Positions 1-64,000 of a stretch of 64,000 nt of DNA are shown piece by piece. Numbering within the stretch: the stretch's first letter is position 1; each line of letters starts with the position of its first letter. The notes below the pieces were generated by a model that did not search any database, had not been told where the DNA came from, and saw only the letters and a program-made list of their open reading frames with translations. The stretch is from Candidatus Alcyoniella australis (lineage in GTDB: Bacteria > Lernaellota > Lernaellaia > JAVCCG01 > Alcyoniellaceae). The translations under genes were made by a program, and so were the position numbers. The stretch spans positions 1-64,000 of the forward strand of contig JAVCCG010000095.1 of the NCBI GenBank assembly GCA_030765605.1, read 5' to 3'.

Positions 1-40
1 AAAAGGCAAAGCCCCGAGAGGTCATTGCTCCGGGGCCTCT
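1..40 (-). terminator. Possible terminator downstream of tRNA-Asn
   Basis: Read on the minus strand, a GCCCCGG arm and a CGGGGC arm can pair around a roughly 13-base loop, followed by TTTGCCTTTT. This is the layout of an intrinsic terminator and it lies just past the 3' end of the tRNA. The loop is large and the T tract is interrupted, so the call is tentative. Confidence 0.4.
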
Positions 41-79
41 GTTAACCGTTTAGCCCGCAAATTCTGCGGGAGAGATTTC

Positions 80-155
80 TGGCTCCTGGGGAGGGACTCG
101 AACCCCCGACAAGGTGGTTAACAGCCACCTGCTCTACCAACTGAGCTACCCAGGA
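80..155 (-). tRNA. tRNA-Asn (anticodon GTT)
   Basis: On the minus strand a full cloverleaf can be drawn. The acceptor stem is TCCTGGG/CCCAGGA, the D arm carries GCTC and GAGC, the anticodon loop is CTGTTAA with anticodon GTT, and the T arm is GGGGG-TTCGAGT-CCCTC. The discriminator base is G, as expected for tRNA-Asn, and the terminal CCA is encoded in the DNA. It follows the MglA-like gene by about 85 bases. Confidence 0.95.
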
Positions 156-240
156 GCATCTGGGTTTTTTCCAAACAAGAGCCGCTTTTATTAAACCCTT
201 GGGCCGCGTCTGTCAAGGGTTTCGTTGATAATCTTGTTGA

Positions 241-828
241 TCAGCCGCCGTTGATGTCGACCTGCGCCAGCACCAGCTTGCTGATCTGTTTCAGCGCGGG
301 GAACAGCCCTTGGCCAGAGCGGGCGTTGCTGGCGAAGTCCACATCGCGCGCTCCGAGCAGCGAGCGCAGCTTCTCGGCGCTGATCGCTCCGGGAAGGTCC
401 TGTTTGTTGTACTGGAACACCATCGGGATCTTGTCCGGGTCCTTCTTAATCTCGGCCAGCAGGTTGCGCAGGCCGCCCAGGGACTCGACGTTGTCCTCCA
501 CGCGGTCGGGGCTGGAGTCGGCCACGAACACGATGCCGTCCACTCCCTTGAGAATCAGCCGTTGGTTCATCTGCGAGATCGGCGCGCCGGGCATGGCGTA
601 GAGGTGCAGCCGCGTGCGCAGGCCCTGGTAACTGCCGAGGATCAGCGGCACGTAGTCGATGAACAGCGTGCGCTCGTCGTCGGCGCTGACGCTGATCAGC
701 TCGCCACGATTTTCGGGTTTGGTCTGTTCGTGGATAAAGCGCAGCGTGCGCGTCTTGCCCGAACGCTGGGGACCGTAAAATACGATCTTGCAGTTGATTT
801 CCTTGGTCTGCTTGTTGACGAAGGCCAT
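241..828 (-). CDS. MglA/Arf-like small GTPase
   Basis: A 195-residue Ras-like GTPase. A P-loop GPQRSGKT is at residues 19-26 and the guanine-specificity motif NKQD at 141-144. The DxxG region reads YAMPG (about 77-81), the divergent switch II typical of the MglA/GTPase-1 class. In better-known relatives MglA sets cell polarity and motility with a GAP of the MglB type, but no mglB-like gene is adjacent. The gene begins seven bases after the recR stop, with GGGAG of the recR end serving as ribosome binding site, so it is the last gene of the SRP RNA-dnaX-ybaB-recR operon. This placement suggests a housekeeping role, but the exact function is unknown. Confidence 0.85.
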   Translation of the reverse strand: MAFVNKQTKEINCKIVFYGPQRSGKTRTLRFIHEQTKPENRGELISVSADDERTLFIDYVPLILGSYQGLRTRLHLYAMPGAPISQMNQRLILKGVDGIVFVADSSPDRVEDNVESLGGLRNLLAEIKKDPDKIPMVFQYNKQDLPGAISAEKLRSLLGARDVDFASNARSGQGLFPALKQISKLVLAQVDINGG

Positions 829-830
829 CG

Positions 831-1427
831 CTACATCTCCCGCCGGCCGCCGAGCGCCAGACCCAGGGTTGCTGAATCAGTGTACTCCACCTCGCCGCCG
901 ACTGGAATACCGTGAGCGATTCTGGTTACTCGCACGTCGATCGAGGAGAGCTTGTCCGCGATGTAGACCGCCGTGGCCTCGCCCTCTTTGGTCGGGTTGG
1001 TGGCCAAAATTACCTCGGTCACATCCGGCGATGAGGCGCGTTTGATCAGCTCGGCGATCTTGAGCTCGTCAGGGCCCACGTCGTCCAGCGGCGAGATCGA
1101 GCCGTGCAGCACGTGATACATCCCACGATATTGCGAGCTGCGCTCGATGGCGCTCACGTCGGGCGGTTGCTCGACAACGCAGATCAGGCTGTGGTCCCGC
1201 GCCTGATCGGAGCAGGTCGCGCAGGGGTTGACGTCGGTGAGCTGGAAGCAGACCTCGCACAGTCCGATGCGCTGTCGCAGCTCGATGATCGCGTCGGCCA
1301 GCCGCTTAGCACCCTCGTCGCTGGTGCTGAGCAGGTGGTAGGCCAGGCGCGTGGCCGACTTGGCGCCGATCCCCGGCAGCCGGCTGAACTCGCGCACCAA
1401 GTTGCGGATCGGGGCAGGGTGGTCCAA
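831..1427 (-). CDS. recR: Recombination mediator RecR
   Basis: A 198-residue protein of normal RecR length. It has the N-terminal helix-hairpin-helix region (LPGIGAKSA, about residues 17-25), the zinc finger with Cys57, Cys60, Cys69 and Cys72, and then a Toprim domain. RecR with RecO/RecF loads RecA on gapped DNA. The chosen start is TTG at 1425-1427; no ATG lies nearby in frame. It follows ybaB by 7 bases. The order dnaX-ybaB-recR is conserved in many bacteria, which supports the call. Confidence 0.96.
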   Translation of the reverse strand: MDHPAPIRNLVREFSRLPGIGAKSATRLAYHLLSTSDEGAKRLADAIIELRQRIGLCEVCFQLTDVNPCATCSDQARDHSLICVVEQPPDVSAIERSSQYRGMYHVLHGSISPLDDVGPDELKIAELIKRASSPDVTEVILATNPTKEGEATAVYIADKLSSIDVRVTRIAHGIPVGGEVEYTDSATLGLALGGRREM

Positions 1428-1434
1428 GGCGATC

Positions 1435-1749
1435 TCAGAACAGGCCGGGGAGGTTCATTCCGCCGGTAACCTTGGACATCTCCTCGGCGACCATCTCCTG
1501 GGCCTTGCGCATCGCCTCGTTCACCGCGGCGACCACCAGGTCCTGGACCATCTCGACGTCGCCGTCCTGCAGCACGTCGGGCTCGATCTTCAATGCTAAA
1601 AGTTCCTGCTTGCCGTTGACCGTGGCCACGACCATCCCGCCGCCCGAGGAGGCCTCGACCGAACGTGAGGCCATCTCATCCTGAACCTGCATGATCTTCG
1701 CCTGGGCCTGCTTGGCCATCTTCATGATGTTGCCAAGACCTTTGCTCAT
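1435..1749 (-). CDS. ybaB: YbaB/EbfC nucleoid-associated protein
   Basis: A 104-residue YbaB/EbfC family protein. It has the characteristic long N-terminal helix beginning with LGNIMKMAKQAQ and the later segment LVVAAVNEAMRKAQEMVAEEM. Family members form dimeric tweezers that bind DNA without strong sequence preference. A clear ribosome binding site GGAGG sits just upstream of the ATG. The gene is 17 bases from the dnaX stop and 7 from recR, the usual dnaX-ybaB-recR neighbourhood. Confidence 0.95.
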   Translation of the reverse strand: MSKGLGNIMKMAKQAQAKIMQVQDEMASRSVEASSGGGMVVATVNGKQELLALKIEPDVLQDGDVEMVQDLVVAAVNEAMRKAQEMVAEEMSKVTGGMNLPGLF

Positions 1750-1766
1750 CTGTCCTCCAATCAGTG

Positions 1767-3455
1767 CTATTTGCGTTGGCGCTGGATTCGGATGTCGACC
1801 ACCTCGCCGTTGAACAGTTCCAGCGCGTCCTTGACCACAGGCGATTCCAACGCCTGCCGTTTGATCGTCCTTAGTTTATCAGACTCTTTTTTTTTTGAAC
1901 TTCTCGCCTGTTGCTGGGACGAGCCGTTGTCCAGAGCGATCAGCTCGAGCCGTGCATCAGCGCCGAAGACCTCGGCCACCGCGTCGAGCAGCGCCTCGTT
2001 GTCTTCGGCGCGACCCAACAGACTGAGGTGCGTCGGATTCATGCCGATGCGCACCAGGTCCGCGCTAAGCTGCTGAGGAACGCCGTTGTCCAGCAGCGCT
2101 CCGGCCGACAGCCGCTTGCCCTTGGTGGCCTCGACCAGCTTCAGCCACTGCGGATCGGCGCTCTCGTTGGCTGCCTGGGTCTGCGCCGGAGCCTCGTCGC
2201 GGGAAACGGCCTGGGGTGCGGCCTTGGCTGAACGCGGCCGCGGGCTTGCGGACCCTGCGGCGCGTTGGGGAGTTGGCTTGGGTCCGGCCTGGCCGCCGCC
2301 GGGCGCTATGGCGCCATTGGCGATCAGCTCGTCGAGCTTGGCGATCAGCCCGTCGAGGGGCACGATCGGTTGGTCGTGCGCCATCTTGACCAGCAGCATC
2401 TCCAGCACCAAACGCGGATGGGACGCGCGCAGCACCTCGTTCTCGGCCTGGATCAGACCGTCGAACTGGCGCTGTAGGGTTTCGAAGCTTTGGCTGCGGC
2501 AGATTTCGCCCAACTGCTTAAGCTCCGAGTCCGGCGCCACCACCAGCCGGCCGGGATTTTTGCTGACCTTGACCACGATCAGGTCGCGCAGCAGCTCGAC
2601 CAGATCCTGGTAAAACTGACGCGGCTCAAAGCGGAACTCGGCCGTGGCCTCAAAGCGCTCGAGCACGCCGGGCACGTCGCTGTCGAGGATCGTTTCGACC
2701 AGCCCGATCAGGAACGCGCGGTCGATAACTCCCAACAGCTCGATCAGCTCCTCGCGGGTGATCTTGTCGGCGCCGAAGCTGATAGTCTGATCCAGGAACG
2801 ACAGGCCGTCGCGCATGCTTCCCTCGGCCTTGCGCGCGATCAGCATCAGCAGCTCTTCGGCCATCTGGATCCCCTCGGATGCGCAGATCGACTTGAGCGT
2901 ATCGAGCAACAGGGTCAGCGGGATCAGCTTGAACTCGTAGGTCTGACAGCGGCTGAGGATCGTGTCCGGGATTTTGTGCGGGTCGGTGGTGGCGAAGATG
3001 AACACCACGTGCGGCGGTGGTTCCTCGAGGGTCTTGAGCAGCGCGTTGAACGCGTTGGTCGAGAGCATGTGAACTTCGTCGATGATGTAGACTTTGTAGC
3101 GTCCGCTGCTCGGTGCGTACTTGACGTTTTCGCGCAACTGGCGCACGTCGTCCACGCCGGTGTTCGAGGCGCCGTCGATCTCGAATACGTCCACTGAGTT
3201 GCCCGCGGCGATCGATTTGCAAGAGGAACATTCGCCGCAGGGTGTGGACGTCGGCCCTTGGGCGCAGTTCAGCGCCTTGGCCAAAATCCGCGCCGCCGAG
3301 GTCTTGCCCACGCCGCGCGTGCCGCAGAACAGGTAGGCGTGCGAGATCCGCCCCGAGATCAGGGCGTTTTGCAACGTGCGCGTGATATGGGCCTGGCCCA
3401 CGATCTGATCGAAGGTCTGCGGCCGATATTTGCGGGCCAGGACGATGTACGACAC
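1767..3455 (-). CDS. dnaX: DNA polymerase III subunit tau/gamma (DnaX)
   Basis: A 562-residue clamp-loader ATPase. It has Walker A GTRGVGKT at residues 45-52, a zinc module with Cys64, Cys73, Cys76 and Cys79, a DEVH Walker B near residue 125, and an SRC arginine-finger region in LSRCQTYEF. A Pro/Ala-rich linker near residues 380-430 precedes the C-terminal tau region. The start is GTG at 3453-3455. Near codon 520 there is an uninterrupted run of ten A (sense strand). Both alternative frames hit a stop within a few codons of this run, so a shorter form lacking the last 37 or so residues could be made by slippage. The SRP RNA gene lies immediately upstream, as in many bacteria. Confidence 0.97.
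   Translation of the reverse strand: MSYIVLARKYRPQTFDQIVGQAHITRTLQNALISGRISHAYLFCGTRGVGKTSAARILAKALNCAQGPTSTPCGECSSCKSIAAGNSVDVFEIDGASNTGVDDVRQLRENVKYAPSSGRYKVYIIDEVHMLSTNAFNALLKTLEEPPPHVVFIFATTDPHKIPDTILSRCQTYEFKLIPLTLLLDTLKSICASEGIQMAEELLMLIARKAEGSMRDGLSFLDQTISFGADKITREELIELLGVIDRAFLIGLVETILDSDVPGVLERFEATAEFRFEPRQFYQDLVELLRDLIVVKVSKNPGRLVVAPDSELKQLGEICRSQSFETLQRQFDGLIQAENEVLRASHPRLVLEMLLVKMAHDQPIVPLDGLIAKLDELIANGAIAPGGGQAGPKPTPQRAAGSASPRPRSAKAAPQAVSRDEAPAQTQAANESADPQWLKLVEATKGKRLSAGALLDNGVPQQLSADLVRIGMNPTHLSLLGRAEDNEALLDAVAEVFGADARLELIALDNGSSQQQARSSKKKESDKLRTIKRQALESPVVKDALELFNGEVVDIRIQRQRK
1887..1896 (-). promoter_or_regulatory. A10 slippery run in dnaX (candidate programmed slippage site)
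   Basis: The sense strand reads TCA followed by three AAA codons and GAG, ten A in a row. Gain of one A, or a -1 ribosomal slip, gives ...AAA AGA GTC TGA. Loss of one A gives ...AAG AGT CTG ATA AAC TAA. Both shifted frames therefore end almost at once. dnaX of E. coli (ribosomal -1 shift) and Thermus thermophilus (transcriptional slippage on an A run) produce two subunits this way. That it is used here is inference. Confidence 0.6.
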
Positions 3456-3510
3456 GCTTATTTATCCCGCCTTGTTCGGTCGATCGATTTGACGCCGATG
3501 ATCTTGAGAA

Positions 3511-3784
3511 ACAGCCGTGCACCCCTGATCGACCCTATCCGAGTAGAGCGTTTTCCCACGGGGGACGATTGGCCAGGCTGCCCACAACACACAGGCTGCT
3601 AACCTTACCGCTGCTTCCTCCCGGATCTGACGGGGTTCAGCTGCGCCTGTTGCGTGGGACCCGACCCATCCGTCCGCGAGAACGGACCCCTACACGGAAT
3701 CAAGCCTCTACAGGGGAATTCAGGCCCTTTATAGTGGATTGCGGGTTACAGGGCACCACTGGCTCCCCCCCTAGCACGGCCTAA
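3511..3784 (-). ncRNA. ffs: Signal recognition particle RNA, large (Alu-containing) bacterial form
   Basis: Read on the minus strand, the core contains the SRP54-binding signature GATCCGGGAGGAAGCAGC (about 3614-3631). The 5' end carries the Alu-like segment GGTGCCCTGTAACCCGC (about 3741-3757), known from the Firmicutes-type scRNA. The outermost 5' GCCGTGC (about 3775-3781) can pair with GCACGGC at the 3' end (about 3513-3519), which fixes the ends and gives about 270 nt rather than the 4.5S length of about 110 nt. It sits directly before dnaX, the classic location. Exact ends are approximate to a few bases. Confidence 0.9.
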
Positions 3785-3955
3785 GCAGACCTTAGTCATC
3801 GGGCCGCATGATGTCAACGCCGGATAAGGGGGGCGCGGACAATTGACGAACGAGCATCGGCTCTGCTATTGAGGGGATGAATTGGTCTGGATTTTTCTTG
3901 AGCCTTCGCTGCAGTACAAACTCGATAGGTGATCCAGGCGAGGAAAGGAGCCAAA
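3785..3955. other. Divergent intergenic region: SRP RNA (-) / poly-Asp lipoprotein (+)
   Basis: No gene is visible. The segment must carry the SRP RNA promoter on the minus strand and a plus-strand promoter. A strong ribosome binding site AGGAAAGGAG lies at 3941-3950, six bases before the GTG start at 3956. I could not assign -35/-10 boxes with confidence. Confidence 0.5.
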
Positions 3956-4444
3956 GTGAAAACGCGCACTCTTACCGTTTTGATATGCGTGCTGGCGCTG
4001 ATGCTGGCCGCCGGACTGGTCTTCGTGGCCTGCGGTTCGGACGACGACGACGACGACGGACGCACGACCGACGACGACTCGGACAATGACGACGACGATA
4101 CTGACGACGATGATTCGGACGACGACGATGTTGACGACGATGACGACGACATCGACGATGACGACGACGATGATGATGATGACGAGGCCGCGTGCGCCGA
4201 CGCGCAGTACAAAGTTTACGGCGATTGCAACGGCGATACGCTGATCGACGATCCGGACTCCGCCGAGTTCCTCGCCCTGTGTCCGGACGATGAGCCGGTG
4301 GCCGGATTCATGGACCAGTGCTATCCGCAGTACGCGGACAACTGTCAGCAGTTGATCTGCTGCGGATATTTCCTCAGCCCGGGATTCTACCTGTCCATGG
4401 CCATGGAGCCGGTCTGCAACGTTCTGGGACCGCCTCCCTATTGA
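3956..4444 (+). CDS. Poly-Asp lipoprotein, Cys-containing C-terminal domain of unknown function
   Basis: A 162-residue predicted lipoprotein. The GTG at 3956 is chosen because AGGAAAGGAG stands six bases upstream; an earlier in-frame start would place extra residues before the signal peptide. A hydrophobic signal ends in VFVAC, giving a lipidated Cys followed by GS and then an acidic stretch of about 55 residues, mostly Asp with a few Thr, Ser and Val. A compact 80-residue C-terminal part holds about eight Cys (including CPDD, DQCYPQ, LICC), suggesting disulfide bonds. The Asp run is coded by a GAC/GAT triplet array (about 4039-4185). No known family recognised. The stop codon abuts repeat locus A. 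Confidence 0.8.
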   Translation: MKTRTLTVLICVLALMLAAGLVFVACGSDDDDDDGRTTDDDSDNDDDDTDDDDSDDDDVDDDDDDIDDDDDDDDDDEAACADAQYKVYGDCNGDTLIDDPDSAEFLALCPDDEPVAGFMDQCYPQYADNCQQLICCGYFLSPGFYLSMAMEPVCNVLGPPPY

Positions 4445-4461
4445 CCCGGCTTTGAGCCGGG

Positions 4462-4490
4462 GGCACCTTAGAGGTGCCACAAAACTCGCG
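4462..4490 (+). repeat. Hairpin plus ACAAAACTCGC tail (locus A, copy 1)
   Basis: GGCACC and GGTGCC arms flank a five-base core, followed directly by ACAAAACTCGCGC. The same layout recurs at 17641-17671 and 62784-62812, and inverted at 4908-4940 and 17750-17774. Confidence 0.8.
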
Positions 4491-4579
4491 CAGTACGCTG
4501 GTCGTAATGCACCGACCCTCCCCGCGTCGAAAGATTCGTGAGGTGGAGTAAAGATCGTTAAAACGATCTTTGTGTGTAG

Positions 4580-4798
4580 GCTCGCCTTTAATCAATTTGG
4601 TTTTCCCAAGCGCAATGGCTTGCTTTGCGCGTTATCAAAGACCCATAGCCCATCGGTACAGCCTGTTTACAACGATCAACAAAAAGCGGCCGCGGCTTGG
4701 CACCTGTACTTGCCACGAACGCGGATCAGTCCATCCTCCAAAGATAACGCGCAAAGCAATCCATCACGCTGCCGACTTGGAGCTGATTAAAGGCGAGC
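4580..4798. mobile_element. MITE-like unit with two-part inverted repeats
   Basis: A 219-base unit bounded by a perfect 15-base inverted repeat, GCTCGCCTTTAATCA at 4580-4594 and its complement at 4784-4798. A second perfect 16-base inverted repeat lies inside it (TGCTTTGCGCGTTATC at 4621-4636 and its complement at 4743-4758). It encodes no protein. Locus B has a 317-base counterpart (17632-17948) bounded by a shorter GCTCGCCGAG/CTCGGCGAGC pair and followed, as here, by AGGTGGGGTGGG-type sequence. No clear target-site duplication was identified. Confidence 0.5.
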
Positions 4799-4925
4799 AG
4801 GTGGGGTGGGGCGGCTTGGAGCCGCTGCAAGGCTCGCATATTTCCCGGATCGTTTAGCGTCGATCTATGCCGCGTCGCGGAGATTATCGTTGAGCCACGA
4901 GTTTGGCCCGCTTGCGAGTTTTGTG

Positions 4926-4940
4926 CCGGCTCCAAGCCGG
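4926..4940 (-). repeat. Hairpin CCGGC-type with inverted CACAAAACTCGC tail (locus A)
   Basis: On the minus strand CCGGCTTGGAGCCGG is followed by CACAAAACTCGC, the same module as 4462-4490 in opposite orientation and with a different stem sequence. The stem differs but stays fully paired. Confidence 0.75.
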
Positions 4941-5056
4941 ATCATCCGTGGGGTGGGCTGATGCGCGCTGTTTGCGGTGCCATGTGCCAAGCCACGATCT
5001 AAGACCCATAATCGTACGAAACATTTTGTCTCGATAAACAAGACTTCTTTGAGAAC
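4941..5056. repeat. Segment shared in inverted orientation with locus B
   Basis: About 116 bases matching the complement of 17781-17897 with scattered differences. The clearest parts are GTTCTCAAAGAAG, ATCGAGA and GGCACCGCAAAC, read on the minus strand here and the plus strand in locus B. A CCGGCTCCAAGCCGG hairpin lies to the left of the segment in both loci although the segment itself is flipped. Confidence 0.75.
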
Positions 5057-5124
5057 GTGCTGATCGGGCTATCGTGCGTAGCCAGGTGAAAATCTAAATC
5101 TAGAAACCCTGCTCGCGCCTACCC

Positions 5125-5146
5125 AATAATGTTATTCAACATTATT
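5125..5146. repeat. AATAATGTT hairpin shared with locus B
   Basis: AATAATGTT and AACATTATT arms around a four-base loop, preceded by CTGCTCGCGCC. The same sequence stands at 18202-18223 in locus B with near identity over about 40 bases. Confidence 0.75.
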
Positions 5147-5172
5147 ACCCCCCGCCAATCTTGCGACGCGGG

Positions 5173-5526
5173 TTAGTCCAGGCGTCGGGCGTTGAGGGTT
5201 TTGTGCGCCTTCTTGCCCACCAGATAGGCGTCGACGATCGCGTAGATATAGATCACCAGCAGAATGATCACCCAAAACCAGAGGCTGCCCACGTCGGGGA
5301 TCAGCGAGTCCGGGGCCTGGTTGGCGGCCACGGCCACGATGTCGGATAAGTACGTCAGGAAAAAACGCGCGATTGCCAGACACAGCGCCACCACCACAAT
5401 CAGGGTCACGCCCATCACCACCGAGCCCTTGACGCGCTGCCCGTTGTAGAGCTGACCCGCACCGGGAAGCAGGAACGCAGAGAGCGCCGCGGCCTTGCCC
5501 GCTGACTTATGTTTCACAGCACTCAT
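5173..5526 (-). CDS. Small TM2-like integral membrane protein
   Basis: A 117-residue protein. The ATG at 5524-5526 is preferred because GGAGGGG lies just upstream, rather than an earlier in-frame start without a signal. The N-terminal segment LSAFLLPGAGQLYNGQ is the TM2-type motif of small membrane proteins with a Gly-Ala-Gly turn. Two further hydrophobic spans follow at about residues 30-50 and 80-100. The C-terminus is basic and likely cytoplasmic. TM2-domain proteins have no settled biochemical role. It is separated from mazG by about 340 bases and reads into repeat locus A. Confidence 0.7.
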   Translation of the reverse strand: MSAVKHKSAGKAAALSAFLLPGAGQLYNGQRVKGSVVMGVTLIVVVALCLAIARFFLTYLSDIVAVAANQAPDSLIPDVGSLWFWVIILLVIYIYAIVDAYLVGKKAHKTLNARRLD

Positions 5527-5864
5527 TAATCCCCTCCGCCGGGTCGTTGCGCAGAATGAAAACCCCAATTTTTCTGCTTAAGAAGATACAAGTTGTGAAT
5601 AAATGGTTCAAGGTTTTATCAGCCATGGTCGCATGCTGTTTGATAAGTCGCCATTCGGCTGATAAAGGCTTGAAAATAAAGGGTATTATCTTCTAAGCCT
5701 ATCGTACTCCTGAGGTTGGAAAAGCCCTTGGTTTTCACTCGGTTGCCCTGGGTGTTACCGGAGATTTCCCCAGGTTGTCCACAGCTCCGAACCCGGCTGC
5801 GAATGTATTGAAATGTAATTCTCCTTACATTGTGCAGCAGTAGCAGCATCGGGAATAATCCAGG
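5527..5864. other. Intergenic region downstream of mazG
   Basis: About 340 bases, more AT-rich than its surroundings, with no credible gene. It contains the ribosome binding site and presumably the promoter of the membrane protein gene at 5173-5526. A single DnaA-box-like TTGTCCACA is at 5775-5783, but with no cluster it does not indicate an origin. Confidence 0.5.
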
Positions 5865-6644
5865 CTAGTTTTTTACCGCGGACCAGGCCTGTTCCATCTG
5901 GTCCAGGCTGGCCGATTGCAGGTCCAGCCCCTGCTGTTTGAGCAGCAGTTCGACCCGGCTGAAGCGATCGACGAACTTGTCGCAGGTGCGGCGCAGGGCG
6001 TCCTCGGCCGAGATTTCCAGATGGCGTCCGAGGTTGACCACTGTGAACAGTAGGTCGCCGAACTCGGCCTCGAGCTGTTCGCGGTCGCCAAGCTCCGCGG
6101 CCTGCACCAGCTCGGCCGTTTCCTCCTGAAGTTTGTCGAGCACGTCCCGCGCTTTTTCCCAGTCGAAGCCGACCTTGGAAACCCGTTCGCTGAGCCGATA
6201 GGCGCGCAGCAGGGCCGGGAGTTGACGCGGCACACCCTGGAGGATCGAGGCCATGTCGTTTTTTTCCTCGACCTTGGCGCGCGCCCAGATTCCCTCGACC
6301 TCGGCCGCGGACTGGGCCTGGACATCGTTTGTAAAGATGTGCGGGTGGCGGCGGATCATCTTGCGGCTGATCTTGTCGATCACCTGATGGATGTCAAAAT
6401 GTCCTTCCTGCTCGCTGACCTTGGCCAGGAACACGATCTCGAACAGCGAGTCGCCCAGTTCCTCGCACAGCGCCTGGGGATCGTTGCTATCGATCGCCTC
6501 CAGCGCCTCGTAGACCTCCTCGAGCAGATAGGTGCGCAGAGTTTTCAAGGTCTGTTCCAAGTCCCACGGGCAGCCGCTTTGCGGATCGCGCAGGCGATCC
6601 ATGATCGCCTGCAGATCATCGAAGCCGTACTGTTTATCGTCCAT
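5865..6644 (-). CDS. mazG: Nucleoside triphosphate pyrophosphohydrolase MazG
   Basis: A 259-residue MazG with two MazG domains. The first (about residues 20-120) contains CPWDLEQTLKTL and the metal-binding EEVYEALEA and EELGDSLFE segments. The second (about 150-240) contains EETAELVQA and EFGDLLFTVVNLGRH. The enzyme hydrolyses NTPs to NMP and PPi and is thought to clean up abnormal nucleotides and lower ppGpp. The start at 6644 (MDDKQYGF) has AGGAGA about ten bases upstream. An in-frame extension to 6686 exists but lacks such a site. It diverges from yjbQ. Confidence 0.95.
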   Translation of the reverse strand: MDDKQYGFDDLQAIMDRLRDPQSGCPWDLEQTLKTLRTYLLEEVYEALEAIDSNDPQALCEELGDSLFEIVFLAKVSEQEGHFDIHQVIDKISRKMIRRHPHIFTNDVQAQSAAEVEGIWARAKVEEKNDMASILQGVPRQLPALLRAYRLSERVSKVGFDWEKARDVLDKLQEETAELVQAAELGDREQLEAEFGDLLFTVVNLGRHLEISAEDALRRTCDKFVDRFSRVELLLKQQGLDLQSASLDQMEQAWSAVKN

Positions 6645-6764
6645 CAGCCATTCTCCTGGTTTGCCGCCTGACTCTAGCCGAGGCACGTCCGACGTTCAAC
6701 AGCGGGCAGGGCACTTGAAATGGCGCGGTAAAACTGTTAGCCAGCAGTCGGAGGTTTGGCGGAG

Positions 6765-7190
6765 ATGATTTGTAAAACGATCCAGTTCAATCTGAAGACC
6801 GCGGGCTACTGTGATATCATCGATATCACGAGTCAGGTCGAAGCCGCGCAACGCTCGAGCGGTCTCGAATCGGGATTGTGTACGGTCTTTATTCCCGGCA
6901 GCACGGCCGGCGTGACCACGATCGAGGCTGAGCCCGGCGCAATGCGCGATCTCAAGGAGTGTATCGAGCATTTGGTGCCCCAAGATCGGCATTTTCACCA
7001 CGACGCCCGTTGGGGCGACGGCAACGGCTTTTCCCACGTGCGGGCGGCCTTGCTCGGGCCAGGGCTGTCGATTCCGGTCCACGATGGAGGGCTGGGCCTG
7101 GGAACTTGGCAGCAGATCGTGCTGGTCGACTTCGACAACCGCCCGCGCGACCGCCGTGTGCAAATCCAACTGATCGGAGAGGGTTCTTGA
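6765..7190 (+). CDS. yjbQ: YjbQ/UPF0047 family protein
   Basis: A 141-residue member of the UPF0047/YjbQ family, with the family signature in GLCTVFIPGSTAGVTTIE and the late HNxR-like HHDARWGDGNGFSHVRAALLG. Bacterial relatives show weak thiamine phosphate synthase activity, but the physiological role is unsettled. ATG 6765 is preferred, with GGAGG ten bases upstream; a TTG at 6756 is an alternative. The stop overlaps the TTG start of phoH, so the two genes are translationally coupled. Confidence 0.88.
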   Translation: MICKTIQFNLKTAGYCDIIDITSQVEAAQRSSGLESGLCTVFIPGSTAGVTTIEAEPGAMRDLKECIEHLVPQDRHFHHDARWGDGNGFSHVRAALLGPGLSIPVHDGGLGLGTWQQIVLVDFDNRPRDRRVQIQLIGEGS

Positions 7191-8197
7191 GCGGCGAGAC
7201 GGTTCGCGACACGCTGCTGTTCGAGGATTCGCGGGTGGCTCAGACCCTGCTGGGCGAGCACGAGGAGAACCTGCGCACAGTGGCCGAGCAAACCAAGATC
7301 AAGGTCTCGGCCCGCGGCTCCCAGGTGTTTCTCGAGGGCGATCCGCACTCCGTGGCCCTGGCGCGCGACGCGCTGACCCAGCTCTACGGCCTGGTCGCTC
7401 AGGGCTTGCCGATCTACGCCTCGGATGTGGAGCAGGCGGTCAAACTGCTGGCGCAAGACCGCAACGTCAAGCTGCGCGAGATCTTCCTGGATACGGTCTT
7501 TATCTCCAACCGCAAGCAGGTGATCGCGCCCAAGAGCCTCAACCAGAAGCTCTACATCAACGCCCTACGCGAGTACGACCTGGTGATCTCCATCGGCCCG
7601 GCGGGCACGGGCAAGACCTATCTGGCGATGGCCCAGGCCGTGGCCGCGCTCAATAGGGGCGAGGTCGACCGGATCATCCTCACCCGTCCGGCGGTGGAGG
7701 CCGGCGAGCGGCTGGGGTTTTTACCCGGGACGATGCTCGATAAAATAAACCCCTACCTGCGCCCGCTGTACGATGCGCTGCACGAGATGATGAGCATCGA
7801 GAAGGTCCAACGGATGATCGATCGCGGAACGATCGAGGTCGCGCCGCTGGCGTTTATGCGCGGACGCACGCTTAACGACAGCTTCGTGATCCTCGACGAG
7901 GGGCAGAACACCACCAGCGAGCAGATGAAGATGTTCCTCACGCGCCTGGGCTTCGGCTCCAAGGCCGTGGTTACCGGCGATATCACGCAGATCGACCTGC
8001 CCAACGGCACGACCTCGGGCCTGGTCCAGATCCAACATGTGCTGGCCGAAGTTTCCGGGTTGAAGTTCGTCTATCTCAACGAGACCGACGTGGTGCGTCA
8101 TCGCCTGGTAATGGACATTGTCAAGGCCTATGATGCCTACTTGCGCCGCCTGTCGGTGCAACAGAGCCCCGATCAGCAGGAAGAGGAGTCGGGCTGA
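7187..8197 (+). CDS. phoH: PhoH-like ATPase
   Basis: A 336-residue PhoH family protein. An N-terminal KH-like part precedes the PhoH ATPase core, with Walker A GPAGTGKT near residue 136 and Walker B region VILDEGQN near 236. The TTG at 7187 is chosen because GGAGAGGG lies four bases upstream and because it overlaps the yjbQ stop as TTGA; the open frame extends further upstream but without homology. PhoH with YbeY is commonly linked to RNA metabolism, and the order phoH - 7TM-HD - ybeY - corC is widely conserved. Confidence 0.95.
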
Positions 8198-10662
8198 TGC
8201 CGCCGCGCAGGATCAGACCTTTCAGAGCCGACGTCAAATCGCGCCGCCAGTCACGCAAGGCCGAGAAGGGCCTGCGGCGGCTGTGGGCCAAGTTGCGCGA
8301 CGTTACCCCCGGCGACAACTCGCTGAGCGCCTCGACTTGGCTGGTCGGCCTCGGGCTGTCGATCTACATCGCCTTGTTTCTGGCTCCCTCCACCTCGGTT
8401 ACCGTGGACCTCTACGAGATCGGCCAGTACACAACGCGGGCGATCAAGGCGCCGATGCCCTTCAGCGTCGAGGATGACAAGGCCACCTCGGCCAAGCGCG
8501 AACAGGCGCGCTACGCGGTGCTGCCGGTCTACGACTTCGATCGCAATCTGGTGCAGCAGACCCGCACCAAGGTCGACCGCGCCTTTGTCCAGATGCGTGA
8601 ATTTTTCGCGCAGTACGCCCCGACGCCGGTCGTGCCGCAACCCGGGGCCACGCCGGGGGCGACTCCGACCCCCGTGCCCCAGCCGCGCAAGATCCCGCCC
8701 GAGCTGCTGGCCGAGCACTACCAGCAGTTCAACCGCCAGTTGGGGGCCGTGCTTGACGACGATCAGCTCGAGATCCTGCGCAAGGCCGGGTTTTCCGCCG
8801 AGCTGCAGCAGGCGATCGACAAGCTGATCTCCGAATCGTACCTGGGCTACATCGTCTCGGACCGCAACTTCTTCGATCAGACGCTGCTCGACGTCAGCCG
8901 ACAGGCCTTCAGTCGGCGCGAGGTCGAGTCGGGCAAGGAAAAGGAGATCTCCGACTTCAGCTCGGTGCTGGCGGTCGAGGAGGTCAAGGAGGGCGTCCAG
9001 GGGCGGGTCAAGCAAGAGATACCCGACGCCTCACGCAGGCTGCGCGAGACGATCGGCGCGTTGGTCGTTGCGCTGATCGAGCCCAACCTGACCTTTGCCA
9101 AGGCTGAAACCCAAACCCGCAAGAGCGAGGCTGCGCGCAAGATCGCCCCGGTGGTCGCCAAGTACGAGAAGAATCAGCTGATCATCGGCGAGGGCGAGCT
9201 GGTGACCGAGGAGACGCTGCTGGTGCTCGAGGCGCTGGAGGCCTCCGGCCCGCAGTCGAGCTTCGGGCTGGTGTTCGTCGGCATCGCCTCGGTTTTCTTC
9301 ATCCTGTTTACCGTGTTGTTCGGCTTCGTCAAGAACAACGTGCGCAAGTTCCGTCATGGCAACCGCGACATACTGTTCCTCGCCGCGCTGACCATGGGAC
9401 TGACGCTGATCCTCTGGATCGGCATCGCCATTGCCGAGTCGATCACCGAGACCGGCGGCACGATGCCGATGGCCTTTTTCCTGATGGCGATTCCCGTGGC
9501 AATGGCGCCGATGCTGGTGCGGCTGATTCTCAACTCCGAGACCGCGCTGGCCTATATGCCGGTGGCCGCGATGCTCGCCGGGATGATGGCCGACAACTCG
9601 TTGTACTTCGGGATGTACGTCCTGGTCTGCTCGTTCGCCGGCGCCTGGGCCGTGGGCAAGGTCAGCCAGCGGCTCGACGCGCTCAAGGCCGGGCTGCTGG
9701 TGAGCATCACCGGCATGCTGCTGGTGCTCTCGACCTCGTTCCTCTCGACGGTGCAGGGCATGCAGTTCTGGAAGCAGCTGGGATTCGAGTCCGCGGGTGC
9801 GGTGCTCGGCGGCGTCCTGTGCGCGCTGACCGTGCTGGCGCTCTCGCCGGTAATCGAGTGGATCTTCGGCTACACCACCGACATCAAATTGATGGAGCTG
9901 GCCAACCTCAACCACCCGCTGCTCAAGGAGATGATCCTCAAGGCGCCGGGCACCTACAACCACTCGATTTTGGTCAGCACCCTGGCCGAGACCGCGGCCG
10001 AGAGCATCAACGCCAACCCGCTGCTGGCCAAGGTCGCGGCGCTGTATCACGACATCGGCAAAATCAGCAAACCGCACTACTTCATCGAGAATCAGCGCGG
10101 CGGAGAGAACCCGCACGACAAGCTTTATCCGATGATGAGCGGGCTGATTTTGGTCAACCACGTGCGCGAGGGCGTGGAGCTGGCGCGCGATTTCAACCTC
10201 GGCGACGCGGTGGCGCAGATCGTCGAGCAGCACCACGGCAAGGGGCTGATCCGCTTCTTCTACGAGCGCGCCCGGGAGCGGACCGACCCGCAAATGGAGC
10301 AGCTGCACGAGGAGGACTTCCGCTACCCGGGTCCCAAGCCGCGCTCGCGCGAGGCCGCGCTGGTGATGCTCGCCGACCAGGTCGAGGCGGTCAGTCGAGT
10401 GCTCAAGGCGCCGGCCCCGTCGCGCATTCGCAACCTGGTCAGCGAACACATCAACCGCGTGTCCGCCGAGGGGCAGCTGGACGAGTCCGACCTGACGCTG
10501 CGCGATCTGCACAAGATCGCCGAGTCGTTTTCGCACGTGCTGATCGGCATCTTCCATCAGCGCATCGAGTACCCCGACGACGAACGCGAGGAGAACGCAC
10601 CTGAGCGCGAAAGCCAATCGGATACTGATCCGCGGCCCCCGAACAAAAGCCACCAGAGCTGA
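8197..10662 (+). CDS. 7TM-HD family phosphodiesterase (PgpH-like)
   Basis: An 821-residue membrane protein of the 7TMR-HD family. It has a first membrane span near residues 45-65, a large extracytoplasmic domain with a Pro-rich insert (about 145-168), a cluster of seven membrane spans (about 360-550) and a cytoplasmic HD phosphohydrolase domain. The HD pair is in ALYHDIGK (about 617-618), with LANLNHPLL and EQHHG as further metal-site segments. In Listeria the homologue PgpH hydrolyses c-di-AMP; whether this organism makes c-di-AMP is not shown here. The ATG overlaps the phoH stop (TGATG), and the end overlaps the likely ybeY start. Confidence 0.93.
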   Translation: MPPRRIRPFRADVKSRRQSRKAEKGLRRLWAKLRDVTPGDNSLSASTWLVGLGLSIYIALFLAPSTSVTVDLYEIGQYTTRAIKAPMPFSVEDDKATSAKREQARYAVLPVYDFDRNLVQQTRTKVDRAFVQMREFFAQYAPTPVVPQPGATPGATPTPVPQPRKIPPELLAEHYQQFNRQLGAVLDDDQLEILRKAGFSAELQQAIDKLISESYLGYIVSDRNFFDQTLLDVSRQAFSRREVESGKEKEISDFSSVLAVEEVKEGVQGRVKQEIPDASRRLRETIGALVVALIEPNLTFAKAETQTRKSEAARKIAPVVAKYEKNQLIIGEGELVTEETLLVLEALEASGPQSSFGLVFVGIASVFFILFTVLFGFVKNNVRKFRHGNRDILFLAALTMGLTLILWIGIAIAESITETGGTMPMAFFLMAIPVAMAPMLVRLILNSETALAYMPVAAMLAGMMADNSLYFGMYVLVCSFAGAWAVGKVSQRLDALKAGLLVSITGMLLVLSTSFLSTVQGMQFWKQLGFESAGAVLGGVLCALTVLALSPVIEWIFGYTTDIKLMELANLNHPLLKEMILKAPGTYNHSILVSTLAETAAESINANPLLAKVAALYHDIGKISKPHYFIENQRGGENPHDKLYPMMSGLILVNHVREGVELARDFNLGDAVAQIVEQHHGKGLIRFFYERARERTDPQMEQLHEEDFRYPGPKPRSREAALVMLADQVEAVSRVLKAPAPSRIRNLVSEHINRVSAEGQLDESDLTLRDLHKIAESFSHVLIGIFHQRIEYPDDEREENAPERESQSDTDPRPPNKSHQS

Positions 10663-11062
10663 GATACGCGAATTCTGCGACGCGTGCCTGGTGGCGCAGG
10701 AGGTGCGCGGGACCGAGCTGAGCGTACTGTTGTGCGACGACCGCGAGATCCACAGACTCAACTTTGAATATCGCGGGGTGGACAAAGCCACCGACGTGTT
10801 GTCCTTCAGCATGCTCGAGGGCGAGGATGCGCTTGAGGGCGAGCTGCTGGGCGACGTGGTGATCAGCCTCGAACGTTGCGCGGCCCAGGCCCGCAGCTTG
10901 GGCGTGGGATATCGCGAGGAGCTGGCGCGGCTGCTGGCCCACGGAATCTGCCATCTGCTGGGGATGGATCACGTCCACGGCGGCTTGCAGGCGCGCAAGA
11001 TGCGCCGCGTCGAGGAGCACCTGGCGCAGCTGAGCGCGGCGCTGCTGGATCGGGAGGAATAG
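10601..11062 (+). CDS. ybeY: Endoribonuclease YbeY (rRNA maturation), probable CTG start
   Basis: With a start at CTG 10601 the protein is 153 residues, the normal YbeY length, and the LNFEYRGVDKATDVLSF block falls near residue 54 as in E. coli YbeY. The zinc motif H-x3-H-x5-H is His114, His118 and His124 (HGICHLLGMDH). The first ATG/GTG/TTG in frame is GTG 10691, which would remove about 30 conserved residues. CTG 10601 has AGGAG at 10589-10593, an ideal spacing of seven bases, and lies inside the end of the 7TM-HD gene. YbeY trims 16S rRNA and acts in ribosome quality control. The start codon is inference. Confidence 0.85.
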   Translation: MSAKANRILIRGPRTKATRAEIREFCDACLVAQEVRGTELSVLLCDDREIHRLNFEYRGVDKATDVLSFSMLEGEDALEGELLGDVVISLERCAAQARSLGVGYREELARLLAHGICHLLGMDHVHGGLQARKMRRVEEHLAQLSAALLDREE

Positions 11063-11905
11063 TTGGCCGACGAAGACGACAGTTTCATCGTACGCTTCAG
11101 GCGGCTGATCAAGGGGCGCATGCCCGACCAGGGCGACGCGCAGCAACAAATCGAGCGCTTGCTCGAACAGGTCGAGGAACAGGGCCTGATCAGCCCCAGC
11201 GAGAACGACCTGCTCAGCTCGGTGCTCGACTTCAGCGATACGCGGGTGGCCGAGATCATGGTGCCGCGGCCGGAGATCACCGGCGTGAGCCTCGACGAGC
11301 CGCTGAGCAACGCGATCCGCAGCTTGATCGAGTCCGGGCACACGCGGCTGCCCGCCTTTCGCGACGACCTGGACCACATCGAGGGCCTGCTTTACGCCAA
11401 GGACCTGCTGCGCTGCTGGGGACGTAGCGACGACGAGGTCGAGCTCGAACTGCTGCTGCGCGAGCCGTACTTCATCCCCGAGTCCAAGCGCATTGAGGAA
11501 CTGCTGCGCGAGTTCCAGAAGCAGCGGCTGCACATCGCGATCGTCATCGACGAGTACGGCGGCACCGCCGGCCTGGTGACCCTCGAGGACATCATCGAGG
11601 AGGTCTTCGGCGAGATCGAGGACGAGTACGACGATTCGGAGAACGAGCCGCAACGCACTGCCGACGGCTGGGTCGTGGTCAACCCGCGCTTCGAGCTGGG
11701 CGAGCTGGACCAACTGTTCCCCGACGTCGAGCATCCCCAAGGCGACTTCACCACCCTGGGCGGTTGGATCCTCGAGGTCACCGGACGCATTCCGGACAAG
11801 GGCGAGAGCGTGCGCCTCGGCCCGTTGAGGGCTGTGGTCTTGGAGTCGGACGAAAAACGTATTATAAAGATCAAGATTAAACCCGATCTTTCCGGCGATA
11901 AGTAG
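11063..11905 (+). CDS. corC: CorC/HlyC-type CBS-domain protein
   Basis: A 280-residue soluble CorC-like protein. It has two CBS domains (about residues 60-190, containing ARTVAEIMVPRPEI-like SDTRVAEIMVPRPEI and VIDEYGGTAGLVTLEDIIEE) and a C-terminal transporter-associated domain (about 200-278). It has no N-terminal membrane DUF21 region. CorC is associated with magnesium/cobalt efflux. It starts at TTG 11063 right after the ybeY stop, with GGGAGGAA overlapping the ybeY end. The phoH/7TM-HD/ybeY/corC order supports the call. Confidence 0.93.
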   Translation: MADEDDSFIVRFRRLIKGRMPDQGDAQQQIERLLEQVEEQGLISPSENDLLSSVLDFSDTRVAEIMVPRPEITGVSLDEPLSNAIRSLIESGHTRLPAFRDDLDHIEGLLYAKDLLRCWGRSDDEVELELLLREPYFIPESKRIEELLREFQKQRLHIAIVIDEYGGTAGLVTLEDIIEEVFGEIEDEYDDSENEPQRTADGWVVVNPRFELGELDQLFPDVEHPQGDFTTLGGWILEVTGRIPDKGESVRLGPLRAVVLESDEKRIIKIKIKPDLSGDK

Positions 11906-11913
11906 GAGGAACG

Positions 11914-13137
11914 ATGAAACGGTCGACCGCGCTGATGGCGCTGACATTGGCAATTTTGCTCACTCTGTTCGTGGCGGCCTGCGAGATTGAAGACGACGAA
12001 GACGCCCAGCCCCCCGATGATCAAGGGGGCGACGACGTCGAAGACCCGCGCGGCGAGTACTTCGATCCCTCCCAGACCGGTCCCTATCCGATCGGCCACC
12101 GCACGCTGTACTTCGAGAATCCCGACGACACCGACATGCTGGGCAACCCGCGGCAGCTCTGCGTCGAGTTCTGGTACCCCACGGACGAGGCCTATCGCGA
12201 CGCCGAGCAGGATCGGCTGGGCGAGTTCTTCGGCGAATGGGAAGAGATGGTGCGCTCGATCCTCAGCCTGCTGGTATCACCCGAGGAGCTGGACAACTTC
12301 GATCTGCCCACCGGCGCGGTGCGCGACGCGCCGCCGCGCGCCGAGCTCGACGAGCTGCCGATCATCATCTTCAGCCACGGCAACTCCGGCGTACGCTCGC
12401 AGAACTACACGATGTGCAACCACCTGGCGAGCCACGGCTACCTGGTGATCGCGCCGGATCACACGGGCAACGCGCTGTTCGCGCCGTTCCCCGGCTCGTA
12501 CGTGATCTACAACATCTTGGGAATGCCCGCGTCGATCTGTCAGCGCCAGCGCGACTTCTCGTTCCTGCTCGACCAGTGCTACAAGATGAACGAGGAACCC
12601 GGCGGATTGTTCGAGGGACGGCTCGATCCCGAGCGCGTGGGCCTGGTCGGCCACAGCTTTGGCGGGCTGACCGCGGTCGAGGCGGCTAAAAAGGACACGC
12701 GCTTTCGTGCGGCGGTCGATCTGTGCTGCTACTTGATTCCCAGCTACCCGCAGAACTACCAGACAGCAACCATGTTCTGGCTCTCGCGTGAGGACAACAC
12801 GATGTTCGACACCGACGAGCTGATCATGCTCGGCTACGAGACCGCGCCCGCGCCCAAGGTGATGCTCGAGGTGCTGCGCGGCGGTCACTACTCGCCCACA
12901 GACGCCTGCTCGTTCATCCCCAGCCTGATGGGCGAGGGCGACGGCTGCGGCATGGGCGAATACGACGAGACCGGCGATCCGTTCGAGTTCCTGCCGCCGG
13001 ATCAGGCCAAGTTCCTGCTCAACACCTACCTCGCGTCGTTTTTCGGGGTCTACGTCAAGTACGACCTGCGCTACGTGGACGACCTGATCAACGAGTGGAT
13101 GCCCGAGGAGGCGCGGCTCAAGTTCGACCTGGGGTAG
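11914..13137 (+). CDS. Lipoprotein alpha/beta hydrolase (PAF-acetylhydrolase/dienelactone hydrolase-like)
   Basis: A 407-residue predicted lipoprotein. The signal peptide ends FVAAC (Cys23) and is followed by an acidic segment rich in Asp and Glu (EIEDDEDAQPP...). The mature part is an alpha/beta hydrolase. IIIFSHGNSG supplies the oxyanion region, the nucleophile elbow is GHSFGG with Ser248, and RGGHYSP near residue 325 may contain the catalytic His. The closest type is the platelet-activating-factor acetylhydrolase/predicted dienelactone hydrolase group; the substrate is unknown. The ribosome binding site is AGGAGG before ATG 11914. It lies eight bases after corC and probably ends the operon. 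Confidence 0.85.
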   Translation: MKRSTALMALTLAILLTLFVAACEIEDDEDAQPPDDQGGDDVEDPRGEYFDPSQTGPYPIGHRTLYFENPDDTDMLGNPRQLCVEFWYPTDEAYRDAEQDRLGEFFGEWEEMVRSILSLLVSPEELDNFDLPTGAVRDAPPRAELDELPIIIFSHGNSGVRSQNYTMCNHLASHGYLVIAPDHTGNALFAPFPGSYVIYNILGMPASICQRQRDFSFLLDQCYKMNEEPGGLFEGRLDPERVGLVGHSFGGLTAVEAAKKDTRFRAAVDLCCYLIPSYPQNYQTATMFWLSREDNTMFDTDELIMLGYETAPAPKVMLEVLRGGHYSPTDACSFIPSLMGEGDGCGMGEYDETGDPFEFLPPDQAKFLLNTYLASFFGVYVKYDLRYVDDLINEWMPEEARLKFDLG

Positions 13138-13327
13138 GCCCGCAAAGCTCGGCGCGCCGGATCAATGCTGTGAAAGCGCTTCGACGCGCCGTGCTTGCCT
13201 TTTACATCAAAGATTGGTCCGCGCAGTGGCCGGGCGCTGATGGCCCGGGTTATCTTGATGGATGGAATCGTGCTGTGCGCTAGGCTGCGTTGCTGTGGGC
13301 CGGGGGCTTACGGACGATTGCGGGAGA
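13138..13327. other. Intergenic region between hydrolase lipoprotein and RAYT gene
   Basis: A 190-base gap between convergent genes. A short hairpin CCGGGC/GCCCGG with a seven-base loop is at 13230-13248. It does not share the core or tail of the hairpin family at loci A-C. No gene is seen. Confidence 0.4.
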
Positions 13328-13900
13328 TCAGTCCCAGTCGGCGCTGGAGATCCAGGCCGGCATCTTGCAAATCTTGCCGTTGTTGGTGTGGCCGTTGCGG
13401 GACTTGCGCGACATGTTGCAATACGGCCAGCTCGATGGGTTTTTAACCAGGCCGTGCTTGACCGGATTCCAGAAGACGTACTCGATGTGCTTGGCCAGGT
13501 CCGCGTCGTCGCAGATCAGGTGGTTGCAGTAGCGCCGCCGCCAGATCGTCGACTGTCGCACCCTGCTTGAGTCCGGGCTGTCTTTGCCCAGGTCGAGGTT
13601 GCGGCCGTAGGTTTTGGCGAACGCGGTCTGGATCGCCTGCACTCGCAGGTTGAGCACGTCGTCGTCTTGGGGCAGGGTCAAGATCAGGTGCAGGTGGTCG
13701 GGCATGGTGACCAGAGCCTCGACCTCGAAGGGGTAACGGCTCTGTACCTTGCGGATGCATTCCCTGAGACTCTGCACGGCTTTCTTTTCTTGAAAGACCG
13801 GGTGCTTGTCCTGGATTTTAATCGTGATAAAGTGTGTATCGCCACCCATCTTGGGGCGGCGGCGATTGCGGTTGGTTGAGCTTGAGGTGTTCGTGGCCAT
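13328..13900 (-). CDS. REP-associated tyrosine transposase (RAYT), Y1/HUH family
   Basis: A 190-residue single-domain transposase of the IS200-like Y1 fold. The metal-binding HUH motif is MPDHLHLIL (His69, His71). The C-terminal block IWRRRYCNHLI...HIEYVFWNPVKHGLV...SSWPYCN is characteristic of RAYT proteins. RAYTs nick and rejoin DNA at REP palindromes and are domesticated, single-copy genes rather than classic insertion sequences. The frame is intact, so the enzyme may be active. Candidate REP-like hairpins occur elsewhere in this window, but none flanks this gene directly. Confidence 0.9.
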   Translation of the reverse strand: MATNTSSSTNRNRRRPKMGGDTHFITIKIQDKHPVFQEKKAVQSLRECIRKVQSRYPFEVEALVTMPDHLHLILTLPQDDDVLNLRVQAIQTAFAKTYGRNLDLGKDSPDSSRVRQSTIWRRRYCNHLICDDADLAKHIEYVFWNPVKHGLVKNPSSWPYCNMSRKSRNGHTNNGKICKMPAWISSADWD

Positions 13901-14077
13901 TATCCGACATTCACTCCATACATATAATAGCGGCCCTTCAATTACGAAGCGCCAGTCCCTGCGGGGACGCGTATTCTAACACATCTGATATATATTGTAC
14001 AACCCGGCGCTGCAAATGGGCATTTCCCATAAAGATCAATTAGATACATGCCGCAACGCGTCAGGAGGCGGAGCGCG
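13901..14077. other. Divergent intergenic region (RAYT / membrane-propeller gene)
   Basis: About 180 AT-rich bases between divergent genes, with a small GTCCC-TGCG-GGGAC hairpin near 13957-13970. It presumably holds promoters in both directions. Nothing else is recognised. Confidence 0.35.
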
Positions 14078-15667
14078 TTGAGTAGTACCGTGCGCCGTGC
14101 CCTGATCGATCTGCGCGGCAGCTGGGCGATGCTGCTCGGATGCGCGTTGCTCGCTTTGGCGCTGCCTACGCAGTTTGACCACAACCAGGGTCTGCGGATG
14201 CTCGGAGCGCTGAGCATGGCGCGCAACATCTTCTGGTTCGCCCTGACCCTTTTGGCCGTGAACCTGATGTTGCCCGGAAAGCCACGGGCCAAATTAACCA
14301 AATTATCCATTGTGTTACAGATCGCGATCCTGGCCGGGATTCCATTGTGGCTGTGGACCGCAATTCGAAATTTGGTTTTGCAATCCAACGGGTTGGTTGC
14401 CGACGAGCTGGCCCGGAGATGGATTGTGCTCAACATACTGGGAATGACGGCGATCAGCCTCAATGTGAAGCGTAACGGCCCGCTGGATCGTGTGATGCGC
14501 GTGCCGTTGCTCGGCGATCTACTGCTGCCGGCGGCCGCTTGGGCCTCGTCGTGGCGCAGGTACTATCCCACCGGCGCTCTGCCGCGGCAGCACCGCCTGG
14601 CGCCGCTGATCCCAGTGGTTCTGTTCGCGGGGATGCTGACCCTGCTGGGCATGAGCCGTGCGCCGTGGCGGCCCGAGGCCTATCAACTGCGCGAACGCAT
14701 CCTTTGGGAGCGCGAGTGCTACGGGCTGGCATTGGACTCCGAGCAGCGCATTGCCATGGCCACCAGTCAAGAGGGACGTGTGATGCTCGTCGACACCTCG
14801 GAGGGCACGCTGACCGGCGAGGTCGAGCTGGGGATCGACGTGGACCTCACCGGCGTGAGCTACGATTCATCGCGCGGCCTGCTCTACGCCGTTGCCGCAG
14901 ACGGCAGAGCCTTTACCGTTGATCCGCGCCTTGGCGAGGCGCAGTTGCTGGGTACGCTCGAAGATGAGCAGGTCGGCTTTGTTGTCGCGGGCTGCACCGA
15001 CCATAGCTCGATGCTGCTCTCCTATGGCAACCAGGGCCGCATCGATCGTCTCGATCTCTTTGGACTGCGCATCGAACGCAGCTCAACAGCGGCGAAGCCC
15101 AATTCGCGCGACTCGCTGTTCGACCTGCTGTGCATTGAATCGCGCGGGTTGCTCTACGCTTTGAGCCTGCAAGGGACGCTCGACGAGCTCAAGCTGGAGA
15201 CCCTCGATTTCGAGCGCCGGGTGGGTGTGCCCGGAAACAGTGCGGGCCTGGCCTACGATCCGCAGACAGACCGCCTGCTGGTGGCCGCGCCCACCCAGGC
15301 CCAAGTGCTGCTGATCGATCGCAAGACCCTGGAGCCCGCGGGATCGATCCAGACCCTGGTCGGCTGCCGAGCCCTGGCCGTGGAACCCGAGCAGCGGCTG
15401 TTGTTCGTGGCCGGGTTCGCGCCCTACCTGGAGATTTTCGATCTGGACACACTCGAGCCCCTTGACCGCGTTTTGTGCCCGCCGTGGGTCAGAAAGATCG
15501 TGGTCGATCCGCAATCGCGCCTGGCGTTGATGACCGACAAGCACATCGGGCTGACCTTTTACCGCTACGGCCCGGCGGTCCGGCGCGGACGCGGCCCGCT
15601 GGGCGCGTTCGACGATCCGTTTTTCCCTTTGGCGCGGGCCGTGGGATTGAGATTACTCAAACAATAA
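14078..15667 (+). CDS. Membrane-anchored beta-propeller protein, function unknown
   Basis: A 529-residue protein if the TTG at 14078 is used. A perfect AGGAGG lies nine bases before it, whereas the ATG at 14048 (539 residues) has no ribosome binding site. The N-terminal third has about four to five membrane spans (roughly residues 20-40, 55-75, 80-105, 125-145 and 190-210). The remainder is made of repeated strands of the type ALDSEQRIAMATS, VDPRLGEAQLLGTL, AYDPQTDRLLVAA and AVEPEQRLLFVAG, as in YVTN/SMP-30-like beta-propellers. No catalytic motif is recognised. It may sense or bind a ligand on the periplasmic side, but that is a guess. Confidence 0.65.
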   Translation: MSSTVRRALIDLRGSWAMLLGCALLALALPTQFDHNQGLRMLGALSMARNIFWFALTLLAVNLMLPGKPRAKLTKLSIVLQIAILAGIPLWLWTAIRNLVLQSNGLVADELARRWIVLNILGMTAISLNVKRNGPLDRVMRVPLLGDLLLPAAAWASSWRRYYPTGALPRQHRLAPLIPVVLFAGMLTLLGMSRAPWRPEAYQLRERILWERECYGLALDSEQRIAMATSQEGRVMLVDTSEGTLTGEVELGIDVDLTGVSYDSSRGLLYAVAADGRAFTVDPRLGEAQLLGTLEDEQVGFVVAGCTDHSSMLLSYGNQGRIDRLDLFGLRIERSSTAAKPNSRDSLFDLLCIESRGLLYALSLQGTLDELKLETLDFERRVGVPGNSAGLAYDPQTDRLLVAAPTQAQVLLIDRKTLEPAGSIQTLVGCRALAVEPEQRLLFVAGFAPYLEIFDLDTLEPLDRVLCPPWVRKIVVDPQSRLALMTDKHIGLTFYRYGPAVRRGRGPLGAFDDPFFPLARAVGLRLLKQ

Positions 15668-15670
15668 AAA

Positions 15671-15692
15671 ACGGCGGCCAGCAGGCCGCCGT
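15671..15692 (-). terminator. Intrinsic terminator between convergent genes
   Basis: ACGGCGGCC/GGCCGCCGT arms around a four-base loop. On the minus strand it is followed by TTTTTATTG, a good T tract, so it ends the lipoprotein gene at 15720. On the plus strand it is followed by TGTAAAA and may work weakly for the propeller gene. Confidence 0.85.
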
Positions 15693-15719
15693 TGTAAAAA
15701 GCTCTAATCGTGCTGCCGT

Positions 15720-16802
15720 CTATTTAACCTCTGGCAGCTGCTGGTCGAACGAGCAGTCCGACTCAATCCCTTGCTCCTCGATTGTCTCCTCGTTGCCGTT
15801 GGCGAGCACGACCATTTCCAGCCAGTAGTCGCGCAGAAAGTCGTTGCCCCAGCACTCGGCGAGCACATAGCTGGCAATAGTCGATCCACCGACCTCGATG
15901 TCGGGCAGGTCGCCGTCAGTGACCAACACATCCGAGCGTCCGCGGCCGTCGCCGTACCAGCGGGTGTTGAACCAGAAGTGCTCGCGCTGGTCGTACTGTT
16001 CGCCGTGGTACTGCTCGTAATGCATGTCGGCCAGCACGTCGAAGGTGAACTCGCCGCTGTCGTCCGCGCGATTGTGATACGAGTACAGGCCGTCGACCAG
16101 ATCCTGGTAATCGTCGTCGTCGGGCTTGAATCCCACGTATTCGACGTCGATTGCGCGGCCGTCGTTGATCGTGTCGTAGGTCACGATCACTTGCCCCTCC
16201 TCGACCATCCACAGTTCGATCGAGCGCGCGGCGTCGAAGTCCACGCTGTAGCTGCCCACGCCGCGTCGCGCGGTCTGGGCGTCCGAGACGTCGACGTGCC
16301 CGGACCAGACGTTGCCCCACGGGTCCTCGCTGCCGCGGCTACGCCCCTGCAGCACGTACTCGTAATAGCCCTGGGAACCGCGGGTCATCACGAAGCGGTA
16401 TTCGCCGCCGTACAGTCCGCCGGCGTTCCACGGGCCCCAGGTGTAGGCGTCGTCTTGCTCGTCATAGTTCGAGGGCGGGTAGGAGGTGATCTCGTCGATC
16501 CATGAGAGGAACATCAACGCGTGCTCGTTGACGTCGGTGGTGAAGTTCACGGTGTCCCGGTAGAGCTGCGCCAACTCGCCCAGATCTTTTGCATCGCTTT
16601 CAGGCAGGCTCAACCTTAGGTTCAGCGGATCGGGCAGCGCGTCGAGGAAGTCGTCCAGCCCGCCGCCGTCGTCGTCGTCGTCGAACCAGTCGTCGTCGTC
16701 GTCATCGTCCTCGTCGCTGCCCGAGCAGGCGGCCAGGCCGATTGCCAACGCCAGCACGGTGCACAAGGCGATAAACATCAGTGGCCTTAGTTTTTCGGTC
16801 AT
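15720..16802 (-). CDS. Poly-Asp lipoprotein, function unknown
   Basis: A 360-residue predicted lipoprotein. The signal peptide ends IGLAAC, followed by SGSDE, then two Asp runs interrupted by WF and a Gly-Leu segment (about residues 27-50). The remaining 300 residues are rich in Tyr, Trp and Asp (for example YTWGPWNAGGLYGGEYRF and HFWFNTRWYGDG) and look like an exported beta-rich domain. Only one Cys pair remains near the C-terminus. No family recognised. It may follow the two small genes upstream in one transcript, with a gap of 54 bases. Confidence 0.75.
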   Translation of the reverse strand: MTEKLRPLMFIALCTVLALAIGLAACSGSDEDDDDDDDWFDDDDDGGGLDDFLDALPDPLNLRLSLPESDAKDLGELAQLYRDTVNFTTDVNEHALMFLSWIDEITSYPPSNYDEQDDAYTWGPWNAGGLYGGEYRFVMTRGSQGYYEYVLQGRSRGSEDPWGNVWSGHVDVSDAQTARRGVGSYSVDFDAARSIELWMVEEGQVIVTYDTINDGRAIDVEYVGFKPDDDDYQDLVDGLYSYHNRADDSGEFTFDVLADMHYEQYHGEQYDQREHFWFNTRWYGDGRGRSDVLVTDGDLPDIEVGGSTIASYVLAECWGNDFLRDYWLEMVVLANGNEETIEEQGIESDCSFDQQLPEVK

Positions 16803-16856
16803 TGTTTCGATCCTCCCTGTCTGTATGCCGTTTGGACACCACGGCCCAGGGTTGGG

Positions 16857-17075
16857 TTAAGTCCAGCGGTCCGGTTTTTCCCGGCGGCTCCGCCGGTGCT
16901 CCAGGTAGACGTTGAGAAACGTATACAGGTTGAGCACGATCGCCACGCCGACGATGATCCGAAACAGCGGCTGCTGGAAATGAAAAAAGAAGAAGATCAG
17001 CGCGCAGAACATCACGATGTTGAACGCCAGATTCAGCCCCGCTGCTCCGCGTTGTCGCATATCGTTAGTCGGCAT
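16857..17075 (-). CDS. Small two-span membrane protein
   Basis: A 72-residue protein with two hydrophobic spans (about residues 16-33 and 37-56) and a very basic C-terminus (EHRRSRREKPDR). The ATG lies 12 bases after the stop of the upstream lipoprotein gene, suggesting co-transcription. No family recognised; coding status rests on length, spacing and clean topology. Confidence 0.6.
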   Translation of the reverse strand: MPTNDMRQRGAAGLNLAFNIVMFCALIFFFFHFQQPLFRIIVGVAIVLNLYTFLNVYLEHRRSRREKPDRWT

Positions 17076-17087
17076 CGCGCAATCTCG

Positions 17088-17555
17088 TCAGTGCATCAGG
17101 CCGAACAGCTCGTCGATCTGCCATTGGTTCGCCTGTTTGATCATTCGTACCTGCTTGCCGTTGATCAGCACCAGCGCCTCGCGATCGGCCGAGGAGACGA
17201 TGCTCACCTCGGGGCGGCCGTTGCCCGGGCTGGGCCCGGCGGGCAGCACCGCGACCTGAAAGGCGTAGGCCTGTTTGAGCATGCCGCTCAGGGCCTTGAT
17301 CTCGTAAACGTACTCTTCGCCCGCGATTTGCAGGTAGTTGTTCTCGAAATAGCTGCGGGCCTGCGGGCTGAAGCAGTTGATCAACTTGCCGTAGGCCATG
17401 CCATCCACGCTGTGTTCGAGGAAATAGGCGTTGCTGATGTAGTAGGCGGCCGTGGACTGCGGCGTGGCCAACTCGGGGTTGTCGTGGTTGCCGCAGCCGC
17501 TACATGCCAGAATCATAATACCGGCGATCAGCGCCGCTCGTGCTATTGCGATCAT
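17088..17555 (-). CDS. Small lipoprotein, function unknown
   Basis: A 155-residue predicted lipoprotein. A short signal peptide ends near ILACSGC. The mature part resembles SnoaL/NTF2-like periplasmic proteins in layout: a helix-rich part (TAAYYISNAYFLEHSVDGMAYGKLINCF) followed by strands ending QANQWQIDELFGLMH. The NTF2-like reading is a guess. ATG 17555 is preferred over TTG 17558, with GAGGT upstream. It heads a minus-strand operon with the two-span protein and probably the poly-Asp lipoprotein. Confidence 0.7.
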   Translation of the reverse strand: MIAIARAALIAGIMILACSGCGNHDNPELATPQSTAAYYISNAYFLEHSVDGMAYGKLINCFSPQARSYFENNYLQIAGEEYVYEIKALSGMLKQAYAFQVAVLPAGPSPGNGRPEVSIVSSADREALVLINGKQVRMIKQANQWQIDELFGLMH

Positions 17556-17601
17556 CAATACCTCGATGGATAAATCCTAGCACAGATTTTATGGGGGAGA
17601 T

Positions 17602-17623
17602 AAAGATCGATAAATCGATCTTT
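17602..17623. repeat. AAAGATCG palindrome (locus B)
   Basis: AAAGATCGAT and ATCGATCTTT arms around a short centre. Matches at 4550-4571 and 62744-62765 differ inside the arms but stay paired. All three are followed by TGT or TAT, then GTAG and GGCTCGCC. Confidence 0.8.
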
Positions 17624-17640
17624 GTGTGTAGGCTCGCCGA

Positions 17641-17671
17641 GGGCACCTTTGAGGTGCCCGCAAAACTCGCG
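17641..17671 (+). repeat. Hairpin plus CAAAACTCGC tail (locus B)
   Basis: GGGCACC/GGTGCCC arms with core TTTGA, followed by GCAAAACTCGCGCAGTACG. The tail is nearly identical to the one at 4479-4497 of locus A. Confidence 0.8.
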
Positions 17672-17780
17672 CAGTACGACCATCATTGTTCAACGCCAAG
17701 CCCCGCGTCGCGGAGAGCATTATTGAGTCATAAAACAGGTGACGCTCGCGAGTATCGTGCCGGCTCCAAGCCGGCAGCGC

Positions 17781-17897
17781 GTTCTCAAAGAAGGTTTGTT
17801 CATCGAGAGAAGATGTTCCGCACGATTGTCGACCATAGAACGTGGCGTGGCACCTGGCACCGCAAACTGCGCGTATCAGCCGACCCACGGATGAGAC
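17781..17897. repeat. Segment shared in inverted orientation with locus A
   Basis: Begins GTTCTCAAAGAAGG and ends CACGGATGAGA. It matches the complement of 4941-5056 over its length with scattered mismatches. Confidence 0.75.
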
Positions 17898-17964
17898 CGC
17901 GCTGAGCGAGCAATCGCGCTTCCGGCTTAGTGCTGATCCTCGGCGAGCAGGGTGGGGTGGGAAT

Positions 17965-17993
17965 GCGGCGCAGCATGTTCCATGCTGCGCCGC
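17965..17993. repeat. Long GC-rich hairpin in locus B
   Basis: Thirteen-base perfect arms (GCGGCGCAGCATG and its complement) around a three-base loop. It directly follows the AGGGTGGGGTGGG block that also stands beside the GCGGC hairpin in locus A. There is no T tract, so a terminator is unlikely. Confidence 0.7.
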
Positions 17994-18291
17994 CGCCTCT
18001 CCTCCCCAGTTCGCGGGGTGTTCGAAATTAATTTTGAGGTGGACTGAGCGGCGTGCTTTTCCACGTGCATGTCGAAGAAAACGTGCGTCGAGAACCCTGT
18101 AAGGCTGACCTACTGACTGTTGAGGGTCGCGGATACTGTCAAAGGGGGCATGCACTCCGATATTAATAAATTTTGAGACAATGCCCTGCTCGCGCCCACC
18201 TAATAATGTTATCCAACATTATTCTCCACCCCCATCTTTCTACGCGGGGCGGGGCGTGGCATTAGGACCAGCGGACTGCGCGAGCCTTGCC

Positions 18292-18308
18292 CCCGGCTCA
18301 AAGCCGGG
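18292..18308 (-). repeat. CCCGGC hairpin with CAAGGCTCGC tail (locus B)
   Basis: On the minus strand CCCGGCTTTGAGCCGGG is followed by GGCAAGGCTCGCGC. The tail matches that after the 4811-4825 hairpin (TGCAAGGCTCGC). Confidence 0.75.
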
Positions 18309-18482
18309 CGCGGAGAGGCTCGTTGGATTACGACCATGGTTGCTCGCGTGCATTGCTGCGGCTCGAAGCCGCCGCGGCTGATGGCCGCTGGTAAGCCGCC
18401 GGCCTTTCCACGGATCAATCGATCGAGTATAATCCGCCGATTTTTAAACCGGTTTGTAGATTAACAAAGAAGTGATGCAGCG

Positions 18483-20306
18483 ATGAAACCGCTCTGGCGC
18501 TACCTATTGACCGCGATTTCCGCCCTGGCGGCGGCAGCGGTATTTCCGCGCCTCGAGCTGTATCACCTGGCGTGGTTCGCGCTGATCCCGGCCCTGGCGG
18601 CTATTCCGGGAGCCGGTCGTAAGCAGGCGTTTTGGCTGGGATTTGTCTTCAACGTAATCAACAAGGGTTGCTGCTGCTACTGGCTGGTTTACACGATCAA
18701 CTACTACGGCGAGTTCCCCTTGATCGTGGCTCTGCTGGTCTTTGCCTTGCTGCTCGCGGCCATGGGCGTGCTGTTTGCACTGCCGTGGTATTTGCTGGGA
18801 CGGATCGTCAACGAGCTACGCGTGCCGCTGGTCGTGGCCGCGCCCATCATTTGGACCGCCTACGAACTGCTGATCTCGCGCTTTCTCGGCGGATTTCCCT
18901 GGACGCTCTACGGCTACGGCCTGTGGCCCGACCTTTACGCCTGCCAGCTGGCCGACGTGATCTCGGTCTACGGCCTGAGCCTGTGTTTGGTGCTGATCAA
19001 CGCCTGCCTGGCGCAGGTGGCGTTTTGGATCGCACGGAACCGCCGCAGCTTTCCAGCTGTCGCAGTGATAGTGGCCGTGCTGACGGTCGTGGCGCTCTAT
19101 GCCTACGGCCTGTGGCGCGTGCCGCAGATTCAACGGGCAATCGACGGGCAGACCGAGCTGAGGGTGGGAGTGGTGCAGGGGAACATCGATCAGTTCGAGA
19201 AGCGCGCAGGGGATCGCAATCAGATCCTCGACAAGTACCGTGCGCTGAGCATGCAGGCCGCAGTGTTGCAGCCGGATCTGATCGTCTGGCCCGAGACCTC
19301 GGTGCCCGGGTATCAGAATCGGCGCAAGCGGCCGCGGCCGTTCGTGGTCGAGCTGGTCAAGGAAGTCGGTGTGCCGATGCTGCTGGGCATGCCCAGTAAA
19401 TACGTGCCCACGCGCGAGACGCGGGTCAACTACAACAGCGCCTACCTTTATTCGGCCCAAGGCCAGGTGCTGGGCTCGTACGACAAGAATCACATGGTCC
19501 CCTTTGGCGAGTTCGTGCCGCTCAAGCCCTGGCTGCGGGTGGTGGCGCCCGAACAGGCCGGCCGCACCCTGGGCTTCAGCCCCTCGGGCAAGTACAACGT
19601 GATCAAGCCCGCGCCCGGACCGCTGGGTGTAATTATTTGTTACGAGGCGATCTACCCCGGTCACGGCCTGCGCCTGGCGCGGATGGGTATCGACTACTTC
19701 GTCAACATCACCAACGACGTCTGGTTCGGCGACACCTCGGCCCCGCCGCAGCACCTGCGGATGACCGCTATGCGCGCCATTGAGAACCGACGCTGGATCG
19801 TCCGCGCGGCCAACACCGGCATTTCGGCGCTGATCGACCCCCTGGGTCGAATCAGCAACGCGACCGACTATCGGGTGGACGCGCAGTTCGTCGGCACCAT
19901 CGGCCGACTGCGGATCCAGACGCTGTTTCAGCGCATCGGCCTGCTGATCCCGGCGCTGTGCTCGCTGGCGGCGCTGCTGGCGATCGCGATTTTAGCGGCT
20001 CGCGGTTGGGGAATTTGGGGATTGCTCGGTACTCTGGCCTTGGCAGGAGCCGGTCTGTGGCTATACTCTGCCCAGGATCACAGTGCAGGGCTGTTGGTGA
20101 TTGGCGTGGGCCTGTGGCTGGTCCAGCGCGCCAGGCTGATCCAGCGTGGACGCAAGCGCAGCTTTGCGGCGTTCATCGCCCTGGGTCTGATCTGGCCGTT
20201 TTTCGGCTGGGTCGGCTGGGGCGTGCCGTTCGCCCTGGGGCTGTTCGCGTTCCAAGTGCTGCCCGCGTTGGCCCTGGGACGGATGATCGCGCGCCGCCGC
20301 GCATAA
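18483..20306 (+). CDS. lnt: Apolipoprotein N-acyltransferase, C-terminally extended
   Basis: A 607-residue Lnt. N-terminal membrane spans (about residues 1-200) precede a periplasmic nitrilase domain with the catalytic triad segments WPETSVPG (Glu), KNHMVPFGEF (Lys) and IICYEAIYP (Cys). Lnt adds the third acyl chain to lipoproteins in the inner membrane, which fits the many lipoproteins here and lolC/E and lolD downstream. Typical Lnt is near 510 residues and ends with one span. Here about 100 further residues carry roughly four more hydrophobic spans. It heads the long plus-strand envelope operon. Confidence 0.95.
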   Translation: MKPLWRYLLTAISALAAAAVFPRLELYHLAWFALIPALAAIPGAGRKQAFWLGFVFNVINKGCCCYWLVYTINYYGEFPLIVALLVFALLLAAMGVLFALPWYLLGRIVNELRVPLVVAAPIIWTAYELLISRFLGGFPWTLYGYGLWPDLYACQLADVISVYGLSLCLVLINACLAQVAFWIARNRRSFPAVAVIVAVLTVVALYAYGLWRVPQIQRAIDGQTELRVGVVQGNIDQFEKRAGDRNQILDKYRALSMQAAVLQPDLIVWPETSVPGYQNRRKRPRPFVVELVKEVGVPMLLGMPSKYVPTRETRVNYNSAYLYSAQGQVLGSYDKNHMVPFGEFVPLKPWLRVVAPEQAGRTLGFSPSGKYNVIKPAPGPLGVIICYEAIYPGHGLRLARMGIDYFVNITNDVWFGDTSAPPQHLRMTAMRAIENRRWIVRAANTGISALIDPLGRISNATDYRVDAQFVGTIGRLRIQTLFQRIGLLIPALCSLAALLAIAILAARGWGIWGLLGTLALAGAGLWLYSAQDHSAGLLVIGVGLWLVQRARLIQRGRKRSFAAFIALGLIWPFFGWVGWGVPFALGLFAFQVLPALALGRMIARRRA

Positions 20307-20317
20307 GGAGAGAGATA

Positions 20318-21436
20318 ATGAATCCTGAGATCAGAGCCAAGATCGGCAAGGCCCGCGAACGGCTCGACGAACATCGGAGGTATCTTTGACCTGCCTGTGC
20401 TTATCAAGCGGGTTACCGAAATAGAGCAGAAGATGTCCCAGCCCGGCTTTTGGGACGAGCGCGAGAACTCACAGCAGCTGGCCCAGGAAAAGTCCAACGC
20501 CGAATCGTCGATCACGCTGTTGAACGGAATCGCCCTCGAGATCCAGGACGCCGGGGTATTGTTGGAAATGGCGCAGGAGGCTGACGACGAGCAGACCGCA
20601 TCCGAGGCCGGCGATAAGATCGACCAAGCGTTGCGCAAGTTCGACCAGCTGGATTTGGAGCGGATGTTCTCCGGCGAGCACGACTCGGCGAACGCGATTT
20701 TGCAGATCCACTCCGGCGCCGGCGGCACCGAGGCCTGCGACTGGGCCGAGATGCTCACGCGGATGTACACCCGCTGGTGCGAGCGCCGGGGCCACAAGGT
20801 CGAGCTGATCGATTCGATGCCCGGCGAAGAGGCCGGGCTCAAGAGCGCCACGTTGGGCGTGGAGGGCAAGAACATCTACGGCATGCTCAAAGCCGAGGTC
20901 GGCATCCACCGACTGGTGCGCATCAGCCCCTTCGACGCTCAGTCGCGGCGGCACACCAGCTTTGCCTCGATCTTTGCCTATCCCGACGTCGAGGCCGACC
21001 TCTCGGTGGAGATCGACGAGAAGGAACTGCGCATCGACACCTACCGTGCCTCCGGCGCGGGCGGCCAGCATGTGAACAAGACCTCCTCCGCGGTGCGCAT
21101 CACGCATCTGCCGACCAACATCGTAGTCCAGTGCCAGAACGAGCGCAGCCAGCACAAGAACAAGGCGCTGGCGCTCAAGGTGCTCAAGGCGCGGCTGCTG
21201 CGGGTCAAAGAGGAGGAGGCCGAGGCCAAGATGGCGCTGATGCACGCCGCAAAGAAGGAAATCGCCTGGGGCTCGCAGATCCGCTCCTACGTGCTGCAGC
21301 CCTACCGGATGGTCAAGGATCACCGCACCAGCTTTGAGAAGGGCAACGTCGACGATGTGCTCGACGGCAACATCGACCAGTTCATCGAGTCGTATCTGAA
21401 GATGGTCGGCGGAGCACAGACAACGGAGAAGGCAAA

Positions 21437-21440
<4 letters not shown>
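20318..21440 (+). CDS. prfB: Peptide chain release factor 2, programmed +1 frameshift
   Basis: RF2 is encoded in two frames. ATG 20318 opens a 23-codon frame ending CTT TGA at 20384-20389. After a +1 shift skipping T20387, reading continues GAC CTG CCT to the stop at 21440, giving 373 residues. The second part has the SPF tripeptide (ISPFDAQSRRHTS), which reads UGA/UAA stops, and the GGQ motif in GAGGQHVNK near residue 247. The classic autoregulatory signals are present: CGGAGG, a three-base spacer and CTTTGAC. It overlaps lysS by four bases, a common pairing. Confidence 0.98.
20375..20390 (+). promoter_or_regulatory. prfB frameshift signal
   Basis: A Shine-Dalgarno-like CGGAGG at 20375-20380, then TAT, then CTTTGAC at 20384-20390. 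Slow decoding of the in-frame TGA when RF2 is scarce allows the ribosome to shift +1 on CTT. The layout is essentially that of E. coli prfB. Confidence 0.97.
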
Positions 21441-22975
<1,535 letters not shown>

Positions 22976-22984
22976 ACCAAGCCG

Positions 22985-24313
22985 ATGCGCTTTGAGGTCA
23001 AAGTCGGACTGCGGTTGCTGATGCCGCGCCTGAACCAGCTGCTGCTGGCCGTGATCACCGTGATCTGCGTGCTGGGCGTGACCGTGGGCGTGGGCACGCT
23101 GATTTTGGTGACCTCGGTGCAGGAGGGGCTTTCGCGCGACATGCGCGAGAAGTTCCTCGGCGCATACAGCCATCTGCTGGTGCTCGATCCGCCGGTGTTT
23201 GAGGGTTGGCGCGAGGTGCTCGAGCAGGTGCGCGCCTTTCCGGGGATCGAGCAGGCCAGTCCGTTTGTCTATTCCGAGGTGATGATCAGCTCCGAGACCG
23301 GCGTCTCGGGCGTGGTGCTGCGCGGCATCGACCCGGATACCGTGCCCACGGTGGTCGACACCCTTGATCTATCCGGAAGCAAGGGCGGGGCCGGAGTACT
23401 GTTGCGCGGCAGGTTGGCCGACCTCAAACGCGACGAGGACCAACTGCCTGGGATCCTCCTGGGCATTCAGCTCGCGCGCGACCTGGGCGTGCTGTTCGAG
23501 GGCGAGACCGTCAACGTGATCTCGCCCCAGGGCGAGCAGACGCCGTTTGGCGCCATGCCGCGGCTCAAGCGTTTCGAGGTGGTCGGGATCTTCGAGTACG
23601 AGATGTTCGAGTTCGACGCCAAGCTGGCCTACATCACGATCCCCGAGGCGCAGAAATTCTTCGACGTGGGCGATCGGATTACCGGCGTCGAGTGCACGCT
23701 GAACGATCAGGACCTGTTCCGTGCTTCGCAAATCGCCGGACAGGTGCAGGACTATCTGCACGGGCCGTTCCGCGACCGCGACCGGGTCTCAGGGGCGCTC
23801 TACGGCGCAACGGGCGGGGTCTACGCGCCGGAGCACTTCATCGTCAAGGACTGGGAGCAGATCAACCGCAATCTGTTCTCCGCGCTCAAGCTCGAGCGTC
23901 TGGCATCGTTCCTGATCGTCGGGTTGATCGTGTTCGTCGCGGCGATGAACATTCTCTCGATCCTTTATATGAACGTCACCAACCGCCGACAGAGCCTGGC
24001 GATGCTCAAGGTGATGGGCGCGACCAGCGGCTCGATCATGCGCATCGTGCTCTTCCACGGCCTGATAATCGGACTGCTGGGCAGTCTGCTCGGCGGTCTG
24101 CTGGGCGGATCGCTGACCTGGATGCAGGAGACCTACCACATGGTTCCGCTGCCGCCCGAGGTCTACAACATCGACCACGTGCCCGTGGCCTTCAGCCCGG
24201 CGAACTACGTGATTATCGCCTTGATCGCCATGGGCAGCACGATGTTCTTCAGCGCCCTAGTGGCGATGGTCGCCGGGATGATCGACCCGGTGCGGGTGTT
24301 GCGCTATGAGTGA
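22985..24313 (+). CDS. lolE: LolC/LolE-type lipoprotein-releasing permease
   Basis: A 442-residue ABC permease of the LolC/LolE (MacB-like) family. One membrane span lies near residues 20-45, a large periplasmic domain covers about 50-310, and three spans (about 315-340, 360-390 and 410-435) make up the FtsX domain. With LolD it extracts outer-membrane lipoproteins from the inner membrane. Only one permease gene is present, so it probably forms a homodimer (LolF-like). It overlaps lolD by eight bases. The symbol could equally be lolC. Confidence 0.93.
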   Translation: MRFEVKVGLRLLMPRLNQLLLAVITVICVLGVTVGVGTLILVTSVQEGLSRDMREKFLGAYSHLLVLDPPVFEGWREVLEQVRAFPGIEQASPFVYSEVMISSETGVSGVVLRGIDPDTVPTVVDTLDLSGSKGGAGVLLRGRLADLKRDEDQLPGILLGIQLARDLGVLFEGETVNVISPQGEQTPFGAMPRLKRFEVVGIFEYEMFEFDAKLAYITIPEAQKFFDVGDRITGVECTLNDQDLFRASQIAGQVQDYLHGPFRDRDRVSGALYGATGGVYAPEHFIVKDWEQINRNLFSALKLERLASFLIVGLIVFVAAMNILSILYMNVTNRRQSLAMLKVMGATSGSIMRIVLFHGLIIGLLGSLLGGLLGGSLTWMQETYHMVPLPPEVYNIDHVPVAFSPANYVIIALIAMGSTMFFSALVAMVAGMIDPVRVLRYE

Positions 24314-25010
24314 GCGTACGCTGATCCAGGTGCGCGATCTGCGCAAGTCGTTCAACTCGCCCGGCGGCGAGCTGACGGTGCTCAGCGAACTGCAGATGCA
24401 GATCAAGGCCGGCGAGCTGCTCGGAATCGTCGGCGCCTCGGGCGTGGGCAAGACTACCTTGCTCTACATTCTGGGCGCGCTGGAACGTCCCAGCGCTGGC
24501 GAAGTACTATTTGAGGGCCGTGCCGTGAACTACGCCAACGATCGCAGCATGGCGCGCTTTCGCAACACCAACGTCGGCTTCGTGTTCCAGATGCACCATC
24601 TGATTCCCGAGTTTAACGCCCTGGAAAACGTGACGCTGCCGCTGCTGATGCGACGGGTGACCAACCGGCAGGCAGTCCAGCGCGCGAGCCGCGCTCTGGA
24701 GCAGGTCGGGCTTCGCGATCGGCTGCGCCACATGCCCGGCGCACTTTCCGGCGGTGAACAGCAACGCGTGGCGATTGCGCGCGCACTGGTCACCGACCCG
24801 CCAATGGTGCTCGCCGACGAGCCCACGGGCAACCTCGATCGCGACACCGGTGATCGGGTGTTCGAGCTTATCAGACAAATCAATGGCTCCCTGGGTACTA
24901 CTTTTGTTATAGTCACGCACAATGAGCGCCTGGCCGCCCGCATGGACCGTGTGGTTCAGCTTGAAGGCGGGATGGCATTGCCGCGTTTCCCCGAGGCTCC
25001 GAGGACATGA
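24306..25010 (+). CDS. lolD: Lipoprotein-releasing ABC transporter ATPase LolD
   Basis: A 234-residue ABC ATPase of the LolD/MacB class. Walker A is GASGVGKT at 43-50, the Q-loop is FQMHHLIPEFNALENV, the signature LSGGEQQRVA, and Walker B MVLADEPTGNLD. It powers transfer of lipoproteins toward the outer membrane. It overlaps the permease and bamA, so all three are translationally coupled. Confidence 0.96.
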   Translation: MSERTLIQVRDLRKSFNSPGGELTVLSELQMQIKAGELLGIVGASGVGKTTLLYILGALERPSAGEVLFEGRAVNYANDRSMARFRNTNVGFVFQMHHLIPEFNALENVTLPLLMRRVTNRQAVQRASRALEQVGLRDRLRHMPGALSGGEQQRVAIARALVTDPPMVLADEPTGNLDRDTGDRVFELIRQINGSLGTTFVIVTHNERLAARMDRVVQLEGGMALPRFPEAPRT

Positions 25011-27313
25011 CCCGCGTAAAAACTTTTGCCCTGACTATCTTTGTGCTCATCCTGCTTACGGCCGCCAATGCGACGGCCCAGGGAAAGAGCGTGATCGCCC
25101 TACAGGTCGAGGGCAACCAGCGGATCGAGAGCGATGCGGTTCTCGACCGCGTGCTGACCCGCGTCGGGCAACCGATCGACATTTTGGCGCTGGATAAAGA
25201 CCTGCTGGCGATCTGGGAGATGGGATTTTTCTACGACGTGCAGGTCGACGTCGAGCAACGCGACAACGGCGTGGTCGTGACCTACGTTGTGGTCGAGAAG
25301 CCCTCGGTCAAGGAATTCGTCTACGAGGGAAACCGCAAGCTCAAAGACGACAAGCTCAACGAGGTGGTCACCCTGCGGCCGAACACGATCCTCGACGAGG
25401 CTTCGATCAAGGAGAACATCGCCAAGATCGAGAAGCTCTACTCGGACGAGGGCTACTTCATGGCCGACGTGGAGTACCGCATCGAGCCGCTGGAGAACAA
25501 CCGCGTGCGCGTGGTGCTGGTGGTTACCGAGTACCGCAAGGTGATGATCAAGAAGATCAACTTCGTCGGCAACTCGGAGTTTGACGACGAGGAGCTGCGC
25601 AAGCAGATCATGTCCAAAGAGAACGACCTGTTCTCGTGGGCGACTTCGACCGGCATTTACCGCGAGGACATGTTCGAAAACGACATCGGCCTGCTCACCG
25701 CCTACTACCTGGACAACGGCTACATCAACGTCCAGATCGACCCGCCGCTGATCAGCCTCTCGCCCGACCGGCGCTGGATGTACATCACGGTCAACATCGA
25801 CGAGGGCGAGCAGTACAACATCGGCAAGGTCGACGTTGACGGCGACCTGCTGTTCGAGGCCGAGGACCTGCTGGAAATGGTCCACAGCAAGCCAGGCGAG
25901 GTCTTCTCGCGCTCGGTGCTGATTCGCGACATCGAGCAGCTCACTTCGCGCTATACCGACATCGGCTTTGCCTTTGCCGACGTCGAACCCAAGACCAAGG
26001 CCGACGAAGAGCAGCGCAAGGTCGACCTGGTGTTCGTGATCCGCAAGGGACAGCTGGCCTACGTCGAGCGGGTCAAGATCGTGGGCAACGACTCGACCCG
26101 CGACAAGGTGATCCGCCGCGAGCTGCGGATCAACGAGGGCGATCTGTTCTCCGGCCCGGCAGTGCGCGCCAGCAAGCAGCGGCTGATGCGGCTGGGGTAC
26201 TTCGAGGAAGTCAACATCGTCACCGAGCGCGGCTCGAGCCCGGATCGAGTCAACCTGGTGATCAGCGTCACCGAGCAGATGGCCGGCAACTTCCTGATCG
26301 GCGTGGGCTTCAGCTCGCTGGAGAACTTCGTGGGCAACGCCCAGGTCAGCCACTCGAACCTGCTGGGCTACGGCCTGAAGGTCGCGCTGACCGCCGAGCT
26401 GGGCAAGTTCCGCCGCAACATCGACCTGAAATTCGTCGAGCCCTATTTGTTCGACTCGCGCTGGATCATGCGCCTGACGCTGCTCAACTCCGAGCGCGAC
26501 TACTACACCTTCGACCGGCTGGACAAGTCGGTCTCGCTGCGCTTCGGCCACCCGCTGGGCTGGGACGTAAACGGCTACGTGGGGTACGCCTTCGAGGAAG
26601 TGGAGATCGCCAAAATCGCCAACAACGCCTCGGCGTTTCTGATGCTGCAAAAGGGCGTGACGCGCACCAGCTCGCTGCTGCTCAGCGTCGAGCGCGAAAC
26701 GGTGAACAATCCCTACGATCCCTCGCGCGGCTCGCGCAACCAGCTGGGCATGGAATACGCCGGTCCGACGTTGGGCTCGGAGATCGAGTTCCTCAAGTAC
26801 ACCGGCCAGACCCGCTGGTACGTGCCTGTGCGTTGGGGGATCGTGATGATGTTCAACGCCGAGGCGGGCTACGGCCAGCCGCTGGAGGGCGGACGGCTGC
26901 CGATCAGCCAGCGCTACTTCCTCGGCGGCATCAACTCGGTGCGCGGCTTCTACTCGCGCTCGCTGGGTCCCGAGCAAAAGACGGTCACCGCCTCGCGCAG
27001 CGACGATCCGGCCACCAAGCTGGTCGAGGTCACGAGCAACATCGGCGGCAATAAATACGCCCAGGGCAACGCCGAGCTGGTGTTCCCGATCGTCCCCAGC
27101 CTGGGGATCAAAGGCCTGCTGTTTTACGATATCGGCAACGCCTTCATTGAGGAGGAGCCGATCGAATACGGCCAGCTGCGCCAGGCCTGGGGCTTCGGCG
27201 TGCGCTGGTTCAGCCCGATCGGTCCGCTGCGCTTCGAGTGGGGCTTCCCGCTCTACCCGCAGCCGGGCGAGGAAAAACAAAACTTCGAATTCGGGATCGG
27301 AACGTTCTTCTGA
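25007..27313 (+). CDS. bamA: Outer membrane protein assembly factor BamA
   Basis: A 768-residue Omp85 protein. A signal peptide (residues 1-26, ending ATAQG) precedes five POTRA domains (about 27-430; for example VIALQVEGNQRIE and KKINFVGNSEFDDEEL) and a 16-strand beta-barrel ending in Phe. The conserved VRGF element of barrel loop 6 is in GGINSVRGFYSRSLG. BamA inserts outer-membrane barrels, such as the barrel at 31975 and the TonB receptor at 60639. It is coupled to lolD by ATGA overlap. Confidence 0.98.
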   Translation: MTRVKTFALTIFVLILLTAANATAQGKSVIALQVEGNQRIESDAVLDRVLTRVGQPIDILALDKDLLAIWEMGFFYDVQVDVEQRDNGVVVTYVVVEKPSVKEFVYEGNRKLKDDKLNEVVTLRPNTILDEASIKENIAKIEKLYSDEGYFMADVEYRIEPLENNRVRVVLVVTEYRKVMIKKINFVGNSEFDDEELRKQIMSKENDLFSWATSTGIYREDMFENDIGLLTAYYLDNGYINVQIDPPLISLSPDRRWMYITVNIDEGEQYNIGKVDVDGDLLFEAEDLLEMVHSKPGEVFSRSVLIRDIEQLTSRYTDIGFAFADVEPKTKADEEQRKVDLVFVIRKGQLAYVERVKIVGNDSTRDKVIRRELRINEGDLFSGPAVRASKQRLMRLGYFEEVNIVTERGSSPDRVNLVISVTEQMAGNFLIGVGFSSLENFVGNAQVSHSNLLGYGLKVALTAELGKFRRNIDLKFVEPYLFDSRWIMRLTLLNSERDYYTFDRLDKSVSLRFGHPLGWDVNGYVGYAFEEVEIAKIANNASAFLMLQKGVTRTSSLLLSVERETVNNPYDPSRGSRNQLGMEYAGPTLGSEIEFLKYTGQTRWYVPVRWGIVMMFNAEAGYGQPLEGGRLPISQRYFLGGINSVRGFYSRSLGPEQKTVTASRSDDPATKLVEVTSNIGGNKYAQGNAELVFPIVPSLGIKGLLFYDIGNAFIEEEPIEYGQLRQAWGFGVRWFSPIGPLRFEWGFPLYPQPGEEKQNFEFGIGTFF

Positions 27314-27336
27314 TCTGATTTGAAAGGGGGAGGGCT

Positions 27337-27903
27337 ATGCTACGCCCTGCAGTGAAATACCTGGCCTGTTTGGGACTGATCGCCGCGGCGCTGATGTTGA
27401 TCGGTCCCAGTGCGGCGCGGGCTGCCGAGATGAAGATCGGCTACGTCGAGATGCAGCGCGTGCTCGACCTGACCGATCGCGGCAAGCAGATCATGCGCGA
27501 TCTGGCAGCCAAAAAGGACGAGCTCGAGCTTAAAGAGCAGACGATGAAGCTCGACATCATGAAGATGGAGGACGATCTGCGCAAGACCGGCGAAGCGCTG
27601 TCCGAACAGGCGTTGCAAGAGAGGGTCGGGCTGCTCGAGAAGAAATACTACGAGTACCAGCAGTTCGTCTCCACGGCCCAGATGCAGTTCGAGGGCCAGA
27701 AGATCAACGCGTTAAAGGGCTTTATCCAAGACATCCAGACCATCGCCGCGCAGGTTGCCGGCGAACAGGGCTACGCGATTATTTTGCTCAAGGTCGAGGA
27801 TGTGTTCACCGAGAGCTCGATCATCCTCTTCGCCGACCCGGCCTACGATCTGACCGACGAGGTAGTTCGCAGGATCAACTCCCGCGGGTCGGGCCAGAAG
27901 TAG
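27337..27903 (+). CDS. skp: OmpH/Skp-family periplasmic chaperone
   Basis: A 188-residue exported protein. The signal peptide ends near AARAAE. A short strand (KIGYVEMQRVLDLTDRGKQ) is followed by long charged helices (about residues 55-130) and a C-terminal helix, the jellyfish-like Skp layout. Skp carries unfolded outer-membrane proteins to BamA. Its position between bamA and lpxD is widely conserved. A GGGGGAGGG ribosome binding site precedes the ATG. Confidence 0.93.
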   Translation: MLRPAVKYLACLGLIAAALMLIGPSAARAAEMKIGYVEMQRVLDLTDRGKQIMRDLAAKKDELELKEQTMKLDIMKMEDDLRKTGEALSEQALQERVGLLEKKYYEYQQFVSTAQMQFEGQKINALKGFIQDIQTIAAQVAGEQGYAIILLKVEDVFTESSIILFADPAYDLTDEVVRRINSRGSGQK

Positions 27904-27922
27904 TCCTGCGAACGGAGGGTCG

Positions 27923-28954
27923 ATGGTGGCCCAACACAAGACCCTGGCCGCTTTGGCGGAACTGACCGGCGGAGAGCTGCGCGGCGACGGCAACGTCGAG
28001 ATCCAAGACGTGGCCGCGGCCGAGAAGGCCGGTCCGGGCAACATTACCTTCGCGGTCTCCCCACGCTACTTGGCAAAGGTTAGACAGCTGCGACCGGCGG
28101 CGGTGATCGTCGACGCGGCGGTCGAGGACCTCGATATTCCGCAGATCGTACATCCGCTGCCGCAGTTGGCGTTCATCCAGATCGCGACCGAGTTTCACTA
28201 TCGCGAGCCGCTGCACGGCGGAATCAGCGATCAGGCGCAGATCCACGACACGGCGAGCGTTGACCCCGATTGCACGGTCTATCCCTTGGTGTTCATCGGC
28301 GCGCGTTCGCGCATTGCCGCAGGCTGCCGGCTGCACCCCGGGGTGGTGATCGGCGAGGACTGCGTCGTGGGCGAGGCCAGCGAACTGCGTCCCAACGTCA
28401 CCCTTGGCGACGGCTGCGAGATCGGCAGGCGTTGCTTGCTGCATGCCGGGACCGTGATCGGCGCCGACGGCTTTGGCTTTTTACAGGTCGGCGGGACCCA
28501 CGTCAAAGTGCCACACTACGGCACGGTGCGCATCGAGGACGACGTTGAGATGGGCGCCAACTGCACGGTCGACCGCGCGGTTCTGGGCTTCACCCGCATC
28601 GGCGAGGGGAGCAAGTTCGATAACATGGTGCACGTGGGTCACAACTGCGATGTGGGGCGCAACGTGCTGCTGGTGGCCTACGTAGCGCTTGCGGGCTCGA
28701 CCGTGATCGGCGACGGCGCGATCCTCGGGCCGCGTTCGGGAACCGGCGACCACGTGCGCATCGGCGCGGGCGCGATCGTGGCCGGAATGTCGGGCGTACA
28801 TAAAGATGTGCCCGACGGCGCGATGGTCGCCGGGATGCCCGCGTTCGACGCCCATCTATGGCGGCGCTTCGCCGTGTCGCAGAAACGGCTGCCCGAGCTG
28901 ATATCGCGCGTGCGCGAACTCGAGCGCCGGTTGGCGCTGATCGAGAAAGAATGA
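27923..28954 (+). CDS. lpxD: UDP-3-O-acylglucosamine N-acyltransferase LpxD
   Basis: A 343-residue LpxD. An N-terminal uridine-binding domain (about 1-100) is followed by left-handed beta-helix hexapeptide repeats and a C-terminal helix (RVRELERRLALIEKE). The catalytic His is in NMVHVGHNCDVG. It adds the second acyl chain in lipid A synthesis. Its stop overlaps the fabZ start (ATGA). Confidence 0.97.
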   Translation: MVAQHKTLAALAELTGGELRGDGNVEIQDVAAAEKAGPGNITFAVSPRYLAKVRQLRPAAVIVDAAVEDLDIPQIVHPLPQLAFIQIATEFHYREPLHGGISDQAQIHDTASVDPDCTVYPLVFIGARSRIAAGCRLHPGVVIGEDCVVGEASELRPNVTLGDGCEIGRRCLLHAGTVIGADGFGFLQVGGTHVKVPHYGTVRIEDDVEMGANCTVDRAVLGFTRIGEGSKFDNMVHVGHNCDVGRNVLLVAYVALAGSTVIGDGAILGPRSGTGDHVRIGAGAIVAGMSGVHKDVPDGAMVAGMPAFDAHLWRRFAVSQKRLPELISRVRELERRLALIEKE

Positions 28955-29415
28955 CCATCGACGATCTTCCGTCGGCCCCGTTTGGCCGGGAGCAGATCGA
29001 GCTACTGCTGCCGCATCGCGGGCCGATGCTGTTGATCGACGTCATCGACAGCTACCACGTGCCCGAGCGGATCAGCGGTCGCAAGCTGGTGCAGACCGAC
29101 GAGCTGTTTTTACAAGGACACTTTCCCGGACGACCGGTACTGCCCGGGGTGATCGTAATCGAGGCCATGGGGCAGGTGGCGGCCTGTCTGGCCTATCTCT
29201 CGACGCCCGCACAGGAGCGGCGGCTGGGGATCCACCTGATGAGCCTCGATCGCGTCAAGTTCCGCCGGCCGGTGCTGCCCGGCGACGAGCTGCGCTTCGA
29301 CGTGCGCACCCTGCGCGTGCGCGGTCCGATCTGGAATTTTAACGCCAAGGCCTACGTCGAGGACCAACTGGCTGCCCAGGCGCGCTACCTGGCCGCCTTT
29401 GCCGAGGAAACATGA
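28951..29415 (+). CDS. fabZ: 3-hydroxyacyl-ACP dehydratase FabZ
   Basis: A 154-residue hot-dog-fold dehydratase. The catalytic His and Glu are in GHFPGRPVLPGVIVIEAMGQ. The ATG at 28951 is chosen because it overlaps the lpxD stop and gives normal FabZ length; the open frame extends upstream inside lpxD without homology. It supplies unsaturated acyl-ACP and shares 3-hydroxyacyl-ACP with LpxA and LpxD. It overlaps lpxA by four bases. Confidence 0.97.
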   Translation: MTIDDLPSAPFGREQIELLLPHRGPMLLIDVIDSYHVPERISGRKLVQTDELFLQGHFPGRPVLPGVIVIEAMGQVAACLAYLSTPAQERRLGIHLMSLDRVKFRRPVLPGDELRFDVRTLRVRGPIWNFNAKAYVEDQLAAQARYLAAFAEET

Positions 29416-30188
29416 GCATTAAAATTCATCCCACGGCCGTGGTCGATTCCGCGGCGCAGCTTGGCAAGGGCGTGGTTGTCGGCCCGGGCTGCGTGATCTG
29501 CGCCGGAGCGTCCATCGGCGAGGACTGCACACTGGTGAGCAACGTCCGGGTCGAGGGGAACACCACCATCGGGCCCGGCGCGCTGATTAAGCACGGCGCG
29601 AGCCTTGGCGGCGATCCGCAGACCATCGACTACGGCGGCTGGCCGACTTTTCTCGAGATCGGGCCCAAGGCCTGGATCGGCGAGTACGTCACCGTGCACC
29701 GCGGCAGTAAAGAGGGCGCGGCCACCCGGCTGGGCAGCGAGGTCTACATGATGGCCTACTCCCACGTTGGGCACGACTGCCAGGTGGGCGATTGCGTGAT
29801 CATGACCAACTACGCGGGGCTGGCCGGGCACGTGACCGTCGAGCAACGCGCGATCATCGCGGCCTACGGCGGTGTGCACCAGTTCTGCCGCATCGGAACC
29901 TATGCGATGCTCGGGGCGCACTCGGGAGTGGGCAAGGACGTCACCCCCTATACAATCGTCCAGGGGGTGCCGGCAGTGCCGCGTTCGCTCAACATCGTCG
30001 GGCTGCAACGGGCCGGATTTTCCGAGCAGACCCTTGCACAGCTCAAGAAGCTGTATAAACTCTTTTTCCGTTCAAGCCTGGACACGTCTCAGGCGGTCCA
30101 GCGCGCCCGCCTCGATCTCGAGCCGACCGAACAGGTCGAGCATTTTATTGCGTTCGTTGAGGCCAGCGAGCGCGGAATTTGCAAGTAG
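29412..30188 (+). CDS. lpxA: UDP-N-acetylglucosamine O-acyltransferase LpxA
   Basis: A 258-residue LpxA. Hexapeptide repeats (for example IHPTAVVDSAAQLGKGVVVG) form a beta-helix, the catalytic His lies in YSHVGHDCQVG, and a helical C-terminal domain (about residues 190-258) follows. It catalyses the first step of lipid A synthesis, 3-O-acylation of UDP-GlcNAc. It is coupled to fabZ by ATGA overlap. Confidence 0.97.
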   Translation: MSIKIHPTAVVDSAAQLGKGVVVGPGCVICAGASIGEDCTLVSNVRVEGNTTIGPGALIKHGASLGGDPQTIDYGGWPTFLEIGPKAWIGEYVTVHRGSKEGAATRLGSEVYMMAYSHVGHDCQVGDCVIMTNYAGLAGHVTVEQRAIIAAYGGVHQFCRIGTYAMLGAHSGVGKDVTPYTIVQGVPAVPRSLNIVGLQRAGFSEQTLAQLKKLYKLFFRSSLDTSQAVQRARLDLEPTEQVEHFIAFVEASERGICK

Positions 30189-30198
30189 GAGAGAACCA

Positions 30199-31158
30199 GT
30201 GAGCAAGATCAGAGCCGGTGTGGTCGGCGTCGGACATATGGGACGCTTTCATGTTTCAGCATACACCGAGATCATCGACGTCGAGCTGGTGGGAGTCTGC
30301 GATGCCGACGCCCAGCGTGTGGCGAAGGTCGCCGAGCACTACAAGACCAGGGGCGTGACCGACTACCGCGAGATGTTCGGCGAGGTCGATGTGGTGAGCA
30401 TCGCCGTGCCCACCGAGCTGCACGTGCAGGTGGCGCGTGACTTTCTCGAGGCCGGCATTCACGTGCTGCTTGAAAAGCCCATCGCCCGTTCGTTCAGCGA
30501 CGCCCACGAGCTGTTTACCTTTGCCCAGGAAAAGGACCTGGTGCTGCAGATCGGCCACGTCGAGCGTTTCAACGGCGCGATCAATGAAATTAAAAAGATC
30601 GTCGAGAACCCGACCTTGTTTGAGAGCCGTCGCATCGGGCCGTTTACCGGTCGCAACTCCGACGACGGCGTTGTGCTCGACCTGCTGATCCACGACATCG
30701 ACATTGTGCTCCAGCTTTCCAACAGCCCGCTGGTTCAGATGCAGGCGATGGGACGCTCGGTAGTCAGCGGACGCGACGACCTGGTGACCGCGCAGCTGCG
30801 TTTCGAGAACGGCTGCATGGCCCACCTGCTGGCCAGCCGGGTCAGCGAGGAGAAGTCGCGCACCCTGGCCGTGACCCAGCCCGGCGCCTACATCTTTCTG
30901 GACTACACCGACCAGGAGATCCACATCCATCGCCAGGCCAGCTCCGAGGCGGTGGTGACCACCGAGCAGCTGCGCTACAAGCAGGAGAGCATCATCGAGC
31001 GACTGTTCGTCTACAAGGGCAACCCGCTCAAGCTCGAGCTGCAACATTTCATCGGTTGCGCGATGAAGGGCGACGAGGTGCGCGTCAGCCCCGAGGACGA
31101 GCTGCGCAGCCTGCGGGTCGCCTTGGACATCCTCGACGGCATCGGCAATGCCGTCTGA
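30199..31158 (+). CDS. Gfo/Idh/MocA-family oxidoreductase in lipid A operon
   Basis: A 319-residue NAD(P)-dependent dehydrogenase. The Rossmann motif is GVVGVGHMGRFH at the N-terminus and the family EKP motif is in VLLEKPIARS near residue 97. The GTG at 30199 follows AGGAGAG and gives a normal N-terminus; a much longer frame upstream is lpxA read out of frame. Homologues between lpxA and lpxI occur in other genomes. A role on a UDP-sugar, for instance GnnA-like oxidation of UDP-GlcNAc at C3, is possible, but no gnnB aminotransferase is adjacent. It overlaps lpxI by 11 bases. Confidence 0.88.
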   Translation: MSKIRAGVVGVGHMGRFHVSAYTEIIDVELVGVCDADAQRVAKVAEHYKTRGVTDYREMFGEVDVVSIAVPTELHVQVARDFLEAGIHVLLEKPIARSFSDAHELFTFAQEKDLVLQIGHVERFNGAINEIKKIVENPTLFESRRIGPFTGRNSDDGVVLDLLIHDIDIVLQLSNSPLVQMQAMGRSVVSGRDDLVTAQLRFENGCMAHLLASRVSEEKSRTLAVTQPGAYIFLDYTDQEIHIHRQASSEAVVTTEQLRYKQESIIERLFVYKGNPLKLELQHFIGCAMKGDEVRVSPEDELRSLRVALDILDGIGNAV

Positions 31159-31975
31159 TCCGATCCCCTCGACTGTCGGGATTGTCGCCGGCGGCGGCAC
31201 AATGCCCGCCGAGGCCCTGCACGCGCTAAGAGCGCGCGGGCGGCGCGTGGTGCTGGCCGCGATCCGCGAGAGCGGCGCTGTCGATCCCGGGGCCGACGCC
31301 TTTGCCGAGCTATCCGTGGGACGGATCGGCGAGCTGGTGAGCTTCTTCAAGGACAACGGCGTCCGCGATCTGCTGGTGCTGGGCAAGCTTGACAAGGGCC
31401 TGCACTTCGCCGGCATCGAGTTCGACGAGTTGGCCCTGCGCGGCCTGGCGCTGATGCAGGACCGTACCGATATGAGCCTGTTCGGTGCGGTTGTGGCGGT
31501 GCTCGAGGAACAGGGGCTGCGCCTGCTGCCCCAGGATGCGGCGCTCTACGACCTGCTGTGCCCGGTCGGGACCATGGGCAAAGTGTCCGTCGGTACGTAC
31601 GCAAAGGACGTGCAACGCGCCCTGAGTCTGGCTCGCGAAATCGCGCGCCTGGACATCGGCCAAAGCGTGGCCGTACGCGAGGGACTGTGTCTGGCCGTGG
31701 AGGCCGCCGAACATACCGACGAGATGATTAAGCGTGCGGGCGCGCTGCCCGGCGGCGGCACGGTGATCGCCAAGGTCCCGCGCCCCGGACAGGACCCGCG
31801 CTTCGACGTACCCACGGTGGGCCCGCAGACGATCCGCACGATGGCAAAGATCGAAGCCGCGGGCCTGGCCCTGGCAGCGGGCGCGGTGTTCGTGATCGAT
31901 TCTGAACAGACAATCCGACTGGCTGACGAGGCTGGGATCTTCATCGTCGGCCAGCGGCTCCCCGGGGGAAGCTGA
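31148..31975 (+). CDS. lpxI: UDP-2,3-diacylglucosamine pyrophosphatase LpxI
   Basis: A 275-residue LpxI (DUF1009) protein. The N-terminal half starts with VGIVAGGGTMPAEAL, and the C-terminal catalytic half includes the AVEAAEHTDEMIKRAG and VPTVGPQTI segments. It makes lipid X from UDP-diacylglucosamine in bacteria without LpxH. lpxB, the next pathway gene, often follows lpxI but does not do so here. Its stop overlaps the next ATG as TGATG. Confidence 0.94.
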   Translation: MPSDPIPSTVGIVAGGGTMPAEALHALRARGRRVVLAAIRESGAVDPGADAFAELSVGRIGELVSFFKDNGVRDLLVLGKLDKGLHFAGIEFDELALRGLALMQDRTDMSLFGAVVAVLEEQGLRLLPQDAALYDLLCPVGTMGKVSVGTYAKDVQRALSLAREIARLDIGQSVAVREGLCLAVEAAEHTDEMIKRAGALPGGGTVIAKVPRPGQDPRFDVPTVGPQTIRTMAKIEAAGLALAAGAVFVIDSEQTIRLADEAGIFIVGQRLPGGS

Positions 31976-33540
31976 TGCGGCTGTTGATTAGACTGACGCT
32001 GATCTGCGCTTTAACCCTGTGCCTCGCGGGCGCGGTCTGGGCCGACGAAAGCGGCGGCGACGACGAGGACGGCGACAATGACGACGACGGCGCGAGCGTC
32101 GAGGACCTCGAACGGCGCGTGTCGCGGCTGGAGCAGCAGAACAAACGGCTGCGCGGCGACTCCCAGACCCTGGTCTTTCCCAACGGCTGGCAGGTCAAGT
32201 TCGAGGGCGAGCTGCGCAACCGCGCGCTGATCGAGGCCAACACGCTGAACAACTATGAGAACTTCGCCGGGGTCCGGGTCTACGCCTACGACAAGCGCTC
32301 GACGTTCAAGAACGACTACGGCTGGTGGGACATGCGCTTTGTCAACAAGCTGGTGGTCGACTTCGGCTACGGCGCGGAGCTGGGGATCAAGCTCCAGCTG
32401 GGCGACATCGTCTGGGGCAGCCACGCGCCGGTCTACGGCCTGGGCGGCTCCGATAAGTTCGACCAGGTCACCTTGCAGTTCCGCGAGCTGTACGCACGTT
32501 GGTCGATCTGGCCGATCCCGCTGTACATGGAGGCCGGCCGCACGCGCTTCGACCTGGGGCACCGGATGCTGATGGGCGGCGAGTTCGACGGCGTCAAGGC
32601 CTGGTACCAGCACGAGTACTTCAACGTCGGATTCTGGTCGGCGCGGCAGTACGAGGGCGAGAATTACGAGATGAGCATGCAGACCAACGACGATGAGGAC
32701 ACCTTTGTCCTCAGCGTCGAGGGCTACCCGGCGCAGCAATCGGTGGTCGGCGCTTACGGCTGGATCAACGACTGGAAGGTCGTGGCGCAGCCCAGCTACC
32801 CCGACCCGAGCTCGCCGCTGTACCTGCTGCCGGCGTTCGAGCAGGACCTGTACACCGAGCAGAACAGCCAGCAGTGGGACGTCGGCGTCTGGACCGAGTT
32901 GCGGCCCAGCAACCTGATCCGCATCAAGGCGCAGTACGACCATCAGTTCGGCAAACTGATTCACAGCGAGGACTACCCGGACCAGCCCGATATCGAGTTC
33001 AAGGGCTTCGCCGGATTCGCCAAGCTCGACTTTCTCTGGAGCGAGGATCGCAACATGATCTTCCTCGCCGGCGGTTACGGCTCGGGAGACGACCCGGACA
33101 CAGTCGACTACGAGGGCTTCTTTGCGCCGGACAACCGCTTCGGGATCTACGAGGAGGGGATGGACGAGTACGCGGAGCACGGCTACTTCGCGGTCTACGA
33201 GCATCTCTCGCCCGGCGCCGGAGTGCCCGGCAGGCTCAAAGACGACCTGGGATCCGGCGGCGTGGAAAACACGATCTGGGCCAACGTGGGCTGGGACTCC
33301 TCGTGGCAGGCCAACCACCACTACTACGTGTCAGTGGGCTACATCCAGGCCGCGCGCGAGAACCCCTACACCGACTCCGCGCTGATCGGGATCGAGAACG
33401 ACGTGCGCATCGACTACCTGTTCTCCAACAACGTGGTGTTCTCGATTTACGGAGGACACCTGTTCATCATCGGCGACTACTTCCGCAACGATGCCCACGA
33501 TGCGGCGCAGCTCTACTTCGAGTGGAAGCTGCTGTGGTGA
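31975..33540 (+). CDS. Outer-membrane beta-barrel (porin-like) with acidic linker and coiled coil
   Basis: A 521-residue exported protein. The signal peptide (about 1-23, ending GAVWA) is followed by an Asp/Glu-rich linker (DESGGDDEDGDNDDDG) and a short coiled coil (SVEDLERRVSRLEQQNKRL). The rest alternates aromatic and polar residues as in an outer-membrane barrel (FKNDYGWWDMRFVNKLVVDF; VVFSIYGGHLFIIGDYF) and ends in a terminal Trp. It loosely resembles alginate-export-type barrels. It starts at the lpxI stop (TGATG), so it belongs to the lipid A operon. Function unknown. Confidence 0.78.
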   Translation: MRLLIRLTLICALTLCLAGAVWADESGGDDEDGDNDDDGASVEDLERRVSRLEQQNKRLRGDSQTLVFPNGWQVKFEGELRNRALIEANTLNNYENFAGVRVYAYDKRSTFKNDYGWWDMRFVNKLVVDFGYGAELGIKLQLGDIVWGSHAPVYGLGGSDKFDQVTLQFRELYARWSIWPIPLYMEAGRTRFDLGHRMLMGGEFDGVKAWYQHEYFNVGFWSARQYEGENYEMSMQTNDDEDTFVLSVEGYPAQQSVVGAYGWINDWKVVAQPSYPDPSSPLYLLPAFEQDLYTEQNSQQWDVGVWTELRPSNLIRIKAQYDHQFGKLIHSEDYPDQPDIEFKGFAGFAKLDFLWSEDRNMIFLAGGYGSGDDPDTVDYEGFFAPDNRFGIYEEGMDEYAEHGYFAVYEHLSPGAGVPGRLKDDLGSGGVENTIWANVGWDSSWQANHHYYVSVGYIQAARENPYTDSALIGIENDVRIDYLFSNNVVFSIYGGHLFIIGDYFRNDAHDAAQLYFEWKLLW

Positions 33541-33550
33541 AGAGCGGCGA

Positions 33551-35572
33551 TTGTCTGAAGCACTAGCGCGTAACATCATCCTGCGCATAGCCGCGCTGCT
33601 GATGACGGCGCTGCTGTGCGCAATGTTCTGCAGCTGCCGCGACCAGCGGCCGACCACGACGCCGGAGCAGGGTGTAGCGCAGCCGATTGTCGAGCCGACC
33701 CCCGAGATGCCCGCCGCATTGCCGTTGCCCGCCACCGTGGGGCTCGAGGGCGCGCCGGTCTATGTTGCGGGCGAGGTCGGACCGGACCTGGTGCTGCGCC
33801 TGACCGCGGGCGAAGCGGGATTGCCCACGGGTACGCTGCTGCGCGTGACTCTGCCCGGCGAAAGTTGGAGCGTGCCCCAGCTCGAGCGCGGTGAGGATTC
33901 GGGTTACATCTCGTGCAAAATCTCCGGCAGCGAACCGTTGATAACAATTCACGCCCGGGGTACGGGCCGCATTCCCAGCCGCAGTCGCTCGGTGGTCGAC
34001 GTGGAGCTGACCGCGGACCTGGCAACGGGTGAGCCTGCGCTGCTGCGCTACGTCAAGCCGCGGGTCCAGCCCACTGCCGGTCGGGTCGCAATCCGCGCGC
34101 AACTGCGCCTGCCCGGAAACACGGAGCCGCTTGAGCTGGAAAGCCCGAGCCTAAACGTGGAGCCCGGGCCGATGGTCTGGGTGCGTGTGCTCGCGCCCAG
34201 CGACGTGATCGTCGGCCAACCGTTCAGCGTCCGGCTGCGACCGCTGGACCGTTTGGGCAACCTGGCCCGCGCACAGGCCGGTCGCTACAACCTCGAGCTG
34301 ATGCGGCCGGGCAACACTGCGGGCCGCGAGGTCGACCTGCTGCACCCCCAGATCGAATGGACGGTTGACCAGCCGACCAGCGGCTGGTTCACGCTGTTTG
34401 CCCAGGACGGCTCGGTGGCGGGCAGGGCGCAGCCGTTGATTGCTCATCAGGCGCAGCCGCAGTACGTGCGCGCCTGGGCCGACCTGAGCTTTCACTCCGG
34501 GCTCTCCGACGCGTACGCGCCGATCGATCCGGGCCAGGCGTTCGCCTACGCCCGCGACGTGTCGGGGCTGGACCTGGCCTGCCTGACCGACCACGCCGAG
34601 GGGATCTGGAGCGATCCGTTGAGCTCCGAGGAGTTCAGGCGCAGCGTTGCCGAGGCGCAGCGCGCGAGCACGCCGCAGTTTTTAGCCCTGGCCGGGTTCA
34701 CCTGGACCGGCTCGTTTTTCTGGGATCAGGAGTATCCCGAGGGTCCGGGACACGCCCACGTGCTGCCGCTGGGCGAGGTGGTTGAGCCCTGCCGGGCCGA
34801 CCTGGAACAGTGCGACGAGCCGCAGGAACTGTTTGCGCAGTTGGACGGGGCCGACGCAGTGGCGATCTGGGAGCACAGCCTGACGCAGTGGGGCGCGGCC
34901 GATTTTAGCGCGTTGCCGCTGCCGACAAAGCTCGCGCCGCTGGTGCAGATCTACTCGTACTTGGGTTCCAACGAGTGCGTGGACTGCAAACCGCGGCAGC
35001 GCGAGGGCACGGGCGATTCGCGCCACAGCGTGCAGGCCGCACTGGTGCGCGGCGAGCACGTCGGATTCAGCGCCTCGAGCAACAGCCTCTACGGCCATCC
35101 TGGTCTCGGACGTTTTCCGGGATACGCCGGGCCCGAGGAGGATGCCGGCGGCCTGACCTGCCTGCTGGTCAGCGAACGCGGCAAGTCCGGGTACCTTGAG
35201 GCGATCCGCGCGAGGCGCAGTTACGCCACCACCGGCATTCGCCCGCTGATCGACTTCAGCTGCGCCGGTGCGCCGATGGGCGGCCGGGCCCAAAGCGACG
35301 GCCCGCCCCAGTGCCGCTTGGCCGTGACCTGCGCCGCGAACATCGAGTCGATCGAGATCGTCAGGGGCGGCGCGGGCTGTCGGCTGCCGCTGGAGAGCGT
35401 GCTCAACTCGCGTCCGGACGCGCGCTCGGCCGCCTTTGACTGGATCGACCGGGACTTCGACGGCGCGGCGTTCTACTACCTGCGTGTGACCGACGTCAAC
35501 GGCGAGCGGGCCTGGACCAGCCCGATCTGGGTCGACTCCGCGCCGCAGCCAGAGGCCACGGCGGAGCAGTGA
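33551..35572 (+). CDS. Lipoprotein with DUF3604/PHP-like domain
   Basis: A 673-residue protein starting at TTG 33551, which gives a normal signal peptide with lipobox MFCSC. The middle (about residues 80-300) looks like beta-sandwich modules. The C-terminal half is DUF3604/PHP-like: WADLSFHSGLSD, LACLTDHAEGIW, IWEHSLTQWG, and RARRSYATTG. In PHP enzymes the first motif is usually HxH, but here the first His is Ser (LSFHS). The second motif TDH is intact, so metal binding may be altered. It lies 10 bases after the barrel gene and overlaps the next gene by four bases. Confidence 0.75.
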   Translation: MSEALARNIILRIAALLMTALLCAMFCSCRDQRPTTTPEQGVAQPIVEPTPEMPAALPLPATVGLEGAPVYVAGEVGPDLVLRLTAGEAGLPTGTLLRVTLPGESWSVPQLERGEDSGYISCKISGSEPLITIHARGTGRIPSRSRSVVDVELTADLATGEPALLRYVKPRVQPTAGRVAIRAQLRLPGNTEPLELESPSLNVEPGPMVWVRVLAPSDVIVGQPFSVRLRPLDRLGNLARAQAGRYNLELMRPGNTAGREVDLLHPQIEWTVDQPTSGWFTLFAQDGSVAGRAQPLIAHQAQPQYVRAWADLSFHSGLSDAYAPIDPGQAFAYARDVSGLDLACLTDHAEGIWSDPLSSEEFRRSVAEAQRASTPQFLALAGFTWTGSFFWDQEYPEGPGHAHVLPLGEVVEPCRADLEQCDEPQELFAQLDGADAVAIWEHSLTQWGAADFSALPLPTKLAPLVQIYSYLGSNECVDCKPRQREGTGDSRHSVQAALVRGEHVGFSASSNSLYGHPGLGRFPGYAGPEEDAGGLTCLLVSERGKSGYLEAIRARRSYATTGIRPLIDFSCAGAPMGGRAQSDGPPQCRLAVTCAANIESIEIVRGGAGCRLPLESVLNSRPDARSAAFDWIDRDFDGAAFYYLRVTDVNGERAWTSPIWVDSAPQPEATAEQ

Positions 35573-37614
35573 GGATCAGCGCGGCGGCGATCATCACGTT
35601 GTTGCTCGCTGCGATGCTTGTCGCCTGCGGCCCTTCAGCGGCCGAGCAACAGGCCTGGCGTGACGCGGCGCGTTATATTCGGCCGCATCTGGATCAGCGC
35701 GACGTGATCGTGGCCGACAGCGTAAGCAGCGCCCAGGGGCTGTTACGCGGGATCCACGGCGATCAGCCGTTGCCGTTGCTTGCTCCCGCGCGCTCCGGAG
35801 AGTCGAGCATCGCGACTTACGAAAATCTGACCGTGCTGGTGCTGCCCCACGACGCCGAGGCAATCGGCGAACTGATCCGCGAGCAACTCGGAGAACAGAC
35901 AAGGTTCTGGCTGTTACGTGACGAACGAAAATCCCGACCAGCCGCGGAATTGATCGCGGACCAAGGCCTGGCCGTTGATCGTGCGTTGTTTGACGAGCGC
36001 TTCAGCGTAACGCGGATGCTCTATCCGCGTCCGCCGTCATGGGGCACGCTGCTCGATTTACACACCGTCTCCGGCGCGCCGCCCGAGCTGTCGGGTAACT
36101 TGGTGGGCATGCTGCGCGCGCCGCTGACCTACGGTCCGCAGCAGGCTGCACTGGCCGCGCTTAAGGGACTGATCGCGGGCCTCGATCCCACGCGCGGCAT
36201 GCTCCCTTGGTGCGGTATGGCCCGCGACTCCAACGGCTGGAGCGGCAGCCACTGCGGCACGGACTGGGTGGTCGGCGCGTCAACGGACCTGGAGGGACTG
36301 CTGTTGTTGCGCCGCGCCTGCGGATCGGACCACGGGGTCGAGGCCGAGGCTGCGTTGCGACGCGGGTTGCTTGGTCGGGCGATGAGCGACGGCCTGGTCT
36401 ACCGCGAGGACGCGGCCTTCTCCGATCTGGAGGCGGTGATTGCGGACCAAGCTTCGTATCTGAGCATGCTTGCCACACGGATCGAGCTCGATAACGCCCA
36501 GTACGCGCGCGTGCTGGTCGGCGCCAACGTACGCGGGCTGCTGTTGCGCTCGGAGTCGGGTGCACACGGCCTGCATTTGCCCGAGGCGAGCTATTTTCCC
36601 GACCGATCGGCCGGCTGGACTGCGGGCACGGTCGACTGGTACGACGAGGCGCTGCTGCTGCCGGGTTTGGCGCGTGCCTCGGCGCTGATCGACGACCCGC
36701 TGCTTGAGCAGCTGACCAACGGCCTGGCCGAATACCTTGAATACGAAAGCGGCGCGTACATCAGCGCTGGAGACTACAGCGGCGAGCCGTTGCCCTATCT
36801 GCGCGGGCTGCGCGGCCTGCTGATCCATGCGCACAATCGCTCAAACGAGGCGCTGGCAACGCGGGTGCGCGAGCGGCTCGATCCGTTGTTCGACGCTCCG
36901 TTGGCACCGAGCATGCACACACGGTGGACCGAAGATCCCGATGCACTGGCCGAGCTGATCCAGATCGCGCTGTTGCTGGGCGAGCAGGATCCGCGCTATT
37001 ACGAGCATGCCGAGGGACTGGCGCGAAATCAGCTGCGCACCTGTCAGTGGCCGATCGAGGCCGATCCGGCCGTGGCCGGATCGTTTGACAACAATTGCGC
37101 GGGAATCTGCCGTGGCAACCAGACCGCCGGACCCACGACCGCGGCGGTCGCTATCGCGCGGCTGGCCCTTAGCGCGGTGCTCGGTCGCGACGGGCGCTGT
37201 CGCGTCAACCTGCTGTGTAACAGCGCCGACCCGCTGCTGGTTGTGCTAAGCGAGCTGCCCTACGCCGGTCGGATCGTGGTCGAGGCCAGGAACGATTGTC
37301 AGGCCGAGCTACGCATTCCACCCTGGGCCACCAGGCTGACGTTGGACAACACGCCGGTGCCCGACGGGGCCTGGAGCAACGGCTACCTCGACCTGGGAGT
37401 AATCGAGGCCGGCCAGCGCAGGGAGCTGGGCTTCGCAGTGCCCGAACGGTTGGAGAGTCCGACCGACGGCGGACTGAGCGTGTTGTGGCGCGGCAACGTC
37501 GTGGCCGCGGTGATCTGGGCTCAAGCCTGCGACGATCCATCGTACTTAGGCGACGTAGCGCACTTCGAGGGCGAGGCGCCCCGCGGCATGGTCAACCTAT
37601 TCGTCGCTGATTAA
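35569..37614 (+). CDS. Large lipoprotein, possible glycan-active (alpha/alpha)6-type protein
   Basis: A 681-residue predicted lipoprotein. The GTG start overlaps the previous stop, and the signal ends MLVACGPS. The N-terminal 180 residues are of unknown type. The middle (about 190-510) is helical with repeated Gly/Trp-rich turns (GMARDSNGWSGSHCGTDW, CAGICRGNQTAGPTTAA), like (alpha/alpha)6 barrels. The C-terminal segment (LRIPPWATRLTLDNTPV, SNGYLDLGVIEAGQ) recalls the beta-domain of GH127/DUF1680-type proteins. The glycan link is inference; no catalytic pair was identified. It ends the envelope operon. Confidence 0.65.
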   Translation: MRISAAAIITLLLAAMLVACGPSAAEQQAWRDAARYIRPHLDQRDVIVADSVSSAQGLLRGIHGDQPLPLLAPARSGESSIATYENLTVLVLPHDAEAIGELIREQLGEQTRFWLLRDERKSRPAAELIADQGLAVDRALFDERFSVTRMLYPRPPSWGTLLDLHTVSGAPPELSGNLVGMLRAPLTYGPQQAALAALKGLIAGLDPTRGMLPWCGMARDSNGWSGSHCGTDWVVGASTDLEGLLLLRRACGSDHGVEAEAALRRGLLGRAMSDGLVYREDAAFSDLEAVIADQASYLSMLATRIELDNAQYARVLVGANVRGLLLRSESGAHGLHLPEASYFPDRSAGWTAGTVDWYDEALLLPGLARASALIDDPLLEQLTNGLAEYLEYESGAYISAGDYSGEPLPYLRGLRGLLIHAHNRSNEALATRVRERLDPLFDAPLAPSMHTRWTEDPDALAELIQIALLLGEQDPRYYEHAEGLARNQLRTCQWPIEADPAVAGSFDNNCAGICRGNQTAGPTTAAVAIARLALSAVLGRDGRCRVNLLCNSADPLLVVLSELPYAGRIVVEARNDCQAELRIPPWATRLTLDNTPVPDGAWSNGYLDLGVIEAGQRRELGFAVPERLESPTDGGLSVLWRGNVVAAVIWAQACDDPSYLGDVAHFEGEAPRGMVNLFVAD

Positions 37615-37635
37615 ACTAGATCAGATCAATCGATC

Positions 37636-38190
37636 TCAACGGGCGCGCAGGCCCTCGATGATGCTGCGCGTTATCCGGCCGCAGTTGGCGTATTCGCGGC
37701 ATTCGCCCGTGGTCTGGGCCGCCACGCTCATCACCCGCTGTTGGTCGGGATGCACGAAGGTGAACAGAAACAGCTCGTGATCCTGGCCCTCGGTGTTGTG
37801 TTGGATCAGCATCAGGTTGCCCTTGATCCGGCCGGCATTGAGCTCGCCCAGGTCCTTGGTACGCGAGTCGTCGGGACCGGCCCCGCCGATCAGCACGTAG
37901 GCCAGGTGTTGCTGTTCGCGCTGCACTGAGTTCGATTCGCCCTGGGTCTGCTTGGGGAGCAGCGTTACGGTCAGATTCGATCCGGGGCTGGCGTACTCGA
38001 TCACCCTGCTCGGGCCGCCGTAATCAACATGCTTCATCTCGAAATCGGGCGGCAGCCAGAACACCAGATCGACTTGCGGATCGGTCACCGTGGTCCAATG
38101 ATTATCGCCACTGGGGGAACAACCCGAAACGAGGATCAGCGCTTGCATGATTATCGCGAGCAGAGTGAAGGTCAGGGCATTGCGTATCAT
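37636..38190 (-). CDS. Small lipoprotein, function unknown
   Basis: A 184-residue predicted lipoprotein with signal ending LILVSGC. The ATG at 38190 is used; a GTG 33 bases upstream adds residues before the signal. The mature domain (WTTVTDPQVDLVFWLPPDFE... AAQTTGECREYANCGRITRSIIEGL) looks like a PsbP/DcrB-type stress lipoprotein in layout, but the match is weak. Two Cys near the C-terminus could pair. It faces the end of the envelope operon with 21 bases between. Confidence 0.7.
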   Translation of the reverse strand: MIRNALTFTLLAIIMQALILVSGCSPSGDNHWTTVTDPQVDLVFWLPPDFEMKHVDYGGPSRVIEYASPGSNLTVTLLPKQTQGESNSVQREQQHLAYVLIGGAGPDDSRTKDLGELNAGRIKGNLMLIQHNTEGQDHELFLFTFVHPDQQRVMSVAAQTTGECREYANCGRITRSIIEGLRAR

Positions 38191-38289
38191 TGGGAATTGG
38201 GCACCTCGCGAGGAAAATATCACGCCGCGCTGGACGCGGCAAGGTCGAGCGAACGCGGGAAAAGGCGCGATTACCGCGATAAAGAGCGG

Positions 38290-38670
38290 TTATACAGAAA
38301 AGTTGAGCATGCTACGGACGATTTTGAGCACGTCCTCGTGATTGATCGGCTGGTGGATGCACGGCGCCTGACTGAAATGTAAAAAACGGAGCAGGTCATC
38401 GCCAATGTGCATCGGCACCAGGAACAGCAACTTTTTCAGATTCTCCAAGTCCTGCCGCCGTAGTTCGAAATAGAACTCCGGTCCGGAGATGTTGCGCATG
38501 GCAAGGTCAATTATATATACGTCGTATTTATTAAGGCCGATGTGGTCAATTGCTTTTTTCGCGCTGTTCAGCGCAATGGTACGGATTGGTAAGCTTTTGG
38601 CGAGCAACTCGCACAGCTTATTGCAATTGTCTTTATCGTCGTCGATGATCAATATCTTCTGTTGCTTCAC
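38290..38670 (-). CDS. Stand-alone receiver-domain protein with degenerate active site
   Basis: A 126-residue single CheY-like receiver. The acidic pocket Asp10-Asp12 and the acceptor Asp55 (YIIDLAMRN) are present. The switch Thr/Ser that normally follows beta-4 is Val85 or Pro86 (FLVPMH), and the conserved Lys of beta-5 is Gln107 (IHQP). Phosphorylation or signalling may therefore be atypical. The gene and its flanks (38290-38900) are clearly more AT-rich than neighbours, suggesting recent acquisition. No kinase gene is adjacent. The start is GTG 38668-38670 with GAGG upstream. Confidence 0.82.
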   Translation of the reverse strand: MKQQKILIIDDDKDNCNKLCELLAKSLPIRTIALNSAKKAIDHIGLNKYDVYIIDLAMRNISGPEFYFELRRQDLENLKKLLFLVPMHIGDDLLRFLHFSQAPCIHQPINHEDVLKIVRSMLNFSV

Positions 38671-38953
38671 GTTGCAAGGACCTCTTCAAATACAGGTGCG
38701 ATAGAACTGATCAGGTTCATCTGACCTTTAAGTTTGACTGCAACACCTGTGCCGACGCTGACGATCCTTATATCAAACAGGGAGGCATAGCGCAATTAAT
38801 TAGTGATTTAGACCAGTTAGCAATTAGGCATGCGATATGGTCAAAGATGATTGTCATGGTTTAAAAGTGTAATAAAAATAAGAGGCTGGATGATAATCAG
38901 GCAGTCAGAACGGGGCGAAATGCCCGGGGCGGCGTACACCCCGGGCAGTGACG
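38671..38953. other. AT-rich intergenic region
   Basis: About 280 bases between the receiver gene and the 3-hydroxyacyl-CoA dehydrogenase gene. No gene is seen. The left part should hold the receiver gene promoter on the minus strand. The right end has a GCCCGGGG/CCCCGGGC hairpin (38922-38946) just past the dehydrogenase stop. Confidence 0.45.
38922..38946 (-). terminator. Possible terminator of the catabolic cluster
   Basis: Eight-base perfect arms around a nine-base loop, immediately downstream of the dehydrogenase gene on the minus strand. It is followed only by ATTTCG, so the T tract is poor. Confidence 0.45.
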
Positions 38954-39808
38954 TTACTCTTCGTAAGAGTAGAAACCTTTACCGGTCTTTCGGCCGAGCA
39001 GTCCGCCGGCCACCATGTTCTTCAGCAGCGGGCAGGGACGATACTTGGGATCGCCGAATCCCTCGTGCAGGCGATGCAGCGCGTTGAGGCAAATGTCAAG
39101 GCCGATCAGGTCTGCCAGGGCCAGCGGTCCCATCGGGTGGTTCATGCCCAAACGCATGGCCGTGTCGATGTCCTCGGCCTTGGCCAGACCCTCCCAAAAG
39201 CCGTAGATCGCCTCGTTGATCATCACCATGATGAAGCGCGTGCTGGCGAAGCCCGGGTAGTCCTTGACCAGGATCGGCTCCTTGCCCAGCTCGATGCCGA
39301 ACTCGCGGGCCTGCTCGCAGGACTCAGCGGAGGTCAGCTCGCCGCGCACGATCTCGATCAGCTTCATCACCGGCACCGGGTTAAAAAAGTGCATGCCCAG
39401 CACCTTGTCCGGACGGTTGGTGAAGCCGCCGATGGCGGTGATCGACTGGCTGCTGGTGTTCGAGGCCAGGATCACCTCGGGCCGGCAGATCTTGTCGAAC
39501 TTGGCGAACAGCTCCTGCTTGAGTTTGAGCGATTCGGGCGCGGCCTCGATTACCAGGTCACAGTCCGCGGCGTCGGCCAGATTAATGGACGCGCTGATGT
39601 TTTGACTGACGGCCTCGGCCTGATCTTTACGCATCCGGCCCTTGGACACGGCGCGATCGAGCAGCTTGTGGATGCGCGTTACGCCGCGTTGGACGAACAG
39701 TTCCTTGACGTCGTAGAGCACGACCTTGACGTCTTTGGCAGCGCACAGATAGGCGATGCCGTGCCCCATGGTCCCGGCACCGGCTACGAAAACTTTGTTG
39801 TACTTCAC
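38954..39808 (-). CDS. hbd: 3-hydroxybutyryl-CoA dehydrogenase
   Basis: A 284-residue 3-hydroxyacyl-CoA dehydrogenase. The NAD-binding [14 protein letters not shown] is at the N-terminus, the catalytic region is [15 protein letters not shown] with His and Glu, and the C-terminal helical domain contains [12 protein letters not shown]. It interconverts 3-hydroxybutyryl-CoA and acetoacetyl-CoA. The GTG start follows GGGAGGGAG. It lies 22 bases after the acyl-CoA dehydrogenase and fits the last part of a glutarate/crotonyl-CoA route; no enoyl-CoA hydratase is in the cluster. Confidence 0.94.
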
Positions 39809-39830
39809 GATCTCCCTCCCATGCTAAAGA

Positions 39831-41018
39831 TCAAACTGCAAATGGATCCTGCCCGGTGATATCGCGGGCGACGATCAGTTGGTGGATGTCGTACGTCCCC
39901 TCGTAGGTGTTGACCGACTCGAGGTTGAGCATGTGGCGGATCACCGGGTACTCGGTGGTGATGCCGTTGGCGCCGTGGATGTCGCGCGCCACGCGGGCGA
40001 TCTCCAGCGCGCGTCCCACGCAGTTGGCCTTGGCCATGCTCACCTGCTGGTGGCGCAGCTTCTTGGCGTCCTTGAGCCGACCCAGCTGCATCACCATTAG
40101 CTGGCTTTTGGTGATCTCGGTGAGCATCCAGGCCAGCTTGTGCTGCACCAGCTGGTGCGCGGCGATCGGCTTGTGGAACTGCACGCGCTCCTTGGCGTAG
40201 TCCAGCGACGCTTGGTAGCAGGCCATGGCCGAGCCGGTGGCGCCCCAGGCGATGCCGTAGCGCGCTTGGTTCAGGCAGCTCAGCGGTCCGGCCAGTCCCT
40301 TGACCCCGGGCAGCAAGTTGGCTGCGGGTATCCGGCAGTCCTCAAAGATCAGCTCGCCGGTGATCGAAGCGCGCAGGCTGAACTTGTTGTGCGTCTCCAG
40401 CGTGCTGAAGCCCGGAGTGTCGGCCTCGACGATGAAGCCGCGGATCGCCTCATGCTCTTCGCCCGTAAGCTTGACCTTGGCCCAGACCACGGCCAGGTCG
40501 GCGACCGTGGCGTTGGTGATCCACATTTTGGCGCCGTTGAGCACGAAGCAATCGCCCTCGACGCGCGCGCGGGTGATCATGCTGCCCGCGTCGGAGCCGT
40601 AGTCGGGCTCGGTCAGGCCGAAGGCGCCGATCAGCTCGCCGGTCGCCATTTTCGGCAAATACTTGCGGCGTTGCTCTTCGGTGCCGTAAGTGAAGATCGG
40701 CCACATGCACAGGCTGGTCTGCACCGAGCAAAAGCTGCGCACGCCCGAATCGCCGCGCTCGAGCTCCTGCATGATCAGTCCGTAGATTACGTTGTTCACG
40801 CCCGCGCAGCCGTACTCCTCGGGCAAGTAGCAGCCCAAGTAGCCCAGATCGGCCATCTGCTTGGTGAGGTGCGCGGGGAAGGTGTGGTCGTTGAAGTGCT
40901 CGCTGATGATCGGCAGCACCTCGTTGTCCACAAAATGACGCGCTTGGTCGCGGGCCATGCGCTCGTCGTCGGTGAGCATGCTATCAACGTCGAAATAATC
41001 AACCCCTGGGAAGCCCAT
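39831..41018 (-). CDS. gcdH: Glutaryl-CoA dehydrogenase-like acyl-CoA dehydrogenase
   Basis: A 395-residue acyl-CoA dehydrogenase. The FAD/substrate signature FGLTEPDYGSDAGSM and the catalytic Glu373 in NTYEGTYDIHQLI are present. The glutaryl-CoA dehydrogenase type is indicated by Arg94 in SGVRSFCSVQTSL, equivalent to the Arg that binds the glutaryl carboxylate, and by the overall match to that subgroup. The enzyme oxidises and decarboxylates glutaryl-CoA to crotonyl-CoA and passes electrons to ETF; some anaerobes have non-decarboxylating forms. AGGAGTGAAGG precedes the ATG. Confidence 0.88.
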   Translation of the reverse strand: MGFPGVDYFDVDSMLTDDERMARDQARHFVDNEVLPIISEHFNDHTFPAHLTKQMADLGYLGCYLPEEYGCAGVNNVIYGLIMQELERGDSGVRSFCSVQTSLCMWPIFTYGTEEQRRKYLPKMATGELIGAFGLTEPDYGSDAGSMITRARVEGDCFVLNGAKMWITNATVADLAVVWAKVKLTGEEHEAIRGFIVEADTPGFSTLETHNKFSLRASITGELIFEDCRIPAANLLPGVKGLAGPLSCLNQARYGIAWGATGSAMACYQASLDYAKERVQFHKPIAAHQLVQHKLAWMLTEITKSQLMVMQLGRLKDAKKLRHQQVSMAKANCVGRALEIARVARDIHGANGITTEYPVIRHMLNLESVNTYEGTYDIHQLIVARDITGQDPFAV

Positions 41019-41087
41019 CCTTCACTCCTGTTGCGGTTGGTGCATCAGTGGCGGCGGTGATATCTCCTAACGCTGGATCTCTATTAA

Positions 41088-42578
41088 TCAGTCCTCGTCG
41101 AGTTGGGCGCGCTGCAGGCGGCCCGAGTAATCGACGTAGATCGTCTTCCATTCCGAATAGGTGCTAAGCACCTCGGTTCCCGATTCGCGGTGGCCGTTGC
41201 CCGTGTTCTTGAATCCACCGAACGGCATGTGGGTCTCGGCGCCGATGGTCGGACCGTTGATGTAGGTGATGCCGCATTCGATGTCGCGGATCGCTTCGTG
41301 GGCGCGGTTGACGTCCTGGGTGTAGATCGAGCTCGAGAGTCCGTAGTCGGTGTCGTTGAGCACGTCGATCGCCTCGTCGAAGCTGTCGACCGGGATGATC
41401 AGCACCAGCGGGCCGAAGATCTCCTCGCGGGCGATGCGCATCGTGCGTTTGCCGTTGGCAAAGATCGTCGGTTCGAAAAACCAGCCCTTGGCAAAGTCGC
41501 CCGCGGTCATCCGCTTGCCGCCGAGGATCAGCTCGGCGTGGTCCTCGTCGCGGCCGATTGCCACGTACGACTCGACCTTGTTCAGCGCGGCCTCGTTGAT
41601 CAGCGGACCGACGTTGGTCGACTCGGCGTTGCCCGGGCCGATGTTCACTCGCTTGGCGCCGTCGATCAGCCGCTGAGTGAACTCGTCGAGCACCTTACGG
41701 TGTACGATCAACCGGCTGGTCGCGGTGCAGCGCTGGCCGGCAGTGCCAAACGCGCCCCAGACCGCGCCCTCGACCGCCAGGTCGAGCTTGGCATCATCCA
41801 TCACGATCTGCGCGTTTTTGCCGCCCATCTCCAGGCTCAGCCGTTTGAGATCGCGACCGGTGATCTGGGCCAGCTTGCTGCCGGTGGCGGTGGAGCCGGT
41901 GAAGCTGATCACGTTGACCTGTGGATGCTCGGCCAGGGCAGTCCCGGCCTTGCCGCCGGAGCCGCAGACCACGTTGAACAGCCCCTTGGGCAGCCCGGCC
42001 TCGGCGAAGATTTCGGCCATGCGCACGGCCGTGGCCGGAGCGTCGGACGCGGGTTTGATTACAACGGCGTCGCCGCAGATCAGCGCGGGGAAGGCTTTCC
42101 AGCAGGGGATTGCGCAGGGGAAGTTCCAGGGCGTGATCAGCCCGGCGACGCCCATCGGCATCCGCAGCGAGTAGGCCATCTTGCCCTTGAACTCGGCGGT
42201 CGAGGTCTGGCCGAACATTCGGCGTCCCTCGCCGGACATGTACATCGCGGTCTCGATCCCCTCCTGCACGTCGCCGCGCGCCTCGCCGATCGGCTTGCCC
42301 ATCTCGCGCGACATCAGCTGCGCCAGTTGCTCTTTGTGCTCCATCATCTTGTGGTAGATGTCGAGCAGCACTGCGCCGCGCTTGGGCGGCGGCACCAGGC
42401 GCCATTCTTTGTACGCCGCGCGCGCGGCTTGGCAGGCGCGGTCCACGTCCTCGGGCCCGCTGGCCGGAAACTCGCCCACTACGTCGTCAATGTTGGAGGG
42501 GTTGCGGTTGAGAAAAGTTTCGCCCGATGCGGCGTCGCACCACTGACCGTCAATGAAGTTGCGATACTTGTCGACCAT
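41088..42578 (-). CDS. NAD(P)-dependent semialdehyde dehydrogenase
   Basis: A 496-residue aldehyde dehydrogenase superfamily enzyme. Catalytic Cys284 is in GTAGQRCTATSR and the general-base Glu250 in LSLEMGGKN, with the ALDH motif LITPWNFP. ATG 42578 is preferred, with GGGAGGAA nine bases upstream; an ATG at 42584 overlapping the aminotransferase stop is an alternative. The neighbouring omega-aminotransferase and glutaryl-CoA dehydrogenase suggest glutarate semialdehyde (or 2-aminoadipate semialdehyde) as substrate; this is contextual. Confidence 0.85.
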   Translation of the reverse strand: MVDKYRNFIDGQWCDAASGETFLNRNPSNIDDVVGEFPASGPEDVDRACQAARAAYKEWRLVPPPKRGAVLLDIYHKMMEHKEQLAQLMSREMGKPIGEARGDVQEGIETAMYMSGEGRRMFGQTSTAEFKGKMAYSLRMPMGVAGLITPWNFPCAIPCWKAFPALICGDAVVIKPASDAPATAVRMAEIFAEAGLPKGLFNVVCGSGGKAGTALAEHPQVNVISFTGSTATGSKLAQITGRDLKRLSLEMGGKNAQIVMDDAKLDLAVEGAVWGAFGTAGQRCTATSRLIVHRKVLDEFTQRLIDGAKRVNIGPGNAESTNVGPLINEAALNKVESYVAIGRDEDHAELILGGKRMTAGDFAKGWFFEPTIFANGKRTMRIAREEIFGPLVLIIPVDSFDEAIDVLNDTDYGLSSSIYTQDVNRAHEAIRDIECGITYINGPTIGAETHMPFGGFKNTGNGHRESGTEVLSTYSEWKTIYVDYSGRLQRAQLDED

Positions 42579-42580
42579 CT

Positions 42581-43921
42581 TCATTTCCTCCCGCGGTTGC
42601 TTGGCAGGTTAAGCGTCTGTTCGAAGATCTCCAGGGCCTTATCGATCTCGTCGGGGGTGACGACCAGGCCCGGCACGAAACGTACTACGTTATCGCCGCA
42701 AGGCAGCAGCAGCAGCCCGCGTTTGAAGCAATCCTGGATCAGCTTGTCGCGCAGTTGCGGATCGGGCTGCTCCTCAAGATCGACGATCTCCGCGCCGACC
42801 ATCAGGCCCAAGCCGCGCACGTCGCTGATCCGCGGGCTGTCCGCGGCCAGCGAGTTTAGCCCCTTGGTCAGCCGCTCGCCCTGCACGCGGGCGTTTTCGA
42901 TCAGCCCGCCGCGCAGCAGCGCAATGGTTTCCAGGGCCGCGGCGCAGCTCAGCGGGTTGCCGCCGAAGGTGCTGGCGTGGGCCCCGGGGCCCCAGTCCAT
43001 CACGCTCTCCGGCGCGACGATCGCCGAGATCGGCAGGCCCGAGGCCAGTCCCTTGGCGCAGACCAGGATGTCGGGCTTAACCTTCGAGTGCTCCACCGCA
43101 AACATCTTGCCAGTGCGTCCCATGCCGGTCTGGATCTCGTCGGCCACGAGCATGATGCCGTGTCGGTCGCAGATCTCGCGCAGGCGTTTGAGATAGCCCG
43201 GCGGCGGCACGATGTATCCGCCTTCGCCCTGGATCGGCTCGACGAAGATCGCCGCCACCTCGTCGGCCGGGGCGATGGTGTTGAAGATTGTCTGCTCGAT
43301 GTAGTCCGCACAGTGCAGATCACATTCGGGATGGCGCATGTTGTACGGGCAACGATGGCAATAGGCGAAGGGCACGTGCACCACGCCGGGAACAAGGCTG
43401 CCGAAGCCCTGGCGCTGGGTCGACTTGCTGGCGGTTAGGCTCAGCGCGCCCATGGTGCGGCCGTGGAACGCGCCGAGAAACGCGATCACCCGCTGGCGAC
43501 CGGTGTGGTGGCGCGCCAGCTTGAACGCGGCCTCGACACCCTCTGCGCCGGAGTTGCCGAAGTAGACCGTCTTGCGCCCTTTGATCGGAGCTATGCTGCT
43601 TAGTTCGCGGGCCAGCTCGATCTGCGGCACGTAGTAGAAGTCGGTGCCCGACATGTGCAGCAGTTTGCCCGCCTGTTCGCGGATCGCCGCCACCACCCGC
43701 GGGTGGCAGTGTCCGCTGGCCGTGACCGCGATTCCCGAGGTGAAGTCGAGGAACTGGTTGCCGTCCACGTCGACTACCTTGTTGCCCACGCCGTGGTCCG
43801 CAACCAGCGGATAGGTGCGAGTGTACGAGCGGCTGATGTAGCGCCGATCAAGGTTGAGCAGGCGCTTGGCCTCGGGGCCGGGAAGACGAGTTTTAAGCTT
43901 GGGGTAGGTCAGGCTTTTCAT
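42581..43921 (-). CDS. Class III omega-aminotransferase (4-aminobutyrate/5-aminovalerate/ornithine type)
   Basis: A 446-residue PLP aminotransferase of class III. PLP-binding Lys290 is in ILVCAKGLASG, and Asp261 in VADEIQTGMGRTG pairs with the pyridine nitrogen. An insertion with Cys188, Cys191, Cys200 and Cys204 (YCHRCPYNM...CDLHC) resembles that in archaeal-type GABA/ornithine aminotransferases and could bind metal or stabilise the fold. The likely substrate is an omega-amino acid such as 5-aminovalerate, lysine or GABA. It is the first gene of the minus-strand catabolic cluster. Confidence 0.87.
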   Translation of the reverse strand: MKSLTYPKLKTRLPGPEAKRLLNLDRRYISRSYTRTYPLVADHGVGNKVVDVDGNQFLDFTSGIAVTASGHCHPRVVAAIREQAGKLLHMSGTDFYYVPQIELARELSSIAPIKGRKTVYFGNSGAEGVEAAFKLARHHTGRQRVIAFLGAFHGRTMGALSLTASKSTQRQGFGSLVPGVVHVPFAYCHRCPYNMRHPECDLHCADYIEQTIFNTIAPADEVAAIFVEPIQGEGGYIVPPPGYLKRLREICDRHGIMLVADEIQTGMGRTGKMFAVEHSKVKPDILVCAKGLASGLPISAIVAPESVMDWGPGAHASTFGGNPLSCAAALETIALLRGGLIENARVQGERLTKGLNSLAADSPRISDVRGLGLMVGAEIVDLEEQPDPQLRDKLIQDCFKRGLLLLPCGDNVVRFVPGLVVTPDEIDKALEIFEQTLNLPSNRGRK

Positions 43922-44116
43922 GGTTGTCTGCCTCGAAGTGTGTGGCTGGGTTGCGGGTTTGGGGTATCACCGTACAACACACTGCAAATACCCTGTGGCG
44001 CGGCAAGTCTATCGCCACCCCTGGCACAGTTCAACCCCGGTAATTGGGCCCTTGAGAGCCTCGACGCACTTCGTCATAATCGGCGTTCGCCTGCTCGACA
44101 CCAATGGAGGGTGCTG

Positions 44117-45493
44117 ATGAATTACGACTACGACGTGCTGGTGATCGGCGCCGGTCCCGGCGGCTGTATTGCGGCGCGCGAGATGGCTGCGGCCGGATTG
44201 CGGGTCTGCCTGTGCGATCGCAGCACGCGCGAGGATCTGGGCAACCCGATCGTGATCGAACTCGAGAAGTCGATCTGGGATCCACTGATGGGCGGAGCGC
44301 CATTGGATCAGGAGATCCCATACAACGCAAAACAAGTAAACATCTTCTCGCCGCGCGGGAACCTCGGCATCGCAGTCAAGGACGAGGGGCTGATCTACGC
44401 GGTCTATTTACACAAGATCGTCAGGCGTATGGCCGAGCAGGCCCAGGCCGCGGGCGCACAGTTTTTACCGCAGCACAGCGCCACGCAGGCGCTGGTCGAG
44501 GACGGTTACGTGGTCGGCGCACGGTTCCGGGTCGGACGCGGCAGCGCGAAGATTCGCGCACGGCTGACGGTCGATGCCTCGGGTTATGACGCGGCCCTGG
44601 TGCGCAAACTCGATCCGCAACTGGGCATCGAGCTGCCCGAACATCGGCTGGACAATGTGGCGGCCGAGAACCACATCTGCAACATCGACCGCGAGGCTGC
44701 GCAGGAAGCGGTCAACAAGGGGTTGGCAGGCGACGAGCAGGTCTGGACCAAGCTGGCCTTTGCCGGCAACTACTCCACGGAGTTCGCCTTCCTCTCGCTG
44801 CGGCAGGAGCTGGGCTACATCCTGGTCGGGCTCAACGCGGCCTACGATCAGCCGACCCCCGCCGAGCTGATTAAAGCCTACGCCGCGCGCGTGGGATTTC
44901 TGGGTAAACGCCTGATCGGCGGCAAGGGACTGATTCGCGTGCGCCGCGCCATTCCGCGGCTGGTGACCGACGGCCTGGCCGTGATCGGCGAGGCGGCCTG
45001 CCAGGTGATCCCGACTTTGGGCAGCGGCGCTGCGGGTTCGATGCTCGCGGCGAAGTACCTGAGCCAGGCGGCGGTTGCGGCGCTGAACTACGGCAGGCCG
45101 AGCACTGCTGCGCTGTGGCCTTACGCCTGGCGCTATATGAGCGGTCGCGGCAGCGTGTTGGCCAGCTACGACATCACCCGCCTGCTGCTCGAACGCTTTT
45201 CAACCGAGCAGATGACGGCCTTTATCGAGGACGGACTGCTGCAACCCGAGGATCAGGCCACGTCGGTCACCGTGCAGCCGATGATCCCCAGCCTGTCGAG
45301 CATGCCGGCGCGAGCGCGCGGACTGTACAAACACCCGGATCTGCTGCCGCTGTTCGCGGGCCAGGGCCTGGCCATGCGCCGGGCGCGCAAGCTCTACGCG
45401 GCCTATCCGCGAGTCTGGGATCCGGAACTGTTCCAGCGCTGGCGTAAGGCCGAGCGCGAGCTGTTCAAACCAGCAGAGGCGTTCGGCTCCTGA
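44117..45493 (+). CDS. Geranylgeranyl reductase-family FAD oxidoreductase
   Basis: A 458-residue flavoprotein. The FAD-binding VIGAGPGGCIAA is at residues 9-20, and the second FAD motif is in GLAVIGEAACQVIPTLGSGA. This is the layout of geranylgeranyl reductase and FixC-like proteins. The ATG at 44117 is used with GGAGG upstream; a longer frame starting at 43655 would precede the Rossmann motif with unrelated sequence. It diverges from the aminotransferase. Possible roles are isoprenoid saturation or electron transfer; neither can be chosen from sequence. Confidence 0.8.
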   Translation: MNYDYDVLVIGAGPGGCIAAREMAAAGLRVCLCDRSTREDLGNPIVIELEKSIWDPLMGGAPLDQEIPYNAKQVNIFSPRGNLGIAVKDEGLIYAVYLHKIVRRMAEQAQAAGAQFLPQHSATQALVEDGYVVGARFRVGRGSAKIRARLTVDASGYDAALVRKLDPQLGIELPEHRLDNVAAENHICNIDREAAQEAVNKGLAGDEQVWTKLAFAGNYSTEFAFLSLRQELGYILVGLNAAYDQPTPAELIKAYAARVGFLGKRLIGGKGLIRVRRAIPRLVTDGLAVIGEAACQVIPTLGSGAAGSMLAAKYLSQAAVAALNYGRPSTAALWPYAWRYMSGRGSVLASYDITRLLLERFSTEQMTAFIEDGLLQPEDQATSVTVQPMIPSLSSMPARARGLYKHPDLLPLFAGQGLAMRRARKLYAAYPRVWDPELFQRWRKAERELFKPAEAFGS

Positions 45494-45514
45494 ATGTAAG
45501 CTGATCCAAGACGA

Positions 45515-46180
45515 TCAGGCGTCGCGCTTCTGCCGGATCCGAGTCTCGATCCAATCGATCCAGCGTTCGAGCCCCTCGCCGGTGCGCGCGGAGATGCGCA
45601 GCACCTCGACATTGGGATTGGTGGCGCGCACGTTGCGCTCCATCAGGTCCAGGTCAGCGCCCAGGGCGTCGGCCGCGTCGATCTTGTTGAGCAGCACCAG
45701 CGACGCGCACTGGAACAGCAGCGGGTACTTCAGCGGTTTATCTTCACCCTCGGCCGCCGAGAGTAGGGCGATCTTGTGATCCTCGCCCAGGTCCTCATCG
45801 GCCGGACAGACCAGGTTGCCCACGTTCTCGATCACCAGCAGCTCCAGGCCATCGAGGTTCAGCGCCTCGATGGCGCGCTTGGCCGTGGGCTGCGGGATGT
45901 GGCAGGCGGTGACCCCGGCGCAGATCATTTCGACCTCGATGCCGAGCTTCTCCAGCCGGTCGGCGTCGTTGCGCGTGGCGCAGTCGGCCTCGACCACGGC
46001 CAGCTTGTAGCGTTGCGCCAAGCGGGGAAGGGTCTGTTCGAGCAGCGTGGTCTTGCCCGAGCCCGGCGAGCTGATCAGGTTTAGCGCCAGGATTTTACGG
46101 CGCAACAAATCCTGCCGCACCTGCTGGGCAATGCGCTGCTCAGGGCTGCGCGGGTCCTTGTTGATTTGAATCTCGGTCAT
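45515..46180 (-). CDS. hypB: Hydrogenase nickel-insertion GTPase HypB
   Basis: A 221-residue HypB. The P-loop is SSPGSGKT at 37-44, and the metal/switch segment is NVGNLVCPADEDLGEDHK. LLNKIDAAD is the NKxD motif. It lacks the His-rich N-terminal nickel store seen in some HypB. With HypA it inserts nickel into the hydrogenase large subunit. ATG 46180 has AGGTGG upstream and overlaps the hypA stop. Confidence 0.96.
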   Translation of the reverse strand: MTEIQINKDPRSPEQRIAQQVRQDLLRRKILALNLISSPGSGKTTLLEQTLPRLAQRYKLAVVEADCATRNDADRLEKLGIEVEMICAGVTACHIPQPTAKRAIEALNLDGLELLVIENVGNLVCPADEDLGEDHKIALLSAAEGEDKPLKYPLLFQCASLVLLNKIDAADALGADLDLMERNVRATNPNVEVLRISARTGEGLERWIDWIETRIRQKRDA

Positions 46181-46521
46181 TGATCCACCTCGATTGAAGT
46201 CACCAGCAGTTCCTTGCCCTGGATCAGCTCCATCTGCGATCCGCACTCGGGGCAGAACAGTATCGGCAGGTCCAGCTGGTGCTGTTTATCGCACGTCGGG
46301 CAATGGGCGATCATCGGCTGCAGCTCGATCACCAGTTCGGCCTCGGCCAGTGGCGTCCCCGGCCGCTCCATCTCAAAGAACATCTGCATCGCGTCGGGCA
46401 CCAGGCCCTGGCACACGCCGATGGTGACGTTGACCTTGCGCACCACAGACTCGATCCGTTCGCGCTCGAGTGTCTCGAGCACCGTGTCCATGATCCCGCG
46501 GGTGATGCCCGGCTCGTGCAT
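46177..46521 (-). CDS. hypA: Hydrogenase maturation factor HypA
   Basis: A 114-residue HypA. The N-terminal Met-His-Glu binds nickel through His2. The zinc site is Cys74, Cys77, Cys90 and Cys93. The start overlaps the hypE stop as TGATG and the stop overlaps hypB. Confidence 0.96.
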   Translation of the reverse strand: MHEPGITRGIMDTVLETLERERIESVVRKVNVTIGVCQGLVPDAMQMFFEMERPGTPLAEAELVIELQPMIAHCPTCDKQHQLDLPILFCPECGSQMELIQGKELLVTSIEVDQ

Positions 46522-47534
46522 CAGCAGATCCTGGGCAGCCCGGCCTCGAGGGGCATTTCGATTACGCGGCGGGTGCCGATGGCGGTTTGGAGCACCACGC
46601 GTCCGCGGCGCTTGGCCGGTTCCACGTGGCCGATTTGGGTCGCGTTCTCGCCGTAGGGCGCGCTACGCACCGCGTCGAGCACGTCTCCTGCGGCCGATGG
46701 ATCGACGAAAAGCAGGCACTTGCCCTCGTTGGCCAACGGCAGCGGATCCAGGCCCAGCACTTCGAGGAACGCGGCCACGTCATCGCGGATCGGCAGGTTC
46801 TGCTCCTGGATCACGTATTGCAATCCGGTATCGGTGGCAAACTCGTTGAGCGTGGCGGCCAGTCCGCCGCGGGTCGGGTCGCGCAAGGCGTGCAACTTAT
46901 CGGCAGCAGCCTCATGCGCCGCCTGCACGATGGGCCACAGCGGCGCGCAGTCGCTTTTAAGCTCACCGCGGAATCCCATCTGTTCGCGCTCGTTGAGGAT
47001 CGCCGCGCCGTGGTCGCCGATGGTGCCCGAAATCAAAATCGCGTCGCCCTCACGCACCTGCGCCGGGCCCAAGGGACCGGTCAGTCGCGGGCCGATCCCG
47101 GTGGTGTTGATGAACAGTTTGTCCAGCGCGCCGCGCTCCAAGACCTTGGTGTCGCCAGTGACCACCTCGACCCCCTGGCCGCGGCAGGTGTCGCCGATGG
47201 AGGCCATCACCCGCCGCAGGTCGTCAAGCGGCAACCCCTCCTCGATCAGCAGGCTCAGCGAGAGGTAGCGCGGACGCGCGCCGATCATCGCCACGTCGTT
47301 GAGCGTGCCGCAGACCGCCAGCTTGCCGATGTCGCCGCCGGGGAAAAAGATCGGACTGATGGTGAACGAGTCGGTGGAAAAGGCCAGCGGAGTTTCGATG
47401 TCTTCAATCAGTGCCGCGTCGAGGGTGATCGCATGCCCCTCGCGCCCTGAGAGCGCGGGCAGGATCAACTCGTCGAGCAGCTCCTGGGTCAGCCGTCCGC
47501 CGAAACCGTGTGCCAGTCGAATGTTGTCAGTCAT
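46521..47534 (-). CDS. hypE: Hydrogenase maturation protein HypE
   Basis: A 337-residue HypE of the AIR-synthase/PurM fold. It ends in PRIC, the C-terminal Cys that is carbamoylated and dehydrated to thiocyanate on the way to the cyanide ligands of the active-site iron. The ATG at 47534 starts MTDNIRLAHGFGG. It is the partner of HypF, whose N-terminal half is missing here. It overlaps hypD by eight bases. Confidence 0.96.
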   Translation of the reverse strand: MTDNIRLAHGFGGRLTQELLDELILPALSGREGHAITLDAALIEDIETPLAFSTDSFTISPIFFPGGDIGKLAVCGTLNDVAMIGARPRYLSLSLLIEEGLPLDDLRRVMASIGDTCRGQGVEVVTGDTKVLERGALDKLFINTTGIGPRLTGPLGPAQVREGDAILISGTIGDHGAAILNEREQMGFRGELKSDCAPLWPIVQAAHEAAADKLHALRDPTRGGLAATLNEFATDTGLQYVIQEQNLPIRDDVAAFLEVLGLDPLPLANEGKCLLFVDPSAAGDVLDAVRSAPYGENATQIGHVEPAKRRGRVVLQTAIGTRRVIEMPLEAGLPRIC

Positions 47535-48621
47535 CGTCGTTCTCCGGGAATAGATAGGCCGCGCGGCAGGTCCCCTCGTTGCCAACCATGCACGGACCCT
47601 GCGGGTGCTCGGGCGTGCAGCGGGAGCCGAACAGTCCGCACTGGTCCGGTTGCAATCGTCCGACCACGACCTTGTGGCATTGGCAGCCGGGCAGAATGTC
47701 GTCGGCAGGAACCTCGCTCAATCCGAGCCGCATCAAAGCGTCGTGGGCTGCGAATCGCTCCTTGAGTTTGAATCCTGTGCCGGGCAGTACGCCGATGCCG
47801 CGCCAGGACGCATCCTCGATGTCGAATACCTCGGCCAGAACGGCCTGGGCGCGCTCGTTGCCCGCGGCGCGCACGGCCCGCGGGTAGCAGTTAGCCACGT
47901 GCGGCTCGCCGGTACGCAACTGGCGCAAGATGGAGAGCAGTCCGCTGAGCACATCCACCGGCTCGAACCCGGTCACAGCGCTTGCCGCGTTGCATTGTTC
48001 GGGCAAAAACTCGTAGGCGCGGGTGCCGGTGATCACCGCCGCGTGTCCGGGAAGCAGGTAGCCGCTGATAAAACCGTCGTCGTCTTGGGCCAGGGTGCGT
48101 ACTGCGGGCGGCACGTAGCGATGACAGCAGTAGAGCAGCAGATTGTCGGGAAGTTCGCCGAGCAGCAGCCCGGCCACGGGCGCGGCCGTGGTCTCGAATC
48201 CCACGCTGAAGAAGATCACCGTGCGCTCCGGATTTTCGCGCGCCAAGCGCACTGCGTCGCGTGGACCGTAGACAATGCGCACGTCGGCCCCTGCGGCGCG
48301 TTGCGACCACAGGGAGCCGGACTCGATCGGCACGCGTACGATGTCGCCGTAGGTGCACAGCATCGGCCGCTGATCGAGTTGCGCCAGGCTGATTGCCGTG
48401 GCAATCGCCGAGGCGGGCGTGATGCACACCGGGCAGCCCGGCCCGGCGATCACCTCCAGGTTGGAGGGCAGCAGCGAGCGCAGGGCAAAGCGTCTGATCT
48501 CGTGTTCGTGAGTGCCGCAGACGTGCATGATCCGCACGTGCCCAAGCAAAGCAGCCTCGTCCGCCAGCGCGTCGGTCAGACGCTGCACCAGCTCGCGCGA
48601 GCGCATTGCCGAGTCAGTCAT
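47527..48621 (-). CDS. hypD: Hydrogenase maturation protein HypD
   Basis: A 364-residue HypD. The conserved redox and iron-binding motifs MHVCGTHEH and GPGCPVC are present, and a C-terminal set of Cys for the [4Fe-4S] cluster is present (ILPGCQCHKV, CGLFGSRC). With HypC it assembles the Fe(CN)2CO unit. It overlaps hypC by eight bases. Confidence 0.97.
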   Translation of the reverse strand: MTDSAMRSRELVQRLTDALADEAALLGHVRIMHVCGTHEHEIRRFALRSLLPSNLEVIAGPGCPVCITPASAIATAISLAQLDQRPMLCTYGDIVRVPIESGSLWSQRAAGADVRIVYGPRDAVRLARENPERTVIFFSVGFETTAAPVAGLLLGELPDNLLLYCCHRYVPPAVRTLAQDDDGFISGYLLPGHAAVITGTRAYEFLPEQCNAASAVTGFEPVDVLSGLLSILRQLRTGEPHVANCYPRAVRAAGNERAQAVLAEVFDIEDASWRGIGVLPGTGFKLKERFAAHDALMRLGLSEVPADDILPGCQCHKVVVGRLQPDQCGLFGSRCTPEHPQGPCMVGNEGTCRAAYLFPENDDD

Positions 48622-48865
48622 TGTGCTCCGGCTCGATCATCCCGGGCACCTGGGCGTACTCGCGATAGATCTCGATGGTCTTGCGCGCCTCGTCCTCGTC
48701 CATGCGCTCGATGGCCATGCCTGCATGCACCAATAGATAGTCGCCGGGCTGTGCGTCGGGCACCAGATCGAGTCCGACCTCGATGGTCGTGCTGCCGCTG
48801 CTCACGGTTCCGACGTTGAGTGCCTTATCTACATCGATCAACCGTAGCGGAACTGCCAGACACAT
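48614..48865 (-). CDS. hypC: Hydrogenase assembly chaperone HypC
   Basis: An 83-residue HypC/HupF. The N-terminal MCLAVP with Cys2, the iron-binding residue, is intact, as is the GDYLLVHAGMAIERMDEDEA block. It carries the iron unit from HypD to the large subunit. It lies four bases after the HypF-like gene. Confidence 0.97.
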   Translation of the reverse strand: MCLAVPLRLIDVDKALNVGTVSSGSTTIEVGLDLVPDAQPGDYLLVHAGMAIERMDEDEARKTIEIYREYAQVPGMIEPEHND

Positions 48866-48869
48866 TTGC

Positions 48870-50003
48870 CTACCCCTTATCGCGCGGAAGCGGTTCGTGA
48901 TTAAGGGCCAAGCCGATCTGCCCCAAGGCGATAGCCTGGTCGCCCACAGGCAACTTGTTCGACTTGAGATATTGCAGCCCCGCGGCGTGCAGGCGTTCGA
49001 CGAGCAATCCCTCGAACAGGCTGTTGAGAAAACATCCGCCAGCGGCTAGCACCTTGTCGGTCGAGGCTTGCGCCGCCAACTCAATTGCAACGCTGGCCGT
49101 GGCCTGTGCCGCTGCGACGTGAAACGCGGCCGCCAGCTCGGGTGCATGTTCGGGCGCGCTCAGAGCGTCTTGGACCAGGTTGGGAAAGTCGATTTGCAGC
49201 AGGCCGTCGGCATTGGATTCGACCCTAAACGGCCACTGGGCGGTCAAACCGTGCACGTCTTGTTGCTGTGCCAAGTTCTGCAGGTCAATGGCGGGCTGGG
49301 CCTCGAATTGGGCCTGGGTGCGTACACCGAGCAAAGCTGAGACCGCGTCGAACCAGCGGCCAAGGGAGGTCGAACGCGCCATTGGCATGTCGCTGGTCAG
49401 CGAGCGCAGCAGCAGGTCCAGATCGCCCGGATCGACCTTGCGCAGTGCAAGCCAACCTTCGATGGTATCGTGGGGCATGCCGCGTTCGAGCAGCAGAGCC
49501 AGGGCGATGCGCCAAGGCTGTCTGATTGCCGCGTCGCCGCCGGGCAGGGGCAGGGGGGCGAAGTGCGCGCGCCGCACAAGACCATCGTCCAACGAGCCGC
49601 TGAACAGCTCGCCGCCCCAGGCCGTGCCGTCGTCGCCAAATCCCGTGCCGTCAAACGCCAGGCCGACAACCGGTTCGTGGTACAGCCCGTGTTCCAGGCA
49701 AACCGCGGCCACATGCGCCCGGTGGTGCTGGACCGTGATCAGCTCGATCCCGCGCTCGTCGGCGATGCGCTGCGCGAGCATGCTCGAGAAGTAGCCGGGG
49801 TGCGCGTCTCGTACAATGCCTGCCGGCCGGTGCTGTTCGACGAAGTCCTCGAGGGCGTCCTGATTGTCCGGGTCGGCCAGATCGCCGATCTCGTCGGCCA
49901 CGTGCGCCATGCCGCCATCGGCCAGAGCAGGGCGGCACTTGAGATCGCCGCCGATGGCTATCAGCGGAACGGCGGTCGGGCGGGGTAGTTGGATGCTGAC
50001 CAT
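48870..50003 (-). CDS. hypF: HypF C-terminal (Kae1-like) domain protein, short form
   Basis: About 377 residues matching only the Kae1-like carbamoyltransferase half of HypF. It has IGGDLKCRPAL, a DAHPGYFSS segment, the metal motif QHHRAHVAAV, FDGTGFGDDGTAWGGE and GGCFLNSLFEGLL. Full HypF is about 750 residues and also has an acylphosphatase domain, zinc fingers and a YrdC-like domain that makes carbamoyl-adenylate; none is present here or in adjacent frames. The missing half may be a separate gene elsewhere. ATG 50003 is used; GTG 50012 is an alternative. Confidence 0.88.
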   Translation of the reverse strand: MVSIQLPRPTAVPLIAIGGDLKCRPALADGGMAHVADEIGDLADPDNQDALEDFVEQHRPAGIVRDAHPGYFSSMLAQRIADERGIELITVQHHRAHVAAVCLEHGLYHEPVVGLAFDGTGFGDDGTAWGGELFSGSLDDGLVRRAHFAPLPLPGGDAAIRQPWRIALALLLERGMPHDTIEGWLALRKVDPGDLDLLLRSLTSDMPMARSTSLGRWFDAVSALLGVRTQAQFEAQPAIDLQNLAQQQDVHGLTAQWPFRVESNADGLLQIDFPNLVQDALSAPEHAPELAAAFHVAAAQATASVAIELAAQASTDKVLAAGGCFLNSLFEGLLVERLHAAGLQYLKSNKLPVGDQAIALGQIGLALNHEPLPRDKG

Positions 50004-50018
50004 AGATGACACTCTAAA

Positions 50019-50519
50019 TTAGTTTAAATCAGCAAACGATAAGTCGTCGGTGAGCGCGGTCTCGAAATCTTTAGAGAGCAGTAACGGTACGATGAACTCC
50101 AACGCGGCCTCGAGGTTGGCTGTTGCGCGCTCGCCCAGCCACTGGCCGAACTCGTTGAACTCGTGGCCGCGGATTCCCAATGCGTAGCCGCGGGCCTTGC
50201 TCTGGAACAGCTCATGGGCCAGGGCAAGCACCGCCGCGGGTTCCACGCTGTGGCTGCTGAAGCTCGTCGCCGCCTTGGGCTGGATTCGGCAAAAGAAAAA
50301 CGGCTCAGGCCCTTTAACCGCGGCGTCAACGAAGATCACCACGTCGTGTTCGGCCACGGCCGCAGCGTCCTCCACGCTGAGCTGATAGTTGGAGTCCACC
50401 GTGACCTCTGGAAGATCCAGCCCGGTCAGCCTTTCAATCAGCGCCGGACCCAAGCCATCGTCAAGGCGACCCGGGTTGCCGTAGCCGATCAGCAGCACCC
50501 GGGTTTTGGAATCGATCAA
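50019..50519 (-). CDS. hoxW: Hydrogenase maturation endopeptidase (HoxW-like)
   Basis: A 166-residue HyaD/HycI-type protease. The N-terminal LLIGYGNPGRLDDGLG and VDAAVKG segments supply the conserved Asp residues, with HEFNEFGQWLG late. TTG 50519 overlaps the hoxH stop (TTGA) and gives normal length; the longer frame upstream is inside hoxH. It removes the C-terminal peptide of the large subunit after nickel insertion. Confidence 0.9.
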   Translation of the reverse strand: MIDSKTRVLLIGYGNPGRLDDGLGPALIERLTGLDLPEVTVDSNYQLSVEDAAAVAEHDVVIFVDAAVKGPEPFFFCRIQPKAATSFSSHSVEPAAVLALAHELFQSKARGYALGIRGHEFNEFGQWLGERATANLEAALEFIVPLLLSKDFETALTDDLSFADLN

Positions 50520-51958
50520 CCTTTGACTTTCCTGTCGACCAGATCGCCCGCGTGATCGTAGAGCTCGACGATCAGCGGCATTTGACCCATGGCGTGCGTG
50601 GCGCACGACAGGCACGGATCGTAGGCGCGGATCGCGACCTCGATGTGGTTGAGAAGGCCCTCGGTGATCTCGCGACCGTCGAAGTATTCATCGCAGACCT
50701 TCTGCACGGCGCGATTCATCGGCTCATTGTTGTTGGTCGTGGAGACGATCAGGTTGGCCATGGTGATCTGGTCGTTCTGATCGACTTTATAGTGATGGAA
50801 CAGCGTGCCGCGCGGCGCCTCGAGCAGGCCCACGGCCTCGCCGCGACGCTCGCCGGTCTTGACCAGGTCGAGCTTCTGCAGATCCGGGTCGTGCAGCAGC
50901 TCGTTGATCTTCTCGGCCGAATGCAGCAGCTCGATCAGCCGCGCCCAGTGATAGGCCATCGAGACGTGGACCGGCTTGCCGTTGCCGAGCTCCATGAACT
51001 CCTTGCGTTCGGCCTCGGCCTCGGGAGTGTCGATGAAGTCGCAGCAGTTGATGCGCGACAGCGGTCCCACGCGGTACCAGCCGTCTTCAGGTCCGATCGA
51101 TTTGATGAACGGGAACTTCATGTACGACCAGGGGCGGACCTCTTCGGCGATGTAGTCGGTGTAGTTCGAGTAGTCGACCTGGTCGAAGATCTTGTTGCCC
51201 TCGGCGTCGATGGCGCGCAGGTTGCCGTGATAGAGGTCCAGCGCTCCGTCCTCGCGCACCAGGCTCAGGTGGTTTGACTCAAACGTGCCGAAGCTGGCCA
51301 GGGTGCCCAGGTGTTCACGCGTGTAGTTCTTGCAAAGCTCCAGGGCCGAGCGCGACCAGGCGAGCATCTGATCGATGTCCTTGAGGAACTCGTCGCGTTC
51401 TTCGATAGTCAGGTTCTTGTTGATGCCGCCGGGGATCGCGCCGGTGCCGTGGATCTTCTTGCCCGCGGTGGCGCGGATGATCTCCTGGCCGTACTTGCGC
51501 ATCATTACGCCCTGTACCGCCAGTTCCGGGAACTTTTTGGCCACGCCGATCACGTTGCGGATCGCCGGGTCGGCGTCAAAGCCGAACAGCAGGTCCGGAG
51601 AGACCAGGTGGAAGAAGTGCAGCGCGTGCGATTGGAAGGTCTGGCCGTAGTGCATCAGCCGTCGCATTTTTTCGGCGGTGGGAGTCAGCTGGTCCACGCC
51701 CACGATGAGGTCCATCGCCTTGGCCGCGGCCAGGTGATGGCTCACCGGGCAGATGCCGCACAGACGCTGGACCAGCACCGGCGCCTCCCAATAGGGTCGG
51801 CCTTGGACAAAGCGTTCGAACCCGCGAAATTCGACGATATGCAGCCGTGCCTGCTTGACCTTGTTGTGCTCGTCAAGCAACAGCGAGACCTTGCCGTGCC
51901 CTTCGACGCGGGTCACGGGCTCAATGGCGATTCGTTTTAAATTGGAGTTGGCTTCCAC
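50516..51958 (-). CDS. hoxH: NAD-linked [NiFe]-hydrogenase large subunit HoxH
   Basis: A 480-residue group 3 large subunit. The nickel ligands are Cys67 and Cys70 (RLCGICPVSHH) and Cys449 and Cys452 (DPCLSCATH). Cleavage after His455 would release a 25-residue C-terminal peptide, consistent with the protease gene next to it. The EPVTRVEGHG start is typical. With HoxY it forms the hydrogenase module that exchanges H2 and protons. Confidence 0.97.
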   Translation of the reverse strand: MEANSNLKRIAIEPVTRVEGHGKVSLLLDEHNKVKQARLHIVEFRGFERFVQGRPYWEAPVLVQRLCGICPVSHHLAAAKAMDLIVGVDQLTPTAEKMRRLMHYGQTFQSHALHFFHLVSPDLLFGFDADPAIRNVIGVAKKFPELAVQGVMMRKYGQEIIRATAGKKIHGTGAIPGGINKNLTIEERDEFLKDIDQMLAWSRSALELCKNYTREHLGTLASFGTFESNHLSLVREDGALDLYHGNLRAIDAEGNKIFDQVDYSNYTDYIAEEVRPWSYMKFPFIKSIGPEDGWYRVGPLSRINCCDFIDTPEAEAERKEFMELGNGKPVHVSMAYHWARLIELLHSAEKINELLHDPDLQKLDLVKTGERRGEAVGLLEAPRGTLFHHYKVDQNDQITMANLIVSTTNNNEPMNRAVQKVCDEYFDGREITEGLLNHIEVAIRAYDPCLSCATHAMGQMPLIVELYDHAGDLVDRKVKG

Positions 51959-51987
51959 TGTTGGGCTCCTAGTGTCCGTGAGTTGGC

Positions 51988-52533
51988 TCAGTCGTACTTG
52001 ATCAGCTCATAGGGCAGATCGAGCGGTTTGTCGGTCAGCAGCGCCACTAAAGCCTCCCAGAGCATGTCCGCCGGGGGCGGGCAGCCGGGGAGGTGGTAGT
52101 CGATTTTAACTACTTCGTGGCAAGGGTAGACGCGATCGAGAATCAGTGGCAGTTCGGGGTCGTTGGGGATCTGCCCGCTGGGGTTGTAAACCGTGGGGCC
52201 GTTGATATAGGCCTCGTCCAGGCATTCCTTAAGCGGGATGCCGTTGCGCACCGCCGGGATGCCGCCCATGATCGCGCAGTCGCCCACCGAGATCAGAATC
52301 TCGCAGTTGCGACGGAAATCTTGCAGTACGTGAACGTTGTGTTCGTTGGCGCAGCCGCCCTCGACCAGGCCCACGGCGCAGCGCCCCGTGAACTTCTTGA
52401 TGTCGTTGATCGGCGACTTGTCGAAATCCACAAGTTCGATCAGCTTGAGAATGCGATCGTCGATGTCCAGCAGCGACATGTGGCAGCCGAAGCAGCCGGC
52501 CAGCGACGTTGTTGCCACTTTGGGTTTGCTCAT
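51988..52533 (-). CDS. hoxY: Hydrogenase small subunit HoxY
   Basis: A 181-residue small subunit. The proximal [4Fe-4S] ligands lie in CFGCHMSLLD (Cys14, Cys17), in SVGDCAIMGG and in LPGCPPPAD. Its short length, without medial and distal clusters, is typical of HoxY/MvhG-type small subunits. The ATG at 52533 has GGAGA upstream; the stop is 29 bases before hoxH. Confidence 0.95.
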   Translation of the reverse strand: MSKPKVATTSLAGCFGCHMSLLDIDDRILKLIELVDFDKSPINDIKKFTGRCAVGLVEGGCANEHNVHVLQDFRRNCEILISVGDCAIMGGIPAVRNGIPLKECLDEAYINGPTVYNPSGQIPNDPELPLILDRVYPCHEVVKIDYHLPGCPPPADMLWEALVALLTDKPLDLPYELIKYD

Positions 52534-52544
52534 TTGATTCTCCA

Positions 52545-53261
52545 CTACTGGGCCGCGGATTTACCGGATTCGATATCCGATCCGATGGGCGTATTGTCGT
52601 AGTCGCGTTTGCCGATCGGCTTGGCAAAGCCCACGCGCTTGCGCAACAGCGCTCCCACGGGGCAGACCTCGGCGGCTTTGTCCGAGGCGGCCATGTCGGT
52701 GTCGGCGAGGTTGGCCTCGGAGTTGACTGCCACGCGCTTATCGCTGCCGCGGCCGACGAACTGGAATACGTTTTTACCGTCGACGTCGCGCGAGGCCTGG
52801 ACGCAGCGGCCGCACATCACGCAGCGGTTGCGGTCGATGAAGATGTCCGGGTGCGTGGCGTCGATGTCGCGCTTGGGGAACATGTAGGGATACTGCGGCG
52901 CGGTGATGCCGAAGCGGTAGGCCAGGGCCTGCAGCTCGCAGTCTCCGCTCTTCTCGCAGAACATGCAGAAGTGATTTCCCTCGACGAAGTGCATGTCGAT
53001 CAAGGCGCGGCGGTGCTTGTTGAGTTCCGCCGATTCGTTGGTGACCTCGATCCCGGGCGCTGCGGGCTGGGTGCAGGCCGCCTGCGGCCGGCCGTTGATC
53101 AGCACGGTGCAGATCCGGCAGCCGCCGTAGGGCTTGAGCCCCTCGCAGTAGCACAGGCGCGGGATGTACACGCCGGATTGATCCGCCGCCTCGATGATCG
53201 TCTGGCCCTTGGTTGCGGTGACCTCGACGCCGTCGATCGTGAATGTGAAAGTGTCGCTCAT
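52545..53261 (-). CDS. hoxU: Diaphorase iron-sulfur subunit HoxU
   Basis: A 238-residue NuoG-N-terminal-like protein. The [2Fe-2S] ligands are Cys37, Cys48, Cys51 and Cys63; the His/Cys [4Fe-4S] site is His97, Cys99, Cys102 and Cys108; and further [4Fe-4S] ligands are Cys147, Cys150, Cys153 and Cys200. It carries electrons between HoxF (NADH/FMN) and HoxY. It is 14 bases after hoxF and 11 bases before hoxY. Confidence 0.95.
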   Translation of the reverse strand: MSDTFTFTIDGVEVTATKGQTIIEAADQSGVYIPRLCYCEGLKPYGGCRICTVLINGRPQAACTQPAAPGIEVTNESAELNKHRRALIDMHFVEGNHFCMFCEKSGDCELQALAYRFGITAPQYPYMFPKRDIDATHPDIFIDRNRCVMCGRCVQASRDVDGKNVFQFVGRGSDKRVAVNSEANLADTDMAASDKAAEVCPVGALLRKRVGFAKPIGKRDYDNTPIGSDIESGKSAAQ

Positions 53262-53275
53262 CTGTTTATTTCCTC

Positions 53276-55093
53276 TCAGTCGTCAAAGTGAACCGGCTGA
53301 CGGCCCTGAACCCTCACTGCGTCGCCCAGCGCCTTGTTGATGTCGAACGTCGACTGCATGCCGTCGGTGACCTCGTGCAGCTTCGAATCGTACAGGGCAC
53401 GGAAATTCTCGATCGTGGTCAGTATCGGGTTGGGCGAGGTCTGCCCCAGGCCGCAGCGGCTGGTGACCTTGACCGCCTTGCCAAGTTCGGTCAGGTAATC
53501 GATGTCGCTGGGCTCGCCCTGGCCCTCGCGGATCAAGTCGAGGCGCTGTTTGAGCAGCACATTGCCCACGCGGCAGGGGGTGCAGAAGCCGCAGCTCTCC
53601 TCGATGAAGAATTCCATGAAGTGCGAGGCGATCTCCAACACGTCGCGCTGCGGGCCGAAGACCATCATCGATCCGCCCGTGGCCAGGTCGGAGTAGCTGA
53701 TCCTGTTGTCGAACTTGTCCTGGCCGATGCACTGGCCCGAGGGGCCGCCGACCTGCACCGCCACTGCGTCTTGGGCGCCGACCTCGGCCAGCAGCTCGGT
53801 GACCGTGACGCCCATTTCCATCTCGTAGACGCCGGGGCGCTCGATGTCGCCCGAGACGCTGAGCAGCTTGGTGCCCGGGCTCTCCGGGTCGCCGATGGCC
53901 GCGAACCACGCTGGGCCGTTTTCGGCCACGCGCGCCGCGCAGCAGAAGGTCTCGACGTTGTTGACGATCGTCGGCGCGTCGAGGTAGCCCTTTTGAGCGG
54001 GGAAGGGCGGGCGATTCTTGGGCTCGCCGCGTCCGCCCTCGGCCGAGGCGATCAGCGCGGTCTCCTCGCCGCAGATATAGGCGCCGGCGCCCATCTGGAT
54101 CCGGATGTCGAAGTAAAACCCAGCCTTGCCGCCGATGTCCTTGCCCAGCAGTCCGGCGGCGCGACGCTGATCCAGGGTGGCCTCAAGGAACCGGCGCAGA
54201 TAGGCGTATTCGCCGCGTAGGTAGATGATGCCCTCGCTTGAGCCGATGGCGTAGCCCGCTAAGGTCATGCCCTCGATCATCAGCTCGGGCATCTGGGTCA
54301 GGATCACGCGGTCTTTGAAAGTGCCCGGCTCGCCCTCGTCGGCGTTGCAGATCACAAAACGCCGCTCGCCCTTGGCCCTGCGCGCAAATTCCCACTTCAT
54401 GCCCGTGGGGAATCCGGCGCCGCCGCGGCCGCGCAGCTTGCTGTCCTTGATCTGTCCGATCAACTCCTCGGGGCTGAGCTCGAGCGCCTTGGCCAACGCC
54501 GCGCCGGGCTGGTAGTCGCTGAAGATCACCTCGCCGGCCTTGCGCAGGTTGTTGCGCACCATCTGGTTTACCAGCTCCGAGGCGTTGTTGCCCTCGCCCG
54601 GCTGGGTGATCAGCGAGCGCGGGTCGCCGGTCTGCTTAAGCTTGCGCGCCATCTCGCGCGCGCTGTCGGGAGTCAGGCCGGTGACCACCACGTCGTTGAC
54701 CAGGGCCGCGGGACACTGGTCGCACATTCCGATGCATGAGGTGTGCTCAAGGGAGATCATCGAGTCCGGCGTGGTCTGGCCAAAGCTGATGCCCAGCTCC
54801 TGCTCCAGCGCCTCGCCGATCTGCTGGGCGCCGCCGATGTTGCCCATCGCACAGTTCGATAGTCGGATGACAATTTTGCCCTGGGGTTGCTCGGAGAGAA
54901 AAGCGTAGAAGCTGACCACTCCCTGAACCTCGACGCGGTGTGTACCCAGCTGGCGAGCGATGATCTCCATTGCCTCGCCGCTGACGTGGCCGAACTTCGC
55001 CTGCACTGCCTGGACAACGTCCATTAAGCGCATTGGTGAATTGCCATAATCCTTGCACAAGGATATAATGGTGCCATTAGTGGAAGTTTGCAT
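53276..55093 (-). CDS. hoxF: Diaphorase NAD/FMN subunit HoxF with NuoE-like N-terminal domain
   Basis: A 605-residue protein. The N-terminal 160 residues are NuoE/HoxE-like. Of the four usual [2Fe-2S] ligands, Cys81, Cys120 and Cys124 are kept, but the second position is Ile86. The rest is NuoF-like: GRGGAGFPTG (FMN), GAGAYICGEETALI, and the [4Fe-4S] motif ESCGFCTPCRVGN with SRCGLG. It exchanges hydride with NAD. No separate hoxE is present, so the fused domain takes its place, as in Ralstonia HoxF. It is the first gene of the hox-hyp operon, with GAGGT before the ATG. Confidence 0.96.
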   Translation of the reverse strand: MQTSTNGTIISLCKDYGNSPMRLMDVVQAVQAKFGHVSGEAMEIIARQLGTHRVEVQGVVSFYAFLSEQPQGKIVIRLSNCAMGNIGGAQQIGEALEQELGISFGQTTPDSMISLEHTSCIGMCDQCPAALVNDVVVTGLTPDSAREMARKLKQTGDPRSLITQPGEGNNASELVNQMVRNNLRKAGEVIFSDYQPGAALAKALELSPEELIGQIKDSKLRGRGGAGFPTGMKWEFARRAKGERRFVICNADEGEPGTFKDRVILTQMPELMIEGMTLAGYAIGSSEGIIYLRGEYAYLRRFLEATLDQRRAAGLLGKDIGGKAGFYFDIRIQMGAGAYICGEETALIASAEGGRGEPKNRPPFPAQKGYLDAPTIVNNVETFCCAARVAENGPAWFAAIGDPESPGTKLLSVSGDIERPGVYEMEMGVTVTELLAEVGAQDAVAVQVGGPSGQCIGQDKFDNRISYSDLATGGSMMVFGPQRDVLEIASHFMEFFIEESCGFCTPCRVGNVLLKQRLDLIREGQGEPSDIDYLTELGKAVKVTSRCGLGQTSPNPILTTIENFRALYDSKLHEVTDGMQSTFDINKALGDAVRVQGRQPVHFDD

Positions 55094-55538
55094 TGATTAC
55101 CTCAACCGGATGTGCTTACTACGTTACTTGCCAGCAAAAACCAAACATTTAATTAGCATCTAAAAAGTCATAAGTCCACATGAAGAATGACAAATAAACG
55201 ATAATATGTTGATAAAAACACAAATAATTCCTATATTGATATTAATTGGTCAAACAAGTCCGCCAGCCCCCGCTTCGGCCGTCGTTAAGAGCCGGTAACA
55301 AACCAAAAGAAAAAAACAATATCAAATCGAGCTTGTCGGAATCGCAAATAAAAGCTAGACTCCCGCGCAGTGAATGAGGGCTCATTCATAAGGCGGTTTG
55401 GTAGCCACCTATACCAATCACAGAAAGCAGACATAAATTATCGGCAACTGGCGATATGTCTGACTAGATGATCGGGCAACAAGTAGCGTGAGCCCATGAT
55501 TGAAAAAACAACCCGATGAAACAAAAAGGGAGCGAGTG
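55094..55538. promoter_or_regulatory. Divergent control region, hox operon (-) / formate transporter (+)
   Basis: About 445 bases, strongly AT-rich compared with the flanks (notably 55140-55260). No gene is supported. It must carry the promoters of both the hydrogenase operon and the transporter. A half-matching FNR-like TTGAT-N4-ATTGG occurs near 55235-55250, but the second half-site is wrong, so no regulator is assigned. Confidence 0.55.
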
Positions 55539-56390
55539 ATGAGCGAGAAAATCTCTTTTGACGCTTTGATCCCGGCTGCGATGGCGAACAAGGCCGAGAA
55601 CGTCGGAGTGGCAAAGGGTAACATGGACGCGATTTCCATGTTTTTCCTTGCCATTCTGGCTGGCGCCTTCATCGCGATGGGCGCCGTGTTCTGCACAACT
55701 GCGGTCACCAACGGTGGCGATCTGCCTTATGGCATTACCAAGCTGCTCGGTGGCTTGGCGTTCTGCCTGGGTTTAATCCTGGTAGTAGTTGCGGGCGCGG
55801 AACTTTTCACCGGCAACAACTTGATCGTGATGGCCGTTGCCAGCAAAAAGCTGCCGATGTCCAAGCTGCTGCGCAACTGGGTGATCGTCTACGTGGGCAA
55901 CTTAATCGGCTCAGTGCTGACAGCCTACTTGATGTACCTCACCCGCACCTGGGAGACCGGTGCTGGTGGAGCATTGGGTATCACGGCCGTCAATATCGCC
56001 GGCGGCAAAGCCGGTTTGACCTTCGTCGTGGCGCTGACCCGCGGCATTTTCTGTAACGCGCTGGTCTGCCTGGCCGTGTGGCTGTGCTTCTCGGCGCGTA
56101 GCGTCGAAGGCAAGATCCTGGCAATCATCTTCCCGATCGCAGCGTTTGTCGCCGCCGGGTTTGAGCATTGTGTTGCCAACATGTACTTCATCCCGGCCGG
56201 CCTGTTCATCAAGTCCGGTGCGAGCCCCGAGTACTTGGCAGCGGCCAAGGATGTGGCGCTGGCCAACCTGACCTGGGGGAAATTCTTCATCGGCAACCTG
56301 CTGCCTGTAACCATCGGTAACATCATCGGTGGTTCCGGATTCGTGGGCGTTGTCTACTGGATCGTCTATCGCAGGAATGCAAAAGACTGA
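55539..56390 (+). CDS. focA: Formate/nitrite transporter (FocA/NirC family)
   Basis: A 283-residue six-span FNT family protein. An N-terminal amphipathic region (SFDALIPAAMANKAENVGVAKG) precedes hydrophobic spans from about residue 27. GAELFTGNN and GFEHCVANMYFIPAGL are the family motifs with the pore His. ATG 55539 has GGGAG upstream. Next to a hydrogenase operon, formate export or uptake is more likely than nitrite, but this is inference. Confidence 0.92.
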   Translation: MSEKISFDALIPAAMANKAENVGVAKGNMDAISMFFLAILAGAFIAMGAVFCTTAVTNGGDLPYGITKLLGGLAFCLGLILVVVAGAELFTGNNLIVMAVASKKLPMSKLLRNWVIVYVGNLIGSVLTAYLMYLTRTWETGAGGALGITAVNIAGGKAGLTFVVALTRGIFCNALVCLAVWLCFSARSVEGKILAIIFPIAAFVAAGFEHCVANMYFIPAGLFIKSGASPEYLAAAKDVALANLTWGKFFIGNLLPVTIGNIIGGSGFVGVVYWIVYRRNAKD

Positions 56391-56410
56391 TCGGACTACA
56401 CGAGAGCTTA

Positions 56411-56442
56411 AAAGGGCCGGCCTTGCGCCGGCCCTTTTTTTT
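56411..56442 (+). terminator. Strong intrinsic terminator after focA
   Basis: AAAGGGCCGGC and GCCGGCCCTTT arms around a short CTTGC loop, followed by a run of T. The A tract on the other side makes it bidirectional, so it can also end pgi transcription. Confidence 0.93.
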
Positions 56443-56462
56443 ACCCGCGCTAATTATCCGGG

Positions 56463-58109
56463 TTAGCCGTCGTTGCCAATCGCCGCGGCGATGCGCTCGA
56501 TTTGTGTGGCCGGATCAGGTCCCAGGCCGATGCGCAGCACGTGCCTGCCGCACTTTAGCAGCGCGCGACAATCGCCCATGGCCTGGGCGTGTTTCAATAC
56601 GGCGAAACTGACGTTTGAACTGATCCCGCCGGGCTCGTCTGGGATCGGCACGTCCAGTTCGGCCCTGGAGATGATTTGCACGAACACGCCGTTGTTCGGT
56701 CCGCCCTTATGCAGCTGTCCTGTCGAGTGCAAATAGCGCGGGCCGAAGCTCGCGGTGGTGGCCACGGGATTGATTGCGAACAGGCGGCCGCGCAGCTTGT
56801 TCAGCGCGGCATAGGTCTGCGGCCGGGGATCGACGTAGGCCTGCAACGCCAAGTAGCCGCCCTGCGGGCAGCTTTGCGCAAACTTCGACAGGACGGCGCT
56901 GATTTGCGCCTCGTCGGTCAGCAGTGGGGGCAGGGCCTTGTCCGCCGATTCCAAGGACTCGGTGCGGATGTACTCGGCGGTCAGTTCCCGCGCCACGGCC
57001 TTGGCCGATTCTACGTCCGGCTGGTCAAAGGGGTTGACTCCCAGCACGTGGCAGGTCGCGGCCGTTGCCAGCTCCCAGAGCATGATCTGCTCTCCCAGCT
57101 GGTAGACATCGTGCAGCCGGAAGCTGATCAGCGGGTGGCCGCGTTCGACCAGGGAGCTGCACAGGGCTTGGTGCGGTACGTCCCCGGCAAGACCGATGCG
57201 CACGAACACGCGATCCGATCCGTATTCGTCGACCGCGGCGATCGGCTCGTGGATGATCGGCAAAATGCCTTGGCCGTGTTTGCCGGTGCTCTCGGCGATT
57301 AGCTGTTCGAGCCAGTCGCCCAGCGCGGCCAGCTGGGGGGAGAGCAATAGGGTTAATTTGTCGCGTCCGGCCAGCGCCAGTTCGCCCAGGGCCGCGCCGA
57401 GCTCCAGCCCGGGCCCGGGATCAACGGCCAGGCGCGCGGCCGGTTCCAGCAGCCGTTCGAGGTCTACGCCGATCAGGCCCGCGGGCACCAGGCCGAAGTA
57501 GGTCAGGGCCGAGTAGCGGCCGCCGACCTGCGGGTCGTTGATAAAGCAATCGCGCAGCCCCAGCTCGCCGGCCAGCTTCTCAAGCTGCTTCCCGGAGTCG
57601 GTGATCGCCACGAAGTGCTCGCCGGCCTTAGTCGCGCCCAGGGCCCGCACGTACATCCCGTGGAAGAATTTGAACAGCGAGAGCGTCTCGATCGTTCCGC
57701 CGGACTTGGTCGAGACCACGAACACGGTCTGCGCCAGCTCCAGCGAGCGGGCGCAGTCGAGGATCGCGCCCGGGTCGGTGGTGTCCAGCAGCGTGAACTG
57801 CAAGTAGCCCGCAGTGCTGCCCAGGATCGACGAGAACATCTGCGGCGCCAGGCTCGAGCCGCCCATGCCCAGCAGAACCACGTGGGTAATGCCCTCCTGG
57901 AGAAGCTTTTGGGTCAGATCACGGATGCGTTGCAGGTCGACCCGGCGCGTGGTGGGCGCCCAGAGCCAACCGAGCTTGTCAGCACAGTCCTTTGGTTCGT
58001 CGGTCCACAGAGTGTGGTCCATGTGCTGCATGCGCTCAAAAAAGCGTTGGTCCGTCATTTGCTTCAGTCGCTCGCGTTGCGCTGTTTGATACTCTCCCAG
58101 GCGGTACAT
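56463..58109 (-). CDS. pgi: Glucose-6-phosphate isomerase
   Basis: A 548-residue phosphoglucose isomerase. The sugar-phosphate-binding VVSTKSGGTIETLSLFKFF lies near residue 130, LLGMGGSSLAPQMF near 80, and the later segments QLGEQIMLWELA and LHSTGQLHKGGPNNGVF are as in the PGI part of transaldolase-PGI fusions. No transaldolase domain is present. It interconverts glucose-6-phosphate and fructose-6-phosphate. The ATG at 58109 overlaps the upstream stop (TGATG). Confidence 0.94.
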   Translation of the reverse strand: MYRLGEYQTAQRERLKQMTDQRFFERMQHMDHTLWTDEPKDCADKLGWLWAPTTRRVDLQRIRDLTQKLLQEGITHVVLLGMGGSSLAPQMFSSILGSTAGYLQFTLLDTTDPGAILDCARSLELAQTVFVVSTKSGGTIETLSLFKFFHGMYVRALGATKAGEHFVAITDSGKQLEKLAGELGLRDCFINDPQVGGRYSALTYFGLVPAGLIGVDLERLLEPAARLAVDPGPGLELGAALGELALAGRDKLTLLLSPQLAALGDWLEQLIAESTGKHGQGILPIIHEPIAAVDEYGSDRVFVRIGLAGDVPHQALCSSLVERGHPLISFRLHDVYQLGEQIMLWELATAATCHVLGVNPFDQPDVESAKAVARELTAEYIRTESLESADKALPPLLTDEAQISAVLSKFAQSCPQGGYLALQAYVDPRPQTYAALNKLRGRLFAINPVATTASFGPRYLHSTGQLHKGGPNNGVFVQIISRAELDVPIPDEPGGISSNVSFAVLKHAQAMGDCRALLKCGRHVLRIGLGPDPATQIERIAAAIGNDG

Positions 58110-59086
58110 CAATCCGCCCCGAAAAGTCCACGCATGCGCTTGAGGCTTTGCTCGGCCTGCTGCGCCATCTCCTCAATCAAGACCTTGATCGGCCTGATCT
58201 CTTTGATAAAGCCCACGGCCTGGCCCAGCCACAGCACGCCGGCATCCAGGTTCCCATCCTGCCACAGGGCCTGCGATTTGGCCCCGGAGATCAGGGGCAG
58301 CAGTTGTTCGATGTCAGCCTGTTCTTCCTCCATCTGCTGCACCTTGTGCGCAACCTCGGTGTCGGCCACGCGGTGGGTGTTGTGCAGCGAGCGCAGGATC
58401 AACGTGGTCTCGTGCTCCTGCAGCCGGATCAGCTCCTCGCGCACCCGCGGGTGGATCTTCGCCTCCTCGGCCGACAGCAGCAGCGTGCCGATGATCGCCG
58501 CATCAGCGCCCAGGGCCAGCATCGCGGCCAGTCCGCGGCCGTCGCCCACGCCGCCGCCGCCGATCAACGGCAGCGAGACCGAGTCCACTGTGCGCGGGAT
58601 CAGTATGCTCGTGGCCAGGTCGAGTACTCCGGTGGCGCCGCCGTTCTCCCAGCCGACCACGGCCACGGCGTCCACGCCCACCGACTCGGCCTTGCGCGCG
58701 TAGCGCGGAGCCACGCACTTGTGGATCAGCAGCATGCCCGCGTCGTGGATCCGGCCCACCAGATCATCGGGCGCCTTGTGGCCCGAGGTCTCGACGATCT
58801 TGATTCCCTCGCGCTCCATTTCGTCCAGGTAGAGGTTGTTGTCCGCCTGCTGGATCGCGGGGAACATGTTGAGGTTGACTGCGAAAGGTTTGTCGGTCAG
58901 GTCCTTGGTCTGCTTAAGCGCGTCGCGGAACTGCGGCATCTGTTTGTAGTTGGCCGAGGCCAGAATTCCCAGGGCGCCGGCCTCGCTGATCGCCGCGGTG
59001 AGCTCGGGGTAGCTTAAGTACATCATCGTGCCGCCGATAACCGGATATTGGATGCCCAGCAGCTCGGTTATTCTCGTTTTGAACAT
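58109..59086 (-). CDS. Nitronate monooxygenase-like FMN protein
   Basis: A 325-residue TIM-barrel flavoprotein of the nitronate monooxygenase/2-nitropropane dioxygenase family. Segments include YPVIGGTMMYLSYPEL, VVGWENGGATG, the phosphate-binding PLIGGGGVGDGRGLAA and ALGADAAIIGTLL. The true substrate may be an enoyl-type or nitro compound. ATG 59086 has GAGGAG about eight bases upstream. It is coupled to pgi. Confidence 0.88.
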   Translation of the reverse strand: MFKTRITELLGIQYPVIGGTMMYLSYPELTAAISEAGALGILASANYKQMPQFRDALKQTKDLTDKPFAVNLNMFPAIQQADNNLYLDEMEREGIKIVETSGHKAPDDLVGRIHDAGMLLIHKCVAPRYARKAESVGVDAVAVVGWENGGATGVLDLATSILIPRTVDSVSLPLIGGGGVGDGRGLAAMLALGADAAIIGTLLLSAEEAKIHPRVREELIRLQEHETTLILRSLHNTHRVADTEVAHKVQQMEEEQADIEQLLPLISGAKSQALWQDGNLDAGVLWLGQAVGFIKEIRPIKVLIEEMAQQAEQSLKRMRGLFGAD

Positions 59087-59261
59087 CAATGCGCTCCTCG
59101 CTTACGAACCATCATGAATGATACGGGTAATGCCCCGCATCCTACATGTCATCTTGCCGTTCACTCAAGCGGGCTCATTGTGCCTGTATGTGCTTTTCAT
59201 TATATTAGCAACGGAATTTGCGCCCAGCCGGTTGCCACGCGCAGCCTGATTAGGAGAAATG

Positions 59262-59732
59262 ATGAGCAGCAGAGCGATATACATCGTTGTCTTCTCGCTA
59301 TTGACGGCGCTGCTGCTGGCGGCCTCGTGCGGCAGCGGTTCGTCCGGCGACGATGACGACGACGACGACAGCGAGGTGCTCGGAACCCTGGCCGGGACGA
59401 TCCAGTACGACGGCGACGCTGTGGGCGAGGAGATCGTGATCGGCCTGATCAACGAGTGGCCGATGACCAGCCCGCCCCAACAGTTCATCAGGGTGACCGT
59501 GCCCGATGGCGGGTTTCCCATGGCCTACGAGATCGAGCTGAACTACGTCGGCGACTATTTTCTGGCCTCGTTCCTCGACGTCGACCCGATGGACGGCGTG
59601 GCAATGAACAGCGAGATCGACCCGATGGATATGCCCGACGAGGGCGAGACCAAACAGACTCTGGTCCAGGGAGTCAACCAGCGCGACTTCACGCTGCTCG
59701 ATCCCGAGGACGTCGATTTCTGGTGGCAGTGA
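59262..59732 (+). CDS. Poly-Asp lipoprotein with one copy of an unrecognised domain
   Basis: A 156-residue predicted lipoprotein. The signal ends LLLAASC, followed by GSGSSG and seven Asp. The single mature domain (about residues 40-150) shares with the next gene the segments YDGDAVGE, WPMTSPP, VPDGGFPM.YE, FLDVDPMDGVAMN and DFTLLDPED. The pattern is beta-rich and like carboxypeptidase-regulatory folds, but I do not recognise a family. AGGAG precedes the ATG pair at 59259/59262. Confidence 0.78.
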   Translation: MSSRAIYIVVFSLLTALLLAASCGSGSSGDDDDDDDSEVLGTLAGTIQYDGDAVGEEIVIGLINEWPMTSPPQQFIRVTVPDGGFPMAYEIELNYVGDYFLASFLDVDPMDGVAMNSEIDPMDMPDEGETKQTLVQGVNQRDFTLLDPEDVDFWWQ

Positions 59733-59770
59733 GCGTACACTCCGACCACCCCTAGACAGAATTGGCTAAA

Positions 59771-60607
59771 ATGAAACGTAACAAGCTTACTTGGTTGTTT
59801 GCAATCGTGACGCTGCTTGCGGCGCTGATCTGGATCATTGCCTTGCCCGCGTGCTCTGGCGACGATGACGACGATGACAACGACGACGACGATTGGAGCA
59901 ATTTTCCGGCCACAATCAGCGGCACAATGTCCTACGAGGGCGACGCCGTGGGCGCGCAGGTGATGATCGCCATCGCCGACCAGTGGCCGATGACATCGGC
60001 GCCGCTGTACTTCACCTACGTCGACGTGCCGCAAAGCGGATTCCCCTTCTCCTATCGCGCGGGCCTGGATCGCACCGGGCCGCTCTACGTGTTGGCGCTG
60101 ATCGACGTCGACCCGGACGACGGCCTGGGCATGAATCCCGAGCTCGATCCGCTGGACATCCCCGAGGAGCCCAGCCAGATCGTGGCCGGCGACAACGTGA
60201 TCGACTTCAACTTCCTCGACCCGGATCAGATCGCGGACGACGACGATGATGACGACGACGACGACGACGATGACGACGACGTCACCGGGGTCAAGGGCGT
60301 GTTGGTCTACGACGGCGCGGCCGTGGGCGAGAACGTGGTGATCGGTCTGTGGGACACGCCGCTGCCGTTTCCCACCAGCGCGCCGGACCACTCGTTTCAG
60401 GTTCCGGTGCCCGAGAGCGGATTTGCCTTTGAGTACCGCGTTGAGTCCGAGGTGCCCGGCGAGTGGCGCATGGCCGCCTACCTCGACGTGAACCCCGAGG
60501 ACGGTCCGAGCATGAACGACGTGGATCCGCGCGACATGACCTTTGGCCAGACCACCATCGTCAGCGGGCAAATGGCGACCCGCGACTTCATGCTGGTCGA
60601 CAACTGA
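59771..60607 (+). CDS. Poly-Asp lipoprotein with two copies of the same domain
   Basis: A 278-residue predicted lipoprotein starting at ATG 59771 (TTG 59762 is an alternative). The signal ends ALPAC, then SG and an Asp run. Domain 1 (about 42-150) and domain 2 (about 172-278) align with each other and with the previous gene: YEGDAVGA / YDGAAVGE, VPQSGFPFSYR / VPESGFAFEYR, LIDVDPDDGLGMN / YLDVNPEDGPSMN and DFNFLDPD / DFMLVDN. They are joined by an almost pure Asp linker of about 15 residues. The two genes clearly arose by duplication. Confidence 0.8.
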   Translation: MKRNKLTWLFAIVTLLAALIWIIALPACSGDDDDDDNDDDDWSNFPATISGTMSYEGDAVGAQVMIAIADQWPMTSAPLYFTYVDVPQSGFPFSYRAGLDRTGPLYVLALIDVDPDDGLGMNPELDPLDIPEEPSQIVAGDNVIDFNFLDPDQIADDDDDDDDDDDDDDDVTGVKGVLVYDGAAVGENVVIGLWDTPLPFPTSAPDHSFQVPVPESGFAFEYRVESEVPGEWRMAAYLDVNPEDGPSMNDVDPRDMTFGQTTIVSGQMATRDFMLVDN

Positions 60608-60638
60608 GCCGCGCAACAGGCAATCAAGGCAGCGTAGC

Positions 60639-62732
60639 GTGAACATCCTGGGAATAAAAACCTATTGTCCGATGGCGCTGCTGGCCGCGGCCGTGGCTAT
60701 GCTGTGCGTATTAATGCCGGCGGCGGCGATTGCCGCGGATCAAGAACAGAACGACGACGACGACGATCAGGACCAGGGCGAGGGCAACGACGTCGAGCTG
60801 CCCGAGCTGGTGGTCACCGGCACACGAACGCCGCACGAGCTATCCGATGCGCCGGTGCCGATCTCGATCGTCGAGGGCGACGAGATCGAGGCCGCGGGCG
60901 CTGTTGACGCGGGCGATGCGATCCAGAGCGTGCCCGGCGTGTTCGTCGACGACTACGAGTCGGCCAGTCGCGGCGGCCCGGGATCGGGCGTCAACCTGCA
61001 AGGCCTGCCCACCGACCGCGTGCTGATCCTGGTCGACGGCCAGCGCGTGCCCTGGACCATGCGCGCGCCCGACCTCGAACTGATCCCCGCGCGGCTGATC
61101 CGCCGTGTGGAGGTAGTTAAGGGACCGGCCAGCTCGCTCTACGGCTCGGACGCCGTGGGCGGCGTGGTCAACATCCTGACCCACAACCCGACCCGCAAGC
61201 CGCGCGCCGAGTTCGAGCTCGGCGCGGGCAGCTTCTATACCTTCGGCGGTAACGTTTTTCACTCCTGGTCCGCCGGTCCCATGGGTTGGGTGCTGAACTT
61301 CAACCGCGAGCAGTCCGACGGCTGGATCGACGCCAACGCCGCGCGTTCGCTGATCCAGATGGGCAAGGGCGTGGTCGACACCCTGCCCAAGCCCTACCAC
61401 CGCGGGCATCCCTACGAGCTCAACGACGTCTTCGGCAAGCTCACGGCGCGCGCCGGCGAGCACCTCAAACTGCGGGCCCAGTCGCGCTACCACTGGGAGG
61501 ACAACCAGCTCAGCGACACCGACTACGGCACGGTCTCGGACAACAAAACGCGACTGTCCGGCCTGGTCGGCGCGCAGCTCGACATCGGACGACTCAGCGT
61601 CGATCTGGACCTGGGATACTTTCGCCGCACGTTCCGCTATCGCGAGTTCTCCACGACCTACGTGATTAATCCCGTGCCTCCGCCGGACTACATCAAGGGC
61701 ACCTCGAACAAGGGCAACACCACGGTCGGCGATGATTTCGACGCGCAGCTCAACTCCTCGTACCTGCTGGCCGGCTGGAACCTGCTCAGCGCCGGGCTCG
61801 CCTGGCGTCACGAGCAACTGGACTACTCGGCGTTCGAGACCAGCTCGATGACCGACGCCGAGCAGGCCTACGACGCATTTCAAACAGTGCTTTCGGCCTA
61901 TTTGCAGGACGAGCTGTTTCTGCTGGGCGGTCGCTGGTCGATCGTGCCCGGCGTGCGTGTGGACTATCACGACACATGGGGCGTGGAGACCAACCCCAAG
62001 CTTTCGACCCTGGCCAAGCTCGGACCGAGCACCGCGCTGCGCTTAAGCGCGGGCAGGGCGTTTCTGGCGCCAACGCTCTCGCAGCTCTATCGGCCGACCT
62101 TCCGCCATTCGGGTTACTACATGACCGGCAACGAGCAGCTCGAGCCCGAACAGGCCTGGGGATTCAACGCCGAGCTCGAACAGTCGATTTTCGAGTACGC
62201 ACGGATCTGCGGCGGATACTTCCAGTACGAGATCGAGGAGATGATCTACACCACCGTGCTCGAGGACGACTACGTCAGCGGCCTGCCGCTGATGACCTAC
62301 ACCAACCTCAAAAGCGCGCGGATTTACGGGGCCGAGGGGTCGGTCGGCGTCTATCCCCACGACTGGGTCGGGCTGCAACTGAGCTACACCTACAGCGAGA
62401 CGCGCGACCTGGACGAAGACCAGCCGTTGGGCACTACTCCCAAGCACAACGCCTCGGCGCGGCTGTTCTGGGAGATCGAGCCCTGGGGCCTGGGCGGACA
62501 CGTCGGCGCGCAGTATCAGTCCCAGCGTGACTACATCGGCATGGGCGGACGCTGGTACACGGCGGACGAGCGCTTCAGCACCAGCGCGCGGATCTATCAG
62601 CGCATCGGCCGCCACGTGGAGCTGGGGTTCAAGGTCGATAACTGGCTGGGGTACAAGTGGGACCGCGAAGGGGACGGCGATTGCGACATGCCGCCCACCG
62701 GCTATTACGGATCGCTCAAGCTCAAATTGTAG
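60639..62732 (+). CDS. TonB-dependent outer-membrane receptor
   Basis: A 697-residue receptor. GTG 60639 gives a signal peptide ending AAAIAA, followed by an acidic linker (DQEQNDDDDDQDQGEGND) and a TonB-box-like segment ELPELVVTGTR. The plug domain (about residues 55-170) contains LQGLPTDRVLILVDGQRVPW and KGPASSLYGSDAVGGVVNI. The 22-strand barrel follows and ends in Leu rather than the usual aromatic residue. The plug resembles BtuB/siderophore receptors; the ligand is unknown. No TonB/ExbBD genes and no cobalamin riboswitch are seen nearby. Confidence 0.92.
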   Translation: MNILGIKTYCPMALLAAAVAMLCVLMPAAAIAADQEQNDDDDDQDQGEGNDVELPELVVTGTRTPHELSDAPVPISIVEGDEIEAAGAVDAGDAIQSVPGVFVDDYESASRGGPGSGVNLQGLPTDRVLILVDGQRVPWTMRAPDLELIPARLIRRVEVVKGPASSLYGSDAVGGVVNILTHNPTRKPRAEFELGAGSFYTFGGNVFHSWSAGPMGWVLNFNREQSDGWIDANAARSLIQMGKGVVDTLPKPYHRGHPYELNDVFGKLTARAGEHLKLRAQSRYHWEDNQLSDTDYGTVSDNKTRLSGLVGAQLDIGRLSVDLDLGYFRRTFRYREFSTTYVINPVPPPDYIKGTSNKGNTTVGDDFDAQLNSSYLLAGWNLLSAGLAWRHEQLDYSAFETSSMTDAEQAYDAFQTVLSAYLQDELFLLGGRWSIVPGVRVDYHDTWGVETNPKLSTLAKLGPSTALRLSAGRAFLAPTLSQLYRPTFRHSGYYMTGNEQLEPEQAWGFNAELEQSIFEYARICGGYFQYEIEEMIYTTVLEDDYVSGLPLMTYTNLKSARIYGAEGSVGVYPHDWVGLQLSYTYSETRDLDEDQPLGTTPKHNASARLFWEIEPWGLGGHVGAQYQSQRDYIGMGGRWYTADERFSTSARIYQRIGRHVELGFKVDNWLGYKWDREGDGDCDMPPTGYYGSLKLKL

Positions 62733-62913
62733 AGCGGCGGGATAAAGATCGAGAAATCGATCTTTATATGTAGGGCTCGCCTGGGCGGCTTGGAGCCGCC
62801 ACAAAACTCGCAAAGCACGCTGGTCGCAGCGCCACCCACCCCGCGCCGCGGAGAAGATCGTGGAGTTATGACTATGGTCCGCCCGCGTGCCATGCGGGCA
62901 CCTCAAAGGTGCC
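62733..62913. repeat. Intergenic repeat locus C
   Basis: A short copy of the repeat family between convergent genes. It contains the AAAGATCG palindrome (62744-62765), TATGTAGGGCTCGCC, a GGCGGC hairpin (62784-62800) with ACAAAACTCGC tail, a CCCCGCGCCGCGGAG block also in locus B, and a GGCACC hairpin (62897-62913) that overlaps the end of the next gene. Confidence 0.85.
62897..62913 (-). repeat. GGCACC hairpin overlapping the 3' end of the membrane protein gene
   Basis: On the minus strand GGCACCTTTGAGGTGCC supplies the last sense codons and the TGA stop of the gene at 62903. The tail on that strand is CGCATGGCACGCG, a variant of the tail at 18358 (AGCAATGCACGCG). Confidence 0.75.
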
Positions 62914-64000
62914 TGAGGACGTAGACCTGTTTTCCCTCAGCGTCCGCAACCGCGTCCACTGACCGATAGGGCGGCAGGTCGGCGCACAGCTCATCGAGCT
63001 GTTGCGCGGGCACATAGCCGAAATCTTCGCGCCGGGTGATCGGACCGCACGGCTCGCGATCCGGTGTGAGGATCAGACCAAGGGGTGGGCCCAGGCGATA
63101 GAACAACGGATTGTGCTCGATCCCCACGTGCTCGTAGCTGTAGATCGGCACGATGCTCATGCCGTAATACGCGCTGTAGAGCATCACCTCGGCGGGCTCC
63201 ACGCTGACCGTGCCCATGATTGCCGCGCTTGAACTTTGCGGCCACTGCCCGTGACGCAGCAGGGCGCAGGTGATGTCCAGGGACGCGCGCTCGAATCCGC
63301 GCGGCGAACGCGGTACGTCCTGCTCGAACACGAAACTGCGCGAGCGCCCGACCTGAGGGTCGAAGCTCAGATCCAAGACCCGGACCCAGCCCAAGCCAAG
63401 CGCCACACAGATTGCGGCGGTTGCCATCAATGCCCGACGTTTGGGAAGCAGGGCGCGCGCCTGCACGAGTCCCACGCTGATCAGCACGGCCAGGGCGGGC
63501 AGCACCAACAGCAGCCGTCGCGATTCGCGGTTGGGCCATGCGCTGAGGAACGCCAGGGCGGCCAGGCAGTACGCGACCAGGAACGCCGCGGCACGGCGCT
63601 TGCGGTTCGCTCGACTCAGGGCCAGGGGCATGGAGGCAATGGCGGCCAGGGCCCACCAGGGTTCGATGCTTACTCGGAACAGCTCGACCGGCAGGGCCAG
63701 AAAGGGCAGGGCGCCCAGCGCACCGGGCAGGCTGAACTCGGGCGCGAACGGTCCCTCGGACAGGCCGGCGCGTAAAATCGCCAGCGACCCGGAGGGTACG
63801 ATTTGAAAGTAGAGCCACAGGCCCAGGCCGAAGCTCGCCAGGGATAAAAATAGGTTGAGCCCAACCCTGCCGGTGTGCCGCAGCCGGTCGCGCGAGCGCC
63901 GCAGCTCGAGTAACACGGCGCACAGCCCGGCAACGATCGCGGGCAGGGCGTAGATCGGGAACTCGTAGCGTACGAGCATTCCGGCGCTGAGCAGCAAGCC
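62903..64000 (-). CDS. Polytopic membrane protein, C-terminal part (GT-C-like), cut by window edge
   Basis: At least 365 residues; the 5' end lies beyond the window. Six or more hydrophobic spans fill the visible N-terminal 210 residues, followed by a periplasmic C-terminal domain of about 150 residues (SVEPAEVMLYSAYYGMSIVPIYSYEHVGIEHN). This layout matches membrane glycosyltransferases of the ArnT/PMT (GT-C) type, whose catalytic N-terminal loop would be off the window. The last residues RHL and the stop are encoded inside a repeat hairpin. Confidence 0.65.
   Translation of the reverse strand, partial: GLLLSAGMLVRYEFPIYALPAIVAGLCAVLLELRRSRDRLRHTGRVGLNLFLSLASFGLGLWLYFQIVPSGSLAILRAGLSEGPFAPEFSLPGALGALPFLALPVELFRVSIEPWWALAAIASMPLALSRANRKRRAAAFLVAYCLAALAFLSAWPNRESRRLLLVLPALAVLISVGLVQARALLPKRRALMATAAICVALGLGWVRVLDLSFDPQVGRSRSFVFEQDVPRSPRGFERASLDITCALLRHGQWPQSSSAAIMGTVSVEPAEVMLYSAYYGMSIVPIYSYEHVGIEHNPLFYRLGPPLGLILTPDREPCGPITRREDFGYVPAQQLDELCADLPPYRSVDAVADAEGKQVYVLRHL

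Follow-up and report, generated by a model that had tools for sequence, protein, structure and literature searches.

The window analyzed here, a 64-kb stretch of the 4.29-Mb draft genome of Candidatus Alcyoniella australis (157 contigs, 98% complete), contains ten copies of a short hairpin, H1, at three intergenic loci (Table 1). All ten were located within 1–2 nt of the positions given in a preliminary description of this DNA. Eleven CT[TC]NGAG cores with at least five base pairs were identified across the window, of which ten are these hairpins and one, at 33512, lies within a gene and resembles a chance occurrence; Markov shuffles of the window yielded only 0–5 such hairpins, with a mean of about 2. 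A covariance model of hairpin plus tail, into which some of the window copies had gone, recovered the same copies with E values ranging from 1e-10 to 0.014, and its next match had an E value of 0.09. Three points were absent from the preliminary description: the hairpin opens a unit of about 65 nt, its family is genome-wide, and the copy at 62897–62913 (minus strand) overlaps the 3′ end of a predicted ORF (62903–63997, minus strand). The stop codon of this ORF is the TGA of the H1 loop (62903–62905). In addition, the minus strand of the window encodes, at 3515–3779, a large SRP RNA of the bacterial type (Rfam RF01854, 152 bits), and at 59348–60601 a segment of about 360 nt is present in three diverged copies, perhaps internal domain repeats, across predicted ORFs 59259–60607.

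Table 1. H1 hairpins, companion palindromes and the RAYT gene identified in the window.
Feature	Position	Strand	Remarks
H1, CCGGC stem	4445..4461	+	Right behind the TGA stop of ORF 3929–4444; adjoins the next hairpin
Complete unit of ~65 nt	4462..4526	+	H1 with GCACC stem (4462–4478), tail CAAAACTCGCG, linker, GGTCGT..CCGACC segment, CCCCGCG end
Companion palindrome H3 (second family)	4550..4571	+	AAAGATCGTTAAAACGATCTTT
Convergent doublet, REPIN/BIME-like	4809..4942	.	H1 GCGGC 4810–4826 (+); H1 CCGGC 4926–4940 (-)
RAYT (REP-associated tyrosine transposase) P0001, 190 aa	13328..13900	-	Candidate mobilizer; no H1 flanks
Companion palindrome H3	17602..17623	+	
Convergent doublet	17641..17776	.	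H1 GCACC 17641–17659 (+); H1 CCGGC 17758–17776 (-)
H1, CCGGC stem (18292–18308), with tail	18279..18309	-	In tandem with the copy at 18345..18374
H1, GCGGC stem (18358–18372)	18345..18374	-	Tail variant GCACGCG
Companion palindrome H3	62744..62765	+	
Convergent doublet	62783..62914	.	H1 GCGGC 62784–62800 (+); H1 GCACC 62897–62913 (-)

H1 consists of a stem of 5–7 bp and a CT-TNG-AG core, and on its 3′ side carries a fixed tail, CAAAACTCGC, of which both previously noted variants, CTCGC(G) and CACGCG, are real. Any base can occupy position N of the loop (T 29, G 25, A 17, C 4). Stem types are few, namely GCACC, GCGGC, CCGGC and GCAGC, with others and hybrids being rare. H1 is the start of a unit of 64–69 nt in which it is followed by CAAAACTCGCG, a linker, a GGTCGT-like segment and CYCCGCG; mini-units of 28 nt are also present. 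In the aligned set of units, C.CGC of the tail and the terminal CCGC were invariant. Different stems occur on units that share up to 96% identity elsewhere, and at six places a complete hairpin stands straight after a left arm plus loop. Stem type nevertheless correlates with the remaining unit (a difference of 5% in identity, which none of 2000 permutations reached). Given this correlation and the occurrence of unlike stems on near-identical units, stem types are likely to be both inherited and exchanged.

The stems had been described as differing yet always pairing, which was taken to imply that the structure is under selection or that a structure-reading enzyme copies it. For an assessment of covariation, 141 copies were picked by loop core and tail with the stem ignored, because a choice based on pairing would be circular. 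All five pairs were formed in 118 of the 141 copies. Pair 2 was standard in 136 copies (69 expected with independent sides), pair 3 in 132 (101 expected) and pair 5 in 125 (85 expected), counts that come from related copies and are not independent events; pairs 1 and 4 were nearly invariant and thus uninformative. A separate pairing analysis also agreed on kept complementarity, but its copies were chosen for pairing. Pairing is nearly always kept, and a stem that covaries while loop, tail and unit end stay fixed supports either selection on structure or a structure-reading copying enzyme. H1 is the only element of the unit with clearly supported pairing and the only one that RNAalifold retained. 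Covariation support for a second hairpin, GGTCGT..ACGACC, was weak and unclear, and an enclosing outer CGCG stem had none.

The preliminary description had made the family depend on further copies being present in the genome. Hundreds were found, and the family is genome-wide. The hairpin alone (core plus stem class pattern) matched 280 places against 11 in the control, and the exact pattern of hairpin plus fixed tail matched 185 places against one in the reversed control, while the covariance model gave at least 138 matches (150 of 4392 candidates scored). The H1 family was found in none of 385 other genomes, six of which are of the same class, the nearest relatives belonging to other families; a single match was chance-like, and weak hits seen in G005 (two) and G022 (one) look like chance. 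One stem type, GCACC, with the full tail had no match in IMG/VR, and one consensus unit had none in the plasmid collection. H1 hairpins are a lineage-specific family of about 270 short REP-type palindromes between the genes of a poorly known bacterium.

Gene context and arrangement were assessed in 13 contigs (775 kb), part of which was chosen for high copy number, with genes called by a simple hexamer caller that places gene edges approximately. Tail-positive H1 copies were intergenic in 73 of 75 cases. In 11 of 80 copies, no more than 12 nt separated the 5′ arm from a co-directional stop codon, compared to 1.5 expected by random placement and a maximum of six in 1000 random runs. In a wider, search-biased set, 24 5′ arms were within 12 nt of a co-directional stop versus one near an opposed gene start. 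TAG was commoner among the H1-adjacent stops, accounting, as counted by eye, for 12 of 19 within 8 nt versus 26% genome-wide (p 0.0008). REPs are known to sit close to the 3′ ends of ORFs, and the termini of GTAG REPs often provide a TAG stop (PMC3733652).

Neighboring H1 copies in the same contigs formed 36 tandem, nine convergent and one divergent pairs. The spacing of tandem copies was mostly 28–31 or 60–69 nt. That of convergent copies was mostly 113–117 nt between centers, with two more pairs at 286 and 304. The stem types were unlike in all nine convergent pairs; one same-stem convergent pair was found in L023. An array of eight units of about 65 nt (C119:139742-140250; L107, L108) starts right at the 3′ terminus of a tRNA-like gene, the last bases of which are CTCTCGCA. 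CTCGC was rejected as an insertion target: its enrichment upstream of H1 arises because units stand in tandem, and it is absent at single copies with new flanks. The companion palindrome H3, AAAGATCGNNNAANCGATCTTT followed by a GTGTGTAGG-like sequence, was found at about 43 genomic places (control 0), often beside H1 arrays, and its inner pairs are changed but still matching. A third palindrome, AATAATGTTATYCAACATTATT near CCTGCTCGCGCC, occurs at two of the three window loci (5125–5146 and 18202–18223). The three loci look like mosaics of several modules.

P0001 possesses the HUH motif, the catalytic Tyr region and the profile expected of a RAYT. It matches NCBIfam REP_Tyr_transpos NF047646 with 146 bits (cut-off 80), its best solved relative is the aligned TnpA_REP 4ER8, and it is the only Y1_Tnp match found in the genome. 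Judged by its sequence, P0001 is a RAYT. However, it does not form a REPtron, in which a RAYT lies between two inverted REP copies: neither an H1 hairpin nor obvious inverted repeats were found in its flanks, and a candidate H1 remnant beside it (13136–13154) reached 5.3 bits with an E value of 0.33 only. The identities between P0001 and RAYT-like proteins of other genomes were at most about 37% over short stretches, and a scan of genome contigs with P0001 identified only two distant relatives. RAYT-like genes of other genomes, found via weak protein matches, have hairpins on both sides in G003–G006 of the same class and also in G010 and G015, some with GTAG. Those of the same class (L072 1427–1990, L070 1451–1991, L088 1456–2135 and L073 1261–1885) are flanked by inverted hairpins of unrelated sequence, and in the L073 set GTAG adjoins a stem. 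REPtrons thus exist in the class. Cognate RAYTs have been reported to be always flanked by their REP (PMC2817692). Lacking flanking H1, P0001 cannot be called the cognate RAYT of H1.

We consider it fairly probable that H1 is a lineage-specific REP-type element that is read mainly by shape and copied, likeliest of all, in trans by a RAYT-type HUH/Y1 transposase. H1 would be a small non-autonomous DNA element, recognized as a single-stranded hairpin mainly via its shape, the stem being free to vary while paired and the loop core and tail being fixed. Within a single genome it would have multiplied in the form of lone units, convergent doublets and arrays running head-to-tail. Its copies persist between genes, preferentially just behind stop codons, where transcription would give each the form of a hairpin at the 3′ end of the mRNA. 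A RAYT-type transposase would be the likeliest copier. The analogy is with TnpA_REP, whose cleavage sites are CT dinucleotides next to a REP hairpin; the conserved CT of the H1 tail is accordingly a putative cut site, and the RAYT of the window would act in trans on H1. The analysis shows how many H1 copies there are, how they are built and placed, that their stems covary, that they are restricted to this lineage and that a RAYT is present; we infer this mobilization, the CT cut and any effect on the mRNA. The unflanked P0001 and a tail without a described REP tag speak against RAYT mobilization, and the arrays could have grown by replication slippage or recombination instead of transposition.

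Another or now-lost enzyme may instead have spread H1, similar to the CGTC REPs, which apparently spread without a dedicated transposase; the RAYT of the window would then be unrelated. This alternative is possible, if clearly less likely. The bare flanks of P0001 and its low identities to other RAYT-like proteins are in its favor, and in a draft of 157 contigs with repeats near the contig ends a flanked RAYT could be missing. Against it stands the presence of exactly one Y1 transposase in a 98% complete genome with a Y1-style repeat. More doubtful is the suggestion that H1, which has neither GTAG nor CGTC, represents a third type of REP tag, made of shape plus the fixed tail, with a RAYT that works in trans after losing flanking repeats of its own and with whole stems exchanged between units.

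It is rather improbable that H1 is at bottom an RNA element acting in cis, favored at the 3′ ends of mRNAs by selection for blocking exonucleases or damping translation and copied only incidentally. The polarity of the stop-proximal copies is consistent with such a role, and according to work cited in PMC12306157, translation in E. coli can be lowered by REPs that lie no more than 15 nt from a stop codon. Most copies, however, lie away from stops, large head-to-tail arrays occur, and none of the other genomes searched has the family. An RNA role would nevertheless be compatible with a mobile origin and is no strict alternative to it. A MITE of a DDE transposon, with H1 and its inverted partner as terminal inverted repeats, would account for the near-constant size of the convergent doublets, but is very unlikely given that the ends carry unlike stems in all nine convergent pairs of the 13 contigs, the same-stem pair in L023 aside, and that tandem arrays and single units predominate. 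Hardly credible are Rho-independent terminators or a known structured RNA: the hairpins are GC-rich and stand behind genes, but no GC hairpin followed by a T run was found at the first locus, the tail contains no T run, and H1 has no Rfam match.

REPs have been characterized as short extragenic palindromes that number more than 100, form doublets and clusters, keep their complementarity and lie next to stop codons (PMC2817692, PMC3733652, PMC3116915). H1 is likewise a short extragenic palindrome with more than 100 copies per genome (280 or 185, depending on the pattern), kept complementarity, and doublets and clusters of constant spacing. The earlier remark that no described family was recognized thus holds for the sequence of H1, but not for its kind. 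To the extent that H1 matches no Rfam family and carries neither published REP tag, it is identical to none of the known REP families. TAG stands directly before only 15 of 280 hairpins, several of these being stop codons, and an unpaired GTAG head next to the stem was rejected as a general feature. The CGTC REPs are defined by an unpaired CGTC/TGTC/CCTC motif at one end and a stem of 8–9 bp (PMC3733652); no such end motif was recognized beside the 5–7 bp stem of H1, where the tail consensus is CAAAACTCGC. Broadly defined, H1 is a family of the REP type that stands apart from both the GTAG and the CGTC superfamily.

Similar to the GTAG REPs with RAYTs of E. coli, Stenotrophomonas and Marinomonas, H1 is short, extragenic, present in more than 100 copies, kept complementary, arranged in doublets and clusters and found near the 3′ ends of ORFs (PMC2817692, PMC3733652, PMC8266576), and its genome also has a RAYT gene. 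Different from them, H1 has no constant GTAG head and possesses a fixed 3′ tail, a 65-nt unit and an unflanked RAYT. The stems of published group 3 REPs are short and perfect, one such REP has a T-A pair in the loop with one free base, and cleavage is at CT or CA (PMC8266576); the CTTN-type loop of H1 resembles that of the Haemophilus REP GGGCTTtAGCCC. Like REPINs (PMC3116915), H1 forms inverted doublets of constant spacing that are able to fold together, as well as tandem clusters, but its tandem same-direction pairs outnumber the convergent ones, whose partners usually have unlike stems. Heterodimers are also common in some families of CGTC REPs, which are intergenic and without a flanking transposase as H1 is (PMC3733652), whereas the tail of H1 is longer and more conserved and its stem shorter. 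The mosaic clusters of H1, H3 and other short modules recall BIMEs (PMC2817692), although the modules differ and the order of H1 is mostly head-to-tail rather than alternating in orientation. Since a few discrete stem types swap on an otherwise fixed unit, H1 offers a natural test of how far a RAYT-type enzyme reads a REP hairpin as shape and how far as sequence. With H1, a class that has been little sampled contributes a REP-like family beyond the two described tag superfamilies.
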